The notes beneath the pieces are model-generated. The model ran no database searches and had not been told where the DNA came from. It saw nothing but the letters and a program-made list of their open reading frames with translations. A program made the translations under genes and the position numbers. Below, piece by piece: positions 1 through 64,000 of a stretch of 64,000 bases of DNA (positions are counted from its first letter, which is position 1; each line of letters opens with the position of its first letter). The stretch spans positions 124,001 through 188,000 of the forward strand of contig JAHBTJ010000013.1 of assembly GCA_019638595.1 (NCBI GenBank), given 5' to 3'. The DNA comes from Chitinophagaceae bacterium. GTDB taxonomy: Bacteria; Bacteroidota; Bacteroidia; Chitinophagales; Chitinophagaceae.

Positions 1-1
1 T

Positions 2-373
2 AATGCGAGTGTACCCGCATTACTTTGGATAGCCAATATAGACAAGCTGCATATCTATTCCCTGAAAAGCGACAGGAAACCAACTGAAAACACACCGCTT
101 TATCATGCTCCTTTTTTCAATGTCTATGCAGACGGAAGCGTATGTATGGGTACGGTGGATGTTAATATCAGGAAGTCATCATCGTTGGAGGAATTTACAG
201 CCGCATGGGAAGCCTATTTCTTTAACAGCTATTTCAGCCACCTGATGCAAAATCATAACCCCATACACGGTAACTGTGTGAGTCTATGGAAGAAACTGCG
301 GAAGACTGGAGAGCCATTTCCAAAAGAGGTATTGAAAAAGACAGACAGAACAATAAAAAATATACTACGATGA
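2..373 (+). CDS. PRTRC system protein B, C-terminal part
   Basis: This is an open frame entering from the left edge, so only the last 123 residues are seen. It contains the stretch HAPFFNVYADGSVCMGTVDV and ends KKTDRTIKNILR, which I recognise as PRTRC system protein B. PRTRC genes travel as a set on plasmids and integrative elements; their molecular role is not established. The stop codon overlaps the start of the ThiF-family gene in an ATGA junction at 370-373, so the two are translationally coupled. The family assignment rests on recalled sequence character and on the neighbour. Confidence 0.75.
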   Translation, partial: NASVPALLWIANIDKLHIYSLKSDRKPTENTPLYHAPFFNVYADGSVCMGTVDVNIRKSSSLEEFTAAWEAYFFNSYFSHLMQNHNPIHGNCVSLWKKLRKTGEPFPKEVLKKTDRTIKNILR

Positions 374-1176
374 AAACGGATAAAATAAAAGTACACTTTA
401 CAGACAAAGACCTGATTGCTCCCACCAATCCCATCGAGGTAAACCTGATAGGTGCTGGAGGTACGGGTTCAAAGGTGCTTACCGCATTGTTGGAAATGAA
501 CTACAGCCTGAATGAATTGGGACATGCAGGGTTAGCGGTCAGGCTTTGGGATGATGATATTGTAACGGATGCCAATTTAGGCAGACAAAGGTTTGCTGAA
601 TGTGAGGTAGGGTTATATAAGTCCGTTGCCCTGATAAACCGTTCCAACAGATGGGCTGGAACAAATTGGAAAGCAGAAACTACGAAGTTTGAGAGGGATG
701 GCTTAGACAGGATGCCGGATCATGCACAGGCAAGTATTTACATTTCCTGCGTTGATAGCGTAAAGGCACGATTTGAAATAGCTGAGATACTTAAAGGACT
801 GAATAGTTACAGGGCATACCGCAACCAAGCCAAATATTGGATGGATTTCGGCAATAGCCAGTCCACAGGGCAGGTGCTACTATCCACTATTGGAAGTATT
901 AGGCAACCGCAGTCTGAAAAATATGAGGCGGTTGCAAACCTGCCATTCGTTACGGATGAGTATGGGGAACTGCTGAAACAATCCGAAGAAAACGATAATA
1001 CACCAAGCTGCTCACTTGCAGAAGCTCTGGACAAGCAAGACCTGTATATCAATCCCTCCCTTGCACAAATGGGTTGCTCCCTGCTATGGAGCCTTTTCCG
1101 TAACGGAATGACCGAAAATAAGGGCTTCTTTCACAACCTTGCCAACTTTACCACCCAGCCGATAAAGGTTGCCTAA
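370..1176 (+). CDS. PRTRC system ThiF family protein
   Basis: A 268-residue protein with an N-terminal Rossmann nucleotide-binding site of the E1/ThiF type (VNLIGAGGTGSKVLTALLEM, near residues 21-40), followed by the RLWDDDIVTDANLGRQRF motif typical of ThiF-like adenylyltransferases. The catalytic Cys/Zn layout of true E1 enzymes is not obvious. The ATG at 370 is chosen because it gives the ATGA overlap with the preceding gene; a longer reading from 286 would run through the upstream gene. It is the last PRTRC gene before cargo genes begin. Function within the PRTRC element is unknown. Confidence 0.85.
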   Translation: MKTDKIKVHFTDKDLIAPTNPIEVNLIGAGGTGSKVLTALLEMNYSLNELGHAGLAVRLWDDDIVTDANLGRQRFAECEVGLYKSVALINRSNRWAGTNWKAETTKFERDGLDRMPDHAQASIYISCVDSVKARFEIAEILKGLNSYRAYRNQAKYWMDFGNSQSTGQVLLSTIGSIRQPQSEKYEAVANLPFVTDEYGELLKQSEENDNTPSCSLAEALDKQDLYINPSLAQMGCSLLWSLFRNGMTENKGFFHNLANFTTQPIKVA

Positions 1177-1431
1177 AGCCCTCCCAGGCGGCGCATCGGC
1201 ATTCCTTTCCCCGTAGGCGGAACACCGCTGCGCTGGAAGCGGTACAGCCACTTATGCAAAACCGTCCTCACTACCTTTTAGTCCGTTCATCCGTTTCCGC
1301 ATAACAGGCTGCGGCATTATTAATCATCTATATTACTGGAGATGGTCTTTAAACGTACCTAACAGGCCATTCTTATTTGAGGCTGCAATTATGAATTTGT
1401 AAATTCTTCAGTTCTTGCTTTCTATGAGCAT
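1177..1431. other. non-coding spacer after PRTRC genes
   Basis: About 255 bases that begin GC-rich (around 1180-1310) and turn AT-rich. I see no convincing gene. The change in composition marks the transition from the PRTRC backbone to minus-strand cargo genes. Confidence 0.4.
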
Positions 1432-1836
1432 CTAAGATTCCTCTTCTTCATCTGATTTTGTAGCCCATTCCAGATGTTTTATTATACCTTTTTGTAGGCT
1501 CAAAAGGAAAGGTATTCCATCGCTTCTCACTATGCTATTGGGATTGCAAATCTCAAGAAGAGTGCTTAAAGAATTAGCAAACCAGGCATAATTTCCTCTA
1601 AGTGGAGGAATTGCTTGCACATTCAAATACCTGATAGCACCAATAAGTATCTCATCACCATCCGGCAAACCCTCCACTTGATAATAATTTTGATTTGCGA
1701 TTTCAATAAACTTATTGGTCATTTCATTTAATTCAGAAATATCTTCTGGAAGCCTTTCAATAGGAGCCGAATCCTTATCCCACATTAAGTCTTCCGCTAA
1801 CATAAAGCAAACCTCAAGTAATTTGTTCTCGTCCAT
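1432..1836 (-). CDS. hypothetical protein, partner of HEPN-like gene
   Basis: A 134-residue acidic soluble protein with no signal peptide or membrane segment and an acidic tail (SDEEEES). I do not recognise the family. It lies 60 bases downstream of the HEPN-like gene on the same strand and is probably co-transcribed with it. By position it could be an antitoxin, immunity or accessory protein to that gene, which is inference only. Confidence 0.55.
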   Translation of the reverse strand: MDENKLLEVCFMLAEDLMWDKDSAPIERLPEDISELNEMTNKFIEIANQNYYQVEGLPDGDEILIGAIRYLNVQAIPPLRGNYAWFANSLSTLLEICNPNSIVRSDGIPFLLSLQKGIIKHLEWATKSDEEEES

Positions 1837-1896
1837 GTTATACTTTTAAATCATTACGATTGTCAGAGATTATATTTATGCGTCCGGGAGCTTTAT

Positions 1897-2445
1897 CTAA
1901 GCATTTACTCTGGCATACACCAGCGGTACTATTCCTCGTAATAATTGAATTGCCGGTGACAAAAGTATTTCCTGATATTGATGCAGTCCCTTTTCTCCGT
2001 GAACAATGTTACACCGGATTGAATAAAGCGTTTTCATTAAAGCAAGGATTTTTGTCGCAGGTGCTGCTGATTGCAATCCATTGATAAGTTGTTGGTCGCG
2101 GTTGGGCTGCGGTGTTCCTCTATTCAGGTCAATATTAAAATGAGGCATCGCCTGATATAATGCCTGGATTTGGTTGTCAAGTCCTTGCTGTGTTAAATAA
2201 TGGGCAATAGCAGCAGCTCCAAGAAAATCAATTGTAAAAGTAGTAGCTCCCGCTCTGTCACCAACTTGTTCTCTCGCATTACCAGTTTCCTGAGCTTTTT
2301 TTATCGGAACAATATTGTACAGGAAGTTATAGTTGATAAATAAGGTTACGTATTTATCAATAAGGCTGGCAACATCCCCATCTACTATATTATCGGCTTT
2401 CTGAAGCCACCTGTTATAAAAATCCTGTTGATCTGGTGATAGCAT
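1897..2445 (-). CDS. HEPN-like protein with R-x4-H motif
   Basis: A 182-residue, mostly helical protein ending in a segment SIRCNIVHGEKG that carries the R-x4-H signature of HEPN RNases (R144 and H149). HEPN proteins commonly act as metal-independent RNases in toxin-antitoxin and phage-defence systems, and this layout resembles the Apea-like HEPN group. The gene is first in a two-gene minus-strand unit and is divergent from the nuclease-protease pair, sharing the 177-base gap 2446-2622. RNase activity is inferred from one short motif. Confidence 0.6.
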   Translation of the reverse strand: MLSPDQQDFYNRWLQKADNIVDGDVASLIDKYVTLFINYNFLYNIVPIKKAQETGNAREQVGDRAGATTFTIDFLGAAAIAHYLTQQGLDNQIQALYQAMPHFNIDLNRGTPQPNRDQQLINGLQSAAPATKILALMKTLYSIRCNIVHGEKGLHQYQEILLSPAIQLLRGIVPLVYARVNA

Positions 2446-2622
2446 ATTTTAGATTAATTTGATGCTTTCAAATCTACGGTAATTCACTCCAATGTTGTAA
2501 GATTCTGTTCTGGAAATCCGAGAATTTCGTCGGCACTTGGTAATGGTAGAGTGAATTAATTATTTAGAACAAAATATTATATTTTGCAACAGTCTATTCA
2601 AACCCTGTAAAGAAATTGTCTG

Positions 2623-3741
2623 ATGAATGATATGTCACTTTTTGAAAAGAAAGAAAGAACATTAGATGGGCCTGCTAAATACAACGTAGATACCTATCAG
2701 TATTATAACGATAGTGCCAGGCAAGACATGGAAGTCATAAGACAGCTACTTGAAAAATGGTTTTCGCATTATCCCGATGATGAAAAGCAAGACCTAAAGA
2801 CACGATTTCAAGCCTCATTTGATGCCGCATTTTATGAGTTATATATTTATACACTATTCACGAAACTGGGATTTTCATTATCAATACACCCTGATATTCC
2901 CGGCACATTAAAACGTCCGGATTATCTTGCTACAAAAGATGGGGAGTTTCTTTATATCGAGGTAAAACACATGACAATGCTATCCCAAGATGAGCGGTCG
3001 CTTGAAAGGAAAAAGAATACACTTCTCGATTCGTTGGATAAAATTGATGCATCGAATTTTTTGTTGAAACTGGATGAAATAGTTTTCAAAGATAACAGCC
3101 AGCCAAGTGGAAAAATGATCGTCCGTTATTTTAACCAAGCCATTTCATCGTATGATCCTGATATATATACAGACCTTTTAAGTCAACGTGGATTTCAGGC
3201 AATGCCTAAAATTGTATATGATGATGATAAAGTCAAAATAGAGTTGCAGTTAATTCCAAAATCGCCATTACATCGTGGAACTAATTCCCGTTCCATTGGC
3301 ACTCATCCGATCGTTACCCAAATAGGTAATGATAGCGAGGATATAATTACTGCTTTGGAATCAAAAGCTACGCGCTATGGAGCATTAAATGCTCCGTACA
3401 TTATTTGTCTAAATAAGCAGAGCATTTCTCTTGATATTATAGAAGTGCAGGAGGCGCTATACGGCTCATTGCAAATTTCTTGGCGTGATATTCCTGACAA
3501 CCGGGATGAAAGATTAGAGCTTTCAGGAAATGGTTTTTTTGGTTCAAAAAATAATCCCAAGTTTACAAGAGTGTCAGGAGTATATATTACCAACGCCAAT
3601 ACGGCTAATTTAGCCACAACTGTAGATCACGCATTCCGACACAACCCATTTGCACAGTTTCCGACCTATATGGTAATTGACAAGCCGGTGCAGGAATTGT
3701 TGAGCATCCCTCTTGATTACCCAATGTCATCTAAAATCTGA
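2623..3741 (+). CDS. PD-(D/E)XK superfamily nuclease, probable defence gene
   Basis: A 372-residue protein whose region 65-120 has the PD-(D/E)XK core: E72 in FYELYIYTLF, D100 in KRPDYLA, and E113-x-K115 in YIEVKH. These are the metal-binding and catalytic positions of restriction-endonuclease-fold enzymes, so DNA cleavage is the likely activity. The C-terminal 230 residues have no motif I recognise. The stop lies four bases before the start of a trypsin-like protease gene, so the two form a tight operon. With the divergent HEPN-like gene this looks like a small defence cargo at the end of the PRTRC element. No known named system with this exact pair comes to mind. Confidence 0.7.
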   Translation: MNDMSLFEKKERTLDGPAKYNVDTYQYYNDSARQDMEVIRQLLEKWFSHYPDDEKQDLKTRFQASFDAAFYELYIYTLFTKLGFSLSIHPDIPGTLKRPDYLATKDGEFLYIEVKHMTMLSQDERSLERKKNTLLDSLDKIDASNFLLKLDEIVFKDNSQPSGKMIVRYFNQAISSYDPDIYTDLLSQRGFQAMPKIVYDDDKVKIELQLIPKSPLHRGTNSRSIGTHPIVTQIGNDSEDIITALESKATRYGALNAPYIICLNKQSISLDIIEVQEALYGSLQISWRDIPDNRDERLELSGNGFFGSKNNPKFTRVSGVYITNANTANLATTVDHAFRHNPFAQFPTYMVIDKPVQELLSIPLDYPMSSKI

Positions 3742-3745
3742 TTCT

Positions 3746-4495
3746 ATGACAGACGCCGAATTGATGGTTAGAGCATCCATTCAAGTTTTTCTGGCAAAAG
3801 CAGATTACCCCAAGCCAGAAGGTTTTGGTTCTTGCTGTGTAATCGTTTACGAAAACCGAAGGTTTTTTATTTCAGTTTCGCACGTTACTGATGCAGAAGG
3901 ATACACCACTTTTTTAGAGACTAATCAACCATTTGATAAGAGGGGGCCAATCATTCAACCCATAGGAGGTATTTGTTACTTCGATCAGATAAAGGTAACG
4001 AAAGACATGTCTCTGGAGGACTTTGAATCGGTATTACAGCAAGGCAAAAGATTGGATATTGCGTTTGCTGAAATTAAACATAATATAGAGCTGCTGCAAC
4101 CTGAAATGGATTTTAAAGCATTTAAGGTGGAAGCATCAACAAAGTTGCCGTTGTTTATGGAGGATGCTGCTATGCCAACCAAAGACGAACGGTATGGCTT
4201 CTTTGGAAAAGTTAGGCATAGCTATAATGGAACACAACTTTCCATGATACCAACCTTGAAACATAGTTTAAAGTTCCATCGCACTAAAGGAGAATTTTAT
4301 ATGTTCTTGGCTCCCCAGATAATATCCGATAGCGAGGATTATGAAGGATGCAGTGGTGCGCCTATTTTAGATAGTCAATGCAGAATTGTGGCTCCTGCCT
4401 GCGCAGTACACACTGGTACCAGGATTATTTATGGGTTCCCGATTCAAAAGTGTAAGGAATTATTAGACTACGCACTGCAAACTGGTATGCTATAG
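3746..4495 (+). CDS. trypsin-like serine protease paired with nuclease
   Basis: A 249-residue soluble protein with a chymotrypsin-fold triad in the right order: H46 in FISVSHVTD, D104 in RLDIAFAEI, S203 in EGCSGAPIL (GxSGxP). No signal peptide is seen, so it should act in the cytoplasm, unlike most secreted trypsin-like enzymes. The start at 3746 leaves a four-base gap after the nuclease gene; an upstream in-frame ATG at 3713 would overlap it. Trypsin-like modules occur in bacterial conflict systems as effectors or as activators of a partner. Activation of the neighbouring nuclease by cleavage is an inference. Confidence 0.72.
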   Translation: MTDAELMVRASIQVFLAKADYPKPEGFGSCCVIVYENRRFFISVSHVTDAEGYTTFLETNQPFDKRGPIIQPIGGICYFDQIKVTKDMSLEDFESVLQQGKRLDIAFAEIKHNIELLQPEMDFKAFKVEASTKLPLFMEDAAMPTKDERYGFFGKVRHSYNGTQLSMIPTLKHSLKFHRTKGEFYMFLAPQIISDSEDYEGCSGAPILDSQCRIVAPACAVHTGTRIIYGFPIQKCKELLDYALQTGML

Positions 4496-4597
4496 TGCCG
4501 TATCTTAAATATTGAAAATCAGTATATTGTATTGTAGTATTTTGAGTGTATTTTTTATTTAAAGTTCGCACAACAGCTTTAAATCCGCTAAAAAGTG

Positions 4598-4628
4598 GTT
4601 CGAGTTTTGTACCACAGGGTTCACTTAA
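4598..4628 (+). repeat. attachment-like direct repeat, left copy
   Basis: The block gttcgagttttgtacca, four variable bases, then gttcacttaa. The same arrangement recurs at 59265-59295 with only the four central bases changed. It is directly followed by a terminator hairpin at both places. I read it as an att-type boundary of integrated elements. Its T-loop-like GTTCGAG core does not fold into a tRNA. Confidence 0.55.
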
Positions 4629-4637
4629 ATTGAAATA

Positions 4638-4668
4638 GATCACTGAAAATCAGTGGTCTTTTCTTTTT
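4638..4668 (+). terminator. rho-independent terminator at element boundary
   Basis: An 8-bp stem (4638-4645 with 4651-4658, one G-T pair) with loop aaaat is followed by ttttcttttt. It would end transcription coming from the nuclease-protease operon. Confidence 0.65.
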
Positions 4669-4687
4669 AGTCGAATTTTTAGTCGAA
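4667..4687. repeat. integrase-leader repeat, orphan copy
   Basis: Two TTAGTCGAA units separated by three T form a 21-base block identical to 48600-48620, which lies directly upstream of the tyrosine integrase start codon. Here no integrase follows, so this is probably a scar of a related element or the matching end of one. Confidence 0.5.
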
Positions 4688-4850
4688 GAACTTACATCCA
4701 TACTCTTACTTCTTCCTTCACTTTACCCCTGATAACATATCTTTACAAAGGTACCTGAATTTTTACTTATGCTTATGAAATTGTCCTGATGGATAAATAC
4801 GGGTAGTATTATACCCTAAAAAGATGTACCTTACAATAAATTGATTTGTG

Positions 4851-5573
4851 ATGAAAGATACAGTGAAGAAGATACAATCCTTTATAACATTCGAGCACCC
4901 CATTCATCTGGACTATATTACCCAGCAGTTTTCCAATACCCAGCAAAAATTTCAAAAAGTTGTGCCGGAATGGAGCATCAGTGCCACCCGGCAGAAACTG
5001 ATAGCCGATTATTGGTTTACTTATGTGATCAGGCATTTTGCTATCATCTTAGGGTTACCTGCTTTGCTTTTTTATCTTATTCCCGGCAATTTCGAACTGC
5101 AAAACTTACTGGGCGTTTTTATGGCGGGATTTTTAAGTTTCCCCGTTCTGTACCTGTTTGTTTATCGTCCCAGCTTCGGGGCTGCCTATTTGCCACGGCT
5201 GGAGACTATCAAAGAAGCCTATGAGCGTAAAGAATTGGAACATCTGGAAAAATGCCGGAGATCCCAACTTTCTAATCTTGCTCTTTGCCTGGTTTTTTAT
5301 GTTTTTGATAAGGCTTGCAGTATGAATAACCTGCAGCCTAATGATCAGTATGCCGGGATTCTTATCAGGCTTTATGGCGTTGATCAGGGCAGTCTGAAGA
5401 AGAACCTTGAATTGATATTTTCAAATGCTGCCAAAAGAAAGTCACTTACAGATCGTAAAATAACTGAAATCCGAAACAGGTTTTCAGAAGCGTATAATTT
5501 TTTTGAAGAAATGAATTTCCCCGAAGGTATTTCTATTTTAAAACAGCTTGAATCAAAGCTTACTTCGATTTAG
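4851..5573 (+). CDS. hypothetical membrane protein of mobilizable element
   Basis: A 240-residue protein with two hydrophobic segments (about residues 62-80 and 88-106, around HFAIILGLPALLFYLIPG and GFLSFPVLYLFVY) between a charged N-terminal region and a long cytoplasmic helical region. I do not recognise the family. The ATG at 4851 is preferred over the GTG directly before it. It is the first gene after the attachment-like site and is likely part of the mobilizable element that follows. Confidence 0.6.
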   Translation: MKDTVKKIQSFITFEHPIHLDYITQQFSNTQQKFQKVVPEWSISATRQKLIADYWFTYVIRHFAIILGLPALLFYLIPGNFELQNLLGVFMAGFLSFPVLYLFVYRPSFGAAYLPRLETIKEAYERKELEHLEKCRRSQLSNLALCLVFYVFDKACSMNNLQPNDQYAGILIRLYGVDQGSLKKNLELIFSNAAKRKSLTDRKITEIRNRFSEAYNFFEEMNFPEGISILKQLESKLTSI

Positions 5574-5614
5574 CTAAAAAATTTCGGACAATGAAAATTT
5601 TGTAATTTTAAAAT

Positions 5615-5929
5615 ATGGGAAGAGATGCACAAATACGGGATAAACCTCAATTGCCCAAACGTCTTTTTTGGGACTTTAAGTATGAACAGATTGATTGGGT
5701 GGCCGGCTATCTTACTGTGATTGCAAGAGTCATTGAACGTGGAAGCAAAGAAGAATGGGAAGAAGTGATTCGCTTTTATGGGCGGGATCAGGTTTTTCAT
5801 GCATTAAAATACGAGATAAAGTTCCTGGCAGATTATGCCATTGAGGAAGTGTGTGCCTATTTCTCTATCCCCAAAGAGAATCTGTTATGTTATACACGCA
5901 AACAGTCGAGACCGGGACACTGGATTTGA
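5615..5929 (+). CDS. DUF6922-like antitoxin
   Basis: A 104-residue protein with RLFWDFKYEQIDW near the start and ERGSKEEWEEVIRFYGRDQV in the middle, the pattern I associate with the DUF6922 family, small proteins usually encoded just before an AbiEii-type nucleotidyltransferase. The following toxin gene starts 43 bases before this stop, which fits a coupled antitoxin-toxin pair. DNA binding and autoregulation are likely by analogy but not shown. Confidence 0.65.
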   Translation: MGRDAQIRDKPQLPKRLFWDFKYEQIDWVAGYLTVIARVIERGSKEEWEEVIRFYGRDQVFHALKYEIKFLADYAIEEVCAYFSIPKENLLCYTRKQSRPGHWI

Positions 5930-6582
5930 TAAAAAAGTTGATGATTGATGAGGTGTTGTCTAAGTTTAACCTTGTTGGAGGCACAGCTCTTTCCTTAAAT
6001 ATGGGTCACAGAAAATCTATAGATATTGATCTTTTTACAGACGCTGGCTTTGATGCTTCTTACCTGGCCAATCACTTAGCAAAGACTTATAACGCTACCA
6101 TTTCGGGTGTTCTTGCCAATGGCGTTTTTGCTTTTATTAACGATGTGAAAGTTGATTTGCTCGCGCATCAATATCCCATATTAAATCCAATAGAAATAAA
6201 AGAAGGGATACGAATGTTATCGCTGGAAGATATCGGGGCGATGAAACTAAATGCTATTCTGTATAACGGAACCCGTTTAAAGGATTTTGTTGACATATAT
6301 GCGTTGGTTGAATATCTTCCATTGAATAAAATAACGGGGAATTTTATACGGAAATATCCTGAAGTAACCAGCCAAATGGCTTATAACGCACTCCTTTATC
6401 ACAATGATATAGATATGACAATGAAGATTGACTATATCAGTTGGGAGATTCCCTGGAAGGAAATTGCAGCCAGATTACATGATGCTGTGACCAACGATCA
6501 AAAAATATTTCGGAAGAAAAATCTTCTTTCGCGCAAAACCATTTCACCCATTCCGAGAAGAAAAGGAGGGAGAAGGATATAA
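5887..6582 (+). CDS. AbiEii/AbiGii-family nucleotidyltransferase toxin
   Basis: A 231-residue protein with the nucleotidyltransferase signature LVGGTALSLNMGHRKSIDID, giving GG[TS]AL and the metal-binding DxD, then the third acidic position in VKVDLL. Such toxins (DUF1814) transfer nucleotides to tRNA or other targets and are held in check by a cognate antitoxin, here the overlapping DUF6922-like protein. The ATG at 5887 is chosen over 5851 because homology-like sequence begins there. The C-terminus is very basic (RRKGGRRI). Confidence 0.82.
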   Translation: MLYTQTVETGTLDLIKKLMIDEVLSKFNLVGGTALSLNMGHRKSIDIDLFTDAGFDASYLANHLAKTYNATISGVLANGVFAFINDVKVDLLAHQYPILNPIEIKEGIRMLSLEDIGAMKLNAILYNGTRLKDFVDIYALVEYLPLNKITGNFIRKYPEVTSQMAYNALLYHNDIDMTMKIDYISWEIPWKEIAARLHDAVTNDQKIFRKKNLLSRKTISPIPRRKGGRRI

Positions 6583-6740
6583 CACTGGGCAGCAAGTGTT
6601 TAATTAAATATTTCCCAACCTTTTATCATTTCTAAATTTCTATTCCTCTAATTTTTCCGGACTTTTCTTCTAACCTTAAGTATACTTAGCTTCTTTCCCC
6701 TTGCATAAAGTTCCACTTTGCCTTCCTAAAATATAAGGCA

Positions 6741-7088
6741 ATGAAAGGATATGTGAACAATACAGCTTCGCCAACCCCAATGTTATTTCCTTTTGAACCG
6801 GAACAATTCTGGTTATTCATGCGGCAGGTAATCCGGGAAGAAATAACAAACGTTCAAAAAATAAAGCCGGTAAACTCCGGCTATGATACGCCCGGAATGA
6901 TCTATAAACCCTTGTTTAAGATTACAGAAGTCTGTCAGCTCTTCCAGGTCAGTAAGCCTACTATTTATGATTGGATACGTCACGGAAAGCTAAAACCCTA
7001 CAAAATTCGTTCACGGGTTTATTTCCTGTGGCAGGATATCCAGCATCTATTACACCCGGCTTCCGGCGACAGTAATACTTCAATCTAA
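6741..7088 (+). CDS. helix-turn-helix (MerR/excisionase-type) protein
   Basis: A 115-residue protein with a C-terminal winged-helix domain of excisionase type: FKITEVCQLFQVSKPTIYDW followed by IRHGKLKPYKIRSRVYF. Such genes precede the primase and mobilization genes in Bacteroidota mobilizable elements, where they regulate excision or replication. The N-terminal 55 residues include FWLFMRQVIREEI, a short helix usual in this family. It starts the primase-mobilization gene run. Confidence 0.8.
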   Translation: MKGYVNNTASPTPMLFPFEPEQFWLFMRQVIREEITNVQKIKPVNSGYDTPGMIYKPLFKITEVCQLFQVSKPTIYDWIRHGKLKPYKIRSRVYFLWQDIQHLLHPASGDSNTSI

Positions 7089-7126
7089 AGAAACTTCTGA
7101 TTACTTAACAGGGAAATTATTTCGTT

Positions 7127-8068
7127 ATGAACAAACTAACCGTAGCCGAAGCCCGGAAAATAGACATGGTAGATTATCTTTCTTCATTAGGTTTCCCGGT
7201 TACAAAAATACAGGGAGAAGACCATTGGTACTTCTCTCCTTTTCGCGATGAGCGAACTCCTTCTTTTAAAATTAACCGCAGGAGCAATATCTGGTATGAT
7301 CACGGTAGCGGAGATGGAGGAAACATTATTGATTTTGGCATCCTCTATCACCGCGTAGATGTACGCGGATTCCTGGAACTATTAACCAGGGACTACAGGC
7401 AAAACGCCTTTTCTTTTCACCCGCCGTTAAAAAGGGACAACAATATCAGCCCGGTTGCGGGTGAAAAAGAAAATTCAACCGAAAGCAAAATTATCATTAC
7501 TGCTGCCAGGCAGTTGGGGAATGCGGGTTTATTACACTACCTTAATAAAAGAGCCATAGCACCCGATCTTGCCAGCCGGTTTTGCCAGGAAGTTGATTTT
7601 ACGCTATATAAAAAGCAACACACAGCCATTGGCTTTCCCAATGGTAAAGGTGGTTATGAACTCCGTAACAGTTATTTCAAGGGCAGCTCATCGCCAAAAA
7701 CTTTCCGGTTTGTTGACAATGGCAGTCAGGAATTACAGGTATTTGAAGGCTTTTTTGATTTCCTTTCCTGGTTTTCACATTTTAAAAATGATCAGCTCAC
7801 CAGCAATTTTTTAGTATTAAACTCACTTTCCTTTTTTCAAAGAGCAAAGCAAACGATGGAGCAACATAATTCCATAGGGCTTTGGTTGGATAGGGGAACC
7901 GCCGGGCAGGCGTGTACTATGCAGGCGCTTAAAAGTAATTCAGCCTATACAGATAAAAGCAATTTATACAAAGACTTTGACGATCTGAATGAATGGCTCG
8001 TGCATCAAAATCAACAAAAACAATCAAAATTGAAAACGATAAAACCTACATATTATGGCAGACATTAA
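7127..8068 (+). CDS. CHC2/Toprim-domain primase-like protein
   Basis: A 313-residue protein of the small mobile-element primase type. The N-terminal zinc-finger-like region has WYFSPFRDERTPSFKI and YDHGSGDGGNIIDF, but the zinc-binding cysteines of classical DnaG are absent. The Toprim part has VFEGFFDFLS (conserved E) and GLWLDRGTAGQ, where the usual DxD is reduced to LDRG, so polymerase activity may be weakened or differ. The gene overlaps the next by 14 bases. It probably primes replication of the transferred single strand. Confidence 0.8.
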   Translation: MNKLTVAEARKIDMVDYLSSLGFPVTKIQGEDHWYFSPFRDERTPSFKINRRSNIWYDHGSGDGGNIIDFGILYHRVDVRGFLELLTRDYRQNAFSFHPPLKRDNNISPVAGEKENSTESKIIITAARQLGNAGLLHYLNKRAIAPDLASRFCQEVDFTLYKKQHTAIGFPNGKGGYELRNSYFKGSSSPKTFRFVDNGSQELQVFEGFFDFLSWFSHFKNDQLTSNFLVLNSLSFFQRAKQTMEQHNSIGLWLDRGTAGQACTMQALKSNSAYTDKSNLYKDFDDLNEWLVHQNQQKQSKLKTIKPTYYGRH

Positions 8069-8423
8069 AAGACGAACAATGACCCTTACCAGTGGTAAGC
8101 AGATTAAACTGTACGGAAACAGCATGGCTATTGGAAGTAGCCTGGAGGTTGGAGAAGGCGCAGCGCCTAATATTCTTTCTTTCATGGAGCAAAGCGAAGA
8201 TGAAAAGCCCGATGGTACAATGCCGGATTTCCCTGCTGAAATTAAACCAAAGAAAGCAAAACCAGTTTCCAAGCCCGTTGCAACAGTGCTCAATCCACAC
8301 CGGTTAACAGTAATGGAGATTTTGGAAATGGCAGATTTTAATATCCAGTTATGGATGCAATTGAAAGACAATATCCGGCGGTATGGTCTTGACAATCCGA
8401 GAATCTTTAACCGGGAGATGTAA
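8055..8423 (+). CDS. hypothetical protein of mobilizable element
   Basis: A 122-residue protein with no membrane segment, a lysine/proline-rich middle (KPKKAKPVSKPV) and a helical C-terminus (LTVMEILEMADFNIQLWMQL). I do not recognise it. It overlaps the primase gene by 14 bases and so is probably its translation-coupled partner. Confidence 0.6.
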   Translation: MADIKRRTMTLTSGKQIKLYGNSMAIGSSLEVGEGAAPNILSFMEQSEDEKPDGTMPDFPAEIKPKKAKPVSKPVATVLNPHRLTVMEILEMADFNIQLWMQLKDNIRRYGLDNPRIFNREM

Positions 8424-8812
8424 CCGAAGCTGGTGAAAAGAAAAAATAATTACCCTTCAAATTCGCACCATCTGCCAGGATTTCAGGTTAAACCGAGGCA
8501 ATTTTCAGGCTGATATTTTAGTGTGCTATTAAGTAAACAATAGCGGACAGGTTGCCCGCAATGCAACCGGCAAGGTGTATCAAATGTTGGACATTCGTAT
8601 ATCAACCTGTTTACCTCCGTAGTTGGCAACAGCAATTTAGAGCCGATTTAAAGCTGCATATCCGTTGGATGAGTAAATAAGCCAATGGAATTGATATAGC
8701 ATCTATAATAAACGCTAAATGCACAATAACCGCTTTTCAGGCTGATGAATACAGGGGATGCTTTTTAAAGTTTCAGGTAGCCAGCTATGTTTTGGTAATA
8801 CCAAAACGCCGG
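8424..8812 (+). other. candidate origin of transfer region
   Basis: A non-coding stretch of nearly 400 bases directly before the mobilization genes, where oriT usually lies. It holds three inverted repeats: GCTATT/AATAGC at 8525-8530 and 8539-8544, GGTTGC/GCAACC at 8550-8555 and 8563-8568, and TTTTGGT/ACCAAAA at 8790-8796 and 8800-8806. No nick site can be assigned from sequence alone. Confidence 0.4.
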
Positions 8813-8847
8813 CTCCTTCATCCCGCTTTGAAGGCGGGATGAAGGAG
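8813..8847 (+). promoter_or_regulatory. hairpin burying the mobC ribosome binding site
   Basis: A perfect 14-bp stem (8813-8826 with 8834-8847) and a 7-base loop. The 3' arm ends in GAAGGAG, which is the Shine-Dalgarno of mobC (start 8860). In the mRNA the site would be paired, so mobC translation should be low until the stem opens. Strong Shine-Dalgarno sites are rare in Bacteroidota, which makes this arrangement stand out. Confidence 0.6.
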
Positions 8848-8859
8848 GAAGATTTTTTC

Positions 8860-9279
8860 ATGCTATCGCATTCAAAAATAATGGAGGCACAAAATATGAT
8901 ACAGACAAATGAACAGCCAAAAAATAAAGGCGGACGCCCCGCCAAAAGCATTAAACGTAACCAGGTAGTGACGCTCAAATGTGCCAGCTACGAGCAGGCA
9001 ATGATCAGCGCCAATGCTAAAAAGGTAGGGCTTTCCGTATCAGAATTTCTCCGGGAAATGGGACTGAACGGACAGGTTGTCACTATGGAAAAAGCGTTGC
9101 CCGTAGAAATCTTAGCGCTTACTGGTACGCTCAACCACATGGCAGCAAACCTTAACCAGATCGCTAAAAAGGGCAATAGCTTGGTGGAAGAACTGAACGC
9201 TGCCGAGCGTGCCGGTCTTGAAATTCTTTCACGGGAAGTAAAAGAAGTTGCACAGCTTATCAAAACTTATCTGCAATGA
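8860..9279 (+). CDS. mobC: MobC-like mobilization relaxosome protein
   Basis: A 139-residue protein. Residues 20-70 form a ribbon-helix-helix-like region (KNKGGRPAKSIKRN, then VGLSVSEFLREMGLNG), followed by the LTGTLNHMAANLNQIAKKGN motif of the MobC family, in which LNQIAKK is characteristic. It should bind oriT DNA and help the relaxase. The start at 8860 is chosen for the AAGGAGGA box ten bases upstream. It overlaps the relaxase start by four bases. Confidence 0.85.
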   Translation: MLSHSKIMEAQNMIQTNEQPKNKGGRPAKSIKRNQVVTLKCASYEQAMISANAKKVGLSVSEFLREMGLNGQVVTMEKALPVEILALTGTLNHMAANLNQIAKKGNSLVEELNAAERAGLEILSREVKEVAQLIKTYLQ

Positions 9280-10325
9280 TCGGGAGTATATCACTTGGGG
9301 CTTCGTTCTTCCATTGTATCAGCTATTGCCTGGAAGATAAAAGAACATTAACAGAAGACCAGAAAATAAAGAAGTCATTGGAAGATGGTTTACAGCATAA
9401 AGACCGGGCAGAAGTATTGGCTTATAACAAATGCTTTGGCAATAAATACGAGCTGGCTGAACAGTTTAAGGAGGTTTCCCGGTTGAGCAGGCGGGTTGAA
9501 AAACCGGTGCTGCATTTGTCCCTAAGCCTTCCTCCTGGCGAACAATTAAACCGTAACCAACTGATTGAAGCCGGCCAGGAACTGGCAAAAGAATTTGGGG
9601 TAGCTGATAATCAATACCTCATCATCCAACATAAGGATACTAACAAACAGCATATTCATTTGGTGGCAAACCGGGTAGGTTATCAGGGAAAAGCCGCCAG
9701 CACCAGTAATAATTATTTGAAGATGGACAGGCTTTGCCGCCGGTTGGAAAAAAAGTACAGGCTGCAGCAGGTGCTTAGTGCAAAGCGTTTTTTGCCAAAG
9801 GAACAAAAATTAACTCCACGACATGACAGCCGGAAAGAGAAAATGAAAAACGATATACAGCAGTCGTTGAAGAAAGCAAAAAATTATGATGATTTTGTAA
9901 AAAGAATGCAGGCATTGGGCTACCAAGTCATAAAAGGGAGAGGTATCACTTTTATAGACGATAAAAAAGTAAGCGTTAAGGGTAGCGACCTGGGTTACTC
10001 TTTGATGACGATAGAAAAACTGTTGCAACGGAATCAACCGCAGGAATTAAAGCAGGAAAATATTTCTAAAGTTCAGGAACAGGAAATTAAAAAGCCATCT
10101 GCCAATCAACAAATCATTCCTGCCAATGCCAGATTTAAGAGAAGAATTACCGGAAAGCAGCATCCATCCTTCTTGGAAAAATCACCGTTGGAAGAATTAC
10201 AAAAGGGCATTGGCGGTATAATATCCGAATTATTAAAGCCAGGATATCCTGAAACGGATGAGATCAATCCCGAGCTGTTAAAAGAAGCGCACAGGAAAAA
10301 GAAACGGAAAAAACCAAAATGGTAA
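9276..10325 (+). CDS. mobA: MobP-type relaxase / mobilization nuclease
   Basis: A 349-residue relaxase with the three-histidine metal site in HKDTNKQHIHLVANR (H119, D121, H126, H128). An upstream region with Tyr candidates (HCISYCLED near residue 17) may supply the nucleophile. It would nick oriT and lead the strand into a mating channel supplied by another element, since no transfer genes are seen nearby. The C-terminal 100 residues are basic and helical, ending KKKRKKPKW. It overlaps mobC by four bases. Confidence 0.88.
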   Translation: MIGSISLGASFFHCISYCLEDKRTLTEDQKIKKSLEDGLQHKDRAEVLAYNKCFGNKYELAEQFKEVSRLSRRVEKPVLHLSLSLPPGEQLNRNQLIEAGQELAKEFGVADNQYLIIQHKDTNKQHIHLVANRVGYQGKAASTSNNYLKMDRLCRRLEKKYRLQQVLSAKRFLPKEQKLTPRHDSRKEKMKNDIQQSLKKAKNYDDFVKRMQALGYQVIKGRGITFIDDKKVSVKGSDLGYSLMTIEKLLQRNQPQELKQENISKVQEQEIKKPSANQQIIPANARFKRRITGKQHPSFLEKSPLEELQKGIGGIISELLKPGYPETDEINPELLKEAHRKKKRKKPKW

Positions 10326-10352
10326 AAGTTTTATGAATAAAATAAGCAGATC

Positions 10353-10769
10353 ATGGATACGAATAACAATAAATTGAACAAAGAGGAAAAGGAAAATGTA
10401 CTGCTGGTGCTCAATGAATTTTCACAGGAGTATAAGGTTAATGCCAAAGCAATAAGCATGCTTACAGCAAATGTAAAAGAATGCATTGCTAAAATAAACG
10501 AGTTTATTGAAGAATCAAAAAAGGAGTACAAGGGCGGTGAGGATCTTCAACAAATAGAACAGTTGAAAGAAAGGATAGATGAACTAAAAAATTTGATCGT
10601 TACCCAGCCAACAGAGGTAAAGCAAGAGAAAAGGATTTTACTTTTCCCGGAACACGACACAAAAGAATATTACGGAACCGTTCTGCGATGGATACTATAC
10701 ATAATTATCGCGACTTATGGATTCTTTTTGTTGAAATATTTAATTGATCTGCTAAAGATTCAACAATGA
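10353..10769 (+). CDS. coiled-coil protein with C-terminal membrane anchor
   Basis: A 138-residue protein: a charged helical region up to about residue 105, including a likely coiled coil (DLQQIEQLKERIDELKNLI), then a hydrophobic segment LRWILYIIIATYGFFLLKYL close to the C-terminus. Such proteins often follow relaxase genes in Bacteroidota mobilizable elements; their role is unknown. It starts 27 bases after the relaxase stop. Confidence 0.65.
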   Translation: MDTNNNKLNKEEKENVLLVLNEFSQEYKVNAKAISMLTANVKECIAKINEFIEESKKEYKGGEDLQQIEQLKERIDELKNLIVTQPTEVKQEKRILLFPEHDTKEYYGTVLRWILYIIIATYGFFLLKYLIDLLKIQQ

Positions 10770-11203
10770 GAACTAACACTTACTTTGTACCTTGGAACTA
10801 ACGCTTTTTGTAAAATAACAATGAATGGCTTTTCTAAGATAGTCCATTTGCGTACACTATAGTTGTAACTAAAAAAAATGAAGTATAGAATCCGAAATGA
10901 TAGATATTGTCAAGTTCTCAATTGGAGTATTTTTGGCTATCGGCGGTTGGGTAACCAACAGCCGCGATAAAAAGTTTCGTTCCTGCTTTCATAGTTTTAA
11001 CCGATTGGATAAACTTCGATTTTATTCCCCTATATCAATAATTGCCAACTGAAATCAAGCAAAATACTTATTCTGTTTCTGTAGTTACCGTCCAAAGAAT
11101 CTGTGTTCGTACAGTCCTACCTGAAGATGATAAAAGCTGCGCTGATGCTAATAACGTCAAGCCGCGCTTTCATGAAACTGATTGTTAGCGGTTCAGGCTT
11201 TTG
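10770..11203. other. intergenic region after mobilization genes
   Basis: Mostly without gene signals. One short frame (10897-11052, plus strand, 51 residues, with a hydrophobic SIGVFLAIGGWV) could encode a small membrane peptide, but nothing else supports it. This is the probable right end of the mobilizable element; I see no clear att repeat here. Confidence 0.35.
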
Positions 11204-11893
11204 TCAGTATATAAACGGTATCAACATTTTTGTGTGGTTTGCATAGTCGTCATAACCTTTGCCATATTTGCCTTTCAGATATTTGTCAAGTTTGGGTGCG
11301 TTGTAAAAAGCGAATAAACAAAAAAGAAAAATCGGAATACTCACCGCATACCAATTCCTTGTAATAATCGCATACCCTGTCACCCAAAGCATATCGCCAA
11401 AGTAATTGATATGTCTGGAATATTTGAAGAATCCTTCGGTATAAATTCTTCCTTTGTTGTCAGGGTTCTGTTTCCATTGGTTACGCAGGATCTCTCCGCC
11501 TGTGTTCAACACGCATCCGACAACAAACAGGATTATTCCAAATATGTCAATAAAGTCAATAGGTTTAGAAGTCGGCAAAGCAAACAAGGCAAACCCGATA
11601 AAATATAAAGTAAAGGCAAACGGCACACTAAAACTTTCCTCCCAGGGGATTGCTCGTTTCAGTAAAACCGTCATCATAAACGCAAATCGAAAAAATGTAA
11701 TAACGCTAAATGTGAAAATGATTATTCGTCTGCCGGTAAATTCGATTGCATTGTGAATGTGTAAAGTGTTTTCAATCCAGGTTCCTCCTTCCCGGAAAAG
11801 TATCCAAAACGATAACCATAGTATCAGAATTTCAAGAACGTGAATAATCACTTTTTGAGGTATGCTTTTACTGTATTGTCCGTATAGCATCAT
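11204..11893 (-). CDS. DUF1295/isoprenylcysteine-methyltransferase-like membrane protein
   Basis: A 229-residue integral membrane protein with five or six hydrophobic segments. The C-terminal half has the pattern of ICMT/PEMT-like enzymes: GRIYTEGFFKYSRHINYFGD, then YNAPKLDKYLKGKYGKGYDDY near the end. These proteins use S-adenosylmethionine to methylate lipids or other small hydrophobic acceptors. The substrate cannot be read from the sequence. It stands alone between two mobile segments. Confidence 0.75.
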   Translation of the reverse strand: MMLYGQYSKSIPQKVIIHVLEILILWLSFWILFREGGTWIENTLHIHNAIEFTGRRIIIFTFSVITFFRFAFMMTVLLKRAIPWEESFSVPFAFTLYFIGFALFALPTSKPIDFIDIFGIILFVVGCVLNTGGEILRNQWKQNPDNKGRIYTEGFFKYSRHINYFGDMLWVTGYAIITRNWYAVSIPIFLFCLFAFYNAPKLDKYLKGKYGKGYDDYANHTKMLIPFIY

Positions 11894-12084
11894 TGCAACT
11901 GTCTTTTAAAGTTGTACTATGTCATTACTTGTAGAACTCTTCCTTTTGCCATATTCTACTTCGTGAATAGTAAATTTACAAAAATCGAAGTGCAAGTTAT
12001 ACAGCATCTCAACCTTTATAATTATGAAATTCAGTTTCGGTTATTAAATGACCGTGAGGGTAGTGCCGCTCCTTTTAGGGGAGA

Positions 12085-12693
12085 TCATAATGATAACGGC
12101 CTGCCGTTCTTTACACATCCGCCCACATGCGTTACCTCCCTTACATCCACCAGGTGCGCGGCTTCTACCAGCTTTATCAAATAGATGCATGCTGTCAGCG
12201 GGGCTGTTATAGCAGTAGTATCACTGTTCAGGGCATTGTCCACTACCTGCTCCCAGCACTGCAGCCAGTTGTTGAGCGACCGGTAGCTGAAAAACTGCTG
12301 AAATGCCCGGTAGGGATCACTGTATTCTTTTTCAGACAGGCAGCGCGGAAACTCCTTCCACGCATCTGCGCTAACGTAATGGCTGCAATAGTATTTTTTA
12401 TGGAAGAGGTCTTCTTTTGTAATAGTAACGGCATTGTGCTTTGTATGCCTCAAAGCATGGGCGGCTTTTATAAGCGAGCGGATGAGCTTGCTGTATAAAA
12501 GTATATCGCCGGGCGAACATCCTTTGTACACACCTGCCCCGCTGGCATGACACACGAGCTTTTTGATGAGCCTGCGAAAGTGGTGCACATGCGCTTCGGC
12601 AAAGAAGTGGGCAATTACCTGGTAAGGGTCTGTAATGCATTCGCAGAGCCAGCATTGGGTGTTGAACGGGTCTTTGTGGTGCTTGGTTTTCAT
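12085..12693 (-). CDS. hypothetical protein, possible immunity partner
   Basis: A 202-residue protein rich in Cys, His and aromatic residues, mostly helical, with no signal peptide. It contains DPYRAFQQFFSYRSLNNWLQ and LIKLVEAAHLVDVRE. I do not recognise a family. The ATG at 12693 sits four bases after the stop of the preceding toxin-like gene, so the pair is one operon, and an immunity or antitoxin role is inferred only from this. Base composition is clearly more GC-rich than the neighbours, which suggests transfer. Confidence 0.5.
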   Translation of the reverse strand: MKTKHHKDPFNTQCWLCECITDPYQVIAHFFAEAHVHHFRRLIKKLVCHASGAGVYKGCSPGDILLYSKLIRSLIKAAHALRHTKHNAVTITKEDLFHKKYYCSHYVSADAWKEFPRCLSEKEYSDPYRAFQQFFSYRSLNNWLQCWEQVVDNALNSDTTAITAPLTACIYLIKLVEAAHLVDVREVTHVGGCVKNGRPLSL

Positions 12694-12697
12694 CTTT

Positions 12698-13192
12698 TTA
12701 TTTTTGAGTGAGGTCTTGCTGTTGCGGTGGCAGTACACCGGGGAAGGCGGTGATGATCTCTCCGCCGGTGCTGGTAATGACGGTAATAGTGGTTACGGTA
12801 TTGCCCGAAGTGTCTTGACCGAGCGGCGTGCCGGTATCCAGTACCCGCTGCAGGTGAGGACTGCAGGGCATTGTTTGGGGCGGTTGCTGGCAGGCGTCTC
12901 TTATGCAGGACACAATTTGCGGTATGGGTATGGTAAACTTGCCGGTAAGCGGGTGGCGCGGCACTTTGTAGTAATGGCGCTCTAAAATATGCGCCAGGGC
13001 TTTGCTGCTTAAGTACGAGCCTTTGCGCAGCAGCTTTTTACGGTGCTTTACGGGCAGTTGCCAGATAAGCCCCTCCTGCATTTGCTGCAGCCAGCTTTGG
13101 GTATCTGCCAGCAGGAACAGGGCCTGCAGCCATTGGGTTTCGTTGAAATGGATGTTGGTGTTTTGTGCAGGTGTGGCAACGGCGTTGTCCAT
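12698..13192 (-). CDS. BECR/EndoU-fold-like RNase toxin domain protein
   Basis: A 164-residue protein whose C-terminal half follows the layout of EndoU/BECR-type RNase toxins. It has HILERHYYKV with two histidines, GKFTIPIPQIVSCIRDA, and a final VITSTGGEIITAFPG, matching the family pattern of a His pair, an amphipathic helix and a terminal G-x-I-x-T-A-[FY]-P strand. The N-terminal 65 residues are helical and unlike secretion leaders. No delivery domain is seen, so it would act in its own cell. Homology is judged by eye from motif order, so the fold is probable and activity unproven. Confidence 0.5.
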   Translation of the reverse strand: MDNAVATPAQNTNIHFNETQWLQALFLLADTQSWLQQMQEGLIWQLPVKHRKKLLRKGSYLSSKALAHILERHYYKVPRHPLTGKFTIPIPQIVSCIRDACQQPPQTMPCSPHLQRVLDTGTPLGQDTSGNTVTTITVITSTGGEIITAFPGVLPPQQQDLTQK

Positions 13193-13440
13193 AACAAAAA
13201 GTTTTAGGCTGGCACCCGCACAAAAAAATAGGTGCGGGCCTTACCAACCACCGTTCTTAGTGACAGCCAAGAAAATGGATTTACGGCAAGACCCACACCT
13301 ACCTTAGGCTACAAATATAGCTATGCCAGTAGATATGGGTACTTTCACCGTCTCGCTTTCTTGGCTGTCAATCTTTGAACGACGAGACTTTTAAATATTT
13401 ATTTTCTATTATGCCCAATTATAGGTTGGGCTACTATAAA
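13193..13440 (-). ncRNA. structured leader of the toxin-like operon
   Basis: Read on the minus strand, this interval upstream of the toxin-like gene contains a 6-bp hairpin (13413-13418 with 13426-13431), a perfect 14-bp inverted repeat (13261-13274 with 13357-13370, arms TGACAGCCAAGAAA and complement) enclosing 82 bases, and a CCCGCAC/GTGCGGG hairpin with an A/T loop near 13208-13231. It matches no riboswitch I know. It may control expression of the pair or be a small RNA. Confidence 0.4.
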
Positions 13441-13458
13441 GATATATACTTTGCAATA

Positions 13459-13478
13459 AGTAAACAACTTTGTTTACT
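13459..13478. promoter_or_regulatory. palindromic operator upstream of HTH gene
   Basis: Perfect 8-bp arms AGTAAACA and TGTTTACT around actt. The site follows a TATACTTTG box and precedes the HTH gene at 13511, as expected for an autoregulatory site, and could also act on the divergent toxin-like operon. An imperfect version with the same right arm occurs at 58950-58969. Confidence 0.5.
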
Positions 13479-13510
13479 ATTTTTTAAAAAAAATTGTCCA
13501 CAATTGTATT

Positions 13511-13753
13511 ATGCGTAAGTTGGACAAGGACGATATTGATATTAAAAATAAGATAGCTATTCGCATGAAAGCCTTGCGGAAAAAGACAGGCAAGCATATG
13601 TCTGCTTTTGCATCTGAAACAGATAAAGACAAACAAAGTCAATATAGGTGGGAGAAGAAAGGTGCATCTATTCTTACAGTGAATAAATTTTGTAAGGAGG
13701 TCGGGATTTCTGTTTATGATTTTTTTAATGCCCCTATTTTTAAAGGGAAATGA
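13511..13753 (+). CDS. XRE-like helix-turn-helix regulator
   Basis: An 80-residue protein consisting of one HTH domain: IAIRMKALRKKTGKHMSAFA, ETDKDKQSQYRWEKKG, then ILTVNKFCKEVGISVYDFFN. This is the five-helix XRE layout with the recognition helix around KQSQYRWEKKG. It is divergent from the toxin-like operon and preceded by a palindrome, so it may regulate both. Confidence 0.75.
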   Translation: MRKLDKDDIDIKNKIAIRMKALRKKTGKHMSAFASETDKDKQSQYRWEKKGASILTVNKFCKEVGISVYDFFNAPIFKGK

Positions 13754-14067
13754 AAAGCATCTATTAAAGTCAGCTTTATTTTGAGGATTGAATCTATGCT
13801 GTAAAAGGATTAACTATTGGCAATAATTCTTGTCTATGCAGTATTTATTTTAGTCGCTATCCTGAGATAAAATCAATAGAGCACTCACGTTCAGCAATAG
13901 TCTTAATGGAAAACCAGGGGTTTCAATAATTGTCAATTTCTATTTGTGCCAATCCATTCTGTTTGATTTTTAATTCGGAAACAGCTACCAATTAGCTGAA
14001 AAAAAACAAATCACTTTTGAATTATCAAGTTTGGCGTGTATTTCAATTGTAAAGCTGAACAGGATTT
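13754..14067. other. non-coding gap
   Basis: About 310 AT-rich bases between the HTH gene and a convergent lipoprotein gene. No gene, strong hairpin or repeat seen. Confidence 0.4.
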
Positions 14068-14796
14068 TTAACGGGTAAAGCTTCCTACTTTGATCACAAT
14101 ATTATCATATTCGTAAGGCGCGCTATCATCATCTGTCAATGCTGTTCTTTCTTCCATAAACATATGGTCTAATAACTGTCCGGTAATATCGTATTTTGTG
14201 TAGTACGTGTCTGTCAGGGTCTCGTCGTCGTCAATAATATCGGGTTCTCTGTAAGCAATCAGGTATTTTTTATCAGCATTTGCATTACCGTAAATTAAGG
14301 TCGTGTTCCTATGACCTGGATAAAAACTGGGGAGGCTGTAAAAATTTACACAATTAAACTGAGTTTGAGAACCATTGTCGAACGGAAGCCAAAGCCCTTC
14401 TTCGCCAAGATTTGGATTTGTAGCATTTTTTAACCACCAGCCATCGCTGCGTTTTTGTATGTAGAACCCAAGTTGAGAAGGGAACTCTACTCCAAAGAGT
14501 GTCTCAGATATATACATTGCCAGCCATTTTTTTCCATCCACTACAGTATCTTTTGTTTTCCATTTAAATGTACCAATAGTATCAATCAGGTTCCCGAAAT
14601 CAGGTTCGCCATTCGATAAATCTCTGATATCTGCAGTACTGCTGTAATGATACGACATGTAATAAACGGCCCATGTGCTTCCGTCCCTTGGGTCGGTATC
14701 AGCCCCGTTGCCATTATTGTCAGGCGCATTTTTTTTGCATGAAAGAAAAGATATGGTTATCATCAGGGAGCAGAAAAGGAAAATAGCAGGTTTCAT
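14068..14796 (-). CDS. hypothetical lipoprotein
   Basis: A 242-residue protein with a lipoprotein signal ending in ITISFLSCKK (Cys about residue 20) and the low-complexity linker NNGNGADTDPRD, so it is exported and lipid-anchored. The rest is rich in Tyr, Asp and Trp and looks beta-structured. I do not recognise the family. The ATG at 14796 is chosen because the signal peptide starts there; a longer frame begins upstream. Confidence 0.7.
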   Translation of the reverse strand: MKPAIFLFCSLMITISFLSCKKNAPDNNGNGADTDPRDGSTWAVYYMSYHYSSTADIRDLSNGEPDFGNLIDTIGTFKWKTKDTVVDGKKWLAMYISETLFGVEFPSQLGFYIQKRSDGWWLKNATNPNLGEEGLWLPFDNGSQTQFNCVNFYSLPSFYPGHRNTTLIYGNANADKKYLIAYREPDIIDDDETLTDTYYTKYDITGQLLDHMFMEERTALTDDDSAPYEYDNIVIKVGSFTR

Positions 14797-14867
14797 TTTG
14801 TCAAATTTTAGTAATGCTAAATTCCGGTATGCGGTAAGCGGATACAACCCCAAAAAGGGGGATATGA

Positions 14868-14965
14868 TTTTTTGCCCGCAGATAGGCGCAGATTGTTTCC
14901 GCAGATTTTCACTGATATTTTCTGCGGGAATCTGCGGTGTATTTTATCTGCGGAGATCAGCGGAA
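14868..14965. repeat. interspersed CGCAGAT-rich palindromic repeat
   Basis: A run of CGCAGAT/ATCTGCG-type words in both orientations (for example near 14877, 14900, 14923, 14932 and 14948), giving several overlapping inverted repeats. This kind of imperfect repeat is common between genes in Bacteroidota. It lies just downstream of the response-regulator gene and may serve as a terminator or REP-like element. Confidence 0.5.
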
Positions 14966-14970
14966 AACAC

Positions 14971-15594
14971 TCATATTAACCTCTCATTAATAGCTTTGGA
15001 AACAGCTTCAGTAGCGGAATTCACCTGCAATTTCTCATAAATTTTTTTGATGTAAGACCGGATGGTTTCAAACGAAAGGTTTAATTCGGAAGCGATCATT
15101 TTATAACTATTGCCCTTGCATAATAAAGTAAGGATTTCATGCTCTCTTGCCGAAAGCCGGTAATCGGCCGCCTGCCGCTGCATGGAACTGATCACCATTT
15201 TGGCAATAGCAGGGCTCATGGATGCGCCGCCGCTAAGCACATCTTTAACAGAGGAAATGAGCTTTTCCGAAACATTTTTTTTGAGCAGGTAGCCCGAAGC
15301 GCCGGCGCATATTGCATCAAATACATTTTTATTGTCGTCAAATACGGTAAGCATGATGATGGCAACGCCGGTATTCACCTGTCTTATTTTCTTTACCGCC
15401 TCAATACCCGTCATACCGGGCATATCAATATCCATTAAGATTATATCGGGATTTTCTTCTTTTAATTGCTCCAGCACCTGCATGCAATTGCCGTAGCTGC
15501 CGGTTACCACAAACTCATCAGAAAGGGTCAGCAGCTCCTCCAGCCCTTTGCGAAGGGTCTCGTTATCTTCGTATATCGTAATCTTTGTAAGCAT
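14971..15594 (-). CDS. NarL/FixJ-family response regulator
   Basis: A 207-residue two-domain regulator. The receiver domain has the acidic pocket ED near residues 9-10, the phosphoacceptor D55 in IILMDIDMPG, T83-like in VAIIMLTVFDD and K105-like in GYLLKKN. The C-terminal LuxR-type HTH has LSAREHEILTLLCKGNSYKM and LNLSFETIRSYIKKIYEKL. It lies 55 bases after the histidine kinase on the same strand and is its cognate partner. Confidence 0.93.
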   Translation of the reverse strand: MLTKITIYEDNETLRKGLEELLTLSDEFVVTGSYGNCMQVLEQLKEENPDIILMDIDMPGMTGIEAVKKIRQVNTGVAIIMLTVFDDNKNVFDAICAGASGYLLKKNVSEKLISSVKDVLSGGASMSPAIAKMVISSMQRQAADYRLSAREHEILTLLCKGNSYKMIASELNLSFETIRSYIKKIYEKLQVNSATEAVSKAINERLI

Positions 15595-15649
15595 GCCGGG
15601 GCAAATTACATTTTTCCTTATTTTATAGTCACCCCAAAATGGGGGTACG

Positions 15650-17827
15650 CTATACCCGGAAAACCAATGTTACCGTTGTTCCCGGTGAAGCGCTGCTTAT
15701 AGTCAGTATGCCATTGATCTGCCTTGCCCTTTCCTGCATATTAATGAGCCCGTTACCCGGCTTAATGACAGCTTTATCAAAACCATTGCCATTATCGGCT
15801 ATTGTCATGCTAACCTGTTTACCGGATATTTGTTCAAATTTTGTGGTGATCACCGAACACCTGCTGTATTTAACCGCATTGTTCACTGCCTCTTTGTAAA
15901 TAAGAAAAATGTTCTTCCTTATGTCGGCAGTAATGGTCACGGCATTGAGCTTATCCGGCGCATCAAATCGCATGGCAATGCCCAAAGGCTCACACAGCTC
16001 CGAAGCAAATTCCTTCATGTGAGAGAAAGTGCTTTCAAGGTCATTATTCCCGGGTTTTATGGCCCAGATGATATCGCTCATGCTTTCCATCATAGCGCCA
16101 GACTGGTCATTAATTTTTTGCAGGTATTCCGATACACTGGTTCCCTCCTCTTTCTTTTGCAAAGCAATTTTACTGGCAATGCTGATGCTGGTGAGCGCTG
16201 AGCCTATATCATCATGCAGGTCACGAGCAATATCTTTGCGAAGCCCTTCTTCTATAAGTTGCGGAGTGATTTTTTTGGCGCAGATATCGGCTATTTTCTG
16301 AAAGATCCGCAAATGCCTTTTAGTATAAAACCCTTTTTTGCTATGTTCGGAATCTATAATGCCGATGAGCTTCCCTTCTACCAGGATCGGCACCGCTATT
16401 TCAGCGCTCCGGGCCATATCATCTGTTATATAGCGACTGTCCTTACTTACATCATTCACTATTTCAGGCTCCCGTGTTTGGGCCACATGGCCTACAATGC
16501 CTTTGCCTACCGGTATTTCAATATAATGGCTGATCTGGTATCCACCGGGATTTTTTGGTCCGTAAGCCGCCTTTTGCACCAGCATATTTTTCGCTTCATT
16601 AAAACCGTATATCACACAATCCTCCAACTGTAGTTTTGAAACGCAATTTTTAGCTATATCCCAAAATACATCCTCCACTGTATTTTGGTTATACAGTGAC
16701 GTGGCAAAATAATTGAGGATCTTTTCCTCCTTAACTTTTCTGCGTACATAAAATAACCAGATGAACAGCCCGGCGATTGCAAGCGCCAGGACGCCCGAAA
16801 ACAGCCACCATTTTATCATCTGCTGCTGCGATAACAGCAGATCTATCTCATGTTGCTTTTTCTGAGATTCATATTTTGCCTCCAGGGCATTCATCTTCAG
16901 CAATTCGTTTTTAAAATTGACAGAATCGCTCCATTCATTTTTTTTAATTGTATACCGGTAGGCATCTTTCCAGTTGCCTTCCTGCGCATACATGTTTACA
17001 AGCTCATAACTCGTTCTAAAAAGGTATTTATATATTTTAAGAGAGTCGCTCATTTTATATGTTCTAAAAAAATATGCCTCAGCTTCGCGATACCGCTTCA
17101 TTCGTGATAACACCCGTCCTATGCAAAACAGTTGGTAGGCAACATCCGGTGCGCTTCCAAGCTGCGTAAAGATTGCCTGCGAAGTGTTAAAATGTGATAA
17201 TGACGTATCCCATTGCTTCATATCCAGGTAAGTTTCTCCCAATCCTTCTTCTACGGATGCCAGTTGATAATTGTTGTTAAGCCCGTTTACAAACAGTCCG
17301 CTGCATTGTTGAAGCACCAGCAGGCTGCTGTCCGGCCGCCCTATTGCCCTGTAAAGGGCGCTGAAGCTTAAGCCGGCATCAAGATAGAGGCTGTCGCTTT
17401 GCCGGGAAGCAAAACCTTCCATGGCTTTTTTAAAATAAGGCGCGGCCTTCGCGTAATCACCGCTATGCTTATATACAACGCCCAGCTTCCAGTTCACTAT
17501 ATCCTGAAGATCCCTGTCATTTTGTTTTGATAATGCTGCATTCGCTTCAATTAAACAGTTGAGCGCATCACTAAGCCTGTTTTGCCTCATCAGTATTTCT
17601 GCAAGGGTAATATCAATACGGGCTATATCGTATTTGTTTTTATTTTTTTTCGTAAGCCGAAGCGCATCACTGGCTAATACTATGGCCGAATCTGCATTGC
17701 TGAATGATAAAGCAAATGCCCGTGAGGCTTTGGCATAAGCATCATTGCTGCCCGCAGGGGTTTGTGCCCGGGAGCATATACACAACAGTATACAGTAAGC
17801 AATAATACCTGGCAGGCGATGCACCAT
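15650..17827 (-). CDS. TPR-GAF sensor histidine kinase (HisKA_3)
   Basis: A 725-residue kinase. It has an N-terminal signal peptide (to about residue 21), tetratricopeptide-like helices in the periplasm (about 30-310), one membrane segment (341-360), a cytoplasmic GAF domain (about 385-515), a HisKA_3 box with H538 in KDIARDLHDDIGSALT, and an HATPase domain with ADNGNGFD and GNGLINMQERA. It should pass a periplasmic or GAF-bound signal to the NarL-type regulator encoded next. Target genes are unknown. Confidence 0.92.
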   Translation of the reverse strand: MVHRLPGIIAYCILLCICSRAQTPAGSNDAYAKASRAFALSFSNADSAIVLASDALRLTKKNKNKYDIARIDITLAEILMRQNRLSDALNCLIEANAALSKQNDRDLQDIVNWKLGVVYKHSGDYAKAAPYFKKAMEGFASRQSDSLYLDAGLSFSALYRAIGRPDSSLLVLQQCSGLFVNGLNNNYQLASVEEGLGETYLDMKQWDTSLSHFNTSQAIFTQLGSAPDVAYQLFCIGRVLSRMKRYREAEAYFFRTYKMSDSLKIYKYLFRTSYELVNMYAQEGNWKDAYRYTIKKNEWSDSVNFKNELLKMNALEAKYESQKKQHEIDLLLSQQQMIKWWLFSGVLALAIAGLFIWLFYVRRKVKEEKILNYFATSLYNQNTVEDVFWDIAKNCVSKLQLEDCVIYGFNEAKNMLVQKAAYGPKNPGGYQISHYIEIPVGKGIVGHVAQTREPEIVNDVSKDSRYITDDMARSAEIAVPILVEGKLIGIIDSEHSKKGFYTKRHLRIFQKIADICAKKITPQLIEEGLRKDIARDLHDDIGSALTSISIASKIALQKKEEGTSVSEYLQKINDQSGAMMESMSDIIWAIKPGNNDLESTFSHMKEFASELCEPLGIAMRFDAPDKLNAVTITADIRKNIFLIYKEAVNNAVKYSRCSVITTKFEQISGKQVSMTIADNGNGFDKAVIKPGNGLINMQERARQINGILTISSASPGTTVTLVFRV

Positions 17828-17870
17828 AAGTGTTTGAGATTTGGGGGCAGTGCTATTAAAGATAGAAATT

Positions 17871-17953
17871 TTACTAGAGCAATTGCAATATATTGTGGGC
17901 TGGATGTAGAAAAATCAAAACCCTGCGGTTGTGGAACAGAATGTTGCAGTTAA
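17871..17953 (+). pseudogene. cysteine-rich C-terminal gene remnant
   Basis: A short plus-strand frame encoding FTRAIAIYCGLDVEKSKPCG and ending CGTECCS before a stop. It has no start of its own and looks like the tail of a gene cut off by rearrangement. The Cys-pair ending and the position before an arsenate reductase gene suggest an arsenic- or metal-related gene, but I cannot name it. Confidence 0.35.
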
Positions 17954-18076
17954 TCGGTTTTGGACAAAATATCGTAAACCAATTGTTATAGCTACTTCTG
18001 TAATTGTGTTGTAACTTATTTTTGAGCTTGATCCAAAATTTTGCATTATCAATATTATTTGTCTTTTTGTTTAAAT

Positions 18077-18496
18077 ATGACACATAAAAAAATATTAGTG
18101 CTTTGCACGGGCAACAGTTGCAGAAGCCAGATTGCACAAGGTTATTTGCAATATTTTGCAGGCGACAAAGCGAAGGTTTATAGTGCAGGTGTAGAAACCC
18201 ATGGCGTAAACCCCAAAGCCATTGCCACGATACAAGAAGATGACATTGATATTTCAAATCACACTTCTGACAATATTAATAAATATCGCAACATTGCTTT
18301 TGACTTTGTCATTACAGTTTGCGACAACGCTAAGGAACGCTGTCCTTTCTTTCCCACAACTGCAAAAAAGTTTCATCAAAATTTTCCAGACCCGGCAAAA
18401 GCAACGGGCTCTGGCGAAGAAGTTATGCAACAGTTTCGACAGGTACGGCAGAAAATAAAAGACTATTGTAGGCGGTTTGTAACGGAAAATTTGTAA
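18077..18496 (+). CDS. arsC: arsenate reductase, low-molecular-weight phosphatase family
   Basis: A 139-residue protein with the CX5R phosphate-binding loop at the N-terminus (VLCTGNSCRSQIAQ; C10 to R16), a CDNAKERC segment supplying further redox cysteines, and the acid in FPDPAKATG. This is the thioredoxin-coupled ArsC type, reducing arsenate to arsenite. The ATG at 18077 is used; the frame is open further upstream. No arsenite pump or ArsR lies alongside, and a broken Cys-rich tail upstream hints that an ars cluster has been eroded here. Confidence 0.88.
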   Translation: MTHKKILVLCTGNSCRSQIAQGYLQYFAGDKAKVYSAGVETHGVNPKAIATIQEDDIDISNHTSDNINKYRNIAFDFVITVCDNAKERCPFFPTTAKKFHQNFPDPAKATGSGEEVMQQFRQVRQKIKDYCRRFVTENL

Positions 18497-18621
18497 CCTG
18501 CTGCTTTCAAGAAAATAAATTGATCCCCCGCAATTTCCTGGTGCAAAACTTTACATTCAGGTAAAGGGTTAAAAAACAGGATATTTGCTTTCCCTAAGTC
18601 CTATAATTTTACCTCCTTGCA

Positions 18622-19695
18622 TTAAACCGGGCTTACACCTCCCATATTATTCTTTTCTAAGAAAATAGTTTGTGTAGGATAGGCAAAGTCTATTTTTTTA
18701 TTTTCAAAAGACCTGTAAATGTTCAGCAGGACCTCCTGTTGCGTGTTCATATACTTGTTGTAATCGGAGGAGAGTATATAATATACAAATTCAAAGTTCA
18801 GGCTGAAATCGCCCATGCTGGCAAAGTGTCCCCGGTCGTATATCACATCGTTTTTCTTTTCAATAATTTCTTTAACAAGCTGCGGTATGCTTTCCAGCGC
18901 ATCTGCCGGGGTTTGATAGGTAACGCCGATACTGAACACCACCCTTCTTTTTTGCATGCGCTTGTAGTTGTGCACACGGGAGTCCGTAAGGTCTTTATTG
19001 GAGCAGATAAGCTGCTCTCCGGATAATGTTCTCAGCCGCGTGGTTTTTATACCGATATATTCTACCACACCCATTTTGTCGTCAATAATGATAAAATCAC
19101 CGATCTCAAAAGGCCTGTCGAACAGAATAACAAAATAGCTGAACAGGTCGCCCAGAATGGTTTGTGCTGCCAGCGCAATAGCAATACCTCCAATGCCGAG
19201 CCCGGCAATAATTGAGGTTACATCGTACCCGAGATTGCTCAGCAGGAACACAATACCCAGTATCCATACAGCCACCTTAACAATTACCAGCAATCCCCTG
19301 GCCTGCTTTTGCTTCAGGTCGCCGTCTTCCTGCCTCTTTAAAATACCTAACACAAAGTATTGTATTACTTTAGTGATAAGCTGCAGCACAAAAAAAGTTA
19401 CGATAAGCAGCAATGCAATGCGGATAATATTGCGGATTTTCTCCGGAAAATCAAGATTATGGAGCAGCAGGTATATTACCAGGAAATAAGAAATGGGTAT
19501 AACGGTTTTTTCAATGGCGGCTACTATAAGATCATCTATTGAGGTTGCGGTTCGGAACGACCATTTTTTAAGCCATTGTAACGCAATTCTTTTAAAAATC
19601 TTGATCAATATAAACCCCAGCACAATACCTCCAATTGTAATTGCCCAGGAACGTAATGAGTTGCCTAAATAAATATTATCCCAAAAATCATTCAT
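18622..19695 (-). CDS. MscS-family mechanosensitive channel
   Basis: A 357-residue membrane protein with four or five N-terminal hydrophobic segments. The pore helix region is GYDVTSIIAGLGIGGIAIAL followed by AAQTILGDLFSYFVILFDRP, the hallmark of MscS, then the beta domain FEIGDFIIIDDKMGVVEYIG. It releases solutes on hypo-osmotic shock. The ATG at 19695 is preferred to a TTG nine codons upstream. Confidence 0.92.
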   Translation of the reverse strand: MNDFWDNIYLGNSLRSWAITIGGIVLGFILIKIFKRIALQWLKKWSFRTATSIDDLIVAAIEKTVIPISYFLVIYLLLHNLDFPEKIRNIIRIALLLIVTFFVLQLITKVIQYFVLGILKRQEDGDLKQKQARGLLVIVKVAVWILGIVFLLSNLGYDVTSIIAGLGIGGIAIALAAQTILGDLFSYFVILFDRPFEIGDFIIIDDKMGVVEYIGIKTTRLRTLSGEQLICSNKDLTDSRVHNYKRMQKRRVVFSIGVTYQTPADALESIPQLVKEIIEKKNDVIYDRGHFASMGDFSLNFEFVYYILSSDYNKYMNTQQEVLLNIYRSFENKKIDFAYPTQTIFLEKNNMGGVSPV

Positions 19696-20015
19696 AACGT
19701 TTGGTTTTTGAATGTTAATCAATAATAGTGAAATAGTTCCAGCAATGTAGTATCCTGCAGCGTTTCTGAAGAGATTATGATAAACTCCTGAATAATGAAC
19801 AGGCAGGAAGAATAGTTAGCGCTTAATGCATTTGCTAAAACGGCATGCTATATTTTACTCGGTGTGTATTACTTGTAATACAGAAACGGCAAAGTTAATT
19901 AAAACATCGCACTTTTGCTGTTTTTGACCGCAGATATCTCGTATTATGAATGCGTATGTTTGCAAAAAATATAATTTTTAACGTATATCGCATTGCAGCG
20001 TTAAATCATTTCCAG

Positions 20016-20831
20016 ATGAAAAAATATCATATCCGTAAAATAGCTATTGCCACAAACTTTACGCCGGAAGCCGACCATGCACTGCAATATGCCGTGTTAC
20101 TTGCCAAAAGGTATAATGCCAGCCTGGACATTATACATGCGGTTTCCCCGGCAGAATCAAAAAATAAAAAAGCAATATTTGTAAGTGCAGCCTATGAAAA
20201 GCTGAAAGAGCAAAAAGCAGAAATACTTTCTAATCATGAGCTGGAAATAAAGCTATTTGCCAGGGTGAGTGAAGCAGACGTGTTCCTGCATAAATATTGC
20301 ATTGAAAATAAAACAGACCTTTTAATCATCGGGGTGCAGACGGGGGTGAAAAAGTATTTTGCTGCTACTAAGGCCTATAAGATCATTATGAAAGTTGAAT
20401 GCCCTGTGCTATCTGTTCCGGTAAGCTTTACACAGCATCATTTTCATGGTATTTTGTTTCCTGTAAGGGATGTTGCCGGCGTGGAAGATAAAATTTTATA
20501 TACAAAACCATTTATTGACAAAGAAGGAGCCGCGCTTTATATTGTGAATTTTGGCAAGATAGATACAGGAAAGATCAATGAAATTACCGGCATAGCGAAA
20601 AGCCAGGGGGTTGAATTCAACGTGAAAGATCTGCAAGATCCCGCTAAAAAAAATATTCCTGCACAGGTAATCGCTGTCGCCAAAGAGAATGGTAACGACC
20701 TTATTGTTATCAATGCCACATCAGAAAAAGAATGGTACGATATATTTGGAGAAAACTATACGGAATACATCCTGAAGGAGTCTAATATCGCCGTTGTATC
20801 CATAACGCATTTATTTGAGTCAAAAAGCTAA
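20016..20831 (+). CDS. universal stress protein, tandem UspA domains
   Basis: A 271-residue protein with two Usp folds. The first opens with IRKIAIATNFTPEADHALQY; the second, less conserved, starts around FHGILFPV. The G-x2-G-x9-G[ST] ATP motif is not clear. The ATG at 20016 is chosen because homology begins there. Its last 25 codons are duplicated in degenerate form at 26831-26905, flanking an inserted-looking gene block. Confidence 0.85.
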   Translation: MKKYHIRKIAIATNFTPEADHALQYAVLLAKRYNASLDIIHAVSPAESKNKKAIFVSAAYEKLKEQKAEILSNHELEIKLFARVSEADVFLHKYCIENKTDLLIIGVQTGVKKYFAATKAYKIIMKVECPVLSVPVSFTQHHFHGILFPVRDVAGVEDKILYTKPFIDKEGAALYIVNFGKIDTGKINEITGIAKSQGVEFNVKDLQDPAKKNIPAQVIAVAKENGNDLIVINATSEKEWYDIFGENYTEYILKESNIAVVSITHLFESKS

Positions 20832-20934
20832 GTGTTCGGGATTATTACTATAGCTTAGAGCAGTCTCTGTTGTAAAGGATAGTTAGGGCTAATGGAGTAT
20901 AAACCTTATTTTGGTATATTCTATTTTCCCGATA

Positions 20935-21186
20935 TTAGAGATTTTCAATACCCCTATGACACCTTCCAATAGGAATAGATGTCCCATTCACTTCAACCGA
21001 TTTTGCAGTATAAGATTCCAGCTTACTAATTGAAATGATAAAAGAGCGGTGAATGTATTTAAAAATATGGTCTGGCAAAAGATATTCTATTTCATGTGTA
21101 CTGATTCGAGATATGAATTTCTTATTATAGTAACAACTTTTATGTACTCGCGTTGGCTTTCTATTCTGTAACAAGGTATGCATCAT
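20935..21186 (-). pseudogene. truncated LytTR DNA-binding domain
   Basis: An 83-residue frame whose middle and end read YLLPDHIFKYIHRSFIISIS and ESYTAKSVEVNGTSIPIGRC. This is the C-terminal part of a LytTR DNA-binding domain (HRSFIVN and IPIGRxYR motifs). The receiver and the first half of LytTR are missing, so it is the leftover of a LytTR response regulator. Confidence 0.7.
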
Positions 21187-21329
21187 TAAAGCTGTCTTAT
21201 AGTTTCAAAAAAGTACTTGTGCAACATACTCCGCCATGCCTTAACTGCAATTGGTTCGTCATCTATTGTTTACATTTTATTTTAGACACCTATCTTGCTA
21301 AATTTATGTTTTTCGCTGCATATTTGCGT

Positions 21330-22454
21330 ATGAGTTATTTTTTTATTACTGGCATTTCTATTGCATTATTTCTAACAGCAATTCTGTTAACCAAAGAAAA
21401 AAAGTCAACATCTGATTTTATTCTTGCCGCACTGTTGTTTTTTGCAGCCCAAACTATTTTCAACACATTTTTAGTAGAAACGGGATTATATTTAACTTAT
21501 CCGGATTTATTGGTTCTTGGTTTTTCCAGTCCAATAATAGTAAGCATATTTCTATATTTATACAGCAAGTACCAAACCAATAATATCCCGTTTCAATGGC
21601 GGGAACTTTGGCATTTCGTCCCTGCTGCAATCATCTTCCTGATTTATACCCGGTTTTTCTTTTTGAATCCTTCTCAAAAACTGGCTGTCATGCAATCTGG
21701 AGGGGATGGTTATGAATTTGAAAATTTGTTAAGAATAGCGGCAATTTATATTTCTGGTATTATTTATTGTATTTTGTCGCTCCGAATTTTATTTACGTAC
21801 CGCAGAAATATCAAAAATGAGTTTTCAAACACAGAAAAGATTGAATTCAACTGGCTGGTATTTCTGATAATCGGTATGCTGGCAATATGGCTGATAATTT
21901 TGTTTTTGCAAGACAACAAAATAATTTCTATATCGGCTACCATCTTTGTGATTTTGCTTGGTTATTTCGGTGTCACACAGGTGAACGTTTTTGGGCCAAA
22001 AGCTATTTCCAGTTCCAATGTAATTTTTGTAAATAACAAAAAGGAAGATAATAATGAACCTGATAAGCCGCCGCGCCAGGAAAAGTACCATTATTCTAAT
22101 TTGAGCAGTGAAGAATCTTTACAGATTCATGGGCAGTTATTGAAAATTTTGGAAGGCGAAAAACCATTTTTGAATCCGGAACTAACCTTGGCAGAACTGG
22201 CAAAGCATATTCCCACCCATCCCAATAAATTATCCGAGGTTATCAACAAATACGAGCAAAAGAGTTTCTATGACCTCATTAACGAACGACGTATTCACGA
22301 GTTTTTTCGGCTCCTGAATATGCCCGAAAGCAAGCAATATACGCTTATGTCGCTTGCATATGATTGTGGCTTTAATTCCAAAGCCTCATTCAACCGAAAT
22401 TTTAAGAAATATACCGGCAAAACACCAAGCGAGTACCAAAACAACCAAAAATAA
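21330..22454 (+). CDS. AraC-family regulator with membrane sensor
   Basis: A 374-residue protein. The N-terminal 220 residues form about seven hydrophobic helices beginning MSYFFITGISIALFLTAILL, and the C-terminal 100 residues are an AraC HTH domain with LAKHIPTHPNKLSEVINKYE and LAYDCGFNSKASFNRNFKKY. Such proteins sense envelope or extracellular signals and bind DNA from the membrane. The start at 21330 matches the usual family beginning; an ATG at 21306 is also in frame. It heads a block of same-strand genes it may control. Confidence 0.85.
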   Translation: MSYFFITGISIALFLTAILLTKEKKSTSDFILAALLFFAAQTIFNTFLVETGLYLTYPDLLVLGFSSPIIVSIFLYLYSKYQTNNIPFQWRELWHFVPAAIIFLIYTRFFFLNPSQKLAVMQSGGDGYEFENLLRIAAIYISGIIYCILSLRILFTYRRNIKNEFSNTEKIEFNWLVFLIIGMLAIWLIILFLQDNKIISISATIFVILLGYFGVTQVNVFGPKAISSSNVIFVNNKKEDNNEPDKPPRQEKYHYSNLSSEESLQIHGQLLKILEGEKPFLNPELTLAELAKHIPTHPNKLSEVINKYEQKSFYDLINERRIHEFFRLLNMPESKQYTLMSLAYDCGFNSKASFNRNFKKYTGKTPSEYQNNQK

Positions 22455-22631
22455 CCCAAATGCCAACGGTATCAATCCTCATTTAATAAGTACCAATTCT
22501 CACAATTTGCTTATTATCAATGTTTAGTGGCGAATAAGCCATTCGTTTCAAAGTGGCCATTGAGGCCTCACAGTAATATTGCCAGACGATTTTTGCATTC
22601 TGTTTTTCAATCCTCTTTCAAGAAAAGAAAT

Positions 22632-23327
22632 ATGAATGCAAATAAAAATACAGCAGGTGCTGCAGGTTTAATTTATCTGGTTGTAATCAGTACAGGAATG
22701 TTCAGCCTGGTTTATGTTCCTCAAAAACTTATAGACTGGAACAATAGCAGCGTAACATTCAATAATATTATTGCTTCATCTTCTTTATTCAGGTTTGGTA
22801 TTTACAGCAGCGTGGTTTGCTATACAGCGTTTATTTTTTTGCCATTTTTTTTGTACAAACTTTTAAGAGCGGTTAATGAATCGCATGCAAGGGCAATGGT
22901 GGTATTGGCATTATTAAGTGTGCCTTTGTCGTTTAATAATTTGCAACATAAATATGCTGCATTAACGCTCACTGGAAAAGAATCTTTTCTGCAAAATATT
23001 TCAATAGAAGACTTACAAAATAAACTGATGTTTTCTCTCCATCAGTATAACGACGAGCTTTTGCTTGCAACGGTATTCTGGGGGCTTTGGCTTTTCCCTT
23101 TTGGTTTACTGGTGTACAAATCAGGATTTATACCAAAATTATTTGGCGTTTTACTGATGTTTGGCTGCGTTAGCTATTTGATAAATTTCACCGGCAACAG
23201 CTTACTAGAAAATTACTCCACTATTGGGATAGGGAAATATGTGGGTATGCTGCCTGCAATTGCAGAAATAGGTATATGTTTTTGGCTGCTGTTTTACTGC
23301 TTAAAATCAAAAGAAGATGGAAAGTAA
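22632..23327 (+). CDS. DUF4386-family membrane protein
   Basis: A 231-residue protein with six hydrophobic segments. It opens with NTAGAAGLIYLVVISTGMFS and contains LLATVFWGLWLFPFGLLVYK, which match the DUF4386 family of uncharacterised membrane proteins. Start at 22632. Its stop overlaps the next start by 11 bases, so the two are co-translated. Confidence 0.8.
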   Translation: MNANKNTAGAAGLIYLVVISTGMFSLVYVPQKLIDWNNSSVTFNNIIASSSLFRFGIYSSVVCYTAFIFLPFFLYKLLRAVNESHARAMVVLALLSVPLSFNNLQHKYAALTLTGKESFLQNISIEDLQNKLMFSLHQYNDELLLATVFWGLWLFPFGLLVYKSGFIPKLFGVLLMFGCVSYLINFTGNSLLENYSTIGIGKYVGMLPAIAEIGICFWLLFYCLKSKEDGK

Positions 23328-23736
23328 AAAAAGCGAATACGAAGATTTTAAAATCAATACCAAAATGATGCTCTCATCACTATGGGCTTCCGTAATGTTT
23401 TTGTATATCTACGGCGATTATTTTGAACTCTACGTTCCCGAAAAAGTAGAAGGGCTAATGAACGGGCAAAACATTTTGAATACACCCTACAGGCTGTTTT
23501 TTGCAACAATTATTTTGACGATTCCTTCACAGATGATTTTCCTTTCACTTATGATGAAGCCAAAATGGAATAGAGTTTTAAATATTTCTATTGGCGTATT
23601 TCTGACCCTGTTTACCTTGCTTGTAGGAGTTTCATCTTTTACTGAATGGAAAATATTTTATGTAATGCTGTCTTTTTTAGAAAGCATTATAACATTAATT
23701 ATAGTATGGAAGGCTTGGTGCTGGCCTAAGAATTAA
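23317..23736 (+). CDS. hypothetical four-helix membrane protein
   Basis: A 139-residue protein with four hydrophobic stretches (such as SLWASVMFLYIYGDYF and RLFFATIILTIPSQMIFLSL). I recognise no named family, although small DUF proteins with this layout often accompany DUF4386 genes. It overlaps that gene by 11 bases. Confidence 0.65.
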   Translation: MESKKSEYEDFKINTKMMLSSLWASVMFLYIYGDYFELYVPEKVEGLMNGQNILNTPYRLFFATIILTIPSQMIFLSLMMKPKWNRVLNISIGVFLTLFTLLVGVSSFTEWKIFYVMLSFLESIITLIIVWKAWCWPKN

Positions 23737-23823
23737 TGCCGCCGACTGATAAATACAATAAAGTAACCAACGAAATACAAAACAATTAACCTCTTTATAT
23801 AACACATATATAAAACTTAAAAA

Positions 23824-24201
23824 ATGAAACAACTTAAAATTTCTTTGCTCATCGCATTCATCACTTTCGTTGCAGCATCCTGCAAAAAATCAGACTCTGG
23901 AAATAGTAATTCTTATCCTAAACAAGTTTCTATTACTTATAAAGTAACGAGTACAACAATTAATTCTGCCGCACTCATTCAGTATAAAAATGAAAGTGGC
24001 GGGAATACGGATGTTCCAAATCCTGCTTTACCATATTCTAAAACAATTACAAGAACTGTAAATAAAAATGATGTTTTGTCATTAGGTTATGGTACACATA
24101 CGGCTCAAACCGTTAAACTAGAAATAATAGTAGGTAACAATACTGTAAAATCCCAGGAATTCCCATCTACTGCCGGTGCTATCATTTATACTTTTCAATA
24201 G
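23824..24201 (+). CDS. small lipoprotein, first of a tandem pair
   Basis: A 125-residue lipoprotein: signal LLIAFITFVAASCKKS with the lipobox Cys near residue 20, a short Asn/Ser linker with YPKQVSITYKVTST, then a beta-rich domain ending in YTFQ. It is clearly paralogous to the gene at 24661-25038, with the same length and ending. It is probably exposed at the cell surface or periplasm. Function unknown. Confidence 0.75.
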   Translation: MKQLKISLLIAFITFVAASCKKSDSGNSNSYPKQVSITYKVTSTTINSAALIQYKNESGGNTDVPNPALPYSKTITRTVNKNDVLSLGYGTHTAQTVKLEIIVGNNTVKSQEFPSTAGAIIYTFQ

Positions 24202-24220
24202 TAATTTTTAAAAAATATCA

Positions 24221-24588
24221 TGAAGAAAAATTCAATAACCCTGCTGTTTATTATTTTGTTTTCTTGTGGAACTCTCTTTGCCCATAATGAAAAAAGAAAT
24301 TTTTAATACCCAATAAACAATTATTAAAAATGCTATACTTCAGATTATAGTGATGATAAATTTACCTATGCCGAATTAGTTTTTCAAAGAGATCTTGGAC
24401 AAGATAAATTTTGGGTGAGTGGAATCAATGTTTCTAAAGAGATAAGAACTGCGGTTTCCGCCTCTAAATACAGGGATGAAGCAATAGAAATAATGGGGAA
24501 AAACGGCTGGGAGATGGTAAGTAGTCTTATCCGAAACTTCGAAGGCGGGTTTGAAATCTTTTATTACTTCCAAAAAAAAATTAGCTAA
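24221..24588 (+). pseudogene. disrupted small secreted protein gene
   Basis: A signal-peptide-like start (MKKNSITLLFIILFSCGTLF) at 24221 meets a stop after 28 codons. Further on, another frame runs YSDDKFTYAELVFQRDLG to NGWEMVSSLIRNFEGGFEIF and stops at 24588. The GWEMVSS...YYFQKK pattern resembles DUF4177-type small proteins. The break by frameshift and stops indicates a decayed gene between the two lipoprotein paralogues. Confidence 0.6.
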
Positions 24589-24660
24589 TAAAAATTATAC
24601 TCAAAATAATTGTCCTAACATATCATTATAAAATAATTTATTATACAAATAATTTAAAAA

Positions 24661-25038
24661 ATGAAATTATTTAAACCGTCCCTTTTTATCGCATTCATCA
24701 TGTTCCTTGCAACATCTTGCAAAAAATCAGGTTCCGATATTGGTAATAACTATCCCAAACAAGTTAATATCACTTACAGGGTTAGCAGCACAGCAACCAA
24801 TAGCCTGGTGTCAATTACTTATGATAATGAAACCGGAGGGCAGACTACTGTTAACAATCCATCATTACCATTTACAAAAACCATCACAAAAACTGTAAAT
24901 AAAAACAATATTATAACACTGGGGTATTTTGTCAATCCAGATCAAACGGTAAAACTGGAAATATTAGTCAACAATGAGGTAGTAAAATCTCAGACATACA
25001 GCAATCCCAATTCTGCGATGTCATACACTTTTCAATAA
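24661..25038 (+). CDS. small lipoprotein, second of a tandem pair
   Basis: A 125-residue lipoprotein (lipobox FLATSCKKSG) that is a paralogue of the protein at 23824-24201, sharing YPKQVNITYRVSST, the KTITKTVNKN stretch and the ending MSYTFQ. The pair arose by duplication with the broken gene between. Function unknown. Confidence 0.75.
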   Translation: MKLFKPSLFIAFIMFLATSCKKSGSDIGNNYPKQVNITYRVSSTATNSLVSITYDNETGGQTTVNNPSLPFTKTITKTVNKNNIITLGYFVNPDQTVKLEILVNNEVVKSQTYSNPNSAMSYTFQ

Positions 25039-25075
25039 CAAAGAAAACTGGTCATACCATTAAAAAATAGATAGC

Positions 25076-26110
25076 ATGAAAAACTTGTTCAAACTTTATT
25101 TCACTTTCGTCATCTTTTCAGTATTCTCCTTTTCCTGTACTAAGGAAAGGTATATTAATGAGCCTGGAAATCTGGTGCCAAAAACTGTAATGGAAGATGC
25201 AACTCTTCCGGCAATATCTGTTAATGGAGCAAACTTGCACTCAGAAGCTTTTGGTCCAAAAGACAGTACATTAATTATATGTATTCATGGTGGTCCGGGT
25301 GGCGACTATCGATATATGCTCAATTGTAAAACACTTGCAACAAAAGGCTATCGGGTTGTTTTTTACGACCAGCGGGGCGCAGGCCTTTCTCAACGATTCC
25401 CCAAAAGCTGGTATAAATCCCAGGGCAGCGATGCTATTAATAAAATTTTTTATGATGAATTAAAAGGCGTGATAGCGCATTACAGAACAACTGCTTCGCA
25501 AAAAGTAATCCTGTTAGGGCAATCCTGGGGAGCAATATTAGCTACTGGTTATACCGGCAAATATCCAACCGAGATAAATGGTTTAATTGTAGCGGAGCCA
25601 GGCGGATTAAAATGGGATGATGTGGTTGACTACGTTGCTGAATCAAGGTCGTTTAAGCTGTGGAGTGAAACCTTAAACGATGCTACATATATTGACCAGT
25701 TTATTACCGGGAAAGAAGACCAGCACGAAATATTAGATTATAAAGCCAGTTTGATGGGCGCTACAAATGAAATAGTTGGCGATGTAGGTGCTGATTTAGG
25801 TAATAATGCACCGTCTTATGCGGCTTCAAGAAGTGGTGCCGTTGTGCTTGCTGCATCGTTTGAATTGGGGCAAGACACTAAGCCTGATTTTTCAGCCGGT
25901 ATCAATAATTTTTCCACCAAAACATTTTTTATTTATAGCTCTAACAATAAAGCTTACCCGGACAGTTGGGCAACAAAAATTTCATCGGTTTATCCTAACA
26001 AAGAAATTTTTAAAGCACAGGGCGTGGGTCATTCGGGAATGATAGACCAGGTAAATTTCTGGACAACAACTATGGAACCTAAAATTATTTCTTACATACA
26101 ATCATTATAA
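25076..26110 (+). CDS. alpha/beta-hydrolase lipoprotein, proline-iminopeptidase-like
   Basis: A 344-residue protein with a lipoprotein signal (FSVFSFSCTKE) and an alpha/beta-hydrolase domain: oxyanion region IHGGPGGDYRYM, FYDQRGAGLSQR, nucleophile elbow GQSWGA (Ser), and a catalytic His near the end in GVGHSGMID. HGGPG is typical of the proline iminopeptidase group, so a peptidase or esterase role is likely. It lies in line with the two small lipoproteins and an outer-membrane-like protein. Confidence 0.85.
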   Translation: MKNLFKLYFTFVIFSVFSFSCTKERYINEPGNLVPKTVMEDATLPAISVNGANLHSEAFGPKDSTLIICIHGGPGGDYRYMLNCKTLATKGYRVVFYDQRGAGLSQRFPKSWYKSQGSDAINKIFYDELKGVIAHYRTTASQKVILLGQSWGAILATGYTGKYPTEINGLIVAEPGGLKWDDVVDYVAESRSFKLWSETLNDATYIDQFITGKEDQHEILDYKASLMGATNEIVGDVGADLGNNAPSYAASRSGAVVLAASFELGQDTKPDFSAGINNFSTKTFFIYSSNNKAYPDSWATKISSVYPNKEIFKAQGVGHSGMIDQVNFWTTTMEPKIISYIQSL

Positions 26111-26118
26111 CATCACAA

Positions 26119-26802
26119 ATGAAGACGATTGCTCTTAAGTCAATTATAATAGTTGCTGCTTTCTCATTTTTTCAGAATAAAATAAATGCGCAGGTCATAA
26201 ACTGGGAAAATATCTCTAAACAAAACAAGCATTTGTTGCATGCTAATGTGGGAGCAGAATATGGCGTAACAGCCGGTTTGGGGTATCATCACTTAATACC
26301 CATTAAAAAATTTCCACTATGGATTGGTGGCGAATTTTCTGTGCCGGCGGGAAATCAGTTGGCAGATGATTATAAGGCAAGGTTAGGTGCACAGATCAGG
26401 ATCGCTATATTCAGTCATTTCCAGTTTTCAGCGAGGATACAGGGAATAGCCAGGCGCTACCAGAATCAGTCGGTCACACTTTTGAATTTTGGAAGTGATT
26501 TTGCCGGCACATTGGGTTATTATCGTAAACATTGGTTTGGGGGTATTGAAGTTGGTTTTGATAAAGCTATTGTTACACATTTTAAACACAGTGACTGGTA
26601 CAAAGAAAATATCTATGACAACGTTCAGGATGGCTGGTATGAGCCTGCCACTGGCGGCAATTTTTACTATGGATTGCAGGGTGGCTATTCTATGAAAAAA
26701 ATTGATATTACGCTCAAAGTCGGAAAGCTTTTGCAACAGGATTTCAACTCACAGCCATTGCTTCCTTTTTATGGGCAATTGGGAGTGAATTTTAGATTTT
26801 AA
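26119..26802 (+). CDS. probable outer-membrane beta-barrel protein
   Basis: A 227-residue protein with a signal peptide cleaved near INAQ, alternating aromatic/hydrophobic beta-strand patterns, and the terminal Phe in YGQLGVNFRF typical of barrel insertion. It starts nine bases after the hydrolase stop and probably shares its operon. Specific family not recognised. Confidence 0.65.
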   Translation: MKTIALKSIIIVAAFSFFQNKINAQVINWENISKQNKHLLHANVGAEYGVTAGLGYHHLIPIKKFPLWIGGEFSVPAGNQLADDYKARLGAQIRIAIFSHFQFSARIQGIARRYQNQSVTLLNFGSDFAGTLGYYRKHWFGGIEVGFDKAIVTHFKHSDWYKENIYDNVQDGWYEPATGGNFYYGLQGGYSMKKIDITLKVGKLLQQDFNSQPLLPFYGQLGVNFRF

Positions 26803-26830
26803 AACAGATGTACTATTGATACAATAAAAT

Positions 26831-26905
26831 TATAGGGAATACATCCTGAAGGAATCTAACATTGCTGTTGTATCAATAATACATTTATTTGAGTCTAAAA
26901 GCTGA
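26831..26905 (+). pseudogene. orphan C-terminal fragment of a universal stress gene
   Basis: Twenty-five codons reading YREYILKESNIAVVSIIHLF and on to a stop. They match the last 25 codons of the usp gene at 20757-20831 with two residue changes and about ten base changes, mostly silent. The rest of the gene is absent. The divergence shows an old paralogue rather than a fresh duplication. Confidence 0.75.
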
Positions 26906-26938
26906 TTGTTAAGCCCCAACAGTCAGCTGCCTAGTTTT

Positions 26939-28225
26939 TTACCTCCTGATCAAAACAATATTTTTTGTTTTCAGCCTTTCTGCCAGCCAGGGCTTCAGCT
27001 TTTCTTCTTCAACATCCTCCGGAGCGCTATAAAGCAGTATACATTGTATCTGAACACTGTCCGTGTTCGGGAATTGCTCAATTTTTCCCAGCGATATATT
27101 TTTTATGGCAGGGAAAAGAATATTTAATTCTTTGGTCAAGGTAGGATCATCCAGTTTGTACTTGTTTAATTCGCTTTTCAGATTATTGATCGCAATGTCT
27201 TTTTCGGAAAGCACATTTTCTTTTTTATTGATCTCGTTTAATATCTCGGTCTTTAAATCTTCATCGTTTTGCCTGAATGTAAGTTCCGTATTGGCTGCAC
27301 CCATATTGAAAAGTATCCGGTTATACGTCTCAATCTCCTTTTCGCTCAGCTTGCGGTTTAGTAGAGCAAGCTCTACTTTTTTGGGATCGCTTTTGTAATC
27401 AATTTTTTTGTAAATAACCATATTGCCGTTGCTCACAAATTCTGTGTTGATAAACTGCTCCACTATTTTGGTATATTTTTTTTCATTCCAGAGCGTGTAT
27501 GCGAGGTAAAAGCTGGGAATGATCATGATAAGGATCAGCGAAGTAATGCCTACCCTGATCTGCCTGCTATACCGTATGCTCTTAAAGCTTGCCGCCGGGT
27601 ATTTCAGGTATTTCACCACGAAGAAAGTAGCGATACATATAAAGAAGCAGTTGATGGTATATAAATAAAATGCCCCGGCAAAATAAGGAAAGTTAAAGGT
27701 GGCGATCCCATAGCCGGCAGTGCACAGTGGAGGCATTAATGCTGTAGCGATAGCCACGCCCGGGATCGGGTTCCCTTTTTCAACCCGTGTTACGGCAATT
27801 ACGCCTACCAGTCCTCCAAAGAAAGCAATAAGCACATCGTAAATATTGGGTGAGGTCCTGGCTAAGATCTCCGATTGTACATCCTTAAAAGGGCTGAAAT
27901 AAAAGTACAAAGCAGAGACTAATAAACTTACCCCGGTAGCGATAACAAGGTTTTTCATAGACTTCTTCAATAACGGGAAGTCGTAAGTACCCAATGCAAA
28001 ACCTGCGCCCACAATCGGACCCATCAACGGGGAGATCAGCATGGCTCCGATGATAACGGCCGTGGAGTTAACATTCAGCCCGACAGAGGCAATAATGATG
28101 GCGCACGCTAATATCCAAAGATTAGAACCGCGGAAGGAAATGTTGTTAAACACATTTTCCAGCACTTTCTTTTTATCTTCCTCTCCGTTGTGTAAGTTTA
28201 TGAACTCAACTATTTTATTGCTCAT
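26939..28225 (-). CDS. DUF389-family membrane protein
   Basis: A 428-residue protein with a central DUF389 domain: six hydrophobic segments containing SVGLNVNSTAVIIGAMLISP, LMGPIVGAGFALGTYD and VAIATALMPPLCTAGYGIAT. A C-terminal soluble region of about 190 residues follows, with a possible coiled coil. The family is widespread and its transport substrate unsettled. It lies beside NhaA on the same strand, 72 bases apart. Confidence 0.88.
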   Translation of the reverse strand: MSNKIVEFINLHNGEEDKKKVLENVFNNISFRGSNLWILACAIIIASVGLNVNSTAVIIGAMLISPLMGPIVGAGFALGTYDFPLLKKSMKNLVIATGVSLLVSALYFYFSPFKDVQSEILARTSPNIYDVLIAFFGGLVGVIAVTRVEKGNPIPGVAIATALMPPLCTAGYGIATFNFPYFAGAFYLYTINCFFICIATFFVVKYLKYPAASFKSIRYSRQIRVGITSLILIMIIPSFYLAYTLWNEKKYTKIVEQFINTEFVSNGNMVIYKKIDYKSDPKKVELALLNRKLSEKEIETYNRILFNMGAANTELTFRQNDEDLKTEILNEINKKENVLSEKDIAINNLKSELNKYKLDDPTLTKELNILFPAIKNISLGKIEQFPNTDSVQIQCILLYSAPEDVEEEKLKPWLAERLKTKNIVLIRR

Positions 28226-28297
28226 ATTCGTGCTATAATATTAGATAGATGTTCTGAACTGAAAAGCAAGATAAATATCAATTCAGAAAAGACATAT

Positions 28298-29638
28298 TCA
28301 ATTTTCATTATTGTTCTTAATTTGGCTTTTCAGAATCATATATCCCAAAATACCGCCGATAATAGATGCGGCAAAGATGCCGATCTTCGCTTGCACTTTA
28401 TATGCTTCGTGCGAAAACGCAAGCTGTGTAACAAATAACGACATAGTGAATCCTATTGCACCTAAAAGCCCAAGCCCCAAAAGGCTTTTTAAGTTCATTC
28501 CTTTGGGAAAGGAAGCAATCCTGAGCTTCACACAGAGCCAGGTAAATAAAAATATCCCTACTGTTTTGCCAATTAAAAGACCCAGCGCAACACCCAATGC
28601 TACATTTGTACTGAAGATCTCTTTTATATCAATGTCCAATAAGGAAACGCCGGCATTGGCCAAAGCAAAGATCGGAATGATAATAAAAGTTACAATCGGG
28701 TGCATGGAATGTTCCAGTATTTGTAAGGGTGGAATAGCTTTATCGGTATTGCTTTTCACTTCATCGAGAATATGCAACTGCTCATTGGTGAGGGTTGGTA
28801 TCTTGCTGTTGGAATCCGCCTCTTGAAACCGGTCAAGATAATTTTTGATCTTCCGGATATAATCGTTCTCGCTTAGCTTCACATTGGCAGGAATCGTAAA
28901 GGCCGCCAGGACGGCCGCAATAGTGGCATGAACGCCCGATAACAGGAACGCCGTCCAGACACCGCCGATACCGAAAATGGCGTAAAAAAGGATACTCCTT
29001 ATACCTGCTTTATTGCCTAAATACATGATCACCAGGAACCCGAATCCAAGCAGCAGGTTCGATACCGAAATATCTGACGTGTAAAAAAAGGCGATCACCA
29101 AAACAGCTCCCAGGTCATCTACAATGGCTAAAGCGGTAAGAAATACTTTTAAAGCCAGGGGAACTCGCTTACCCAGCAAATACAATACCCCCAGGGCAAA
29201 AGCAATATCTGTAGCCATCGGGATACCCCAGCCATGCTGCACTTCGCCGGAAGGGTTAAAAGCAACATAGATAGCGGCGGGCACGAGCATACCGCCTATG
29301 GCAGCTGCAATGGGCAGTAACGCTTTCCTGGGGTTTGACAATTCCCCGGCTACTATTTCCCGTTTTAATTCAAGTCCTACCACAAAAAAGAAAACAGCCA
29401 TCAGCCCATCGTTGATCCAATGGTGCAGGTCATATTCCAGGTAGGTTTTCCCGTCCCATTGAAAGCCGAACCTGTGCTCCAAAAAATGATGATAATCGTG
29501 CGCCCACGGAGAGTTGGCTAAAATCAATGCTACAATCACACTCATGCCCAGTACAAGTCCGCTGGACTTCTCATTCTGGATGAATTTTTGAATGGGATAT
29601 ACAACTTTGTCAATCTGGTACTTTTTTGAACGGCTCAT
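28298..29638 (-). CDS. nhaA: Na+/H+ antiporter NhaA
   Basis: A 446-residue antiporter with NhaA signatures: FFVVGLELKREIVAGELS, PMATDIAFALGVLYLLG and ALAIVDDLGAVLVIAFFYT, which carries the paired Asp residues that bind Na+ and protons. It should extrude Na+ in exchange for H+ across the inner membrane and help pH and salt tolerance. It is slightly longer than the E. coli form because of an insert near residues 260-300. Confidence 0.95.
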   Translation of the reverse strand: MSRSKKYQIDKVVYPIQKFIQNEKSSGLVLGMSVIVALILANSPWAHDYHHFLEHRFGFQWDGKTYLEYDLHHWINDGLMAVFFFVVGLELKREIVAGELSNPRKALLPIAAAIGGMLVPAAIYVAFNPSGEVQHGWGIPMATDIAFALGVLYLLGKRVPLALKVFLTALAIVDDLGAVLVIAFFYTSDISVSNLLLGFGFLVIMYLGNKAGIRSILFYAIFGIGGVWTAFLLSGVHATIAAVLAAFTIPANVKLSENDYIRKIKNYLDRFQEADSNSKIPTLTNEQLHILDEVKSNTDKAIPPLQILEHSMHPIVTFIIIPIFALANAGVSLLDIDIKEIFSTNVALGVALGLLIGKTVGIFLFTWLCVKLRIASFPKGMNLKSLLGLGLLGAIGFTMSLFVTQLAFSHEAYKVQAKIGIFAASIIGGILGYMILKSQIKNNNEN

Positions 29639-30130
29639 GCTTATGATCGGTATATAAATACGAAATAGACAAAGGTAATCTTTAAAAAAATTTAATGACT
29701 TCCAAATTGTGGTCGCTAAAAACGATCTTCATAGCCAGCTTGACAATTTTTTATTCTAATAGCTATAAAAGCTCTTTTCATTTCAATTAATGCTATTGAA
29801 GTAAATTCAATAGTGCAGTCAAATATTCTTATCTCCCCAATGCCATACGACTGTGATGAATAAAATACTAACAGCTATGAAATAAATGCTGCAGCATAAA
29901 AAGTACCTCGGACTGTTGCTTCGTAGGCTATGCTGATGGCACATGCCCAAAAACCTTATTTATGTCATCTCCACCATTGTTGTTTATCATATTGTTTCAT
30001 AAAGCGGATGTTTATTTTTGCTTTTGAAGCTGTAGTATTAACCCGAAGAATATATTATTTACCTGGCAGGGTAATGAAAGCAGTATTTTTATACCTTTGC
30101 AAAAAATTACAGATCGTAAGTATTATTTGC
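29639..30130. other. intergenic region with promoter for the copper locus
   Basis: A gap of almost 500 bases between NhaA and the first gene of the copper locus. A TACCTTTG box at 30091-30098 fits the Bacteroidota -7 consensus TAnnTTTG and lies 33 bases before the TTG start at 30131. No other gene seen. Confidence 0.45.
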
Positions 30131-30523
30131 TTGAAACAGTTATCTAAAATAGCGAGTGTTTTTGTAATGTTGATTATGCTTTTGAGCATAATGAAAACCT
30201 CTATTCTTTATACTGTTTATGAATATGACAAAGCCTTCTTTATTGAATTGTTCTGCGTCAACAAGGATCGCCCTCAATTAAAATGTAATGGTCATTGCAA
30301 ATTGGCCCAAATGCAGCGAGAGGAAAACGAAAAAAATGCGGACAACATCCTGAAGCAATTACAGTCTGAAATCGTTTATTTTTCTCCGGTATCAATGTCG
30401 CTAATAGACAAGGATTGCTTTTTAGTGACCAATAAAATACAATTTCCTTCCTACCACAATCAACTGTATTCATTCCTGTTTACTGCTAAGCTGATAAAGC
30501 CACCAGCAACATTACTCGGTTAG
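30131..30523 (+). CDS. small membrane-anchored Cys-motif protein (copper locus)
   Basis: A protein of about 130 residues with an N-terminal hydrophobic segment and the motif FCVNKDRPQLKCNGHCKLAQ, giving C-x-N-K-x-R-P-x-L-x-C-x-G-x-C. The gene at 33672 encodes the same motif after an anchor of the same length. The TTG start at 30131 is chosen because it gives MKQLSK, aligning with that paralogue, and because it follows the -7 box at 30091; ATGs at 30074 and 30167 are alternatives. The cysteine pattern suggests metal binding, an inference supported by the locus. Confidence 0.6.
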   Translation: MKQLSKIASVFVMLIMLLSIMKTSILYTVYEYDKAFFIELFCVNKDRPQLKCNGHCKLAQMQREENEKNADNILKQLQSEIVYFSPVSMSLIDKDCFLVTNKIQFPSYHNQLYSFLFTAKLIKPPATLLG

Positions 30524-30748
30524 CAATACAGCTAATATCATCTTGTTTTTAAGCGGTGAAAACTTTTGTGTACCATAAGTGTGCAAGGGTTGCCTTGCAT
30601 GCATGATCAACATATTCATATATGCTGATGACACTGTTTTCTTTCTGCTTACCAGTTTTCCTGTGTATAATTTGATACGACCAAGAAGCGTCGGCGCTTA
30701 CAGCGACCTGCTGCCTGTCAGATATTTTTCACCAGACTTTCGTCAATA

Positions 30749-31675
30749 ATGAAAAAAGCAATATTTTTTTTCACCACCCTGTGCTTATCGGTGATGTCGT
30801 GCACCAAAGAAAAAACGGATTATGAAGCAGAGATAAATACGGTAGTGACGGAACATTACGAGTTTAAAGAAGCTGCTGCCATCAGCAGTGAAGGCTATAC
30901 TATCAGCATTGAAGCGCTGAACGGGACTTTTTATAAAGGGTACAACGAAATCCGGTTGAAGATCACGGATACCCGTACCAATGAAAATATACATGCGTCT
31001 TCTGTAACTTTTTTACCGGTTATGTCTGGCGCTGACGGAAGCAACACTTCCTGTCCACACCTGTACGATTTGACTTATAATACCGATGATAAATATTTTA
31101 CAGGATATGTGGTATTTACAAGCGAGAGCAATACAAACAGAAGCTGGGAGCTTTACACCAGCTTTGTTGTAAATAATAAAAACTATCCGGCCAAGCAAAA
31201 TATTACTGTTCAGGAGCAACCCAACAAAAACCTGAATATGACTGCATTTACGGGAAAAGATGGTGAGCAATATATCATCGCTTTGGTGTCGCCGCAAAAG
31301 CCGACAGTTGCCGAAAACGAGCTGATAGCAGGGATTTACAAATTCAACCAGCCAGCCAGTCCTCCATCCGGGAGTTTCCCTGATCCTTCGCAGTTCTCCT
31401 ATACAGCTGTAAGCAATTATACGTTGCAGCTCGACCCGCGAATGCCCGAACCTTCTATGGGAAATCATTCTTCGATCAATAATAAGGATCTGACACAGCA
31501 AAGCGATGGCTTGTATTACGGTGTTGTCAATTACACTATGACTGGGAACTGGACACTGAATTTTATTATGCTGAACCAGAACGGTAAGATACTGAAAGGA
31601 ACCGAAGTGCCAACCGATTTTGCACCGGGCGTGGAAGGCGTAAAAAGTGACCTATACATTGATATTTTATTCTAA
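30749..31675 (+). CDS. lipoprotein with two YtkA/FixH-like domains
   Basis: A 308-residue lipoprotein (CLSVMSCTKEK). Two similar halves each hold a beta-sandwich domain with Met/His-rich loops: LPVMSGADGSNTSCPH in the first, and LDPRMPEPSMGNHSSINN in the second. The latter is the mark of YtkA-like proteins, periplasmic or surface domains found in copper clusters. It starts the main run of the operon, five bases before the TonB receptor gene. A copper-binding role is inferred. Confidence 0.7.
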   Translation: MKKAIFFFTTLCLSVMSCTKEKTDYEAEINTVVTEHYEFKEAAAISSEGYTISIEALNGTFYKGYNEIRLKITDTRTNENIHASSVTFLPVMSGADGSNTSCPHLYDLTYNTDDKYFTGYVVFTSESNTNRSWELYTSFVVNNKNYPAKQNITVQEQPNKNLNMTAFTGKDGEQYIIALVSPQKPTVAENELIAGIYKFNQPASPPSGSFPDPSQFSYTAVSNYTLQLDPRMPEPSMGNHSSINNKDLTQQSDGLYYGVVNYTMTGNWTLNFIMLNQNGKILKGTEVPTDFAPGVEGVKSDLYIDILF

Positions 31676-31680
31676 GATTT

Positions 31681-33669
31681 ATGAAGAAGCTATATACTAT
31701 TTTCTGGACTCTTTTTCTTGGAATGAATGCAAATGCGCAAAATACGCAAGCGCAAAAGGATACGGCTAAAGTGCTTGAGGAAGTAAAAGTAATTGCCATT
31801 GCCAAAAAGAAAATACAGACCGAAATGAAAATGGCGGTTTCGGTAGATGAGTTTTTAGCATCTTCCGATAATATCAGTTTCATAAAACGAGGCGCTTACG
31901 CCTGGGAACCTTTGCTCAATAATATGAGTACGGAACGCTCTACCGTTACTATTGACGGTATGCATGTTTTCGGCGCATGTACGGATAAAATGGATCCGAT
32001 CACTTCGTATGTGGAAAGCAACAATCTTTCTGCTATTGATATAAAATCCGGGCAGGAAGGCAGCCTGCACGGCGCAACCGTTGCGGGAAGCATTGACCTG
32101 AAAAGAAAGAGTACGCCGTTCAGCCCTGAAAAAAAATATAACGGCGCTTACCAAACCGGTTTCGAGTTCAACAACAAACAGTTTTTCAACCTGGGAAACC
32201 TGTCTTACGCAAGCGATAAATTTGTAGCCGACGGAAGTATCTCCTTCCGCAAAGCAGGCAATTATTATGATGGAAATAACAATGAGGTAAACCATTCGCA
32301 ATACAATAAATTCAATACCTCCGTAGCGCTTGCTTATAAAACAAGCCCGTTTTCCGCGGTAAGAGTGGATGCTATTTTTGATAAGGCAAAAAATGTAGGC
32401 TTTCCCGCGCTTCCCATGGATCTGTGGCTTTCACGGGCGATCATTACATCTGCCTCCTACAAACAATTATTTCAGCACGGACTGATAAGGGCTTGGGACA
32501 CGAAGGTATATTATAATGCGGTAGAACATTATATGGATGATACACATCGCCCGGAAAATTTGGTTCACATGGATATGCCGGGCTGGAGCACTACCTATGG
32601 GTTGGTTTCAAGAGCCAATTTGAAGCGCGGTGATTACAGTGCCGAAATCCAACTGAACGCATACCATAATTTATCCATTGCAGAAATGCGTATGTATCCG
32701 CAAGACCGGAGCAAACGCACCATGTTTGCATATAGTTGGCCCTGGGTTACAACACGGTTTACAAGTGTTGCCATGAATAATTCCTGGGATATTTCAGAGA
32801 ACAGCCGGGTGAACTTCGGCGGCTCGCTGGGCTATAATTATAATCGTTCCAAATATGTGGAGTTCAACTGGATCTTTCACCCCGGAACACCACAGGAAAA
32901 AAGCAGGATATTACCGGGCTTGCATGCAAGTTATCAGCTTACGATCAATCAATTCAACTTTTCGGCCGGCGGCGGGTACGGACACAGAGCGCCATCTGTT
33001 TCGGAAGGATACGGGTATTATATCTACAATAGTTTCGACCGGTACGATTATATCGGGAACCCTGACCTGAAAAATGAAATTTCTTACGAAGCCAATGCGA
33101 GCGCGGGGTTTAAAAATGAAAGGATGGGTATAGAAGCCAAAGTGAACTATTTCTATATTCAAAACTATATCATCGGGAGAATTTTGAGTTTGGGAAGTCC
33201 TATGAACTACCAGTCGGTTGGTGTGAAAGGATATACCTCACTGGATCATGCCAGGCTTTTCAATATGGCGCTGAATGCCAATTACAATATCCTGCAGCAT
33301 TTACACTGGAAGGGAACGCTCACGTATGCACGCGCAACGGATGATAAAGGCGGGAATCTGCCGTTCATCCGTCCGTTAAGTTATCAAACCTCCCTTCACT
33401 TTATGTATAAAAAAATCGGTATTCAAACTTCGTTGAACGGCGATCTTACACAAATAAATTACAGCCCGGAATATGGCGAAGATCAAACACCGGCATATAT
33501 GATCTGGAATATCTCTGCGAATTACAGCTTTAATATCAAAAATTGTAAAACTGTTTTGCAGGTGGGCGCGGAAAACTTATTGAACGAATACTACAGCACT
33601 TATGCAGATTGGGGCAATATACCCAGGATGGGACGTAATATTTTCACTTCCTTAAAATTCAGCTTTTAG
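31681..33669 (+). CDS. TonB-dependent receptor, NosA/OprC-like (copper)
   Basis: A 662-residue outer-membrane receptor with a signal peptide ending NANAQ, a plug domain (about residues 40-155) and a 22-strand-type barrel ending in LKFSF. The plug contains DGMHVFGACTDKMDPITSYV, which resembles the copper-binding loop of NosA/OprC channels (Cys-x-x-x-Met-Asp-Pro). Uptake of copper, free or bound, is therefore likely. It lacks the carboxypeptidase-like N-terminal domain of SusC proteins. Neighbouring MbnP/MbnH genes support the copper assignment. Confidence 0.8.
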   Translation: MKKLYTIFWTLFLGMNANAQNTQAQKDTAKVLEEVKVIAIAKKKIQTEMKMAVSVDEFLASSDNISFIKRGAYAWEPLLNNMSTERSTVTIDGMHVFGACTDKMDPITSYVESNNLSAIDIKSGQEGSLHGATVAGSIDLKRKSTPFSPEKKYNGAYQTGFEFNNKQFFNLGNLSYASDKFVADGSISFRKAGNYYDGNNNEVNHSQYNKFNTSVALAYKTSPFSAVRVDAIFDKAKNVGFPALPMDLWLSRAIITSASYKQLFQHGLIRAWDTKVYYNAVEHYMDDTHRPENLVHMDMPGWSTTYGLVSRANLKRGDYSAEIQLNAYHNLSIAEMRMYPQDRSKRTMFAYSWPWVTTRFTSVAMNNSWDISENSRVNFGGSLGYNYNRSKYVEFNWIFHPGTPQEKSRILPGLHASYQLTINQFNFSAGGGYGHRAPSVSEGYGYYIYNSFDRYDYIGNPDLKNEISYEANASAGFKNERMGIEAKVNYFYIQNYIIGRILSLGSPMNYQSVGVKGYTSLDHARLFNMALNANYNILQHLHWKGTLTYARATDDKGGNLPFIRPLSYQTSLHFMYKKIGIQTSLNGDLTQINYSPEYGEDQTPAYMIWNISANYSFNIKNCKTVLQVGAENLLNEYYSTYADWGNIPRMGRNIFTSLKFSF

Positions 33670-33671
33670 CA

Positions 33672-34037
33672 ATGAAAACCGTTTATAGTGTTTTATTGAT
33701 GGCTTTATCCCTGCTGATGGGGTTTCAGCAGGCGATAGTCATTATGCACTTTAAACTGAACCGGGATGTGATAGAACAAAGATTCTGCATCAACAAAAAC
33801 AGGCCCGGGTTGCAATGCCACGGAGCCTGTCATTTAAAAAAACAATTGCAGGAAACGGAAAACCCTGAATCAGCTTCAATTAGTATTTACCCGAAAATTG
33901 ACATATTCCCTGTTTCAATTGCAGCATTTGAAGTAAAATATTCAACAATTGAAATGCTAAATGAAATACCTGTTTATGAAGAACCCCGGTATATGGAACC
34001 CTACCGGGAAATCTTTGTACCGCCTCCAATTATATAG
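33672..34037 (+). CDS. small Cys-motif protein, paralogue in copper locus
   Basis: A 121-residue protein starting two bases after the receptor stop. An N-terminal hydrophobic segment is followed by FCINKNRPGLQCHGACHLKK, the same C-x-N-K-x-R-P-x-L-x-C-x-G-x-C motif as the product of 30131-30523, here with two extra His. The C-terminus is Pro-rich (EEPRYMEPYREIFVPPP). Probably a periplasm-facing metal-binding protein; no named family recalled. Confidence 0.65.
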   Translation: MKTVYSVLLMALSLLMGFQQAIVIMHFKLNRDVIEQRFCINKNRPGLQCHGACHLKKQLQETENPESASISIYPKIDIFPVSIAAFEVKYSTIEMLNEIPVYEEPRYMEPYREIFVPPPII

Positions 34038-34104
34038 CACATCACCATAAGCATATTCAAAACGATCATTCAATCAGAATTCTCGATTAAATAAAAAAAC
34101 AGAA

Positions 34105-34971
34105 ATGAAAAATCTAAAAAAATACTTATTAGTATCCGTTGTTTTATCAGCATTAATATCCTGTAGCAAGGATGATAAGGATCCTGTTGCCAACAATGTT
34201 ACTTTGCACTTCAATAACACTTTTAAAAGCAATACCATTGTGCTGGGCAATGCCGCATCCACTACTGCTACAACAAACACTTCTGCCGAAGGGCAGGTGC
34301 ATCACTTTTCAGAATTAAAATACGTGATAAGCAATATCCGCCTGATAAAAGCAGACGGAACTGAAATCCCTTACAACATTAACGACCTGGATAAGGGCGC
34401 AACAGTTGTAAACCAGGCAAAGTCCGAAACGCTGGACTATACGTTGAGCAATATCCCTTCCGGTGAATACAAACAGATAAAATTCGGATTAGGGGTTAAG
34501 CAGGAGCTGAACACTTTAGACCAGGTAAAATTTCCAACATTTTATGCTAATGCCGGCGCTAATGAAACCGAAATGATGTGGGAATGGGGAGCGGGATACC
34601 GTTTCACAAAGCTGGAAGGTTTTTACGACAGCGACAATAAAGAAATGTCTATCCACACAGGGAGTACTATAGAGGGAGAAGAAGGCGCTTATACGCAGGG
34701 GGTTGACGCCTACAGGGATATTACTTTGAACCTTACCGGCAATGCCGTGGTAGGCCGTAATGCTCCAAAGATCACCATCAAAGCAGATTTTGATAAGCTG
34801 TTGAGCGGAAAGACTAATACAATTAAACTGACAACAGGAACAGGAATGAATGACAATGCCACACCCAATATTCATACCGCCGTTCAAATGACAAAATTTG
34901 TTGACAACCTGGGTGGAGACGGGTCAAGTGATATTACCGGGATGTTTTCCATAGACGGTGTAGAAAATTAG
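34105..34971 (+). CDS. MbnP-family copper-binding lipoprotein
   Basis: A 288-residue lipoprotein (ALISCSKDD). It carries the MbnP pattern: VTLHFNNTFKSNTIVLGN at the start, VHHFSELKYVISNIRLIKAD and YTLSNIPSGEYKQIKFGLGV. In MbnP/CorA proteins a tryptophan modified to kynurenine by the partner MbnH helps bind copper; a candidate Trp lies in NETEMMWEWGAGYRF. The gene is followed by a terminator and then the MbnH-like gene, so the pair is kept together. Confidence 0.82.
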   Translation: MKNLKKYLLVSVVLSALISCSKDDKDPVANNVTLHFNNTFKSNTIVLGNAASTTATTNTSAEGQVHHFSELKYVISNIRLIKADGTEIPYNINDLDKGATVVNQAKSETLDYTLSNIPSGEYKQIKFGLGVKQELNTLDQVKFPTFYANAGANETEMMWEWGAGYRFTKLEGFYDSDNKEMSIHTGSTIEGEEGAYTQGVDAYRDITLNLTGNAVVGRNAPKITIKADFDKLLSGKTNTIKLTTGTGMNDNATPNIHTAVQMTKFVDNLGGDGSSDITGMFSIDGVEN

Positions 34972-34981
34972 GATAATAGTA

Positions 34982-35024
34982 AGAGCCGCCCGAAGCTCAT
35001 TCCCGGACGCGGCGGCTCTTTTTT
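34982..35024 (+). terminator. terminator between mbnP-like and mbnH-like genes
   Basis: AGAGCCGCC (34982-34990) pairs with GGCGGCTCT (35011-35019), a 9-bp GC-rich stem followed by a run of T. It would reduce transcription into the MbnH-like gene or act as a partial terminator. Confidence 0.75.
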
Positions 35025-35054
35025 AAAATGTTCTCTTCATTGATTGATCCCGGC

Positions 35055-36077
35055 ATGAAAAAAGTATTCGCAATTTTGTCCATCTTGTTTCTGTTACAAG
35101 CCTGTAACAGGGATGATATTGTTCAGCCGGTATCTTATAACAACCCGGAACTTTCATTGAATATCCCCCCAGGCTTTCCTGCATTAAACAATTCAGTAAA
35201 TGCAAACAAGCCCACAAAGTATGGCGTGGAGTTAGGCGAAAAATTTTTTCAGGAAAAAAGATTTAGCGCTAACAGCACTATTTCTTGTGCCAGTTGCCAC
35301 AATAAATCAAATGCTTTTACTGATAACAATGCCCAGGCGTTAGGCATTTATGGCAGGGTCGGACTGCGCAATACGCCGCCCATTCAAAATATGGCGTTTA
35401 TGAAATTTTACAATTGGGATGGAAAAATCCTCCAGTTGGAAAAACAACCGTTGGTTCCTATCATCACACACGAAGAAATGAATTCTTCCATTTTAGAGAT
35501 TATTGGTAAAATCAGTGATGACCGGGAATACAGGGATTTGTTCAGGAAAACATTTGGCGATGAGAATATTACTGCTGACAGGATTTACCAGACTATTGCG
35601 CAATATCTATATACGCTGATCTCTGCCGGCAGTAAGTATGATAAGATAAAAAGAAACGAAGGCGACACGTTTACGGAAAGTGAAGCAAGGGGTTACGAGG
35701 TTTTCCGGGAGAAATGCGAAAGCTGCCATAGTACAGCGTTGTTTACCGACCAGAGTTTCAGAAATGTAGGCTTTCCTTTGAATCCTAACAGCAATGAGGC
35801 AGGACGTGCCAGGGTAACAGGAATTGATGCAGACTATATGAGCTTCAGGGTTCCTTCTTTAAGAAACATTGAATACACAGCACCTTACGGCAGCTTCGGC
35901 CAGTTCCCTACATTAAGATCTGTTTTAGATTATTTTGATAACGGCGTTTTAGATGCGGGTAATCTTGACCCGGTTTTAAAAAACAATAACAGGCGAATAC
36001 CCCTGACCGGACAGGAAAAAGAAGACCTTATTTCTTTTATGAAAACTTTGAGTGACAGTGTGTTTGTCGGAAAGTGA
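35055..36077 (+). CDS. MbnH-like diheme peroxidase-family lipoprotein
   Basis: A 340-residue lipoprotein (LLQACNRDD) with two c-type heme motifs: CASCHNKSNAFTD in the first domain and CESCHSTALFTD in the second. This is the bacterial cytochrome-c-peroxidase/MauG fold. Next to an MbnP-family gene the likely role is that of MbnH, oxidising a Trp of MbnP to kynurenine, rather than removing peroxide. The ATG at 35055 gives a normal signal peptide; an ATG at 35028 would extend it. Confidence 0.85.
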   Translation: MKKVFAILSILFLLQACNRDDIVQPVSYNNPELSLNIPPGFPALNNSVNANKPTKYGVELGEKFFQEKRFSANSTISCASCHNKSNAFTDNNAQALGIYGRVGLRNTPPIQNMAFMKFYNWDGKILQLEKQPLVPIITHEEMNSSILEIIGKISDDREYRDLFRKTFGDENITADRIYQTIAQYLYTLISAGSKYDKIKRNEGDTFTESEARGYEVFREKCESCHSTALFTDQSFRNVGFPLNPNSNEAGRARVTGIDADYMSFRVPSLRNIEYTAPYGSFGQFPTLRSVLDYFDNGVLDAGNLDPVLKNNNRRIPLTGQEKEDLISFMKTLSDSVFVGK

Positions 36078-36115
36078 TCCGGAATAAAATTGTTTAAAGC
36101 AAAAATCAAAAAAGA

Positions 36116-36751
36116 ATGAATAAGCTAATGAGCATAATGAGCGCTATTGCACTGATAGTGCTTACCGCCTGTAACACAGGTAATAAAAATAAACCGGAAG
36201 AAAAAACCGGCGACGCACACGCTGCGCATACCATGCACAGTGATCTGCTTACCTGTTATGCAGACAGTGTAAATGCCGGGCTTATAAAAGAAGATACACT
36301 GAAAGGAAGTCCCCATCGCACCGCCATGAACACCATAAGCGGTACGCATGTGCACATTGAATACAATTCGCCGGGCGTTAAGGGCAGGATAATATGGGGC
36401 GGGTTGGTAGCGTGGAACAAAGTGTGGGTAGCCGGGGCGCATAACGCTACATCCATCCGTTTTTATAAAGATGTTACCATTGGCGGGCAAGCAATTAAAG
36501 CCGGAACCTATGCTTTATTTGCCATACCGGGTAAAGAAAAATGGACATGGATACTCAATACCAATTTTGAGCAGCACCTTACAGACGAGTATAACGAAAA
36601 AGAGGATGTTATACGCATAGATGTAGTGCCTGAAAATCATCAGCCCACACAACGGCTGACATATACAGTAGAGAAAACCGGCGAAAAAAGCGGAGTTGTT
36701 AGTTTATTATGGGACAGCCTGAAAGTAGCGCTTCCATTTAAAAGTTTATAG
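36116..36751 (+). CDS. DUF2911-family lipoprotein
   Basis: A 211-residue lipoprotein (LIVLTACNTGN) with a His/Met-rich linker (DAHAAHTMHSD) and then the DUF2911 domain: VHIEYNSPGVKGRIIWGGLV, WVAGAHNATSIRFYKDVTIG, AGTYALFAIPG and WTWILN. The function of DUF2911 is unknown. The metal-ligand-rich linker and the position 38 bases after the MbnH-like gene suggest it belongs to the copper locus. Confidence 0.82.
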   Translation: MNKLMSIMSAIALIVLTACNTGNKNKPEEKTGDAHAAHTMHSDLLTCYADSVNAGLIKEDTLKGSPHRTAMNTISGTHVHIEYNSPGVKGRIIWGGLVAWNKVWVAGAHNATSIRFYKDVTIGGQAIKAGTYALFAIPGKEKWTWILNTNFEQHLTDEYNEKEDVIRIDVVPENHQPTQRLTYTVEKTGEKSGVVSLLWDSLKVALPFKSL

Positions 36752-36891
36752 CATGAAAAAAGATAATTACTTCGGGTATTTGCTATGACGCCTCTGGCAG
36801 CTGTAAAATAATTCAGTAGTCGCACATCTGTTGAGGCGAAGCTCCTCAACCCGTCTACTGCCAAACCGTGTTAGCGGTTCTGGCACTTATG

Positions 36892-37165
36892 TTATGTCAT
36901 TAAAAGCTCGTAAGGTATTGGGGTGTTTTTGTCAAGCTTTTTGAATGTTATATTTGGGTTCCTGTATGGTTTTTTGTTTTCCACATTACGAAAATAATTA
37001 TTGCTGATCTGGCAGATATCCTGAATGCTCTTACCGTCAAGTTAAGATATTCCTGCCAGTCTTCTTTGTGCAAGAGCGAACCTTCTCTTATTGCAGGCTC
37101 ATCAATCAGCATAAATTGAAGTAACTTTATAGCGTAATCGCTCTTTGTTTCAACGTTGCCTTAGC
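36892..37165 (-). pseudogene. frameshifted gene fragment of unknown family
   Basis: On the minus strand one frame reads DYAIKLLQFMLIDEPAIREG and on to WQEYLNL, then the sense continues in another frame as SIQDICQISNNYFRNVENKK up to a stop at 36892. Two joined frames without a start look like a decayed, mobile-element-type gene. Family not recognised. Confidence 0.4.
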
Positions 37166-37421
37166 TACTGGCAAAAATGAAAAAGCCGCCAATGGCAACT
37201 TTGTAAGTTGTTGATTTTTAAGCTCCCCCTTCAGGGAAAACAACTATATTGAGTTTCAAACTATTATCTCAAAAACCGTAAAACCCTGCTTTTTGATCTC
37301 TTTTTCGCGGTGAATTATCAGAACAAAAATAAGGTATTTTGACTCTTTTCAATGACGCTTCTTAAGTGTGCGAACTACCCACCGGTCTTTTTCAACGGCT
37401 GCCGGAGGTACATTTTTTAAC
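37166..37421. other. non-coding gap
   Basis: About 255 bases between two gene remnants. I see no gene or strong structure. With its neighbours it marks the left edge of the defence island. Confidence 0.35.
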
Positions 37422-37723
37422 ATGTTGCGTAGTATTATCAAGGAGGAAATGAAAGCAGCGGTGCAGCAGGATGAGCTACTGACCAAAAAAGCGCTATGAA
37501 AATGAAAGGCGCAAGTAATTCCACCTTTATGAAAGCCATTGCAGATGGGATCGTAAAACCCCAATTGGTAAAGGAAAGAAAGAAGGCGATGTACCTGGAA
37601 TCAAAAGTGTTGAAGGCAATCGCAGATCGAATTTATAACTGTATCATAAACAAAAAACCGGGAGTTTCGTCAATCCACAAGAAATTGCAGTATTCATACC
37701 AAAATCTAATAAAAGTTATCTGA
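37422..37723 (+). pseudogene. frameshifted excisionase-type HTH gene
   Basis: MLRSIIKEEMKAAVQQDELL and TKKAL end at a stop, and the reading continues one base out of phase as MKMKGASNSTFMKAIADGIV to 37723. Joined, this is an HTH domain of the excisionase type found in Bacteroidota mobile elements. A single-base indel at about 37495 has disabled it. It ends by overlapping the tail of the large convergent NTPase gene. Confidence 0.55.
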
Positions 37724-40700
37724 ACCCCCTGTAAATATCCTTTCTCTCCTGTGCACTCCTCGTTTCTTCCCATTCCATGCGTTTCTCCAGGAGTTGTACA
37801 TGCAAATAGTATTTTACCGGTTCATTAAGTTCCTGAATAGCAGTCTTTACTTTTTGAAGTTCGATAATCCGATAATCTGACCATATAGCATTTCCCGAAC
37901 TGCTAAAATGATTGTTATTCCATTCAATCTTCTCAAATAATTCAAAGTCAGGATTTATCTTCAGGTAATGCTGTATTAACGATCCATAGTATTTTCCGAT
38001 GCAATTCCTCGAAATATAAACAGACATATTTATTGCATCCGGGTCTGAGGGGAAGTTCGAGATTATTTTTTGGAGAATATGTAAGGTAGACATGCTTGAT
38101 TCGTCACTGAGATTGGAAAAGAAAGTATTAGCGACATACTCATTTCTGTACCAGTCCTTATTTTTCAGGAAATAAAGCAGGGCGTCATAAATACCGGCCT
38201 CGATTCCCTGAATCCTCCATAGTTTGAAAAAATGACGCGAATTATGCGTAAATATCGGTCTGTATTCCTCATTCCGGAGATCAAGATATTCCAGTAAAAA
38301 GCGCTGATCGATGCTATATATCAATTCAAAGGCCTCACAGTCTACATCGAAATGTCGGTCAATATCATCCTGCTGAATGTACACGTGTTTACTAAGTGCC
38401 AGATTTTTCTCTATGATATCCGGGTGCTTTGAAAAGAAATTGTATGGAAGTTTAAACACAAATGTCGGATCGGCAACTCTCCTTTGGCTTAAAATCGTAA
38501 GTATGGTCAAATAAATTTCTTCGTTTATTTTCAGGAACCTTTCAAAATATTCCAGGTCAAAATGTTTCCCGGACGAACAGGTAGAAAAAAACAGGATGAC
38601 CTCGTCCACCATCTTTTCATTTAAAAGATTTTCCGGCAGGCGAATTAAAAACTGGTATTTCCACTCATCTGCACCATATGCAGTATTCTTTTTTAATAGA
38701 TCATAGAACTTTATATACCAATCTTCACCGATTTCAAATATCGCATTGGTGATCCGAAAAGGTGAAATAAATAACTTATTGCCCTCAGCCAGATAACTGT
38801 TAATTACCTGAAATCCTGTTTGAGGATCATGCTTTAGTAAATCCGATATCAAAATATCGCATCCATAGCTTACATTATTTGGCTCGTCAAAACGACTGTT
38901 TATTATTTTTAAAGCTTCCTCATAAAATACGAGGAATTCGGCTTCACTGCGAATGGTAAGTTTTTCAAGGATTTCATTGATCTTATACATTTCCACTTTA
39001 GCAAAATCCTGATATTGCTCGAAAAGTGTATCACGAAGGTCTGCGTCCCAGGTTAGTATCTGATAGATCTCGTACGTCTTACAGGTATATCTTGATTTGT
39101 AGTTTCCAATGCTTTCCAGGTCTGTTTTTAATCTTCTCACCTTACGGCAATATTTTTGCACATAAAAACAGTCGTCAAAATCGTTGACCGAAAACACCTG
39201 TGAAAATATTTTTAAGAAATATGGCAGGTCAAAATGAGCCGGAACGATTCCGAAATTTTCAATCGTCCTCAGATATTCATCCAGTATGGAATAAGCTATT
39301 TCCTTATCATCGCTAAAATTCATAACAAGAAATGTCCAGTATTTTTCTCTGAGCAATTCAAGGCCTTCCGTCATTTTCCAATCTTTCCCGTTTAAGCGGT
39401 AGGCTTCTTTTGGATAGAAGTTACCTAATGCAATTTTTTCAAACAAATAGTACAGTATAAATCTATTTGATTCGCTGTCTACCCTTTTAACCAGGAGATC
39501 AAAAATCAAATGCTGCCGTGTTAGTCCGCTGTTGAAGTCTTCCCAGTCGGGAGTAAAGCACTCAAGAAGGATTGAAAAAAGCGGCTTAAAAGAACCCGGT
39601 CGTTTACCGATATATTGTAGTGACAGCTCAAAGGCGGTGGCAATAATATGATGATCGTGAGAATAAAAAAGCTGTGGAAGAGTACTTAGATCATTATCAC
39701 GGGCTGTCGTCGTCGCCGGGTGAAATTTTCTTTCAATTAAAAAGTGAAGGCTTATAGATTCTTGCTGGTGCAGGTCCTGCGTCAAAGAATAAAATGCAGA
39801 CAAGGCATAGTCTGGAAAATATTTCCCAAATACATCAATGAAGTCAAGCGCTTTGTTTTTGTCCTCCTTAATGGCTGCCCAGTAATTTTGCAAATCAGCC
39901 TTTGCAATACTAAAAACTTTCTCGCTTCCGAAAGCCCGGCACGCCCCCTCAAAACTATCCCGCATCCTGTTCTTGTAATCTCCGAAGTAACGGTTGACAA
40001 AAAACGAAAACGGAATTACCTTCTTTTTAAAGATGGCGAGATAGAAAAAATATGTCGATAAAACCTGCTCGTTAATCTTCGCGGTGGAATCGCGATACAC
40101 ATCCACAATTTCAATATCCTGCAACTCCAGGCATTTTGAAATAAATTTTTCAATAGTAATACCGGCTGCCACTATATTTTTGATCTCACTTTGAGCCGTA
40201 AAATCTACAGTACCAAAGAAAGATAACAGGGAAATTGTTAGAAGAGTATCCGTATCCGCTAATATCGGGTTTTCATATTCTATCGATCTGAAATAGCCCT
40301 CAAAAATTTCCGCGGCTCCTGACAAAGCATCTATTCCCTGTTCTTTATATACTTTCAGGGCCATGAGTGCTAACCTGGCATTTCCCCCGGTAACATTATA
40401 AATTAAGTCTTTAACACGGCTTTCTAAATTTGGTTCCTCGGCAGAAAGTATTTGGTAAATTTCTTCAGCAGACAGCCTGTCGATGGTAAGTTCAAAAATA
40501 TCAGTATCCCCAAACGCCCTGTAGATCGTTTCTTTGGCATAATCCCTGACAGTCATTACAATTTTAATGGTACTGTCTTTACTTAAAGTTTGCTTGGCCA
40601 TTACAGAAAGCAAATTCTCTATCTGCCTGTTGGCATCATCAACAACCAGGATGTATTTTTTAGCAGGGTCAATATAAGACGGCAGATCATGGATGATCGA

Positions 40701-41444
40701 GCCTGCAGTTTGATAAATGTAATAAAGGGTATACTCAGGAAATTGGGAAATAAATTGTTCTACTGCTTCAATGGCAAGTTTGGTTTTGCCGACGCCGGGT
40801 GCTCCTTTGACCAATATACAGTCCTTGCTCTTAAATGCATTGAGCAGCGACTTTAATTCATTTTCCCGGCCGAATAATTGGTTTTCCAGGTTTGTCGCAA
40901 TTTTTTTTCTGCCATATAAATCGAGAAAACGCTTCCTGTCTATTATTTGCCCGGTGTCAGGAAGAATTCCTAACAGGTCCATCGCAACGGATGCACCCGC
41001 AGCCATCAGGTAAGGAATGATTGAATCATGTCCGATAATTGACAACTCGAAACCTTTCTCCCTGGCACTCGCTATCAATTGGTGATTGATGTCCAAACCA
41101 AGCGTGCTGGTACCGGCAAATGATACGATACATTCAACATCATTTATTTCTATTCCATGTTGTTTGATATCCATCAGGTCGTTCACATCGCGCGTTAATT
41201 TCTTCCCAAAACCACTTTTGTTTTTGGGATCTTGCGTGGTTACTTCTGATAATATATATTTTCCGTCCTTCCTGTAGATATAGGCATCCGGTTTACCGCG
41301 GCGTGTCTTTTGTTTTCCGGGAACGGAGCCCACGCTATGTAAATAGCCCGGATACAAGTGGTTCAGATAGGCGTTACAGATTTGCTGAAAAGTAGCGGGA
41401 TCTGTGCTGTTCAGTGCCTTCTGAATCGTATTGTATTTGCTCAT
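37716..41444 (-). CDS. nuclease-STAND NTPase, probable antiphage sensor
   Basis: A 1242-residue protein. Residues 1-160 look like a restriction-endonuclease-fold domain with RRGKPDAYI (D53) and YILSEVTTQ (E67), where the usual catalytic Lys is Thr69. Residues 185-430 are a P-loop NTPase with Walker A GAPGVGKT (214-221) and Walker B YILVVDDA (264-271), resembling nSTAND3-type domains. The last 800 residues are a long helical repeat array without named motifs, a likely target sensor. This is the effector-NTPase-sensor plan of Avs-like proteins. It is the last gene of the minus-strand defence operon, 77 bases after the amber-interrupted gene. Confidence 0.78.
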   Translation of the reverse strand: MSKYNTIQKALNSTDPATFQQICNAYLNHLYPGYLHSVGSVPGKQKTRRGKPDAYIYRKDGKYILSEVTTQDPKNKSGFGKKLTRDVNDLMDIKQHGIEINDVECIVSFAGTSTLGLDINHQLIASAREKGFELSIIGHDSIIPYLMAAGASVAMDLLGILPDTGQIIDRKRFLDLYGRKKIATNLENQLFGRENELKSLLNAFKSKDCILVKGAPGVGKTKLAIEAVEQFISQFPEYTLYYIYQTAGSIIHDLPSYIDPAKKYILVVDDANRQIENLLSVMAKQTLSKDSTIKIVMTVRDYAKETIYRAFGDTDIFELTIDRLSAEEIYQILSAEEPNLESRVKDLIYNVTGGNARLALMALKVYKEQGIDALSGAAEIFEGYFRSIEYENPILADTDTLLTISLLSFFGTVDFTAQSEIKNIVAAGITIEKFISKCLELQDIEIVDVYRDSTAKINEQVLSTYFFYLAIFKKKVIPFSFFVNRYFGDYKNRMRDSFEGACRAFGSEKVFSIAKADLQNYWAAIKEDKNKALDFIDVFGKYFPDYALSAFYSLTQDLHQQESISLHFLIERKFHPATTTARDNDLSTLPQLFYSHDHHIIATAFELSLQYIGKRPGSFKPLFSILLECFTPDWEDFNSGLTRQHLIFDLLVKRVDSESNRFILYYLFEKIALGNFYPKEAYRLNGKDWKMTEGLELLREKYWTFLVMNFSDDKEIAYSILDEYLRTIENFGIVPAHFDLPYFLKIFSQVFSVNDFDDCFYVQKYCRKVRRLKTDLESIGNYKSRYTCKTYEIYQILTWDADLRDTLFEQYQDFAKVEMYKINEILEKLTIRSEAEFLVFYEEALKIINSRFDEPNNVSYGCDILISDLLKHDPQTGFQVINSYLAEGNKLFISPFRITNAIFEIGEDWYIKFYDLLKKNTAYGADEWKYQFLIRLPENLLNEKMVDEVILFFSTCSSGKHFDLEYFERFLKINEEIYLTILTILSQRRVADPTFVFKLPYNFFSKHPDIIEKNLALSKHVYIQQDDIDRHFDVDCEAFELIYSIDQRFLLEYLDLRNEEYRPIFTHNSRHFFKLWRIQGIEAGIYDALLYFLKNKDWYRNEYVANTFFSNLSDESSMSTLHILQKIISNFPSDPDAINMSVYISRNCIGKYYGSLIQHYLKINPDFELFEKIEWNNNHFSSSGNAIWSDYRIIELQKVKTAIQELNEPVKYYLHVQLLEKRMEWEETRSAQERKDIYRGFR

Positions 41445-41521
41445 GTATTAGGAAATTAAAATTACCATAAAAAAACAGTAAATTGCTAATATTTTTAGCC
41501 AATGAAATTACACACCGGAAA

Positions 41522-42358
41522 TTAAGCATTCGCTTTTGTTATAAATGATTCTATTATCTGTTTATGCTTTTCCTCCATCAGCTCATAGTATTTTCCGGGC
41601 TGTTCATATCTTGCTTTAAAATCCTTAATAAACAGGGACGTGACAAAGCAACATTGCATGCAGGAAACGTAAAGCATGGCATATATATCTTCCCTTGTTA
41701 GTCCGTCATTCTGCCTGACACCGCCATACGCAGGATGAACGTGCATAGAAGTATGCTCATACATATCTTTAAAATGTGACAGGCTGATCCCTGTATTTAA
41801 TATAAGCCTGTCGTAAGACAGCTTTGTATTGACGTCTGGCAATACAAATCGCCAATTTGCTTTCTACAGAAGGGTCTCCCGGGAGCGTTCCGGAAGTTGG
41901 TTAAACAACGGCAGATTTTTAATGGACTCTTGGCAGATCGTTTCATTTTGTAATAATTGCCGGATAGTGTCACTGATCTCTTCTTCGACGAGGTCCCTTT
42001 TGAATCGCAGCATGGAACGCAGGCTATCCAGTTCCCACAACCTGAACCGCAGTATGTTTTCCTCTATGTTTGCACACGGTTGGAAAAGATGACAGAACAC
42101 CGCATGTGTCTCGTGCAAAGCCCTGACGAGCGTCCAGATGGATGAAATATCCAACGATGTATTTTTTTGATCGTTGTTGTATTCATCTATTGCATGAAAA
42201 AAAATCAGTTCCAGGGATTTTGCATGATTGATAAATTTCCTGCAAACGGTTGGACCGAACACCCGCCAGTTTGTATTATCTTTCAATGCATCTTCCGTTT
42301 GGGAAGTCATCCGGTTTAAATGACCGAGCATCATTTGAAATGTTGGTAGCCTTTCCAT
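41522..42358 (-). pseudogene. helical protein gene interrupted by in-frame TAG
   Basis: Two frames, 42358-41864 and 41842-41522, are in the same phase and separated only by one TAG at 41864-41866; the intervening codons (KANWRFVLP) are open. The whole would encode about 278 residues, mainly helical, with LDISSIWTLVRALHETHAVF in the first part and HFKDMYEHTSMHVHPAYGGV in the second. This His-rich ending resembles uncharacterised helical proteins near defence genes. The nonsense codon may be a mutation, sequencing error or programmed readthrough. It starts four bases after the AbiEii stop. Confidence 0.65.
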
Positions 42359-42361
42359 TTT

Positions 42362-43213
42362 TTATTCCGTAAGCCCCTGCCAGATCCTTTTCAACAGCGC
42401 TACATTTTCAGCTACCGTGTTGCCGAAATATTCAATCATTATTTTTCCGATAGGGCTGTTGGTTGTATCGGCCGTATTGGCTTGTAATATACCCTCGACT
42501 CTTTTGAATAATTTTTCATTGGATCCGGTAATTTTTTTTAATTCTCTTCCCATTACATGTGCGGCAATATCTATAAGTTCCGCGTCATCCCGGTCAAACA
42601 GATCAAAATGATTTTCCCATATTTCATTATCGTGCATGTTGAAATAGTGATGGAGAATATCGCTGATGTCTTTGATATCATCTCTGCGTGCTTCCGGCCG
42701 GTCATCCCAGGCCAATAGTTTTAATAAAACAATGCCGGGAAGCGTAGCAAACTTGAAGGTATGGCCATTCTCCAGTTCGAGTTCCGGCAAATCGGTGTCA
42801 TATACTTCTTTGAATCCTGGCACGTGAACCGATGTGTAACCGGTTCCCTGTACAGTAACCTTGCTGTCTTCGTCTTCAATCGCGCCAAAGGGTAACAGGT
42901 CTACTTGAGCATCGCCCTTTATAAGGACAAAGGCATTTTCTTGGGAAGGAATAAATCCTTCCTCTTTGATCAGATATGCTTTCAGTGCTTCATAGGTACC
43001 TTTGTTATTGATCAATACAGCAAAATCAGTATCTGCTGTGGTGCGCCGCGGTGCGATACCATGGATACTGCTCATCCAGACATTTCTGGCGACCGCACCT
43101 ACCAGGTAGAAGTCAATGCCGAATTTTTCGAATCCTCTTTCTAAGGCTGACAATAGTCCCGTGATTCCTGGCTGCTGTCGTAATTGGTCATATTTTATTT
43201 TGTAAGAAGGCAT
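42362..43213 (-). CDS. AbiEii-type nucleotidyltransferase toxin
   Basis: A 283-residue protein of the AbiEii/DUF1814 group: FYLVGAVARNVWMS as the nucleotide-binding region, RRTTADTDFAVLI giving the metal-binding DTDF, and AQVDLLPFG as the third acidic site. In type IV toxin-antitoxin systems it is neutralised by AbiEi and blocks growth on phage infection. Start at 43213 overlaps the antitoxin gene by 26 bases; a frame extension upstream lies inside that gene. Confidence 0.85.
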   Translation of the reverse strand: MPSYKIKYDQLRQQPGITGLLSALERGFEKFGIDFYLVGAVARNVWMSSIHGIAPRRTTADTDFAVLINNKGTYEALKAYLIKEEGFIPSQENAFVLIKGDAQVDLLPFGAIEDEDSKVTVQGTGYTSVHVPGFKEVYDTDLPELELENGHTFKFATLPGIVLLKLLAWDDRPEARRDDIKDISDILHHYFNMHDNEIWENHFDLFDRDDAELIDIAAHVMGRELKKITGSNEKLFKRVEGILQANTADTTNSPIGKIMIEYFGNTVAENVALLKRIWQGLTE

Positions 43214-44189
43214 CGTATACTTTTTGTGCTGTCTCCCGGCATCGTCTGTCATTGGTGTTCATCAGATCGGTGTACACGAGCAGGGGAGGTACTGTTTTTG
43301 CATCTGTGTCATCTTTTCGCCAGAATTTTTGAAATACCTTTATATTTCCCGTCGGGTCTGGTATCAACCGATAGTTCTTGAGTAATTCGTTTCTTGTTTC
43401 AGTAGTATAGAGCGTTAGTTCTTCCGGTTGCAGGTAATTGGTCAGCAAATCCCCTGCAGGTTCTCCTCCCCATAGCGTTTTATCCGGAGGGAGGGGAAGT
43501 TGTTTCCAGCGAAGGAAATCATCCTGATGCAGAAACCGGAAAGTACCGATACGCAAGGTTGGTTTCAGCTTTTCTTCGTAGGCAGTCATCCACTTGCCAA
43601 GCAGTTCCTTTTTGTGGTCAAGCCGGTATTCATTTTTCGTAACGGCTAGCAGGAAGCCATCTTGTTGGAGACCGGTTATAATCTTGTGAACGTTCCCTAC
43701 CGTGGTTCCCGTGTGGTCTGCAATGACCTGGTAAGTTTGATGGATCCAGGTTTCATCTCTCAGGAATTCAAACACGACCTTCAACCCTGTTTTTGTAAAG
43801 GCCCTGTTGCCCGTCTTTTTTTCAATGGCAATAGGTTTATGGGTTTCTACCAGGAGCATGTTCCCCTCATGCTTTAGAAATATATTCCCATTGGCTTCCA
43901 GGTAAGCTACGCCGTGCGCTCTCAGCTCTTCTTTGATTTTAGGAAACAGGTGAGTAGCTACCATCATGAATGGCTGGTATTTCTGGTTCAGCTCAAAGAT
44001 CTGGTCGAGTTGATGGGCTCGTAATTCATTTTTTATTTCAACGTAATATTTGGTAGGTTTGTTATCAATGGTAAGCAGGATCTCGCCATCAATATCTTTC
44101 TGAGGGGCAGTCCCCATCCATTGACCTGTTATTGGAAGATCTTTTGGAAGGTTATCCAGTGCCAAATGTATGATTTCCAGTTCTGTCAT
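43188..44189 (-). CDS. AbiEi-family antitoxin/repressor
   Basis: A 333-residue protein. Its N-terminal region has a PD-(D/E)XK-like pattern (YYVEIKNELRAHQLDQ, typical of this long AbiEi type), followed by a winged-helix segment (YQVIADHTGTTVGNVHKIIT) that should bind its own promoter. It precedes and overlaps the toxin gene. The ATG at 44189 is chosen because the family starts at MTELEI. It represses the operon and counteracts AbiEii by analogy. Confidence 0.8.
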   Translation of the reverse strand: MTELEIIHLALDNLPKDLPITGQWMGTAPQKDIDGEILLTIDNKPTKYYVEIKNELRAHQLDQIFELNQKYQPFMMVATHLFPKIKEELRAHGVAYLEANGNIFLKHEGNMLLVETHKPIAIEKKTGNRAFTKTGLKVVFEFLRDETWIHQTYQVIADHTGTTVGNVHKIITGLQQDGFLLAVTKNEYRLDHKKELLGKWMTAYEEKLKPTLRIGTFRFLHQDDFLRWKQLPLPPDKTLWGGEPAGDLLTNYLQPEELTLYTTETRNELLKNYRLIPDPTGNIKVFQKFWRKDDTDAKTVPPLLVYTDLMNTNDRRCRETAQKVYDAFLQNKI

Positions 44190-44274
44190 TTTTCCATTAT
44201 TTCTATTTTTCCGGAAACGTAAAAATAGTAAAATCGGAAACAATAACAAACTTTAATCTTCGATTTATACCCTT

Positions 44275-45584
44275 TTAGGTTAATTTTTGATCGTAAAAAG
44301 TTTCCATAAACTCCTGAAATGTTTTGGTGTGAACGAGAAATTTATCGTCGAAGAAACTGTGGTGGTTTTTTTCAATGGTCCGCGGCTTCAGTTGATGACT
44401 GTCCCCTGTGGATGAAAAAATCTTTATTGCCGCCTCCAAATCCTGATCGTTCTTTAGAAAGCCCGGATCCACAATGACAACCTTTACATGCGGATTATGT
44501 TGTAAGGCAGTCCTGATCGATGCATTGATGTGTTCATCACCAAAAGAATAACCAACAACTACTATGGTATCAGCAAACGAGCAATCACTGTCAAATGCTG
44601 CCTGCATCTGCCGGAAAGGAGCGAATATACCTCTTTGCACTTTCTGATAACCTGTGATGATATTAGTTAACAGCAAAGTTTTGCTCTTTTCACTTTGCCA
44701 TATCGCAAGTTCATAGGAATTTTCTATAAGTCGCGGACCTTCTGTCAGATAGATGGCTGGATTGGATAACTGCCCCGCATCCCGGGCTTCCACGTCCCAG
44801 AAAATAGAGCCGTGCAGGTTGTAATGACAATCACAATCCTTATTGCCGAGAATAGACCTGACATCCGCTCTTAACCTGGAACCATATTCCAAAGTAGCCT
44901 TACTGTTAAATCCTTCAAATAACGAAAGTGGTTCAGCAGTATGCTCCAGTATAACTTTAAAGTTTCGTTCATAATTTAAGGTGTAGAGCCGGATGACTGA
45001 ATCATTGCTGATGCTCCTGATCCATCCGGTAAACAATTCATTCATGGTTGCATTTGCTTCCGTCAGCACGTTCGACTTACCTTTCGTGTGATAAGCGTAC
45101 TTCGTAATGCGTGTCACAACAGGCGTCAAAACCGTTGCCAGCAATTGCTGTAAAAAGAACTGTGCCGGAGTCTCAAAGTTTAAGGCACTTTTTGCAAATT
45201 CAGAACTTTTACCCCTTGGTATTTGTAGCTTAAATCCATGAGCGGCGTTCCTGCCTTCAATGGAAAAATTTAAGATCTCCTTTTCAAAACGGCTGGAAAA
45301 AAAAGTGCCGGGAATAGACGGCAGCTTACGCTGGCCGTCAAAGTAGGAGTAATAAACGATCAGTTCTTCAAGCACGTTGATGATCGTTTCAAAATTGATG
45401 TCATTTTCTGATAGTTGGGTTGCTGAAGCAACTCCTGGTAAATAAACTCGGTAATCGTCATATCACCGGAAACGGTAGGATAACCGGACTTTCTTACCAG
45501 TTGCGTTAGTTCGTAGGTACCCGGCGCTCCCCAACTCATGGCAGCGCCTGCTCCAAATAAAAGTACAGTTCGTTTTTTACGCAT
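44275..45584 (-). pseudogene. SIR2-domain defence gene with frameshift
   Basis: The start (45584) encodes RTVLLFGAGAAMSWGAPGTY, the NAD-binding GAG[AS] of SIR2-like proteins. After about 60 codons the phase slips by one base near 45405-45412; in the other frame the sense resumes as ENDINFETIINVLEELIVYY and runs to 44275. It includes LYTLNYERNF, NLHGSIFW (HG) and VVVGYSFGDEHI, all SIR2 features. Restoring one T gives about 436 residues. SIR2 effectors deplete NAD+ on infection. As read, the gene is inactive. Confidence 0.8.
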
Positions 45585-45835
45585 ATCCTCAAAGATCGTA
45601 CAGGACTTTCATAGCTTCCTTTTCTCGCAAATGAATTTCCCTATTGATATGCTTTCATAGACATTTAATTTTCATCTTCGCTTGAAATAAATTCGGATGG
45701 AATGTCACTATCAGCCGTTGTACCATGGCGACGAGGGTTATGTTGTATGCTTCCTGAAATGCGGTTGCTTTCGTGTAGCATTCAAAACGAAATCATGCAG
45801 GTTTGTATAAAAATGATATTCCTTATGCATACTAC
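45585..45835. other. non-coding upstream region of the SIR2-AbiE cluster
   Basis: About 250 bases without a gene. It probably carries the promoter of the minus-strand defence cluster, but no clear TAnnTTTG box could be assigned. Confidence 0.35.
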
Positions 45836-45861
45836 AAATAGCCCCAATTGAGGGGCTATTT
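45836..45861 (-). terminator. hairpin terminator of the small-peptide transcript
   Basis: AAATAGCCCC (45836-45845) and GGGGCTATTT (45852-45861) form a 10-bp stem with a 6-base loop directly after the peptide stop. The U tail is weak on the minus strand. Confidence 0.65.
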
Positions 45862-45871
45862 ATTAGATGCT

Positions 45872-45958
45872 CTACTTTTTCTTAAACCAATCCCACAACT
45901 CAGTAAGTGTCTTAATTATTCCTAAGACACCTCCAATCATTAGAATCCATTCGGACAT
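45872..45958 (-). CDS. 28-residue hydrophobic peptide with Lys-rich tail
   Basis: A very short gene. The peptide starts MSEWILMIGGVLGIIKTL and ends LWDWFKKK: an amphipathic or membrane-spanning stretch with Trp at both ends and a basic tail, the shape of type I toxin or signalling peptides. It lies between a promoter with an unusual hairpin-array leader (upstream) and a terminator hairpin (14 bases downstream). Its coding part also holds an inverted repeat (45907-45914 with 45923-45930). I know no named family. Position between defence genes suggests a toxin or defence peptide, which is inference. Confidence 0.5.
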   Translation of the reverse strand: MSEWILMIGGVLGIIKTLTELWDWFKKK

Positions 45959-46145
45959 GTTAAATGATTTTTGAAACGTTCGTAACATTCAGTACCGTAG
46001 TGTTGGTAAAGTATGCTGCCTTGTCAGGCAGAAGTTGGTGTTCCCGAAGGAACCAGGATTATTTCCCTGTGAAGGGACTGTGTGTGTTGTTGCTCCCGTA
46101 AGAGCCTTGTATTTGTTGTCTTGTTAGACCAGATTCATAAAGAAC
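45959..46145 (-). ncRNA. five-hairpin array leader RNA
   Basis: Reading the minus strand, five tetraloop hairpins follow each other at 46129-46118, 46105-46092, 46077-46064, 46053-46040 and 46031-46016, with centres 23-28 bases apart. Stems are 4-6 bp; loops include TTCG closed by C-G and TACG, both UNCG type. Linkers are A/C-rich and should stay single-stranded. The array sits between a promoter box at 46158-46151 and the 28-codon gene. Such regularity is not that of a riboswitch I know. Confidence 0.6.
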
Positions 46146-46150
46146 GGAAA

Positions 46151-46158
46151 CAAATATA
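46151..46158 (-). promoter_or_regulatory. -7 promoter box of hairpin-array transcript
   Basis: Minus-strand TATATTTG fits TAnnTTTG exactly. A TTTA about 21 bases upstream could serve as the -33 box. Transcription would start near 46145. Confidence 0.55.
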
Positions 46159-46444
46159 AATTATTTTTAAATGCAGCAGTAAATTATTGCACATTCAATT
46201 CTTATTCCTTTTAATGTGTTTGCAACAACTGCCAGTAAGAAGAACACCCCGGCATATTGATGTTGGGAGATCAGTAATCTGGTTCCATATCCGGGAAAAA
46301 ATTATCATTGTCACTTTTAAGATTTCCTTCCCTCTTTGCTCGTGCCACTGACTAAGATTTTGGGCACTAAAATTACTAAATATTTTAGCCGTAGATATTT
46401 ATGCTTTATATTCGTGTAATAAAAGCTATTTAATTTCCACTACG
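46159..46444. other. non-coding gap
   Basis: About 285 AT-rich bases between the divergent small transcription unit and the gene at 46445. No gene seen. Confidence 0.35.
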
Positions 46445-46711
46445 ATGTATAATATTACTCTTAAACTTGGAGGGATATCTTACCAATTTGCTAATCCAAA
46501 AGCGGACGTAGGTAATCCCCGACTTAAAGAAATGCTTGATATTTTGGTTAAAGAATTTGAAGTCGTAGAACAATCATTTCCCGATAGAACATTAGACCTT
46601 TATTGGGATGATGCATGTAAAGATGATCTTCCAATAAAAATTTATACAAATAGCGAAAACGCAATTCTTCCGGTTGAAGCCTTAGCAGTTATTCAAAAGA
46701 AAAAAGGGTAG
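46445..46711 (+). CDS. hypothetical 88-residue protein
   Basis: A small acidic protein (MYNITLKLGGISYQFANPKA at the start) with mixed alpha/beta character and no membrane segment. Not recognised. Its stop lies inside a terminator stem. The convergent gene begins 24 bases further on. Confidence 0.55.
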   Translation: MYNITLKLGGISYQFANPKADVGNPRLKEMLDILVKEFEVVEQSFPDRTLDLYWDDACKDDLPIKIYTNSENAILPVEALAVIQKKKG

Positions 46712-46737
46712 ATTAACTTCTACCCCTTCTTTTTTTA
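46706..46737 (+). terminator. terminator between convergent genes
   Basis: GGGTAGA (46706-46712) pairs with TCTACCC (46719-46725), followed by a T-rich tract to about 46737. It serves the plus-strand gene. Confidence 0.7.
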
Positions 46738-46980
46738 ATTATTCGATTCTACATAATTAATACCGTTTGGTGTAATTCTTAAAAACGGTTTGAAAGCCAC
46801 TAAACGTAAATTAGCGTATCCTTCATTTTCCAGTCCTTTAGCCAAATCCATTAATTCAGTTTCCGAATCTGTTGGAATATTTGCATCAAGACAAATTTTC
46901 TTAACAGGTAATGGGTTTGCTTCGTGTCTGAATTTGTACAATTCTTGCAAAATTAAATTTGCTTTTTCGGTGTTTAACAT
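46735..46980 (-). CDS. hypothetical protein, winged-helix-like
   Basis: An 81-residue protein with KANLILQELYKFRHEANPLP, DANIPTDSETELMDLAKGLE and a final strand RITPNGINYVESN. The order helix, helix, basic strand and TPNGINYVE tail resembles small winged-helix proteins of Bacteroidota. Family not certain. It is convergent with the 88-residue gene. Confidence 0.55.
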   Translation of the reverse strand: MLNTEKANLILQELYKFRHEANPLPVKKICLDANIPTDSETELMDLAKGLENEGYANLRLVAFKPFLRITPNGINYVESNN

Positions 46981-47162
46981 TGTTAGCGATTTTTAAATTA
47001 AAAATATACTGTAAAGGTAATTAAAAGAAACCGTAAAAGTGTTGGTGGGAATTACAGTGAATTAAAAACTTCAAGAAAATTCAAAACCCACGCCAGACAC
47101 AAGTTTGACGTGGGGTTTACTCGTTTTAACGATTTTTGAGTCGTTTTAAAACTCCTGTTTAT

Positions 47163-47204
47163 CTTTCCCTTCAGGACTTGAACCTGAGACCCTCTGATTA
47201 ACAG
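47163..47204 (-). tRNA. tRNA-Asn(GTT) 3' half, integration scar
   Basis: On the minus strand the sequence starts at the anticodon loop CTGTTAA, then TCAGA, GGGTC, a perfect T arm (TCAGG, loop TTCAAGT, CCTGA) and AGGGAAAG. The 5' half (acceptor, D arm, 5' anticodon stem) is absent. It lies 38 bases beyond the end of the integrase gene, so it is probably the attachment-site copy left by integration into a tRNA-Asn gene. Not a functional tRNA. Confidence 0.7.
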
Positions 47205-47241
47205 ATTGAATCAAATACAAGATCAATACATAGTCTTCCAT

Positions 47242-48597
47242 TTATGCGCTAATAGCAGCCTGTTGAACTTGATGTCGGTTAACAATCCCCATATCACCTC
47301 TTTGCTCCCACAGCTCTTTTATTTTTAAGCCTGCTTCTTCGGGTGTAATACGGATGTAGCGATAAAAATCACGGAGATTTTTATGCCCGCTAATTTTCAT
47401 AATCAAGTCAACAGGGGTACCAGCTAAAAACTCATTGGTGCAAAATGAACGGCGGCAGGTATGCGAAGTGACCCAGGCATATTTAGGCCGTACTTCTATT
47501 ATGTCTTTATTGCCCCGTTTATGAGAGAATTTGATCAATTCAGTGATGCCCGCAATTTTGACTACTTCTTTTATGTAGTAATTAAAATCGGGGTTAGTGA
47601 TTTTGGGAATTTTTCTTTTGAACTTATGAATAAATATGTAATTGGCTTCATCCCTTAAAGGAATAACCACCCGGTGATCTGACTTTTCCTGCTTTTTGTA
47701 GAGCATCCTGTTTCTTACGTCTTCCGGCACAACGGTTGAGAAATCAGAAAACCGAAGCCCCGTTAAACATCCGAAAACAAAAAGGTCACGGTATTTTTCC
47801 AAGTGAGGATATTTGGACAGGTCGGTTTGGTAAACACGGGTTATTTCATCCCAATTCAGGTAAACAGCATCGGATTCCTCGTCCATACCCTTAAAGTCCT
47901 CCAGGTTGATCGGGGAAATAATTTTGCGACGCATCCGGTTATTAAGGAATATACGGAGTTGCTTAATAGTTTTGCCGATTGTACTAATCTTAAATCCTTT
48001 TACTAATTTTTTTCTTCTCCGGTGTATATGCTCATAGGCCATATATTCAACAAAATCCTCGTAGAAGTTAATATCAAAGGATTCAAATCTGATTGGATTA
48101 TTACGATATTCCTCAAATGCCTTTAACGTATCCCGCATGTTATTAAATACGTTAATCATTTTGGGGGAAACCTTCTTTTCTTTGCTTTTGATATATTCCT
48201 CTATCTGGAAAAAGACGTCCAGGTTAACTTTCGGTTCTTCTCCCTTTTTGCCCTCTATTTCCAAAAGTTTTGAAGTATCAAAGTCTGGCTTGAATGTAGT
48301 TTTAGTGAAGGATACAACGTCTTCAATATTGTTTTGGATGGCATAAGTAATAATATCTTCCGCAATGCGTATTTGCCTTCTTATTTCAGTATTAATTTGG
48401 CTGGCGTCGCCATAAGTAGTTGGAAGTTTGTCTATGACATACTTGCCTTTTTTTGACCAGTAAGCGGGAGGAATAGCTACTTGAGTATTCAGTAGCGTTT
48501 TATCACTTTCACTTTTACAATACTGAAGGAAGATAATACTGGTTCCATCTTTCCGAGCTTTGCTTGCCGGGCAGATTGGCGTAACTGATAACAACAT
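47242..48597 (-). CDS. int: tyrosine-type integrase of a mobile element
   Basis: A 451-residue recombinase. The Bacteroidota-type arm domain (ARKDGTSIIFLQYCKSESDK) comes first, then a SAM-like core domain, and the catalytic domain with R in GCLTGLRFSD, H-x-x-R in TSHTCRRSFC, SGHKNLRDF and the nucleophile Tyr in FYRYIR. It mediates integration and excision. The 21-base repeat directly before the ATG and the tRNA-Asn scar behind the gene mark the element end. Its element probably extends to the right and carries the Wadjet operon. Confidence 0.92.
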   Translation of the reverse strand: MLLSVTPICPASKARKDGTSIIFLQYCKSESDKTLLNTQVAIPPAYWSKKGKYVIDKLPTTYGDASQINTEIRRQIRIAEDIITYAIQNNIEDVVSFTKTTFKPDFDTSKLLEIEGKKGEEPKVNLDVFFQIEEYIKSKEKKVSPKMINVFNNMRDTLKAFEEYRNNPIRFESFDINFYEDFVEYMAYEHIHRRRKKLVKGFKISTIGKTIKQLRIFLNNRMRRKIISPINLEDFKGMDEESDAVYLNWDEITRVYQTDLSKYPHLEKYRDLFVFGCLTGLRFSDFSTVVPEDVRNRMLYKKQEKSDHRVVIPLRDEANYIFIHKFKRKIPKITNPDFNYYIKEVVKIAGITELIKFSHKRGNKDIIEVRPKYAWVTSHTCRRSFCTNEFLAGTPVDLIMKISGHKNLRDFYRYIRITPEEAGLKIKELWEQRGDMGIVNRHQVQQAAISA

Positions 48598-48599
48598 AG

Positions 48600-48620
48600 T
48601 TAGTCGAATTTTTAGTCGAA
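48600..48620. repeat. integrase-leader repeat
   Basis: Two TTAGTCGAA units three bases apart, directly upstream of the integrase start. The identical block occurs at 4667-4687. It may be the promoter-proximal control or arm-type binding site of the integrase. Confidence 0.5.
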
Positions 48621-48740
48621 TAAAATATTGTTACCAGAAGTAAAGGTACTGCGAAGAAAAATGGATTTTTGTTTCTAAAAACTGAAAATCAATCAGTTAT
48701 AGTTAATCTAAGTAAGAACGAGTAAGTTTAGTTTTCGACA

Positions 48741-48792
48741 GTTTGAATCCCAGCGGGATCACAAGAGGGGTGCTCATTAAGCATCCTTTTTT
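48741..48792 (+). other. attachment-like sequence with terminator
   Basis: GTTTGAATCCCAGCGGGATC followed by AC, a T-loop-like word as at the other boundary sites, then a terminator hairpin (48768-48774 with 48780-48786, one G-T pair) and six T. The same att-plus-terminator layout is seen at 4598 and 59265, although the sequence differs. Confidence 0.45.
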
Positions 48793-48965
48793 CATTTATA
48801 AGCTGTCTATAGGTTACAAAATCGTTCATTTTTACTCCAAATCACTACATTTTAATGCAAATTTTATGAGGAGTTGATCAAAGATCATCTTCCGGGGGCA
48901 GTTTAACTTATGGTTCGATGTTTTCAAACGGTTGACCTTATGGTACTCGAACCAATACAAACCAT
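48793..48965. other. non-coding gap
   Basis: About 170 bases after the terminator. No gene seen. Confidence 0.3.
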
Positions 48966-49304
48966 TTATTTGCTACTATGATCCATCAAAGAACCAAGAG
49001 TGCCCCACTCATCGAAATGCTTCAACAACAGGTTTTGGTTTTTGAGTGTAAGTTGATGGTTATAGAATTCAATTGCAAAATTGGCGAGATCATATAAGAA
49101 GGACAGTGTGTTCTTAACCTGAGATGCTGAAAGTTGCATTCCTTTTCGCTGTTCTGTTTCGATGATCAGTTTATATCCTGATGACAGTTCATCCGGTTCT
49201 ATTGAGTTGTTTTCATCAGCAACCGGGACTTCGACAGGATGATTGTAGATTATTTTGATACTATCATTAAGGAGAATCTTAAAGCAGTGGTCATTTCACA
49301 ATAT
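48966..49304 (-). pseudogene. gene remnant downstream of recombinase
   Basis: An open minus-strand frame of about 110 codons without a proper start, containing SGYKLIIETEQRKGMQLSAS, TLSFLYDLANFAIEFYNHQL and GTLGSLMDHSSK before a stop at 48966. It may be the tail of a larger gene or a small protein starting at an internal ATG. Not recognised. Confidence 0.35.
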
Positions 49305-49990
49305 TGGGTTCTTAAAAAGTAAAGTGATTAGTTGCCTTTTTTGATTAATGTCTCCGTTTTCGTAAATATAATCAAGTGACGATAATGCTCCTGACATAGG
49401 ATCAAGCCTGCTTTCCCAAAGTCTAAGGGAAATAGCGGCATTATCAATTTTCAGTTTTAATATCTCCATTTTTGTTTGACAATCCCACTTGAGTTTATAA
49501 TACTCTGGTGCATTGATATCCTTTGATAAGAGTAGCGAACGGGCTGCAATCATGTGATCCTCCAATTCTTCAATCTTTTTGATAGTACGATGTTGATTGA
49601 TCATGCTTGAAAGTGAAGATTCTTTATAAGTTTTTCTAAGGATGGTCTGGAATAATCTGCTGTATTCAGGAGCAGGCTTTAATGATCTTATCATGAAAAT
49701 AAAAGAGTCATGCACTTTTTCTGTTCTTATTCTGAACCCACAGTTACAGTGATAATAAAAATACCATTTGGTTCTACCTTTTGATCTGCTGCCGGTCAGT
49801 TTTTGAAAACAACGTGGGCAATAAAGAAATCCTCTGAAAGGCAGCATTTCATTGACGATTTTTTACTTGCAGTCGCTATTTTCCTGCTTTTCTTTTTAAG
49901 AACATTCTGCACTTTGTCAAAAAGTAGTTGTGAAATAATTTTTTCATGCTTACCATATGCCGTTTTCATATTGATATTTTTTGACGGCAA
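49296..49990 (-). pseudogene. decayed serine-recombinase gene
   Basis: The first part (ISQLLFDKVQNVLKKKSRK, a recombinase-domain helix) is out of phase with the second, which has the zinc ribbon FRGFLYCPRCFQKLTGSRSK ... YHCNCGFRI, a helical linker and the ending QLITLLFKNPIL. These are the C-terminal domains of a large serine recombinase. The catalytic N-terminal domain is missing and a frameshift lies near 49850. It is an inactive remnant just upstream of the Wadjet operon. Confidence 0.75.
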
Positions 49991-50090
49991 TAAATCTAAT
50001 CTTGCAATTAGTTGATGTAACTGCTATACAACCCTTCCGTAATTGTACTTCTGTAAATGTGGGAGCATTTTTATTTATTTATGTAAATTT

Positions 50091-50147
50091 TGAGAAAATT
50101 TCTCATATTTTAATAATATATCATATTTTTGAGAAAATTTCTCAAAA
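50091..50147. promoter_or_regulatory. twin palindromic operators of the Wadjet operon
   Basis: TGAGAAAATTTCTCA, a perfect 15-base palindrome, occurs at 50091-50105 and again at 50130-50144, where it extends to a 21-base palindrome (50127-50147) touching the first start codon at 50147. A TATTTTTG box (50124-50131) fits the -7 consensus. Two sites 39 bases apart suggest a dimeric repressor on both sides of the promoter. No Shine-Dalgarno is present. Confidence 0.65.
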
Positions 50148-51463
50148 TGTTGATCGAATTTTCAGTGGCTAATTACTTGTCATTCAAGGATAAAACAACT
50201 TTAAGCCTCCTTTCTGCATCAATTAAAGAGCATAAGGATGCCAATATTTTCTCTACCGAAAAATATGACCTGCTGAAAGGTTCAGTGCTCTATGGTGCCA
50301 ATGCAAGTGGGAAAAGCAACTTTATTAAAGCTATGTCCACTATGCGGAGGCTTATTCTCTTTTCCTTTGAGAAATCATCTACCGAAGAGTTGGGGATTAC
50401 TCCATTCCTATTAAATACCGAGACTGAAAATGCCCCCTCTTTTTTTGAAGTAGTTTTTCTTATTGACAATGTCCGTTATCGCTATGGGTTTGAAGTGGAC
50501 GATACGGCTGTACATGCTGAATGGTTATACGAAGCACCCCGGCAGGCAGAAAAGCCATTATTCATCCGTGAAAAAGACGGGATTGAAGTGATGGAAAAAT
50601 CTTTCCCGGAAGCAAAAGACCTGGAGGAAAGAACAAGAGATAACGCTCTCTTTCTTGCAGTTATCGACCAGTTCAACGGGAAAACAGCAAAGAAGATCAT
50701 GCAATGGTTTAGCAATTTTATTACAGTATCGGGGCTAAGTCATGAAGGTTATAAAGCTGTGACTTTCGGGTTGCTGGAGGATAAAGATACCCGTCCTCTT
50801 CTACTTGATTTTTATAAGAAGCTGGATTTAGGCTTTGATGATATTACAACGGATAAAAAACCATTTGACCCAAAAGAATTGCCGGAAGATATCCCGGAAA
50901 GCCTGGTGAAACAGCTTATTACAGACCTTCAGGATTCTTTCCGCATTGATATCAGAACCATTCACAAGAAATATGATGCTAAAAACAAGGTAGCAGGGAA
51001 GGTCGAATTTGATATGCGAAGCCAGGAATCTTCCGGTACCAATAAGCTATTCAATATTTCGGGGCCAGTGTTCGATGTTTTGAATGACGGTGGTGTATTG
51101 GTTATTGATGAGCTGGATGCCAGCTTGCATCCTTTACTGACACTTGCGATTACTAAGTTATTTAATTCAGCAGAATTCAATCAAAAAAACGCCCAACTGA
51201 TTTTTGCTACGCATGATACAAATCTTTTGAATTATGGAAACTATCGCAGGGATCAGATCTATTTTGTAGAGAAGAATAAATACGGAGCATCCGAAATGTA
51301 TTCACTGGTGGAATACAAGGAAGAAGGCAAAACCATTCGTAAAGACCGTTCTTTTGAGAAAGACTATATCGAAGGTCGCTATGGCGCTATTCCTTTCATT
51401 GGTAATCTGTCAAATGTTGTAAAGGAATGGCAAAATACAGTAGAAAATAAAATGAGATTATAA
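50147..51463 (+). CDS. AAA-type ATPase heading the Wadjet operon
   Basis: A 438-residue ATPase of the AAA_15/21 OLD-like group: FSVANYLSFKDKTTLSLLSA, Walker A LYGANASGKSNFIKAM, Walker B GGVLVIDELDASLHP and a conserved His in IFATHDTNLL. No TOPRIM or nuclease domain is attached. RloB-type partners are absent. It is 33 bases before jetA and shares the palindrome-controlled promoter, so it seems to be an added component of this Wadjet operon. The ATG at 50147 follows the palindrome; one at 50129 lies inside it. Confidence 0.82.
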   Translation: MLIEFSVANYLSFKDKTTLSLLSASIKEHKDANIFSTEKYDLLKGSVLYGANASGKSNFIKAMSTMRRLILFSFEKSSTEELGITPFLLNTETENAPSFFEVVFLIDNVRYRYGFEVDDTAVHAEWLYEAPRQAEKPLFIREKDGIEVMEKSFPEAKDLEERTRDNALFLAVIDQFNGKTAKKIMQWFSNFITVSGLSHEGYKAVTFGLLEDKDTRPLLLDFYKKLDLGFDDITTDKKPFDPKELPEDIPESLVKQLITDLQDSFRIDIRTIHKKYDAKNKVAGKVEFDMRSQESSGTNKLFNISGPVFDVLNDGGVLVIDELDASLHPLLTLAITKLFNSAEFNQKNAQLIFATHDTNLLNYGNYRRDQIYFVEKNKYGASEMYSLVEYKEEGKTIRKDRSFEKDYIEGRYGAIPFIGNLSNVVKEWQNTVENKMRL

Positions 51464-51496
51464 CACAACAATGTATAACTTGAAAGAATAGATTTT

Positions 51497-52921
51497 ATGA
51501 ACTACGAAAAAGCCTTATCCCTTTATCGCAATGACAAAACATTGCAGCTATTGCGGGCAGAACATTTTCCGCTGCTGGTAGGCTTTTTTCATTTAGCATT
51601 CAAGCAGCAGGATAGAATCTCATATACTCAAAGCGAATTACAAAGCCTCCTGGCAGATTACCTGTATGCACTCGAAAGGCAGGATATAAATGAATATAAT
51701 AAGTCGCCCCATGAATATCTTTCCCGTTGGGCACAACAGGGGTATTTGCGCAGGTATTATGAAACCGCGGATGAACCGGTATATGAACTCTCTCCCGCTA
51801 CTGAAAATGCACTCAAATGGCTGGAAGACCTGAACAAGCAGCAATTTGTAGGTACCCATAGTCGCTTATTACAGTTTTTTCATTTGCTGCAGCAAATCGT
51901 TAATACCACCTCCGGGCCTTATGAACGGATACAACAACTACAGGCAGAGCGCAATAAGATTGACAGGGAAATAGAGCAAATACGTCAGGGGAATTTTGTA
52001 AAGCCATCCGATACCCAAATTAAGGAAAATTACTTTTTGGCAGAAGAAACTGCGAGACGCCTGCTTTCCGACTTCCGGCAGGTGGAAGAGAATTTCCGTG
52101 AACTGGACACCCAAACCCGCCAGACAATTGTAAAAAGCAGTCTCGCAAAAGCCGATTTATTGGACAATGTTTTTGAACAGCAGGATCACCTGTGGAATAC
52201 GGATCAGGGTAAAAGTTTCCGCGCTTTCTGGGAATTTCTGATGAGTGAGCAGATGCAGGACGAGCTGGAAAACTTATTGAGTAAGATGAATGAGATACCT
52301 GCGATACAGGAAATCAAAAAAGAACAAACAGTAGACAGGATTAAAACCAACCTTGTTGATGCCGGCGATAAAGTAAACCGGAGTAATGACGGCTTGATCG
52401 AGCAACTCCGGAAATTTGTGGAGCAAAAGAATCTTTCGGAAAGCCGGCATATACTACGTAGCATCGAAGAGATAGAAAGCCTGCTGCTGGAACATATTGA
52501 AACCATTAGCTCCCGGGAGTTTCTTTTGGAAATAGACGGGCTTTTTAAACCCATGCTTATTATGGAACGACCGTTATTCAGCCCACCGGTCAAAGTTTCT
52601 TTTGACAGAACCGATATCCGGGATGGAATGCCGGAGGCTGACACTAACCTGTTGTTTGAACAGTTTTATGTGGATATAGAAGCGCTCCGAAACAATATAA
52701 AACAGGCGTTGCGAAACAAGACCCAGGTAGCACTCTCCGAACTGCTCGATTTGTATAAACCTCAAAAAGGCGTGACAGAAATTTTAGCTTATATGCAAAT
52801 AGCAGCAAACGACAAAAAGCACTATATAAACAGGGAGTTGCAGGAAGAATTAGTCGTTGAAAATATAGAAAGTAATAAAAAATATTCACTAAAAGCGCCG
52901 GTGATCATATTCAACAGGTAA
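51497..52921 (+). CDS. jetA: Wadjet subunit JetA (MukF-like, DUF3375)
   Basis: A 474-residue kleisin-like protein with winged-helix N-terminus (NYEKALSLYRNDKTLQLLRA, YLSRWAQQGYLRRYYE), a long coiled-coil middle and a C-terminal winged helix. DUF3375/JetA proteins link the SMC heads in the JetABC complex that loops small circular DNA. It stops two bases before jetB. Confidence 0.88.
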   Translation: MNYEKALSLYRNDKTLQLLRAEHFPLLVGFFHLAFKQQDRISYTQSELQSLLADYLYALERQDINEYNKSPHEYLSRWAQQGYLRRYYETADEPVYELSPATENALKWLEDLNKQQFVGTHSRLLQFFHLLQQIVNTTSGPYERIQQLQAERNKIDREIEQIRQGNFVKPSDTQIKENYFLAEETARRLLSDFRQVEENFRELDTQTRQTIVKSSLAKADLLDNVFEQQDHLWNTDQGKSFRAFWEFLMSEQMQDELENLLSKMNEIPAIQEIKKEQTVDRIKTNLVDAGDKVNRSNDGLIEQLRKFVEQKNLSESRHILRSIEEIESLLLEHIETISSREFLLEIDGLFKPMLIMERPLFSPPVKVSFDRTDIRDGMPEADTNLLFEQFYVDIEALRNNIKQALRNKTQVALSELLDLYKPQKGVTEILAYMQIAANDKKHYINRELQEELVVENIESNKKYSLKAPVIIFNR

Positions 52922-52923
52922 TT

Positions 52924-53490
52924 ATGGAACAGGGATATTCGCTCAGTCTTATTGCCTTACTCAAGGGAATTGTATTTAACCATCAGAAAGAGATATGGGA
53001 CAATCTTCTGCGATATGAACCGGATGTAAAAAAGTATTTTCAGCCCGTTGGGTTAGAATTATATCTCGACAAAAGTGAAGGGTATGCATTCCTGCGACAA
53101 AATCAATGGGAAGATGATACGGAGCTGCCTCGCTTAGCCGAAAAACGGCAGCTAAATTTTCTTACTTCCTTATTATGTATTGTACTAAGGAAATACCTGC
53201 TGGAGCAGGATGCACAGGGCGGATCTGTACGGTCTATCATCAGCGAGCAGGAGATGATGAACCGCATAAAAGTCTTTCTGCCTGTTACCAATGATGAAGC
53301 AAAGCAGCAGGAGAAAATAATCAGCACCATTAACAGGGTGATTGACATCGGCTTTCTACGGAAGCTGGATGACCAGGAAAAAAATTACGAAGTTCACAGG
53401 ATCATTAAGGGGTTTATAAATGCAGATGTGATTGACGATACGTTGAGAAAATTAAAGGAGTATGCGGAAGAAAAGAATAATGTTGGGTAA
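52924..53490 (+). CDS. jetB: Wadjet subunit JetB (MukE-like, DUF4194)
   Basis: A 188-residue protein of two winged helices, with LLKGIVFNHQKEIWDNLLRY, LNFLTSLLCIVLRKYLLEQD and LPVTNDEAKQQEKIISTINR, typical of the DUF4194 KITE protein of Wadjet. It binds JetA and modulates the SMC complex. In standard operons jetC follows directly; here a truncated RhuM gene intervenes. Confidence 0.88.
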   Translation: MEQGYSLSLIALLKGIVFNHQKEIWDNLLRYEPDVKKYFQPVGLELYLDKSEGYAFLRQNQWEDDTELPRLAEKRQLNFLTSLLCIVLRKYLLEQDAQGGSVRSIISEQEMMNRIKVFLPVTNDEAKQQEKIISTINRVIDIGFLRKLDDQEKNYEVHRIIKGFINADVIDDTLRKLKEYAEEKNNVG

Positions 53491-53531
53491 TTTTTAAACA
53501 GTTTTTAAGAACGCTTAAAAAGTTTACTACT

Positions 53532-54140
53532 ATGAATAATACTAATATTCTGATTTACCAGGGGGAAGACGGTAAGATACGCATAGAAACCCGTTTGGAG
53601 GACGAAACGGTTTGGCTTACCCAGGCACAAATGGCTGAATTGTTTCAAAAAAGCAGGGTTACAATAACAGAACACATTCGCAACATATTCAAAGAGAAGG
53701 AATTGGAAGAAAATTCAGTTAGTCGGAAATTCCGACTAACTGCGGCAGATGGAAAAGAATATGATACAATCTTTTACAATCTTGATGTTATCATTTCTGT
53801 TGGCTATCGTGTAAAAAGTCAGCAGGGTACCCGTTTTCGCCAATGGGCTACGGGCCGGCTGCGGGAATATATAGTGAAAGGGTTTACGCTTAACGACGAA
53901 TTGCTAAAACAAGGTGGCCGGGGAAATTACTTTGAGGAACTATTAGCCAGGATCAGGGATATCCGTTCATCGGAAAAAGTCTTTTGGCGGAAAGTCTTAG
54001 ATATATACGCTACCAGCATTGATTATGATCCCCGGCAGGAAACTTCTATAAAGTTTTTTCGGACGGTACAAAACAAAATGCACTGGGCGGCACACGGCAA
54101 CACAGCCGCAGAAGTGATTTTTAATAGAGCAAACTGCTAA
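53532..54140 (+). pseudogene. truncated RhuM-family gene inside the Wadjet operon
   Basis: A 202-residue frame with the N-terminal RhuM/virulence-protein domain: VWLTQAQMAELFQKSRVTIT, EHIRNIFKEKELEENSVSRK, YNLDVIISVGYRVKSQQGTR, FRQWATGRLREYIVKGF, and on to AAHGNTAAEVIFNRANC and a stop. Full-length members run to about 330 residues. In another phase the last 40 bases read IEQTAKKLESKKKKDD, which looks like the usual tail, so an out-of-frame internal deletion is likely. It may still make a short protein. Spacing to jetB (41) and jetC (26) keeps the operon intact. Confidence 0.7.
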
Positions 54141-54166
54141 GAAACTGGAATCTAAAAAGAAGAAAG

Positions 54167-57100
54167 ATGATTGACCTTTTTACTAATACCAATAATCCTC
54201 TCGCGGGTTTTCGCCTGCAATCCCTTGAAGTATTCAATTGGGGCACATTTAACCAGGTATGCTGGCAAATAGCGCCCAACGGTTATAATGCTTTATTAAC
54301 AGGAGATATTGGTTCCGGTAAATCCACATTGGTTGATGCCCTCACCTGTCTTTTGGTGCCTCATAACAAAATTGTATTTAATAAAGCTGCCGGGGCGGAA
54401 GGCAAAGAACGAAACCTGCTGAGCTATATCAAAGGCGAATACAAAAAAGAAAAGGAAGAAATTACTAAAGTCGCTAAAAAAATATACCTGCGGCCAAATG
54501 ATGATACCTATACCGTAATAGTTGGAAACTTCAGGAATGAAGGATATAATGAAGATGTTTGTCTTGCCCAGTTATTTTGGATCGGGAAGGACAGCAAGGT
54601 GGAAAAACTCCTTATCATCAGCACCGTTCCGCTAACTATCAAACAACATTTTAGTCATTTTGCTGATATTAACGAACTTAGAAAAAAATTGAGGAATACA
54701 GATGGTGTGCAATTGTTCAATGATAATTTCACCCAGTATAGCGAGCAGTTCCGGAGGTTATTCGGGATGAATAGCGACAAAGCTATCGATCTTTTTTATC
54801 AAACCGTTTCTATGAAGTCTGTAAGCAGCCTGACCGATTTTGTGCGCGAGCAGATGCTGGAAAGAACAGATGTAAAAGAGCAGGTTGCCGCATTATTGAA
54901 GCGCTTTGAAGACTTAAAGAAAGCGCACGAAGCCGTAGTACATGCCCGTGAGCAGTACCAGATATTGAAACCATTGACCGAAGCTTGTGTGGAATATGGA
55001 AACGTAAGCCGGGAAATTGAAAATATTGAAGCCATGCTCGAAGCCGCTCCTGCCTGGTTCGCAGAAAGGAAATGGGATTTGTTGCACAAAGCTATTGAAC
55101 AGGCAGAAGCTGACCTTGAAAAGCTAACACAACAACAACAAACTATCAGTAATGAATTGAGCAATCTCGAAAGCCGTAAACAATCCATCCTGATTGATAT
55201 TGCCAATAATGGCGGTAAACGGATTGAACAAATTGGTGATGAAATAAAGCGGCATGAACAGGATAAAGCGGCAAAGCGAAAGGAGTTTGACGATTACGGA
55301 CGCTCGGCATTACAGGCGGGACTAAAAAGTGTGCAAAAAGAAAAAGATTTTGATGAGAATATAAGCAGGGCTGATGAATTAAATGGGGAGTGCCTGCGCC
55401 TTGAAGGCGAATACCGTAATCAAAGAGATAACCTGATAAGCGAATTGCGAAAACAGGAGGTCGAATACCAGGCAGAGTTAAAAGAACTTCAATCTCTGCA
55501 GGAACGCAAAACCCAGATTCCTGGCTGGCTGGTGGGGTTCAGGACCCGCTTATGCGAGGACCTGCGCATTGATGAAGAAGAACTGCCTTTTGCGGGAGAA
55601 TTATTAAAAGTGAATGAACAGGAAGCCGAGTGGGAAGGTGCTATGGAAAAGTTGCTTCATGATGCAGGCATCAGTCTGCTGGTGCCTGCCGCACACTATA
55701 AAAGTGTAAGCAGGTATGTAAACGATAATCCTTTGCGAAGCGCCGATGGACGGGGTATAAAGCTTACTTACCTGGAAGCAGATATACATAACCTTAACCG
55801 GGTTATCAAAGACCTGGATGAAGACAGCATCATTTATAAAATAGACATTAAACCTGATACGCCTTTTTATGACTGGCTGGAAAACTATCTGCAGCGGAGC
55901 TTTGGCGATTATATATGTACAGATGTCAATGGGCTGCAGAAAGTACCATTTGGTATCACCCGGCAAGGTTTGATAAAAAGCGGGCGCATACGTCATACAA
56001 AAGATGATAGGAAACGGATTGATGATCGCAGGAATTATGTATTGGGCTGGAGCAATACCGAAAAAATAAAGGCGCTGGAGATTTCGGTGAATAAGCTCGA
56101 ATCTGAAATTAGGAATATAAGTCATAGAAAGAAGAAGGTAGAAGAATTGGAAAGAGATAACCAGAACTCCCGTATTGTGGTTGACAGGATACTGCAATAC
56201 AAGGATTTTTCCAGGATCAACTGGCAATATCATGTAACCAGCATATACGAGCTGGAATCGGAGCGTAATCAACTATTAAACAACAACGATATGCTCGCCG
56301 AGTTGGAAAAGAACAAAACAGAAGTTGAACAGCAGATTAAGGGCGCAAAAGAAAAAGAGAACCAGGCTACGGAAAAAGTGGGTGGTTTGAAGAACGTACT
56401 TGTTAATTACAAAGAGCAACTTGTTAATGCAGAAAAAAGCAAAGAACAAATTGATCAGCATCGGAAGGATAAATGGTTTCCTGTGCTGCATGAAAAACTT
56501 ACTGATGTTAATCTTACTCTGAAAAATATTGACAACCGGCAGGAAGATTTCCGCAAACAATACCAGGGAGAAAACGGGGAACTAAAAAAATTACGTACTA
56601 AACAAACAAAGTTGCAATCTTCCATAGAAAGTTTGATGAGGCAAATAAAAGAACATTCAAAAGCAGAATACAGTGAAATTGCAGAAAGCATTGATGCACG
56701 GGCGGAGTACATCAAAAAGTTTGAGCAGCTTAACCGGGAAGATCTGAAACGGCATGAAGACCGGTTCAAAGAGCAACTCAATACCAATGTGATCAACAGC
56801 ATTTCTGTATTTGACAATCAGTTGCAAAAACACGAAAAAGACATTAAACAGAAAATAGATACTATCAACCAGCACCTTTCGGAAATTGTGTATAATGCCG
56901 CCCAAGACACTTATATCAAGATTTTGATGGATGCTACTGCCAATAAGGATGTCCGGCTCTTTAGGGAAGAATTGAAGAAATGCTACATTCATTCCTTTAG
57001 CAGCAATAATGAACTCTATACAGAAGAAAAATATGAACAGGTAAAAAGCATACTGGATCGCTTTGCCAGTATAGAATATGCAGATAAAGAATGGACAAAC

Positions 57101-57565
57101 ACAGTGATAGATGTGCGCCAGTGGTTTGAGTTTAACGCCAGCGAACGATTTCGCTCCGATGATAGTGAAAAGGAATTTTATGAGGGTTCGGGCGGCAAAA
57201 GCGGAGGACAAAAGGAGAAGCTGGCTTATACCATCCTGGCAAGTGCACTCGCTTACCAGTTCGGGTTGCAGTTTGGGGAAAGTAAAAGCAGGAGCTTCAG
57301 GTTTGTAGTCATTGACGAAGCCTTTGGAAGAGGAAGTGACGAAAGTACACGTTACGGATTAGAACTGTTTAAAAAATTAGATCTTCAATTACTTATTGTA
57401 ACGCCTTTGCAAAAAATTCATGTCATCGAAAATCATGTTAACTCTTTTCATTTTGTCAGCAACCGGGAGGGCAATAATTCAGAGGTAAGCAATCTTACAA
57501 AAGAGGAATATGAAGAGAAGAAAAAGCAATATAATGTTGTAGCTCAAAACACAGAAATCGAATGA
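54167..57565 (+). CDS. jetC: Wadjet SMC-like ATPase JetC
   Basis: An 1132-residue SMC/MukB-like motor. The N-terminal head has Walker A TGDIGSGKSTLVDALTCLLV (about residues 43-62), followed by long coiled-coil arms and a hinge-like region in the middle. The C-terminal head has the signature EGSGGKSGGQKEKLAYTILA and Walker B FRFVVIDEAFGRGSDESTRY. With JetAB it extrudes DNA loops and senses small circular plasmids, which JetD then cleaves. It overlaps jetD by an ATGA junction. Confidence 0.93.
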   Translation: MIDLFTNTNNPLAGFRLQSLEVFNWGTFNQVCWQIAPNGYNALLTGDIGSGKSTLVDALTCLLVPHNKIVFNKAAGAEGKERNLLSYIKGEYKKEKEEITKVAKKIYLRPNDDTYTVIVGNFRNEGYNEDVCLAQLFWIGKDSKVEKLLIISTVPLTIKQHFSHFADINELRKKLRNTDGVQLFNDNFTQYSEQFRRLFGMNSDKAIDLFYQTVSMKSVSSLTDFVREQMLERTDVKEQVAALLKRFEDLKKAHEAVVHAREQYQILKPLTEACVEYGNVSREIENIEAMLEAAPAWFAERKWDLLHKAIEQAEADLEKLTQQQQTISNELSNLESRKQSILIDIANNGGKRIEQIGDEIKRHEQDKAAKRKEFDDYGRSALQAGLKSVQKEKDFDENISRADELNGECLRLEGEYRNQRDNLISELRKQEVEYQAELKELQSLQERKTQIPGWLVGFRTRLCEDLRIDEEELPFAGELLKVNEQEAEWEGAMEKLLHDAGISLLVPAAHYKSVSRYVNDNPLRSADGRGIKLTYLEADIHNLNRVIKDLDEDSIIYKIDIKPDTPFYDWLENYLQRSFGDYICTDVNGLQKVPFGITRQGLIKSGRIRHTKDDRKRIDDRRNYVLGWSNTEKIKALEISVNKLESEIRNISHRKKKVEELERDNQNSRIVVDRILQYKDFSRINWQYHVTSIYELESERNQLLNNNDMLAELEKNKTEVEQQIKGAKEKENQATEKVGGLKNVLVNYKEQLVNAEKSKEQIDQHRKDKWFPVLHEKLTDVNLTLKNIDNRQEDFRKQYQGENGELKKLRTKQTKLQSSIESLMRQIKEHSKAEYSEIAESIDARAEYIKKFEQLNREDLKRHEDRFKEQLNTNVINSISVFDNQLQKHEKDIKQKIDTINQHLSEIVYNAAQDTYIKILMDATANKDVRLFREELKKCYIHSFSSNNELYTEEKYEQVKSILDRFASIEYADKEWTNTVIDVRQWFEFNASERFRSDDSEKEFYEGSGGKSGGQKEKLAYTILASALAYQFGLQFGESKSRSFRFVVIDEAFGRGSDESTRYGLELFKKLDLQLLIVTPLQKIHVIENHVNSFHFVSNREGNNSEVSNLTKEEYEEKKKQYNVVAQNTEIE

Positions 57566-58722
57566 TCAGTCCGGATGAGATAAAAAAGCAGGCGCTGAAA
57601 TGGTGGAGACCATTACTGCAAAGCACTATATCCGGAGAGACATTTTTTCCTAAATCAATAGACCGTATCGGGAAGATTCAACCCGGTCATATCACGCAAC
57701 AGTTTGAGGTACTTCAACAAGAAGTTGCCACGCTTTATCTACATTCTAAAAATCAAACCGGTATTGGTTACCTGGTTAAAACGACGGAAAAGAATTTCCG
57801 GCGTACGGGTAGTCACGAACTGCCTGACGCTATTGTTTTTGAAACTGTTGAAGACTATGTAAGCTTCACTGATAAAAAAAAGGAATGGAAGGTTTTTCTA
57901 CTTAATTATGAGAAAGTAATAAAAGGCATCCCCCGGTTAAAAGCGTGGGTTTTGCCGAATTGTATGTGGTTAACAGATGCGCAAACTAATTGGGATGATA
58001 TACTTAAAGTATGCCGTTATTTTTTGGATAATCCCAGGCCCAATCTGTATCTGCGGCAGTTGCCCATAGCTATCCATACAAAATTCATTGAAGACAATAT
58101 AACGATTATCCAGTCGCTGCTTGATTTTCTTATTCCGCATCACATCCGAAATCATCAGCAGAAGCGATTTGCAGAGCGGTATTTTCTGAAATATGACGAG
58201 CCGCTTATCAGAATACGCATGTTGGACACACACCTGACCTGCTTTAATACTTTCTCTGATATTAGTATACCACTTTCAGATTTTGAAAAACTGGATTTGT
58301 CAGCAAGGAATATCTTGATTACAGAGAATAAGATGAATTTTCTAACATTACCGGCTATGCCTTCTACTATTGCTGTTTGGAGCGGCGGTGGATTTAATGT
58401 CAGCTATCTCAGAAACGTTGTCTGGCTGGCAGAGAAGCATATTTTATATTGGGGAGATATTGACGAACATGGCTTTCAGATTCTCCACCAGCTTAGAAGT
58501 TATTATCCCAATACACAAAGCATAATGATGGATTGTAAAACTTTTGAGCATTTTTCGGAATTTGCAGTAGCAGGGGCACGCAACAAATCTGAGCAGCTTT
58601 CATTACTAAATGATGAGGAGCGAAAACTTTTTGAGCAGTTAAAGCTGATGGATAAAAGCAGGTTGGAGCAGGAAAAAATCTCTCAGGGGTATGTCGAAGA
58701 ATATTTAAAAAGTCTTTTATAA
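57562..58722 (+). CDS. jetD: Wadjet nuclease JetD (Toprim, DUF3322/DUF2220)
   Basis: A 386-residue protein. The N-terminal region (DUF3322) opens with SPDEIKKQALKWWRPLLQST; the C-terminal Toprim domain has the metal site ILYWGDIDEHGFQILHQLRS (DxDxxG), related to topoisomerase VI. It cuts plasmid DNA trapped by JetABC. All catalytic-looking residues are present, so the system appears complete. Confidence 0.92.
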   Translation: MISPDEIKKQALKWWRPLLQSTISGETFFPKSIDRIGKIQPGHITQQFEVLQQEVATLYLHSKNQTGIGYLVKTTEKNFRRTGSHELPDAIVFETVEDYVSFTDKKKEWKVFLLNYEKVIKGIPRLKAWVLPNCMWLTDAQTNWDDILKVCRYFLDNPRPNLYLRQLPIAIHTKFIEDNITIIQSLLDFLIPHHIRNHQQKRFAERYFLKYDEPLIRIRMLDTHLTCFNTFSDISIPLSDFEKLDLSARNILITENKMNFLTLPAMPSTIAVWSGGGFNVSYLRNVVWLAEKHILYWGDIDEHGFQILHQLRSYYPNTQSIMMDCKTFEHFSEFAVAGARNKSEQLSLLNDEERKLFEQLKLMDKSRLEQEKISQGYVEEYLKSLL

Positions 58723-59264
58723 TGAAAAGCTTGTTTAACGGTTTCTTTCAATCGTCTCAACAGCGTAAGAGGGCGTTTCATATCAACTAACAAAAAGTAA
58801 TTATGGACAATCTGGGCAACTCCCGATAGAACAGGTTTACAATCATATTTTCGGGCATTATTTGCTCCAATAGTTTACGCCTTTCCGGGTTAAGCGCCAT
58901 GTTTACCAGTTTTAATTCAGGCGGCGTTTATCGCCGGTGAAACAAAGTTAAGTAAATAGATTGTTTACTACAAGTAAAAATAACGGCGATAAACGCCGTT
59001 GAATCATTAAAATGTAAATATTTTCTTTGGGGAATACCTTTTGATATGCCTAAACTTGAGGTTCCAATTTGGAACCTCAAAGCTCCTCACCATATCCATC
59101 AGCGTGATAATGGCATTATCAGCTCACTATTTTCCTTTGTAAAATTTCGCAAAGAGCAAACCACATTATCTTAGGTTTACTCTTTTATTGGTTGCAGAAG
59201 TTGTATTGGTTGGATTTTGAATATCTTTTAGCTGGTTTAACCGCCTCAAATCTTCTAATAGCGA
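58723..59264. other. hairpin-rich element-end region
   Basis: A gene-free stretch after jetD apart from a doubtful 38-codon minus frame (58787-58901, MALNPERRKLLEQIMPEN). It contains a 14-bp inverted repeat (58924-58937 with 58983-58996) whose arms also fold on themselves, a perfect 11-bp hairpin (59056-59066 with 59070-59080, arms TTGAGGTTCCA and complement) and a TGATAATG/CATTATCA palindrome (59105-59121). Such clusters are usual at ends of integrated elements. Confidence 0.5.
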
Positions 59265-59295
59265 GTTCGAGTTTTGTACCAATAAGTTCACTTAA
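59265..59295 (+). repeat. attachment-like direct repeat, right copy
   Basis: gttcgagttttgtacca, four variable bases, gttcacttaa: 27 of 31 positions equal to 4598-4628, in the same orientation. It marks the right edge of the defence island. Confidence 0.55.
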
Positions 59296-59329
59296 CGAAA
59301 CATCCTGATTTAGGATGTTTCGTTTTTTT
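59296..59329 (+). terminator. strong rho-independent terminator
   Basis: An 11-bp perfect stem (59296-59306 with 59312-59322), 5-base loop and seven T. It directly follows the attachment-like repeat, as at the left copy. Confidence 0.85.
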
Positions 59330-59579
59330 ATGGCAATAGGCTATGCTGACCAGTGCGTTACGATACACTGGGTGGTAGTTCGATTATTGCCAATAAATCA
59401 CTCCACTTTTTCTTCTATGTAAACCTGAAATGAGACAAAAATAAATACCACCGTACGTTTTTAAGAAGTTCGATTTCAGGTATAATTAATAGCAGCTTCA
59501 CTGTCGGTTACTAACAGCCTCCTTTTAATTTAACAATCAACTATTTTTACAGAACATTAATAATTCTAAAACCAAGATT
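59330..59579. other. non-coding gap
   Basis: About 250 bases between the island end and the next chromosomal gene. No gene or clear promoter seen. Confidence 0.35.
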
Positions 59580-60044
59580 ATGCATAAGTTCCGGGGCTTT
59601 TTATGTATATCGCTTTTCTTCCTGAATTGCACTAACAATAATACTGTTTCAAAGGAAGAAGAAAAGAAAATAATTACTGAAATAAGCGCTGCCAGGGCGA
59701 AGGCTTTTAACGAGGGAAACGCTGCAGGCATCGCTGAACATTTTACAGACGATGCGTGGCTGATGGCCCCTGAAAAGTCCGCCCTCCGGGGAAAGGATGC
59801 TGTGAAGTCCTACTACCAGGCAATCTTTGACGAGTATAACACGAAACTCGAGAGCCGCTACGACGAAGTAGACCTGTCAGGGGATATTGCCTATGGCAGG
59901 GGCTTCGCCAGGGTAACCTTATTTCCGATGAAAGGAGGAGATTCAATTGTTTCAACAGCCAAATACCTGAACATACTCAGAAAGCAGGCTGACGGCAGTT
60001 GGAAGACCACCCACGACATCTGGAACGGCAATGAAAAGCAATAA
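59580..60044 (+). CDS. NTF2-like (SnoaL/DUF4440) lipoprotein
   Basis: A 154-residue lipoprotein (ISLFFLNCTNN) with an NTF2-like cone fold: FNEGNAAGIAEHFTDDAWLM, APEKSALRGKDAVKSYYQAI, and the final SWKTTHDIWN strand. Proteins of this group bind or convert small molecules, but the substrate is not predictable. It is a single gene convergent with the GH9 gene. Confidence 0.82.
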   Translation: MHKFRGFLCISLFFLNCTNNNTVSKEEEKKIITEISAARAKAFNEGNAAGIAEHFTDDAWLMAPEKSALRGKDAVKSYYQAIFDEYNTKLESRYDEVDLSGDIAYGRGFARVTLFPMKGGDSIVSTAKYLNILRKQADGSWKTTHDIWNGNEKQ

Positions 60045-60114
60045 AGGAGAAAAACCTTGGGAACGATACGCGACAGCGTATATCAGTAAGATGGCGTATT
60101 GTTTTACTTCCCGG

Positions 60115-62568
60115 TTAAAATTCAGATACCAGCATCAGCCATCTTGCCGCGGGCGCACCCCACAATTCTTTGTAGGTGGCTGTATTGAACTGTGGCCAGT
60201 AGGGCTGGTCTTCGTTAAAGTAGGATTGCATACCCACAGGTATACCACCTGTTGTTTCGCCGGGCAGAGCTGTATATAATTGCGGGTAGTTGCTGCCTTC
60301 GCCATAAATGAGCGATTGCCCGAACGGGTTTTTGCCAACTATCCACGATAGCTGTTGTTCGGCAATATCTTCCAGTACGGGATCTTTTAAAAATTTAGCA
60401 CAGATGGCGGCAGCCTTGCCGGTGGCCAGCGTTACGGCGCCATTGCCTTTAAACGAGAACCATACAGGAAAAAAGCGCAACCTGTGCTCATCATCCAGCT
60501 TTATGCCGTTTTCAAACTGTTCTTTGTAATCATTGTCAGCTCCGCTTCTTATACCAACCTGCACCGCGTAAAAGTTGGCCGAATCCTTCACTTCATCGCG
60601 GTGGTAAACGCCGCTGGGTACCATTCCATAGGGTTGCACATACTGCATGATCTTTTTAAGATAGTTGCCATACAGGCTGATGGACTTCATCCATTTCGGG
60701 TAGTCGGCATGGTTAGGCTGTAATTCGCATAAAGCGGCAAGCGCCTCCATGTAGGCATAGTCCCTGGACTGATGTGTATAATGTACGATGGATCTTTTAT
60801 CCAGATCGCGATAAAAAAAGCCCGACAGCCCTTCTTTATCTTTCAGCGGTTCTGTGCGCTGGCACTGAAGTGTATAGTTGATTGCTTTCACCGCTTCGGC
60901 AGCATATTGTTTATCACCCGTAAGCCGGTACAGCATGCTGGCAGCCCAGGAAATATTAGCCATGTACTGGCTTTGAGAAGCCATGCCGGCATGTCCTCCG
61001 CCTTTTTTAACCAGCTCCGCATACCCAAGTTTTGAAAAGCGTTCCATGGCAAATTCAAAATCCTGTATGGCTATCTTTTTCAGGTTGTTTTTCAAAGCTT
61101 CATCCCTGTCTGTCATTTTTGATGCACAGGCTTCAATGCCTGCAAGCAAAAAATTTTCGAGCGCTCCGTTATATACCAGCACTTCCCTTCTGGCGGTATC
61201 ATCTATAGTGCCAATGATCCCATCGGTCCAAAAATTGGTGCCCCAGGTCTGCGCCCTGTATCCATTGCCCAGGCGCGAACGCATTACAAAATCCATTCCC
61301 CACAAAGCTTCTTCCATCAGGCGGTTATAGAGCTGTAGATTATTTTTTTCTTTTGCACGGCCTGCCATCTGCAACAATGACAATGATATTTCACCCGTTT
61401 GCAGTGTTTGCTGCGACATATCCGCCGCATCGTGCCAGCCGCCATTGATGGGGATGATCTTTCCATTAAAATTGGCATGAAGATCTGTATGACAGGCGCC
61501 GTGTTTGCCCGGTACCGGGAAACCACATCTTTCCGCATACAGAAAGTTCAGAATGCGCCACACAGAGTTATCCCACACATCTTTATTAATATAAAAAGGC
61601 AATGTTTCCACTGAACCAACCTGTATGGTATATTGCCCGGGCGTTTTAAAGGAAGAAAAATCAATGGTTGTAAAGGAGCCGATAGCGGTATTTTGCTGCT
61701 GTGTTTTCCCGGTATGCACAATCTTTTTTGTCCTGGCATCTTTCAGCCGGAAAGTGCCATCGTTCTTTTCCACATTTACAATAGCCGTTTTTTTACTTCC
61801 GGTCCTGTAGCCGGAAGTTGAAAAAATGATCCGGTCCCGCGCAGGTGCCCATCCGCGAACGGTTTCCGGGTTATCCACTGTTTGCAACTCTACTGCATCT
61901 ATGTCAAATACCAGGGAGTCTCCCATTGTTAGCTCTTTACCGAATATTTCAATGGCAAATGATATTTTGGTAATTTTATCGCGTGCAAGTCCTGTCATTT
62001 CAACAAAGCACTCATTCCACTGACCATTTTTTAAATTTATTTCATGATAGCCTTCCCTGCCGTAGGGATCCGGTATTTTAACAGCTCCATCGTTTTCTAC
62101 ATACAAATTCAAATAAATGCTTCTTGCCCCTTCACAATTGGGATAGATATAAAATTTCAGCCGGTTGTATTTTTCCCAGTTGGCGCCTCCCACGTCAAAG
62201 GAAGCGAGGCAGGTGCCCCGTCCTAATCCCCATTCGGGAATAGTGGCAGAAGTAGCGGGAGCCTCCAGCCTCAGGCTGTATTTGCCGGATTTACTGCGCC
62301 CGGATGTTCGTGATATTTTACCAATGCCTTTATGACTCCATACACCGATATCGTCCATATCGCAAAGCATTACCGTATTCAACACCTTCTTTTTAATTCC
62401 AAAAGTTTCAAAAGCTTTGGATTCATCTAATGGTAGCAGGCTGTAGTGGATATATCCTGTTTGCAGCAATTCCTTGTTGAGTTGTTCGTCTATTTGAGCA
62501 GAAGCAGGGCCGACAGCAAAAAAAAAGCAGGCAACAGCCATACCGGTAAAGCCAGATAGTTTTGACAT
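60115..62568 (-). CDS. glycoside hydrolase family 9 protein
   Basis: An 817-residue secreted enzyme. A signal peptide (to GPASA) is followed by a carbohydrate-binding-like beta domain (about 60-230), a CelD-type Ig-like domain (about 245-340, ending QVGSVETLPFYINKD) and the GH9 (alpha/alpha)6 catalytic domain with GGWHDAADMSQQTLQTGE carrying the catalytic base Asp pair and IVGKNPFGQSLIYGEG near the end. It should cleave beta-1,4-glucans such as cellulose, mixed-linkage glucan or xyloglucan. Proximity to an AraC regulator and a SusC-like receptor suggests a glycan-use locus. Confidence 0.9.
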   Translation of the reverse strand: MSKLSGFTGMAVACFFFAVGPASAQIDEQLNKELLQTGYIHYSLLPLDESKAFETFGIKKKVLNTVMLCDMDDIGVWSHKGIGKISRTSGRSKSGKYSLRLEAPATSATIPEWGLGRGTCLASFDVGGANWEKYNRLKFYIYPNCEGARSIYLNLYVENDGAVKIPDPYGREGYHEINLKNGQWNECFVEMTGLARDKITKISFAIEIFGKELTMGDSLVFDIDAVELQTVDNPETVRGWAPARDRIIFSTSGYRTGSKKTAIVNVEKNDGTFRLKDARTKKIVHTGKTQQQNTAIGSFTTIDFSSFKTPGQYTIQVGSVETLPFYINKDVWDNSVWRILNFLYAERCGFPVPGKHGACHTDLHANFNGKIIPINGGWHDAADMSQQTLQTGEISLSLLQMAGRAKEKNNLQLYNRLMEEALWGMDFVMRSRLGNGYRAQTWGTNFWTDGIIGTIDDTARREVLVYNGALENFLLAGIEACASKMTDRDEALKNNLKKIAIQDFEFAMERFSKLGYAELVKKGGGHAGMASQSQYMANISWAASMLYRLTGDKQYAAEAVKAINYTLQCQRTEPLKDKEGLSGFFYRDLDKRSIVHYTHQSRDYAYMEALAALCELQPNHADYPKWMKSISLYGNYLKKIMQYVQPYGMVPSGVYHRDEVKDSANFYAVQVGIRSGADNDYKEQFENGIKLDDEHRLRFFPVWFSFKGNGAVTLATGKAAAICAKFLKDPVLEDIAEQQLSWIVGKNPFGQSLIYGEGSNYPQLYTALPGETTGGIPVGMQSYFNEDQPYWPQFNTATYKELWGAPAARWLMLVSEF

Positions 62569-62746
62569 GATGTAGAAGAATTATTGTTTCCTGAAATTTA
62601 GTTCATTATGGAATACCGCCGGTTAAAATATCTTTAATAATTATAATTGCCGGTTGGAGCTGATTAAAAAAAATGAGAGATGCAGAATACCAGATCAAAG
62701 TTTTTTGATGCCGTTATTGCATGGGCTTAGATATCTTTACCATCAA

Positions 62747-63613
62747 TTATATTTTTAGCCTTTTCCGGTATTCTGAAGGAGTTTGCCCGATAATTGACTT
62801 AAAAAATTTATTGAAATTGGCGGGATTGTTATATCCACTCTTATAGCATGCGTCGGAAACTGAATACTTTTCTTCCTGTAGAAGGCGGCATGCATGCCCA
62901 ATCCTAAGTTCATTCAAAAATTGCGTAAAAGATTTCTGGGTACGACTTTTAAAGAATCTGCAAAATGAATTGGAGGTCATGTTGCACATGTCTGCTATCT
63001 CTTTCAAATCAATATTTCTGCTAAAATTCAGCATTAAAAATTGATAAACATTACTTAACCGGTCAGTGTCTTTTTCAGCATACATGTTTTTAAAAGACAT
63101 ACTTGCCAGGTATTCATATTCTTTTGATGTGGCAAGAATTTCAATAGCTTGTAAGAAGCGAATAATTTTATTAAAGCCGCTCTCTTTTTCAATATTGGCT
63201 AATATGCCGCATACCTTTTCATTGCATTTTCCTCGAAATATTAATCCTCGTGTTGCTTTTCGGATTAGTTCATTAGCCACTTTTGTTATTTCAGGGTCAT
63301 CTACCAGGTTTAATAAAAATGTAGGTGAAAAATATATTACGGTTGCTTTTACGCGCCTGGATTGTGTGCTTTTGTGAAACATTTCGTCATTTCGCCAAAT
63401 GTGCGGCAAATTAGGCCCCATTAATACCAGGTCATTATCTTTAAAATTACCGATGTTATCACCTACTATTCTTTTGCCGAAACTTTTTTCGACCCAAACC
63501 AGTTCACATGAGCTGTGAAAATGGAAAGGTGCATTTAAATAGTGTTGGTTTACCTTTTTTATACGAATCGAATTAGATCCGGTAAGATTAACATCAATCA
63601 GTTCAGCCTTCAT
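62747..63613 (-). CDS. AraC-family transcriptional regulator
   Basis: A 288-residue regulator with an N-terminal cupin-like domain (FHFHSSCELVWVEKSFGKRI and NDLVLMGPNLPHIWRND) and a C-terminal AraC HTH (LKEIADMCNMTSNSFCRFFK and VSDACYKSGYNNPANFNKFF, then IIGQTPSEYRK). The cupin part probably binds a sugar-type effector. It is divergent from the SusC-like gene and next to the GH9 gene, its likely targets. Confidence 0.9.
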   Translation of the reverse strand: MKAELIDVNLTGSNSIRIKKVNQHYLNAPFHFHSSCELVWVEKSFGKRIVGDNIGNFKDNDLVLMGPNLPHIWRNDEMFHKSTQSRRVKATVIYFSPTFLLNLVDDPEITKVANELIRKATRGLIFRGKCNEKVCGILANIEKESGFNKIIRFLQAIEILATSKEYEYLASMSFKNMYAEKDTDRLSNVYQFLMLNFSRNIDLKEIADMCNMTSNSFCRFFKSRTQKSFTQFLNELRIGHACRLLQEEKYSVSDACYKSGYNNPANFNKFFKSIIGQTPSEYRKRLKI

Positions 63614-63789
63614 GGAAAATTAGTTTTGGAATAGAAAGTTAACAAAAATGGCAGTAATTATCAACTCCATAATCCCGCACAATAGGATAAACCTCTTAAA
63701 TAATGGTAAGATAGTTTAAGTATAGGCTAAGCAAGTTGTAGGAAGAAGGGTTAGGTGAACACTATTTTTGTTTTCCAAAAAAATAGAAC

Positions 63790-64000
63790 ATGCAATTTTT
63801 AAAACGACTGCTATTGTTGTTTTTAGTTTCAAGTACAACAACAATTTTTGCCCAATCACGAAATGTAAAGGGCAGTGTTACAGATGTTATTTCAGGAAAC
63901 GCTATCCAGGGTGCAACCGTATCGCTCAAGGGATCTTCCAGAAATACAGTAACCAATAATAATGGCGAGTTTACTATCCAGGTCAATCAAACAGGCCAAG
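63790..64000 (+). CDS. SusC/RagA-type TonB receptor, N-terminal part
   Basis: A gene starting at 63790 and leaving at the right edge after 70 codons. It has a signal peptide (LLLLFLVSSTTTIFAQ) followed by the carboxypeptidase-like regulatory domain typical of SusC proteins: VKGSVTDVISGNAIQGATVS, LKGSSRNTVTNNNGEFTI. It would import glycan or peptide fragments with a SusD partner. Regulated probably by the divergent AraC protein. Confidence 0.85.
   Translation, partial: MQFLKRLLLLFLVSSTTTIFAQSRNVKGSVTDVISGNAIQGATVSLKGSSRNTVTNNNGEFTIQVNQTGQ

Follow-up and report, generated by a model that had tools for sequence, protein, structure and literature searches.

A structured minus-strand unit with tandem hairpins and a predicted 28-residue peptide in a defence island of a Chitinophagaceae genome

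The locus lies in a 64-kb window (the whole stretch of DNA analysed, 64,000 nucleotides) of a Chitinophagaceae genome, where a small minus-strand unit (45836-46158) is located between a tyrosine integrase and a run of SIR2, AbiEi and nSTAND3 genes. On the upstream side come ORFs of 88 aa (opposite strand) and 81 aa, then the integrase with its Arm and SAM-like domains. The run on the downstream side, in the orientation of the unit, begins with the SIR2-like and AbiEi-like genes; after three ORFs that gave no Pfam match above the cut-off it ends in a gene for an nSTAND3 NTPase. The surroundings are a defence island. Across the integrase from the unit, and just upstream of a complete type I Wadjet system (JetA, JetB, JetC and JetD, PADLOC profiles), lies an AAA ATPase gene matching the AbiLi (E 5e-99) and AriA (E 2e-38) profiles; an ORF between JetB and JetC matches PADLOC PDC-S05 and is presumably RhuM-like. 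The 1242-aa protein that ends the SIR2/AbiEi run combines its nSTAND3 domain with a long C-terminal region for which Pfam gave no match above the cut-off. Upstream of the unit, two small convergent ORFs meet at a stem scored as a terminator on either strand; the 88-aa one had no match in 175 other family genomes. The 10-bp inverted repeat inside the ORF of the unit (45932-45905) was considered as a core site of the tyrosine recombinase and rejected; with up to 2 mismatches allowed, the 7.06-Mb genome has no second copy, which argues against such a site.

The SIR2-like gene is interrupted by a change of reading frame, which is either a broken gene or a sequencing error. Its two parts (74 and 366 aa) both match a single uninterrupted homologue of 441 aa from another member of the family, at 47% over 70 and 49% over 359 aligned positions. 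Three of 194 genomes besides the own genome matched in the SIR2 homologue search. In family member G226 (L015 1584-5974), the SIR2 gene overlaps an upstream 1022-aa gene by 4 nt; the product of the latter we take to be a helicase/methylase restriction enzyme, and the two genes are possibly a two-gene defence pair.

Read along the minus strand, the unit carries a TATATTTG box, five tetraloop hairpins, a 28-codon ORF and a 10-bp stem (Table 1). All of these had been reported in an earlier note, with a hairpin spacing of 23-28 nt, and all were located in the sequence; the centres are 25, 28, 24 and 23 nt apart (array 46129-46016). Some of the finer description stood in part. UNCG-type loops, ascribed to the array, occur in two of the five hairpins (UACG and UUCG), the other loops being AACA, UCAC and GACA. 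The four linkers between hairpins, described as A/C-rich, have an A+C content of 83, 93, 60 and 75%. Of the 10-bp terminator the stem was retained; its U-tail failed the rule of the terminator scan as well as a second U-tail rule, and the 3' stem (45861-45836) is perhaps a weak or leaky terminator. New with respect to that note are a 38-codon form of the ORF, a 4-codon upstream ORF and two strong hairpins, 45969-45935 and 45932-45905. The 4-codon ORF may be a chance occurrence. In the first of the two hairpins lies the ATG of the 28-codon form, with A and T in an internal loop and G paired. Positions 45970-46012 showed no structure excess (z -0.15).

Table 1. Features of the unit and of its surroundings, with positions in the window.
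Feature	Position	Strand	Remark
-7-type box TATATTTG	46151..46158	-	TAnnTTTG match; predicted start near 46145
4-codon upstream ORF (ATG AAT CTG GTC TAA)	46124..46138	-	overlaps hairpin 1
Hairpin 1: 4 bp, loop AACA, weak	46118..46129	-	
Hairpin 2: 5 bp, U-G closing pair, loop UACG	46092..46105	-	
Hairpin 3: 5 bp, loop UCAC	46064..46077	-	
Hairpin 4: 5 bp, loop cUUCGg	46040..46053	-	
Hairpin 5: 6 bp, loop GACA	46016..46031	-	
Extra weak hairpin: 6 bp, 3-nt loop	45975..45989	-	over ATG of 38-codon form
38-codon ORF form	45872..45988	-	ATG directly after TGA
28-codon ORF (stop included)	45872..45958	-	hydrophobic amphipathic peptide, C-terminal FKKK, net charge +1
Start-codon hairpin, 7 + 4 bp	45935..45969	-	around 28-codon start
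10-bp hairpin, 8-nt loop	45905..45932	-	within ORF; single copy in the genome
3' stem: perfect 10 bp, 6-nt loop	45836..45861	-	poor U-tail
SIR2-like gene, split over two frames (45584-45360, 45375-44275)	44275..45584	-	candidate read-through target
nSTAND3 NTPase gene	37716..41444	-	
88-aa ORF	46445..46711	+	
Stem between the two small ORFs	46700..46731		
Second small ORF	46735..46980	-	
AbiLi/AriA-like ATPase gene	50129..51463	+	
Type I Wadjet system	51497..58722	+	
ORF between JetB and JetC	53532..54140		

TAnnTTTG is the -7 box of Bacteroidota promoters. Exact matches to it number 55 in the window against 80 expected by chance, and by itself the motif is weak promoter evidence. The box at 46151 is the only exact match on the minus strand between 44170 and 46948. 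The earlier designation as a promoter box held for the -7-type motif; no TTTG/TTG (-33) element was found within 27 nt upstream of 46158-46151.

Folding energies were compared as z-scores. The unit from its predicted start (45836-46145) scored -5.79 on the minus and -2.59 on the plus strand, and 45836-46158 scored -5.29. The 282 nt of upstream flank scored 0.18 (minus) and -0.54 (plus), and the 241 nt of downstream flank (45590-45830) 1.11 and 0.84. The excess of structure coincides with the limits of the unit and leans to the minus strand, also favoured by linkers low in G and U and by U-G pairs in the stems that are mismatches on the plus strand. The contrast of -5.79 with 0.18 and 1.11 on the two sides supports the proposal, made before, of one minus-strand RNA of about 310 nt. 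Among the parts, the hairpin array scored -2.82 (minus) and -0.98 (plus), so by itself it is moderately unusual in energy; the ORF scored -4.48 and -2.64 and the 3' stem -5.12 and -4.65. Only 57 of 3000 synonymous versions of the ORF (same peptide, window codon usage) were as stable. Since the ORF itself is folded, either the RNA was selected to hide the ORF, as type I toxin messages do, or the product is the structure itself, with an incidental ORF.

Chains of at least four hairpins, each of -3 kcal/mol or lower and spaced 16-36 nt, appeared in none of 2000 dinucleotide shuffles of 46012-46134; in this count hairpin 1, weaker than -3 kcal/mol, was left out, and the hairpin at 46053-46040 was scored in an alternative pairing. 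In 3.33 million strand-bases (the window and 80 stretches of 20 kb from the own genome) there were 20 chains of at least three hairpins with every linker at least 70% A+C. The chain of the unit alone reaches four among them, and it is one of 2 scored as non-coding. A further 5.76 million strand-bases gave 38 such chains: 2 in 0.80 million from the own genome, 0 in 0.74 million from family members, 7 in 1.76 million from other bacterial contigs and 29 in 2.45 million from viral contigs. One of the 38 has four hairpins and sits in a 299-codon frame, so no other non-coding A/C-linked chain of four was found in about 9.1 million strand-bases. With the linker condition dropped, seven hairpins were chained in L058 and five in L062, and three chains of 4-5 hairpins near integrase homologues were scored as non-coding. 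As longer chains exist elsewhere without that condition, the rarity lies in the combination of such a chain with A/C linkers and a non-coding place, not in rows of hairpins.

The predicted 28-residue peptide has a GRAVY of 0.42, a best 19-aa window of 1.45 and a net charge of +1, and with such modest hydropathy an amphipathic membrane helix fits better than a strong transmembrane segment. Intergenic ATG ORFs of 18-60 aa were collected from 1.66 Mb, with nested starts counted apart, and two of the 1110 forms, both belonging to this ORF, reached its hydrophobicity and also had K or R at three or more of the five C-terminal positions; more hydrophobic forms exist among the 1110, but with fewer basic end residues. 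Both features recurred in 4 of 22,055 ORFs from 20,000 block-shuffled copies of the unit, and in both counts the thresholds were those chosen after the peptide was seen. Single-sequence AlphaFold predicted one helix, residues 11-37 of the 38-aa form, starting at the Met of the 28-codon form, and gave the first 10 residues no secondary structure (mean pLDDT 61); the model speaks in favour of the 28-codon form over the 38-codon form. The codon usage score of the ORF is -0.070 against 0.053 for synonymous draws (sd 0.059), about 2 sd lower. This slight deviation is either an argument against coding or the price of RNA structure, and the ORF is short enough that it may be incidental. A gene for a hydrophobic peptide with a Lys-rich end, as suggested earlier, thus gains indirect support from the rarity among 1110 forms and from the predicted helix.

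Matches to the peptide were absent from Pfam at E up to 5; the best matches in PHROGs were to a family of unknown function (E 0.2) and to a holin family (E 0.24), and the best among solved structures had E 0.73. Membrane-active type I toxins are described, in passages of PMC8309996, as shorter than 60 aa and hydrophobic, with a putative transmembrane helix and cationic residues that are generally C-terminal. The predicted peptide shares these traits as given there, being 28 aa long with GRAVY 0.42, a predicted helix and a KKK end, and is plausible as a putative toxin.

Homologues of the unit were sought by DNA, peptide, covariance model and pattern, and none was recognised, a minority of the weak matches having been inspected individually; with no relative found, any function of the unit is a guess. 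The DNA search of 98 relatives gave two matches, the own genome and a 32-bp match (L002) within a 200-aa ORF, presumably a phosphatase, which was rejected as chance. No homologue was recognised in plasmids and phages.

In the peptide search of the family, 90 of 294 genomes matched at E up to 1, the own genome included. The seven best other matches (L004-L010) lie in open frames of 44 (with stops) to 382 and were rejected. Among four weaker short-frame matches, also rejected, three overlap frames of 134-300 codons; the fourth (L479, G050:C50, ~126550-126730) has 60 codons and contains a hydrophobic stretch, weakly similar to the peptide of the unit, that ends near NIWTWIK (E 0.75). Upstream of these four, L479 included, there is no A/C-linked hairpin chain. 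At the level of the class, 4 of 335 genomes matched at E up to 0.05, the own genome included, and the other three matches were rejected as lying in frames of 308-915.

A covariance model, R1, was built from the single sequence of the unit. Of 344 family genomes 39, the own genome included, had an R1 match at E up to 0.5; the best score outside the own genome was 22.4 bits. Fifteen of the 20 best other loci (L018-L037) lie within open frames of at least 100 codons. L018, the best locus outside long frames, shows two hairpins with A/C linkage but lacks a small ORF after them, and the remaining four have one A/C-linked hairpin or none; all 20 were rejected. Eight R1 alignments kept one or few stems each and never the array. 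Searched with R1, 45 viral loci scored at most 16.2 bits, and 23 loci in the neighbourhood of SIR2 or integrase homologues at most 15.3 bits (L442). No R1 match at E up to 1 fell within 1.5 kb of any of the three homologues of SIR2. The link to defence that had been claimed for the unit comes only from its position between the integrase and SIR2/AbiEi/nSTAND3, and that it acts against phages is likewise guessed from where it lies.

Pattern scans of viral contigs returned 3, 0, 42 and 0 stretches, and the 42 were rejected because each falls within or next to a frame of 113 codons or more. One of the 3, L068, encodes a potential 28-residue hydrophobic peptide, with a BLASTP score of 9.6 bits against that of the unit and no hairpin array, and was taken as chance; its GGVFGIIK was selected by the scan pattern itself. 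The peptide-end pattern WxW.KKK-stop was found in at least 118 genome-contig stretches and 106 viral-contig stretches, and at least 169 places passed a stricter stop rule. Among the matches listed, no such frame of up to 110 codons has a four-hairpin chain upstream. L285 shares the LWDWFKKK end, but in a 21-codon frame lacking a comparable hydrophobic helix and a chain, and was rejected. In 20 stretches round integrase homologues there was no chain of at least three hairpins with linkers of at least 70% A+C. Rfam gave 0 matches over the gathering cut-off in the window and 7 below it around the unit (E 1.3-4.9). In the literature covered, mostly other than subscription papers, no description of a hairpins-plus-peptide layout was seen.

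The reading we tentatively prefer is a structured mRNA of about 310 nt that would keep a membrane-active 28-residue peptide low until the RNA is opened. We infer a transcript starting near 46145 and ending, perhaps leakily, at 45836. The short independent hairpins on A/C linkers would fold as the RNA emerges and give a stable, poorly translated 5' leader. Together, the start-codon hairpin and the hairpin in mid-ORF would allow little peptide until the RNA is unfolded, cleaved or bound. By analogy with type I toxins such as TisB, the peptide, as one amphipathic helix with a cationic C-terminus, would be expected to insert into the inner membrane. What the analysis shows is the sequence features, with their departure from chance, their strand and their limits; transcription, translation, repression by structure and membrane activity are inferred. 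Points against this reading are the lack of a recognised homologue and of a standout antisense candidate, the codon usage and shortness of the ORF, the poor U-tail and -33 element, and the modest hydropathy of the peptide. Going further, the unit might be a self-restrained toxin message, in which its own hairpins replace an antisense antitoxin and cleavage or unfolding of the leader frees the peptide, for example when a phage attacks RNA or translation; this extension we regard as quite unlikely.

Among type I toxin mRNAs, TisB/IstR-1 of E. coli is nearest to the unit. Both have a short hydrophobic helical peptide (28 residues here, 29 in TisB) with a charged C-terminus and a small structured mRNA, translation of which is here probably limited by 5' structure, and an inhibitory 5' UTR structure is reported for the tisB mRNA in passages of PMC8309996. 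The unit differs in that no antisense RNA was found, its leader is a row of separate hairpins and no sequence relation was detected. On the plus strand, no exact TAnnTTTG occurs between 44061 and 46954; two loose boxes (45666 and 46381) have a TTG-type element 21-22 nt upstream, a pairing of motifs that may be chance. In an antisense duplex scan, the best of 602 overlapping windows (z -3.2) lay in the AbiEi-like gene. By promoter-box and duplex scans no antisense RNA candidate stands out around the unit, and one may exist without showing in the sequence. Given no antisense RNA, a putative toxicity and no sequence relation to a known toxin, the unit, though it would work like a type I toxin message, was not classed as a type I toxin-antitoxin system.

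That the unit is instead a structural or sponge RNA, with tandem hairpins offering loops or A/C linkers to a protein and the ORF incidental, is rather unlikely. Leader and ORF are both structured, the ORF beyond codon need (57 of 3000 synonymous versions as stable), and hairpins strung on unstructured linkers resemble those of CsrB and other protein-binding RNAs. Against this, the five loops all differ, whereas sponges of the CsrB type repeat a motif, no Rfam family matches, and the profile of the peptide is unmatched in the 1110 intergenic ORF forms. Other structured RNAs were also compared with the unit. Type III ToxI RNAs also have several structured units in a row on a small RNA, but as repeats of one sequence, and the hairpins here all differ; no endoribonuclease was recognised in the adjacent genes (integrase, SIR2-like, AbiEi-like, nSTAND3). 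DRT and retron ncRNAs likewise are structured RNAs of about 300 nt in defence islands; this assignment was rejected, as contig C5 has no match to the reverse transcriptase profile PF00078 and all seven in the genome fall on four other contigs.

The unit could also be a leader or attenuator of the SIR2/AbiEi/nSTAND3 run, in which the ORF would encode a leader peptide and the 3' stem would terminate conditionally, so that disturbed translation or folding, for example upon infection, would cause read-through into SIR2 (45584, 252 nt on). We consider this unlikely. SIR2 and the following genes are on the strand of the unit, and the stem has a poor U-tail and fails plain-terminator rules. The box at 46151 being the only exact minus-strand match in its interval, SIR2 has no exact box of its own, and its transcription from that box past a leaky stem is possible. 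The order of promoter, hairpins, short ORF, 3' stem and a same-strand gene run is that of leader-peptide attenuators. Unlike these, the unit has a five-hairpin array before its ORF, which attenuation does not need, 252 nt to the next gene and an ORF with no run of one codon kind. About 250 nt with no excess of structure (z 1.11, 45590-45830) separate the stem from SIR2, which here is split over two frames. Near its three homologues R1 found nothing, and in G226 the 4-nt overlap joins the SIR2 gene to an upstream gene. If the unit were an attenuator, it would be a translation-sensitive switch ahead of a defence run.

That the unit is a remnant decaying in a mobile island, or an orphan accident with no present function, would agree with the broken SIR2 gene beside it and with the lack of a recognised relative in the searches made, and is very unlikely given nearly perfect hairpins and an intact ORF, where decay should have left mismatches, and an array seen in 0 of 2000 shuffles.

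For the preferred reading of a structured peptide message, the phylum matters. According to passages of PMC12390103, before a cyanobacterial case in 2025 the only phyla with known type I systems were Proteobacteria, Firmicutes and Tenericutes, and the suspicion there falls on searches built on the traits of loci already described; Bacteroidota, to which the unit belongs and to which its promoter box and integrase type also point, is outside the type I phyla named in them. For marine genomes, passages of PMC12654330 give a count of 90 orphan toxins of type I; a separate count there, of 225 orphan toxins from Bacteroidota, comes with no statement of type, so predicted type I-like toxins in Bacteroidota are possible. 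A find made from structure first, with no sequence relative, would show where missing type I systems may lie. If the self-restrained message were true, it would be a type I-like system with no separate antitoxin, in Bacteroidota.
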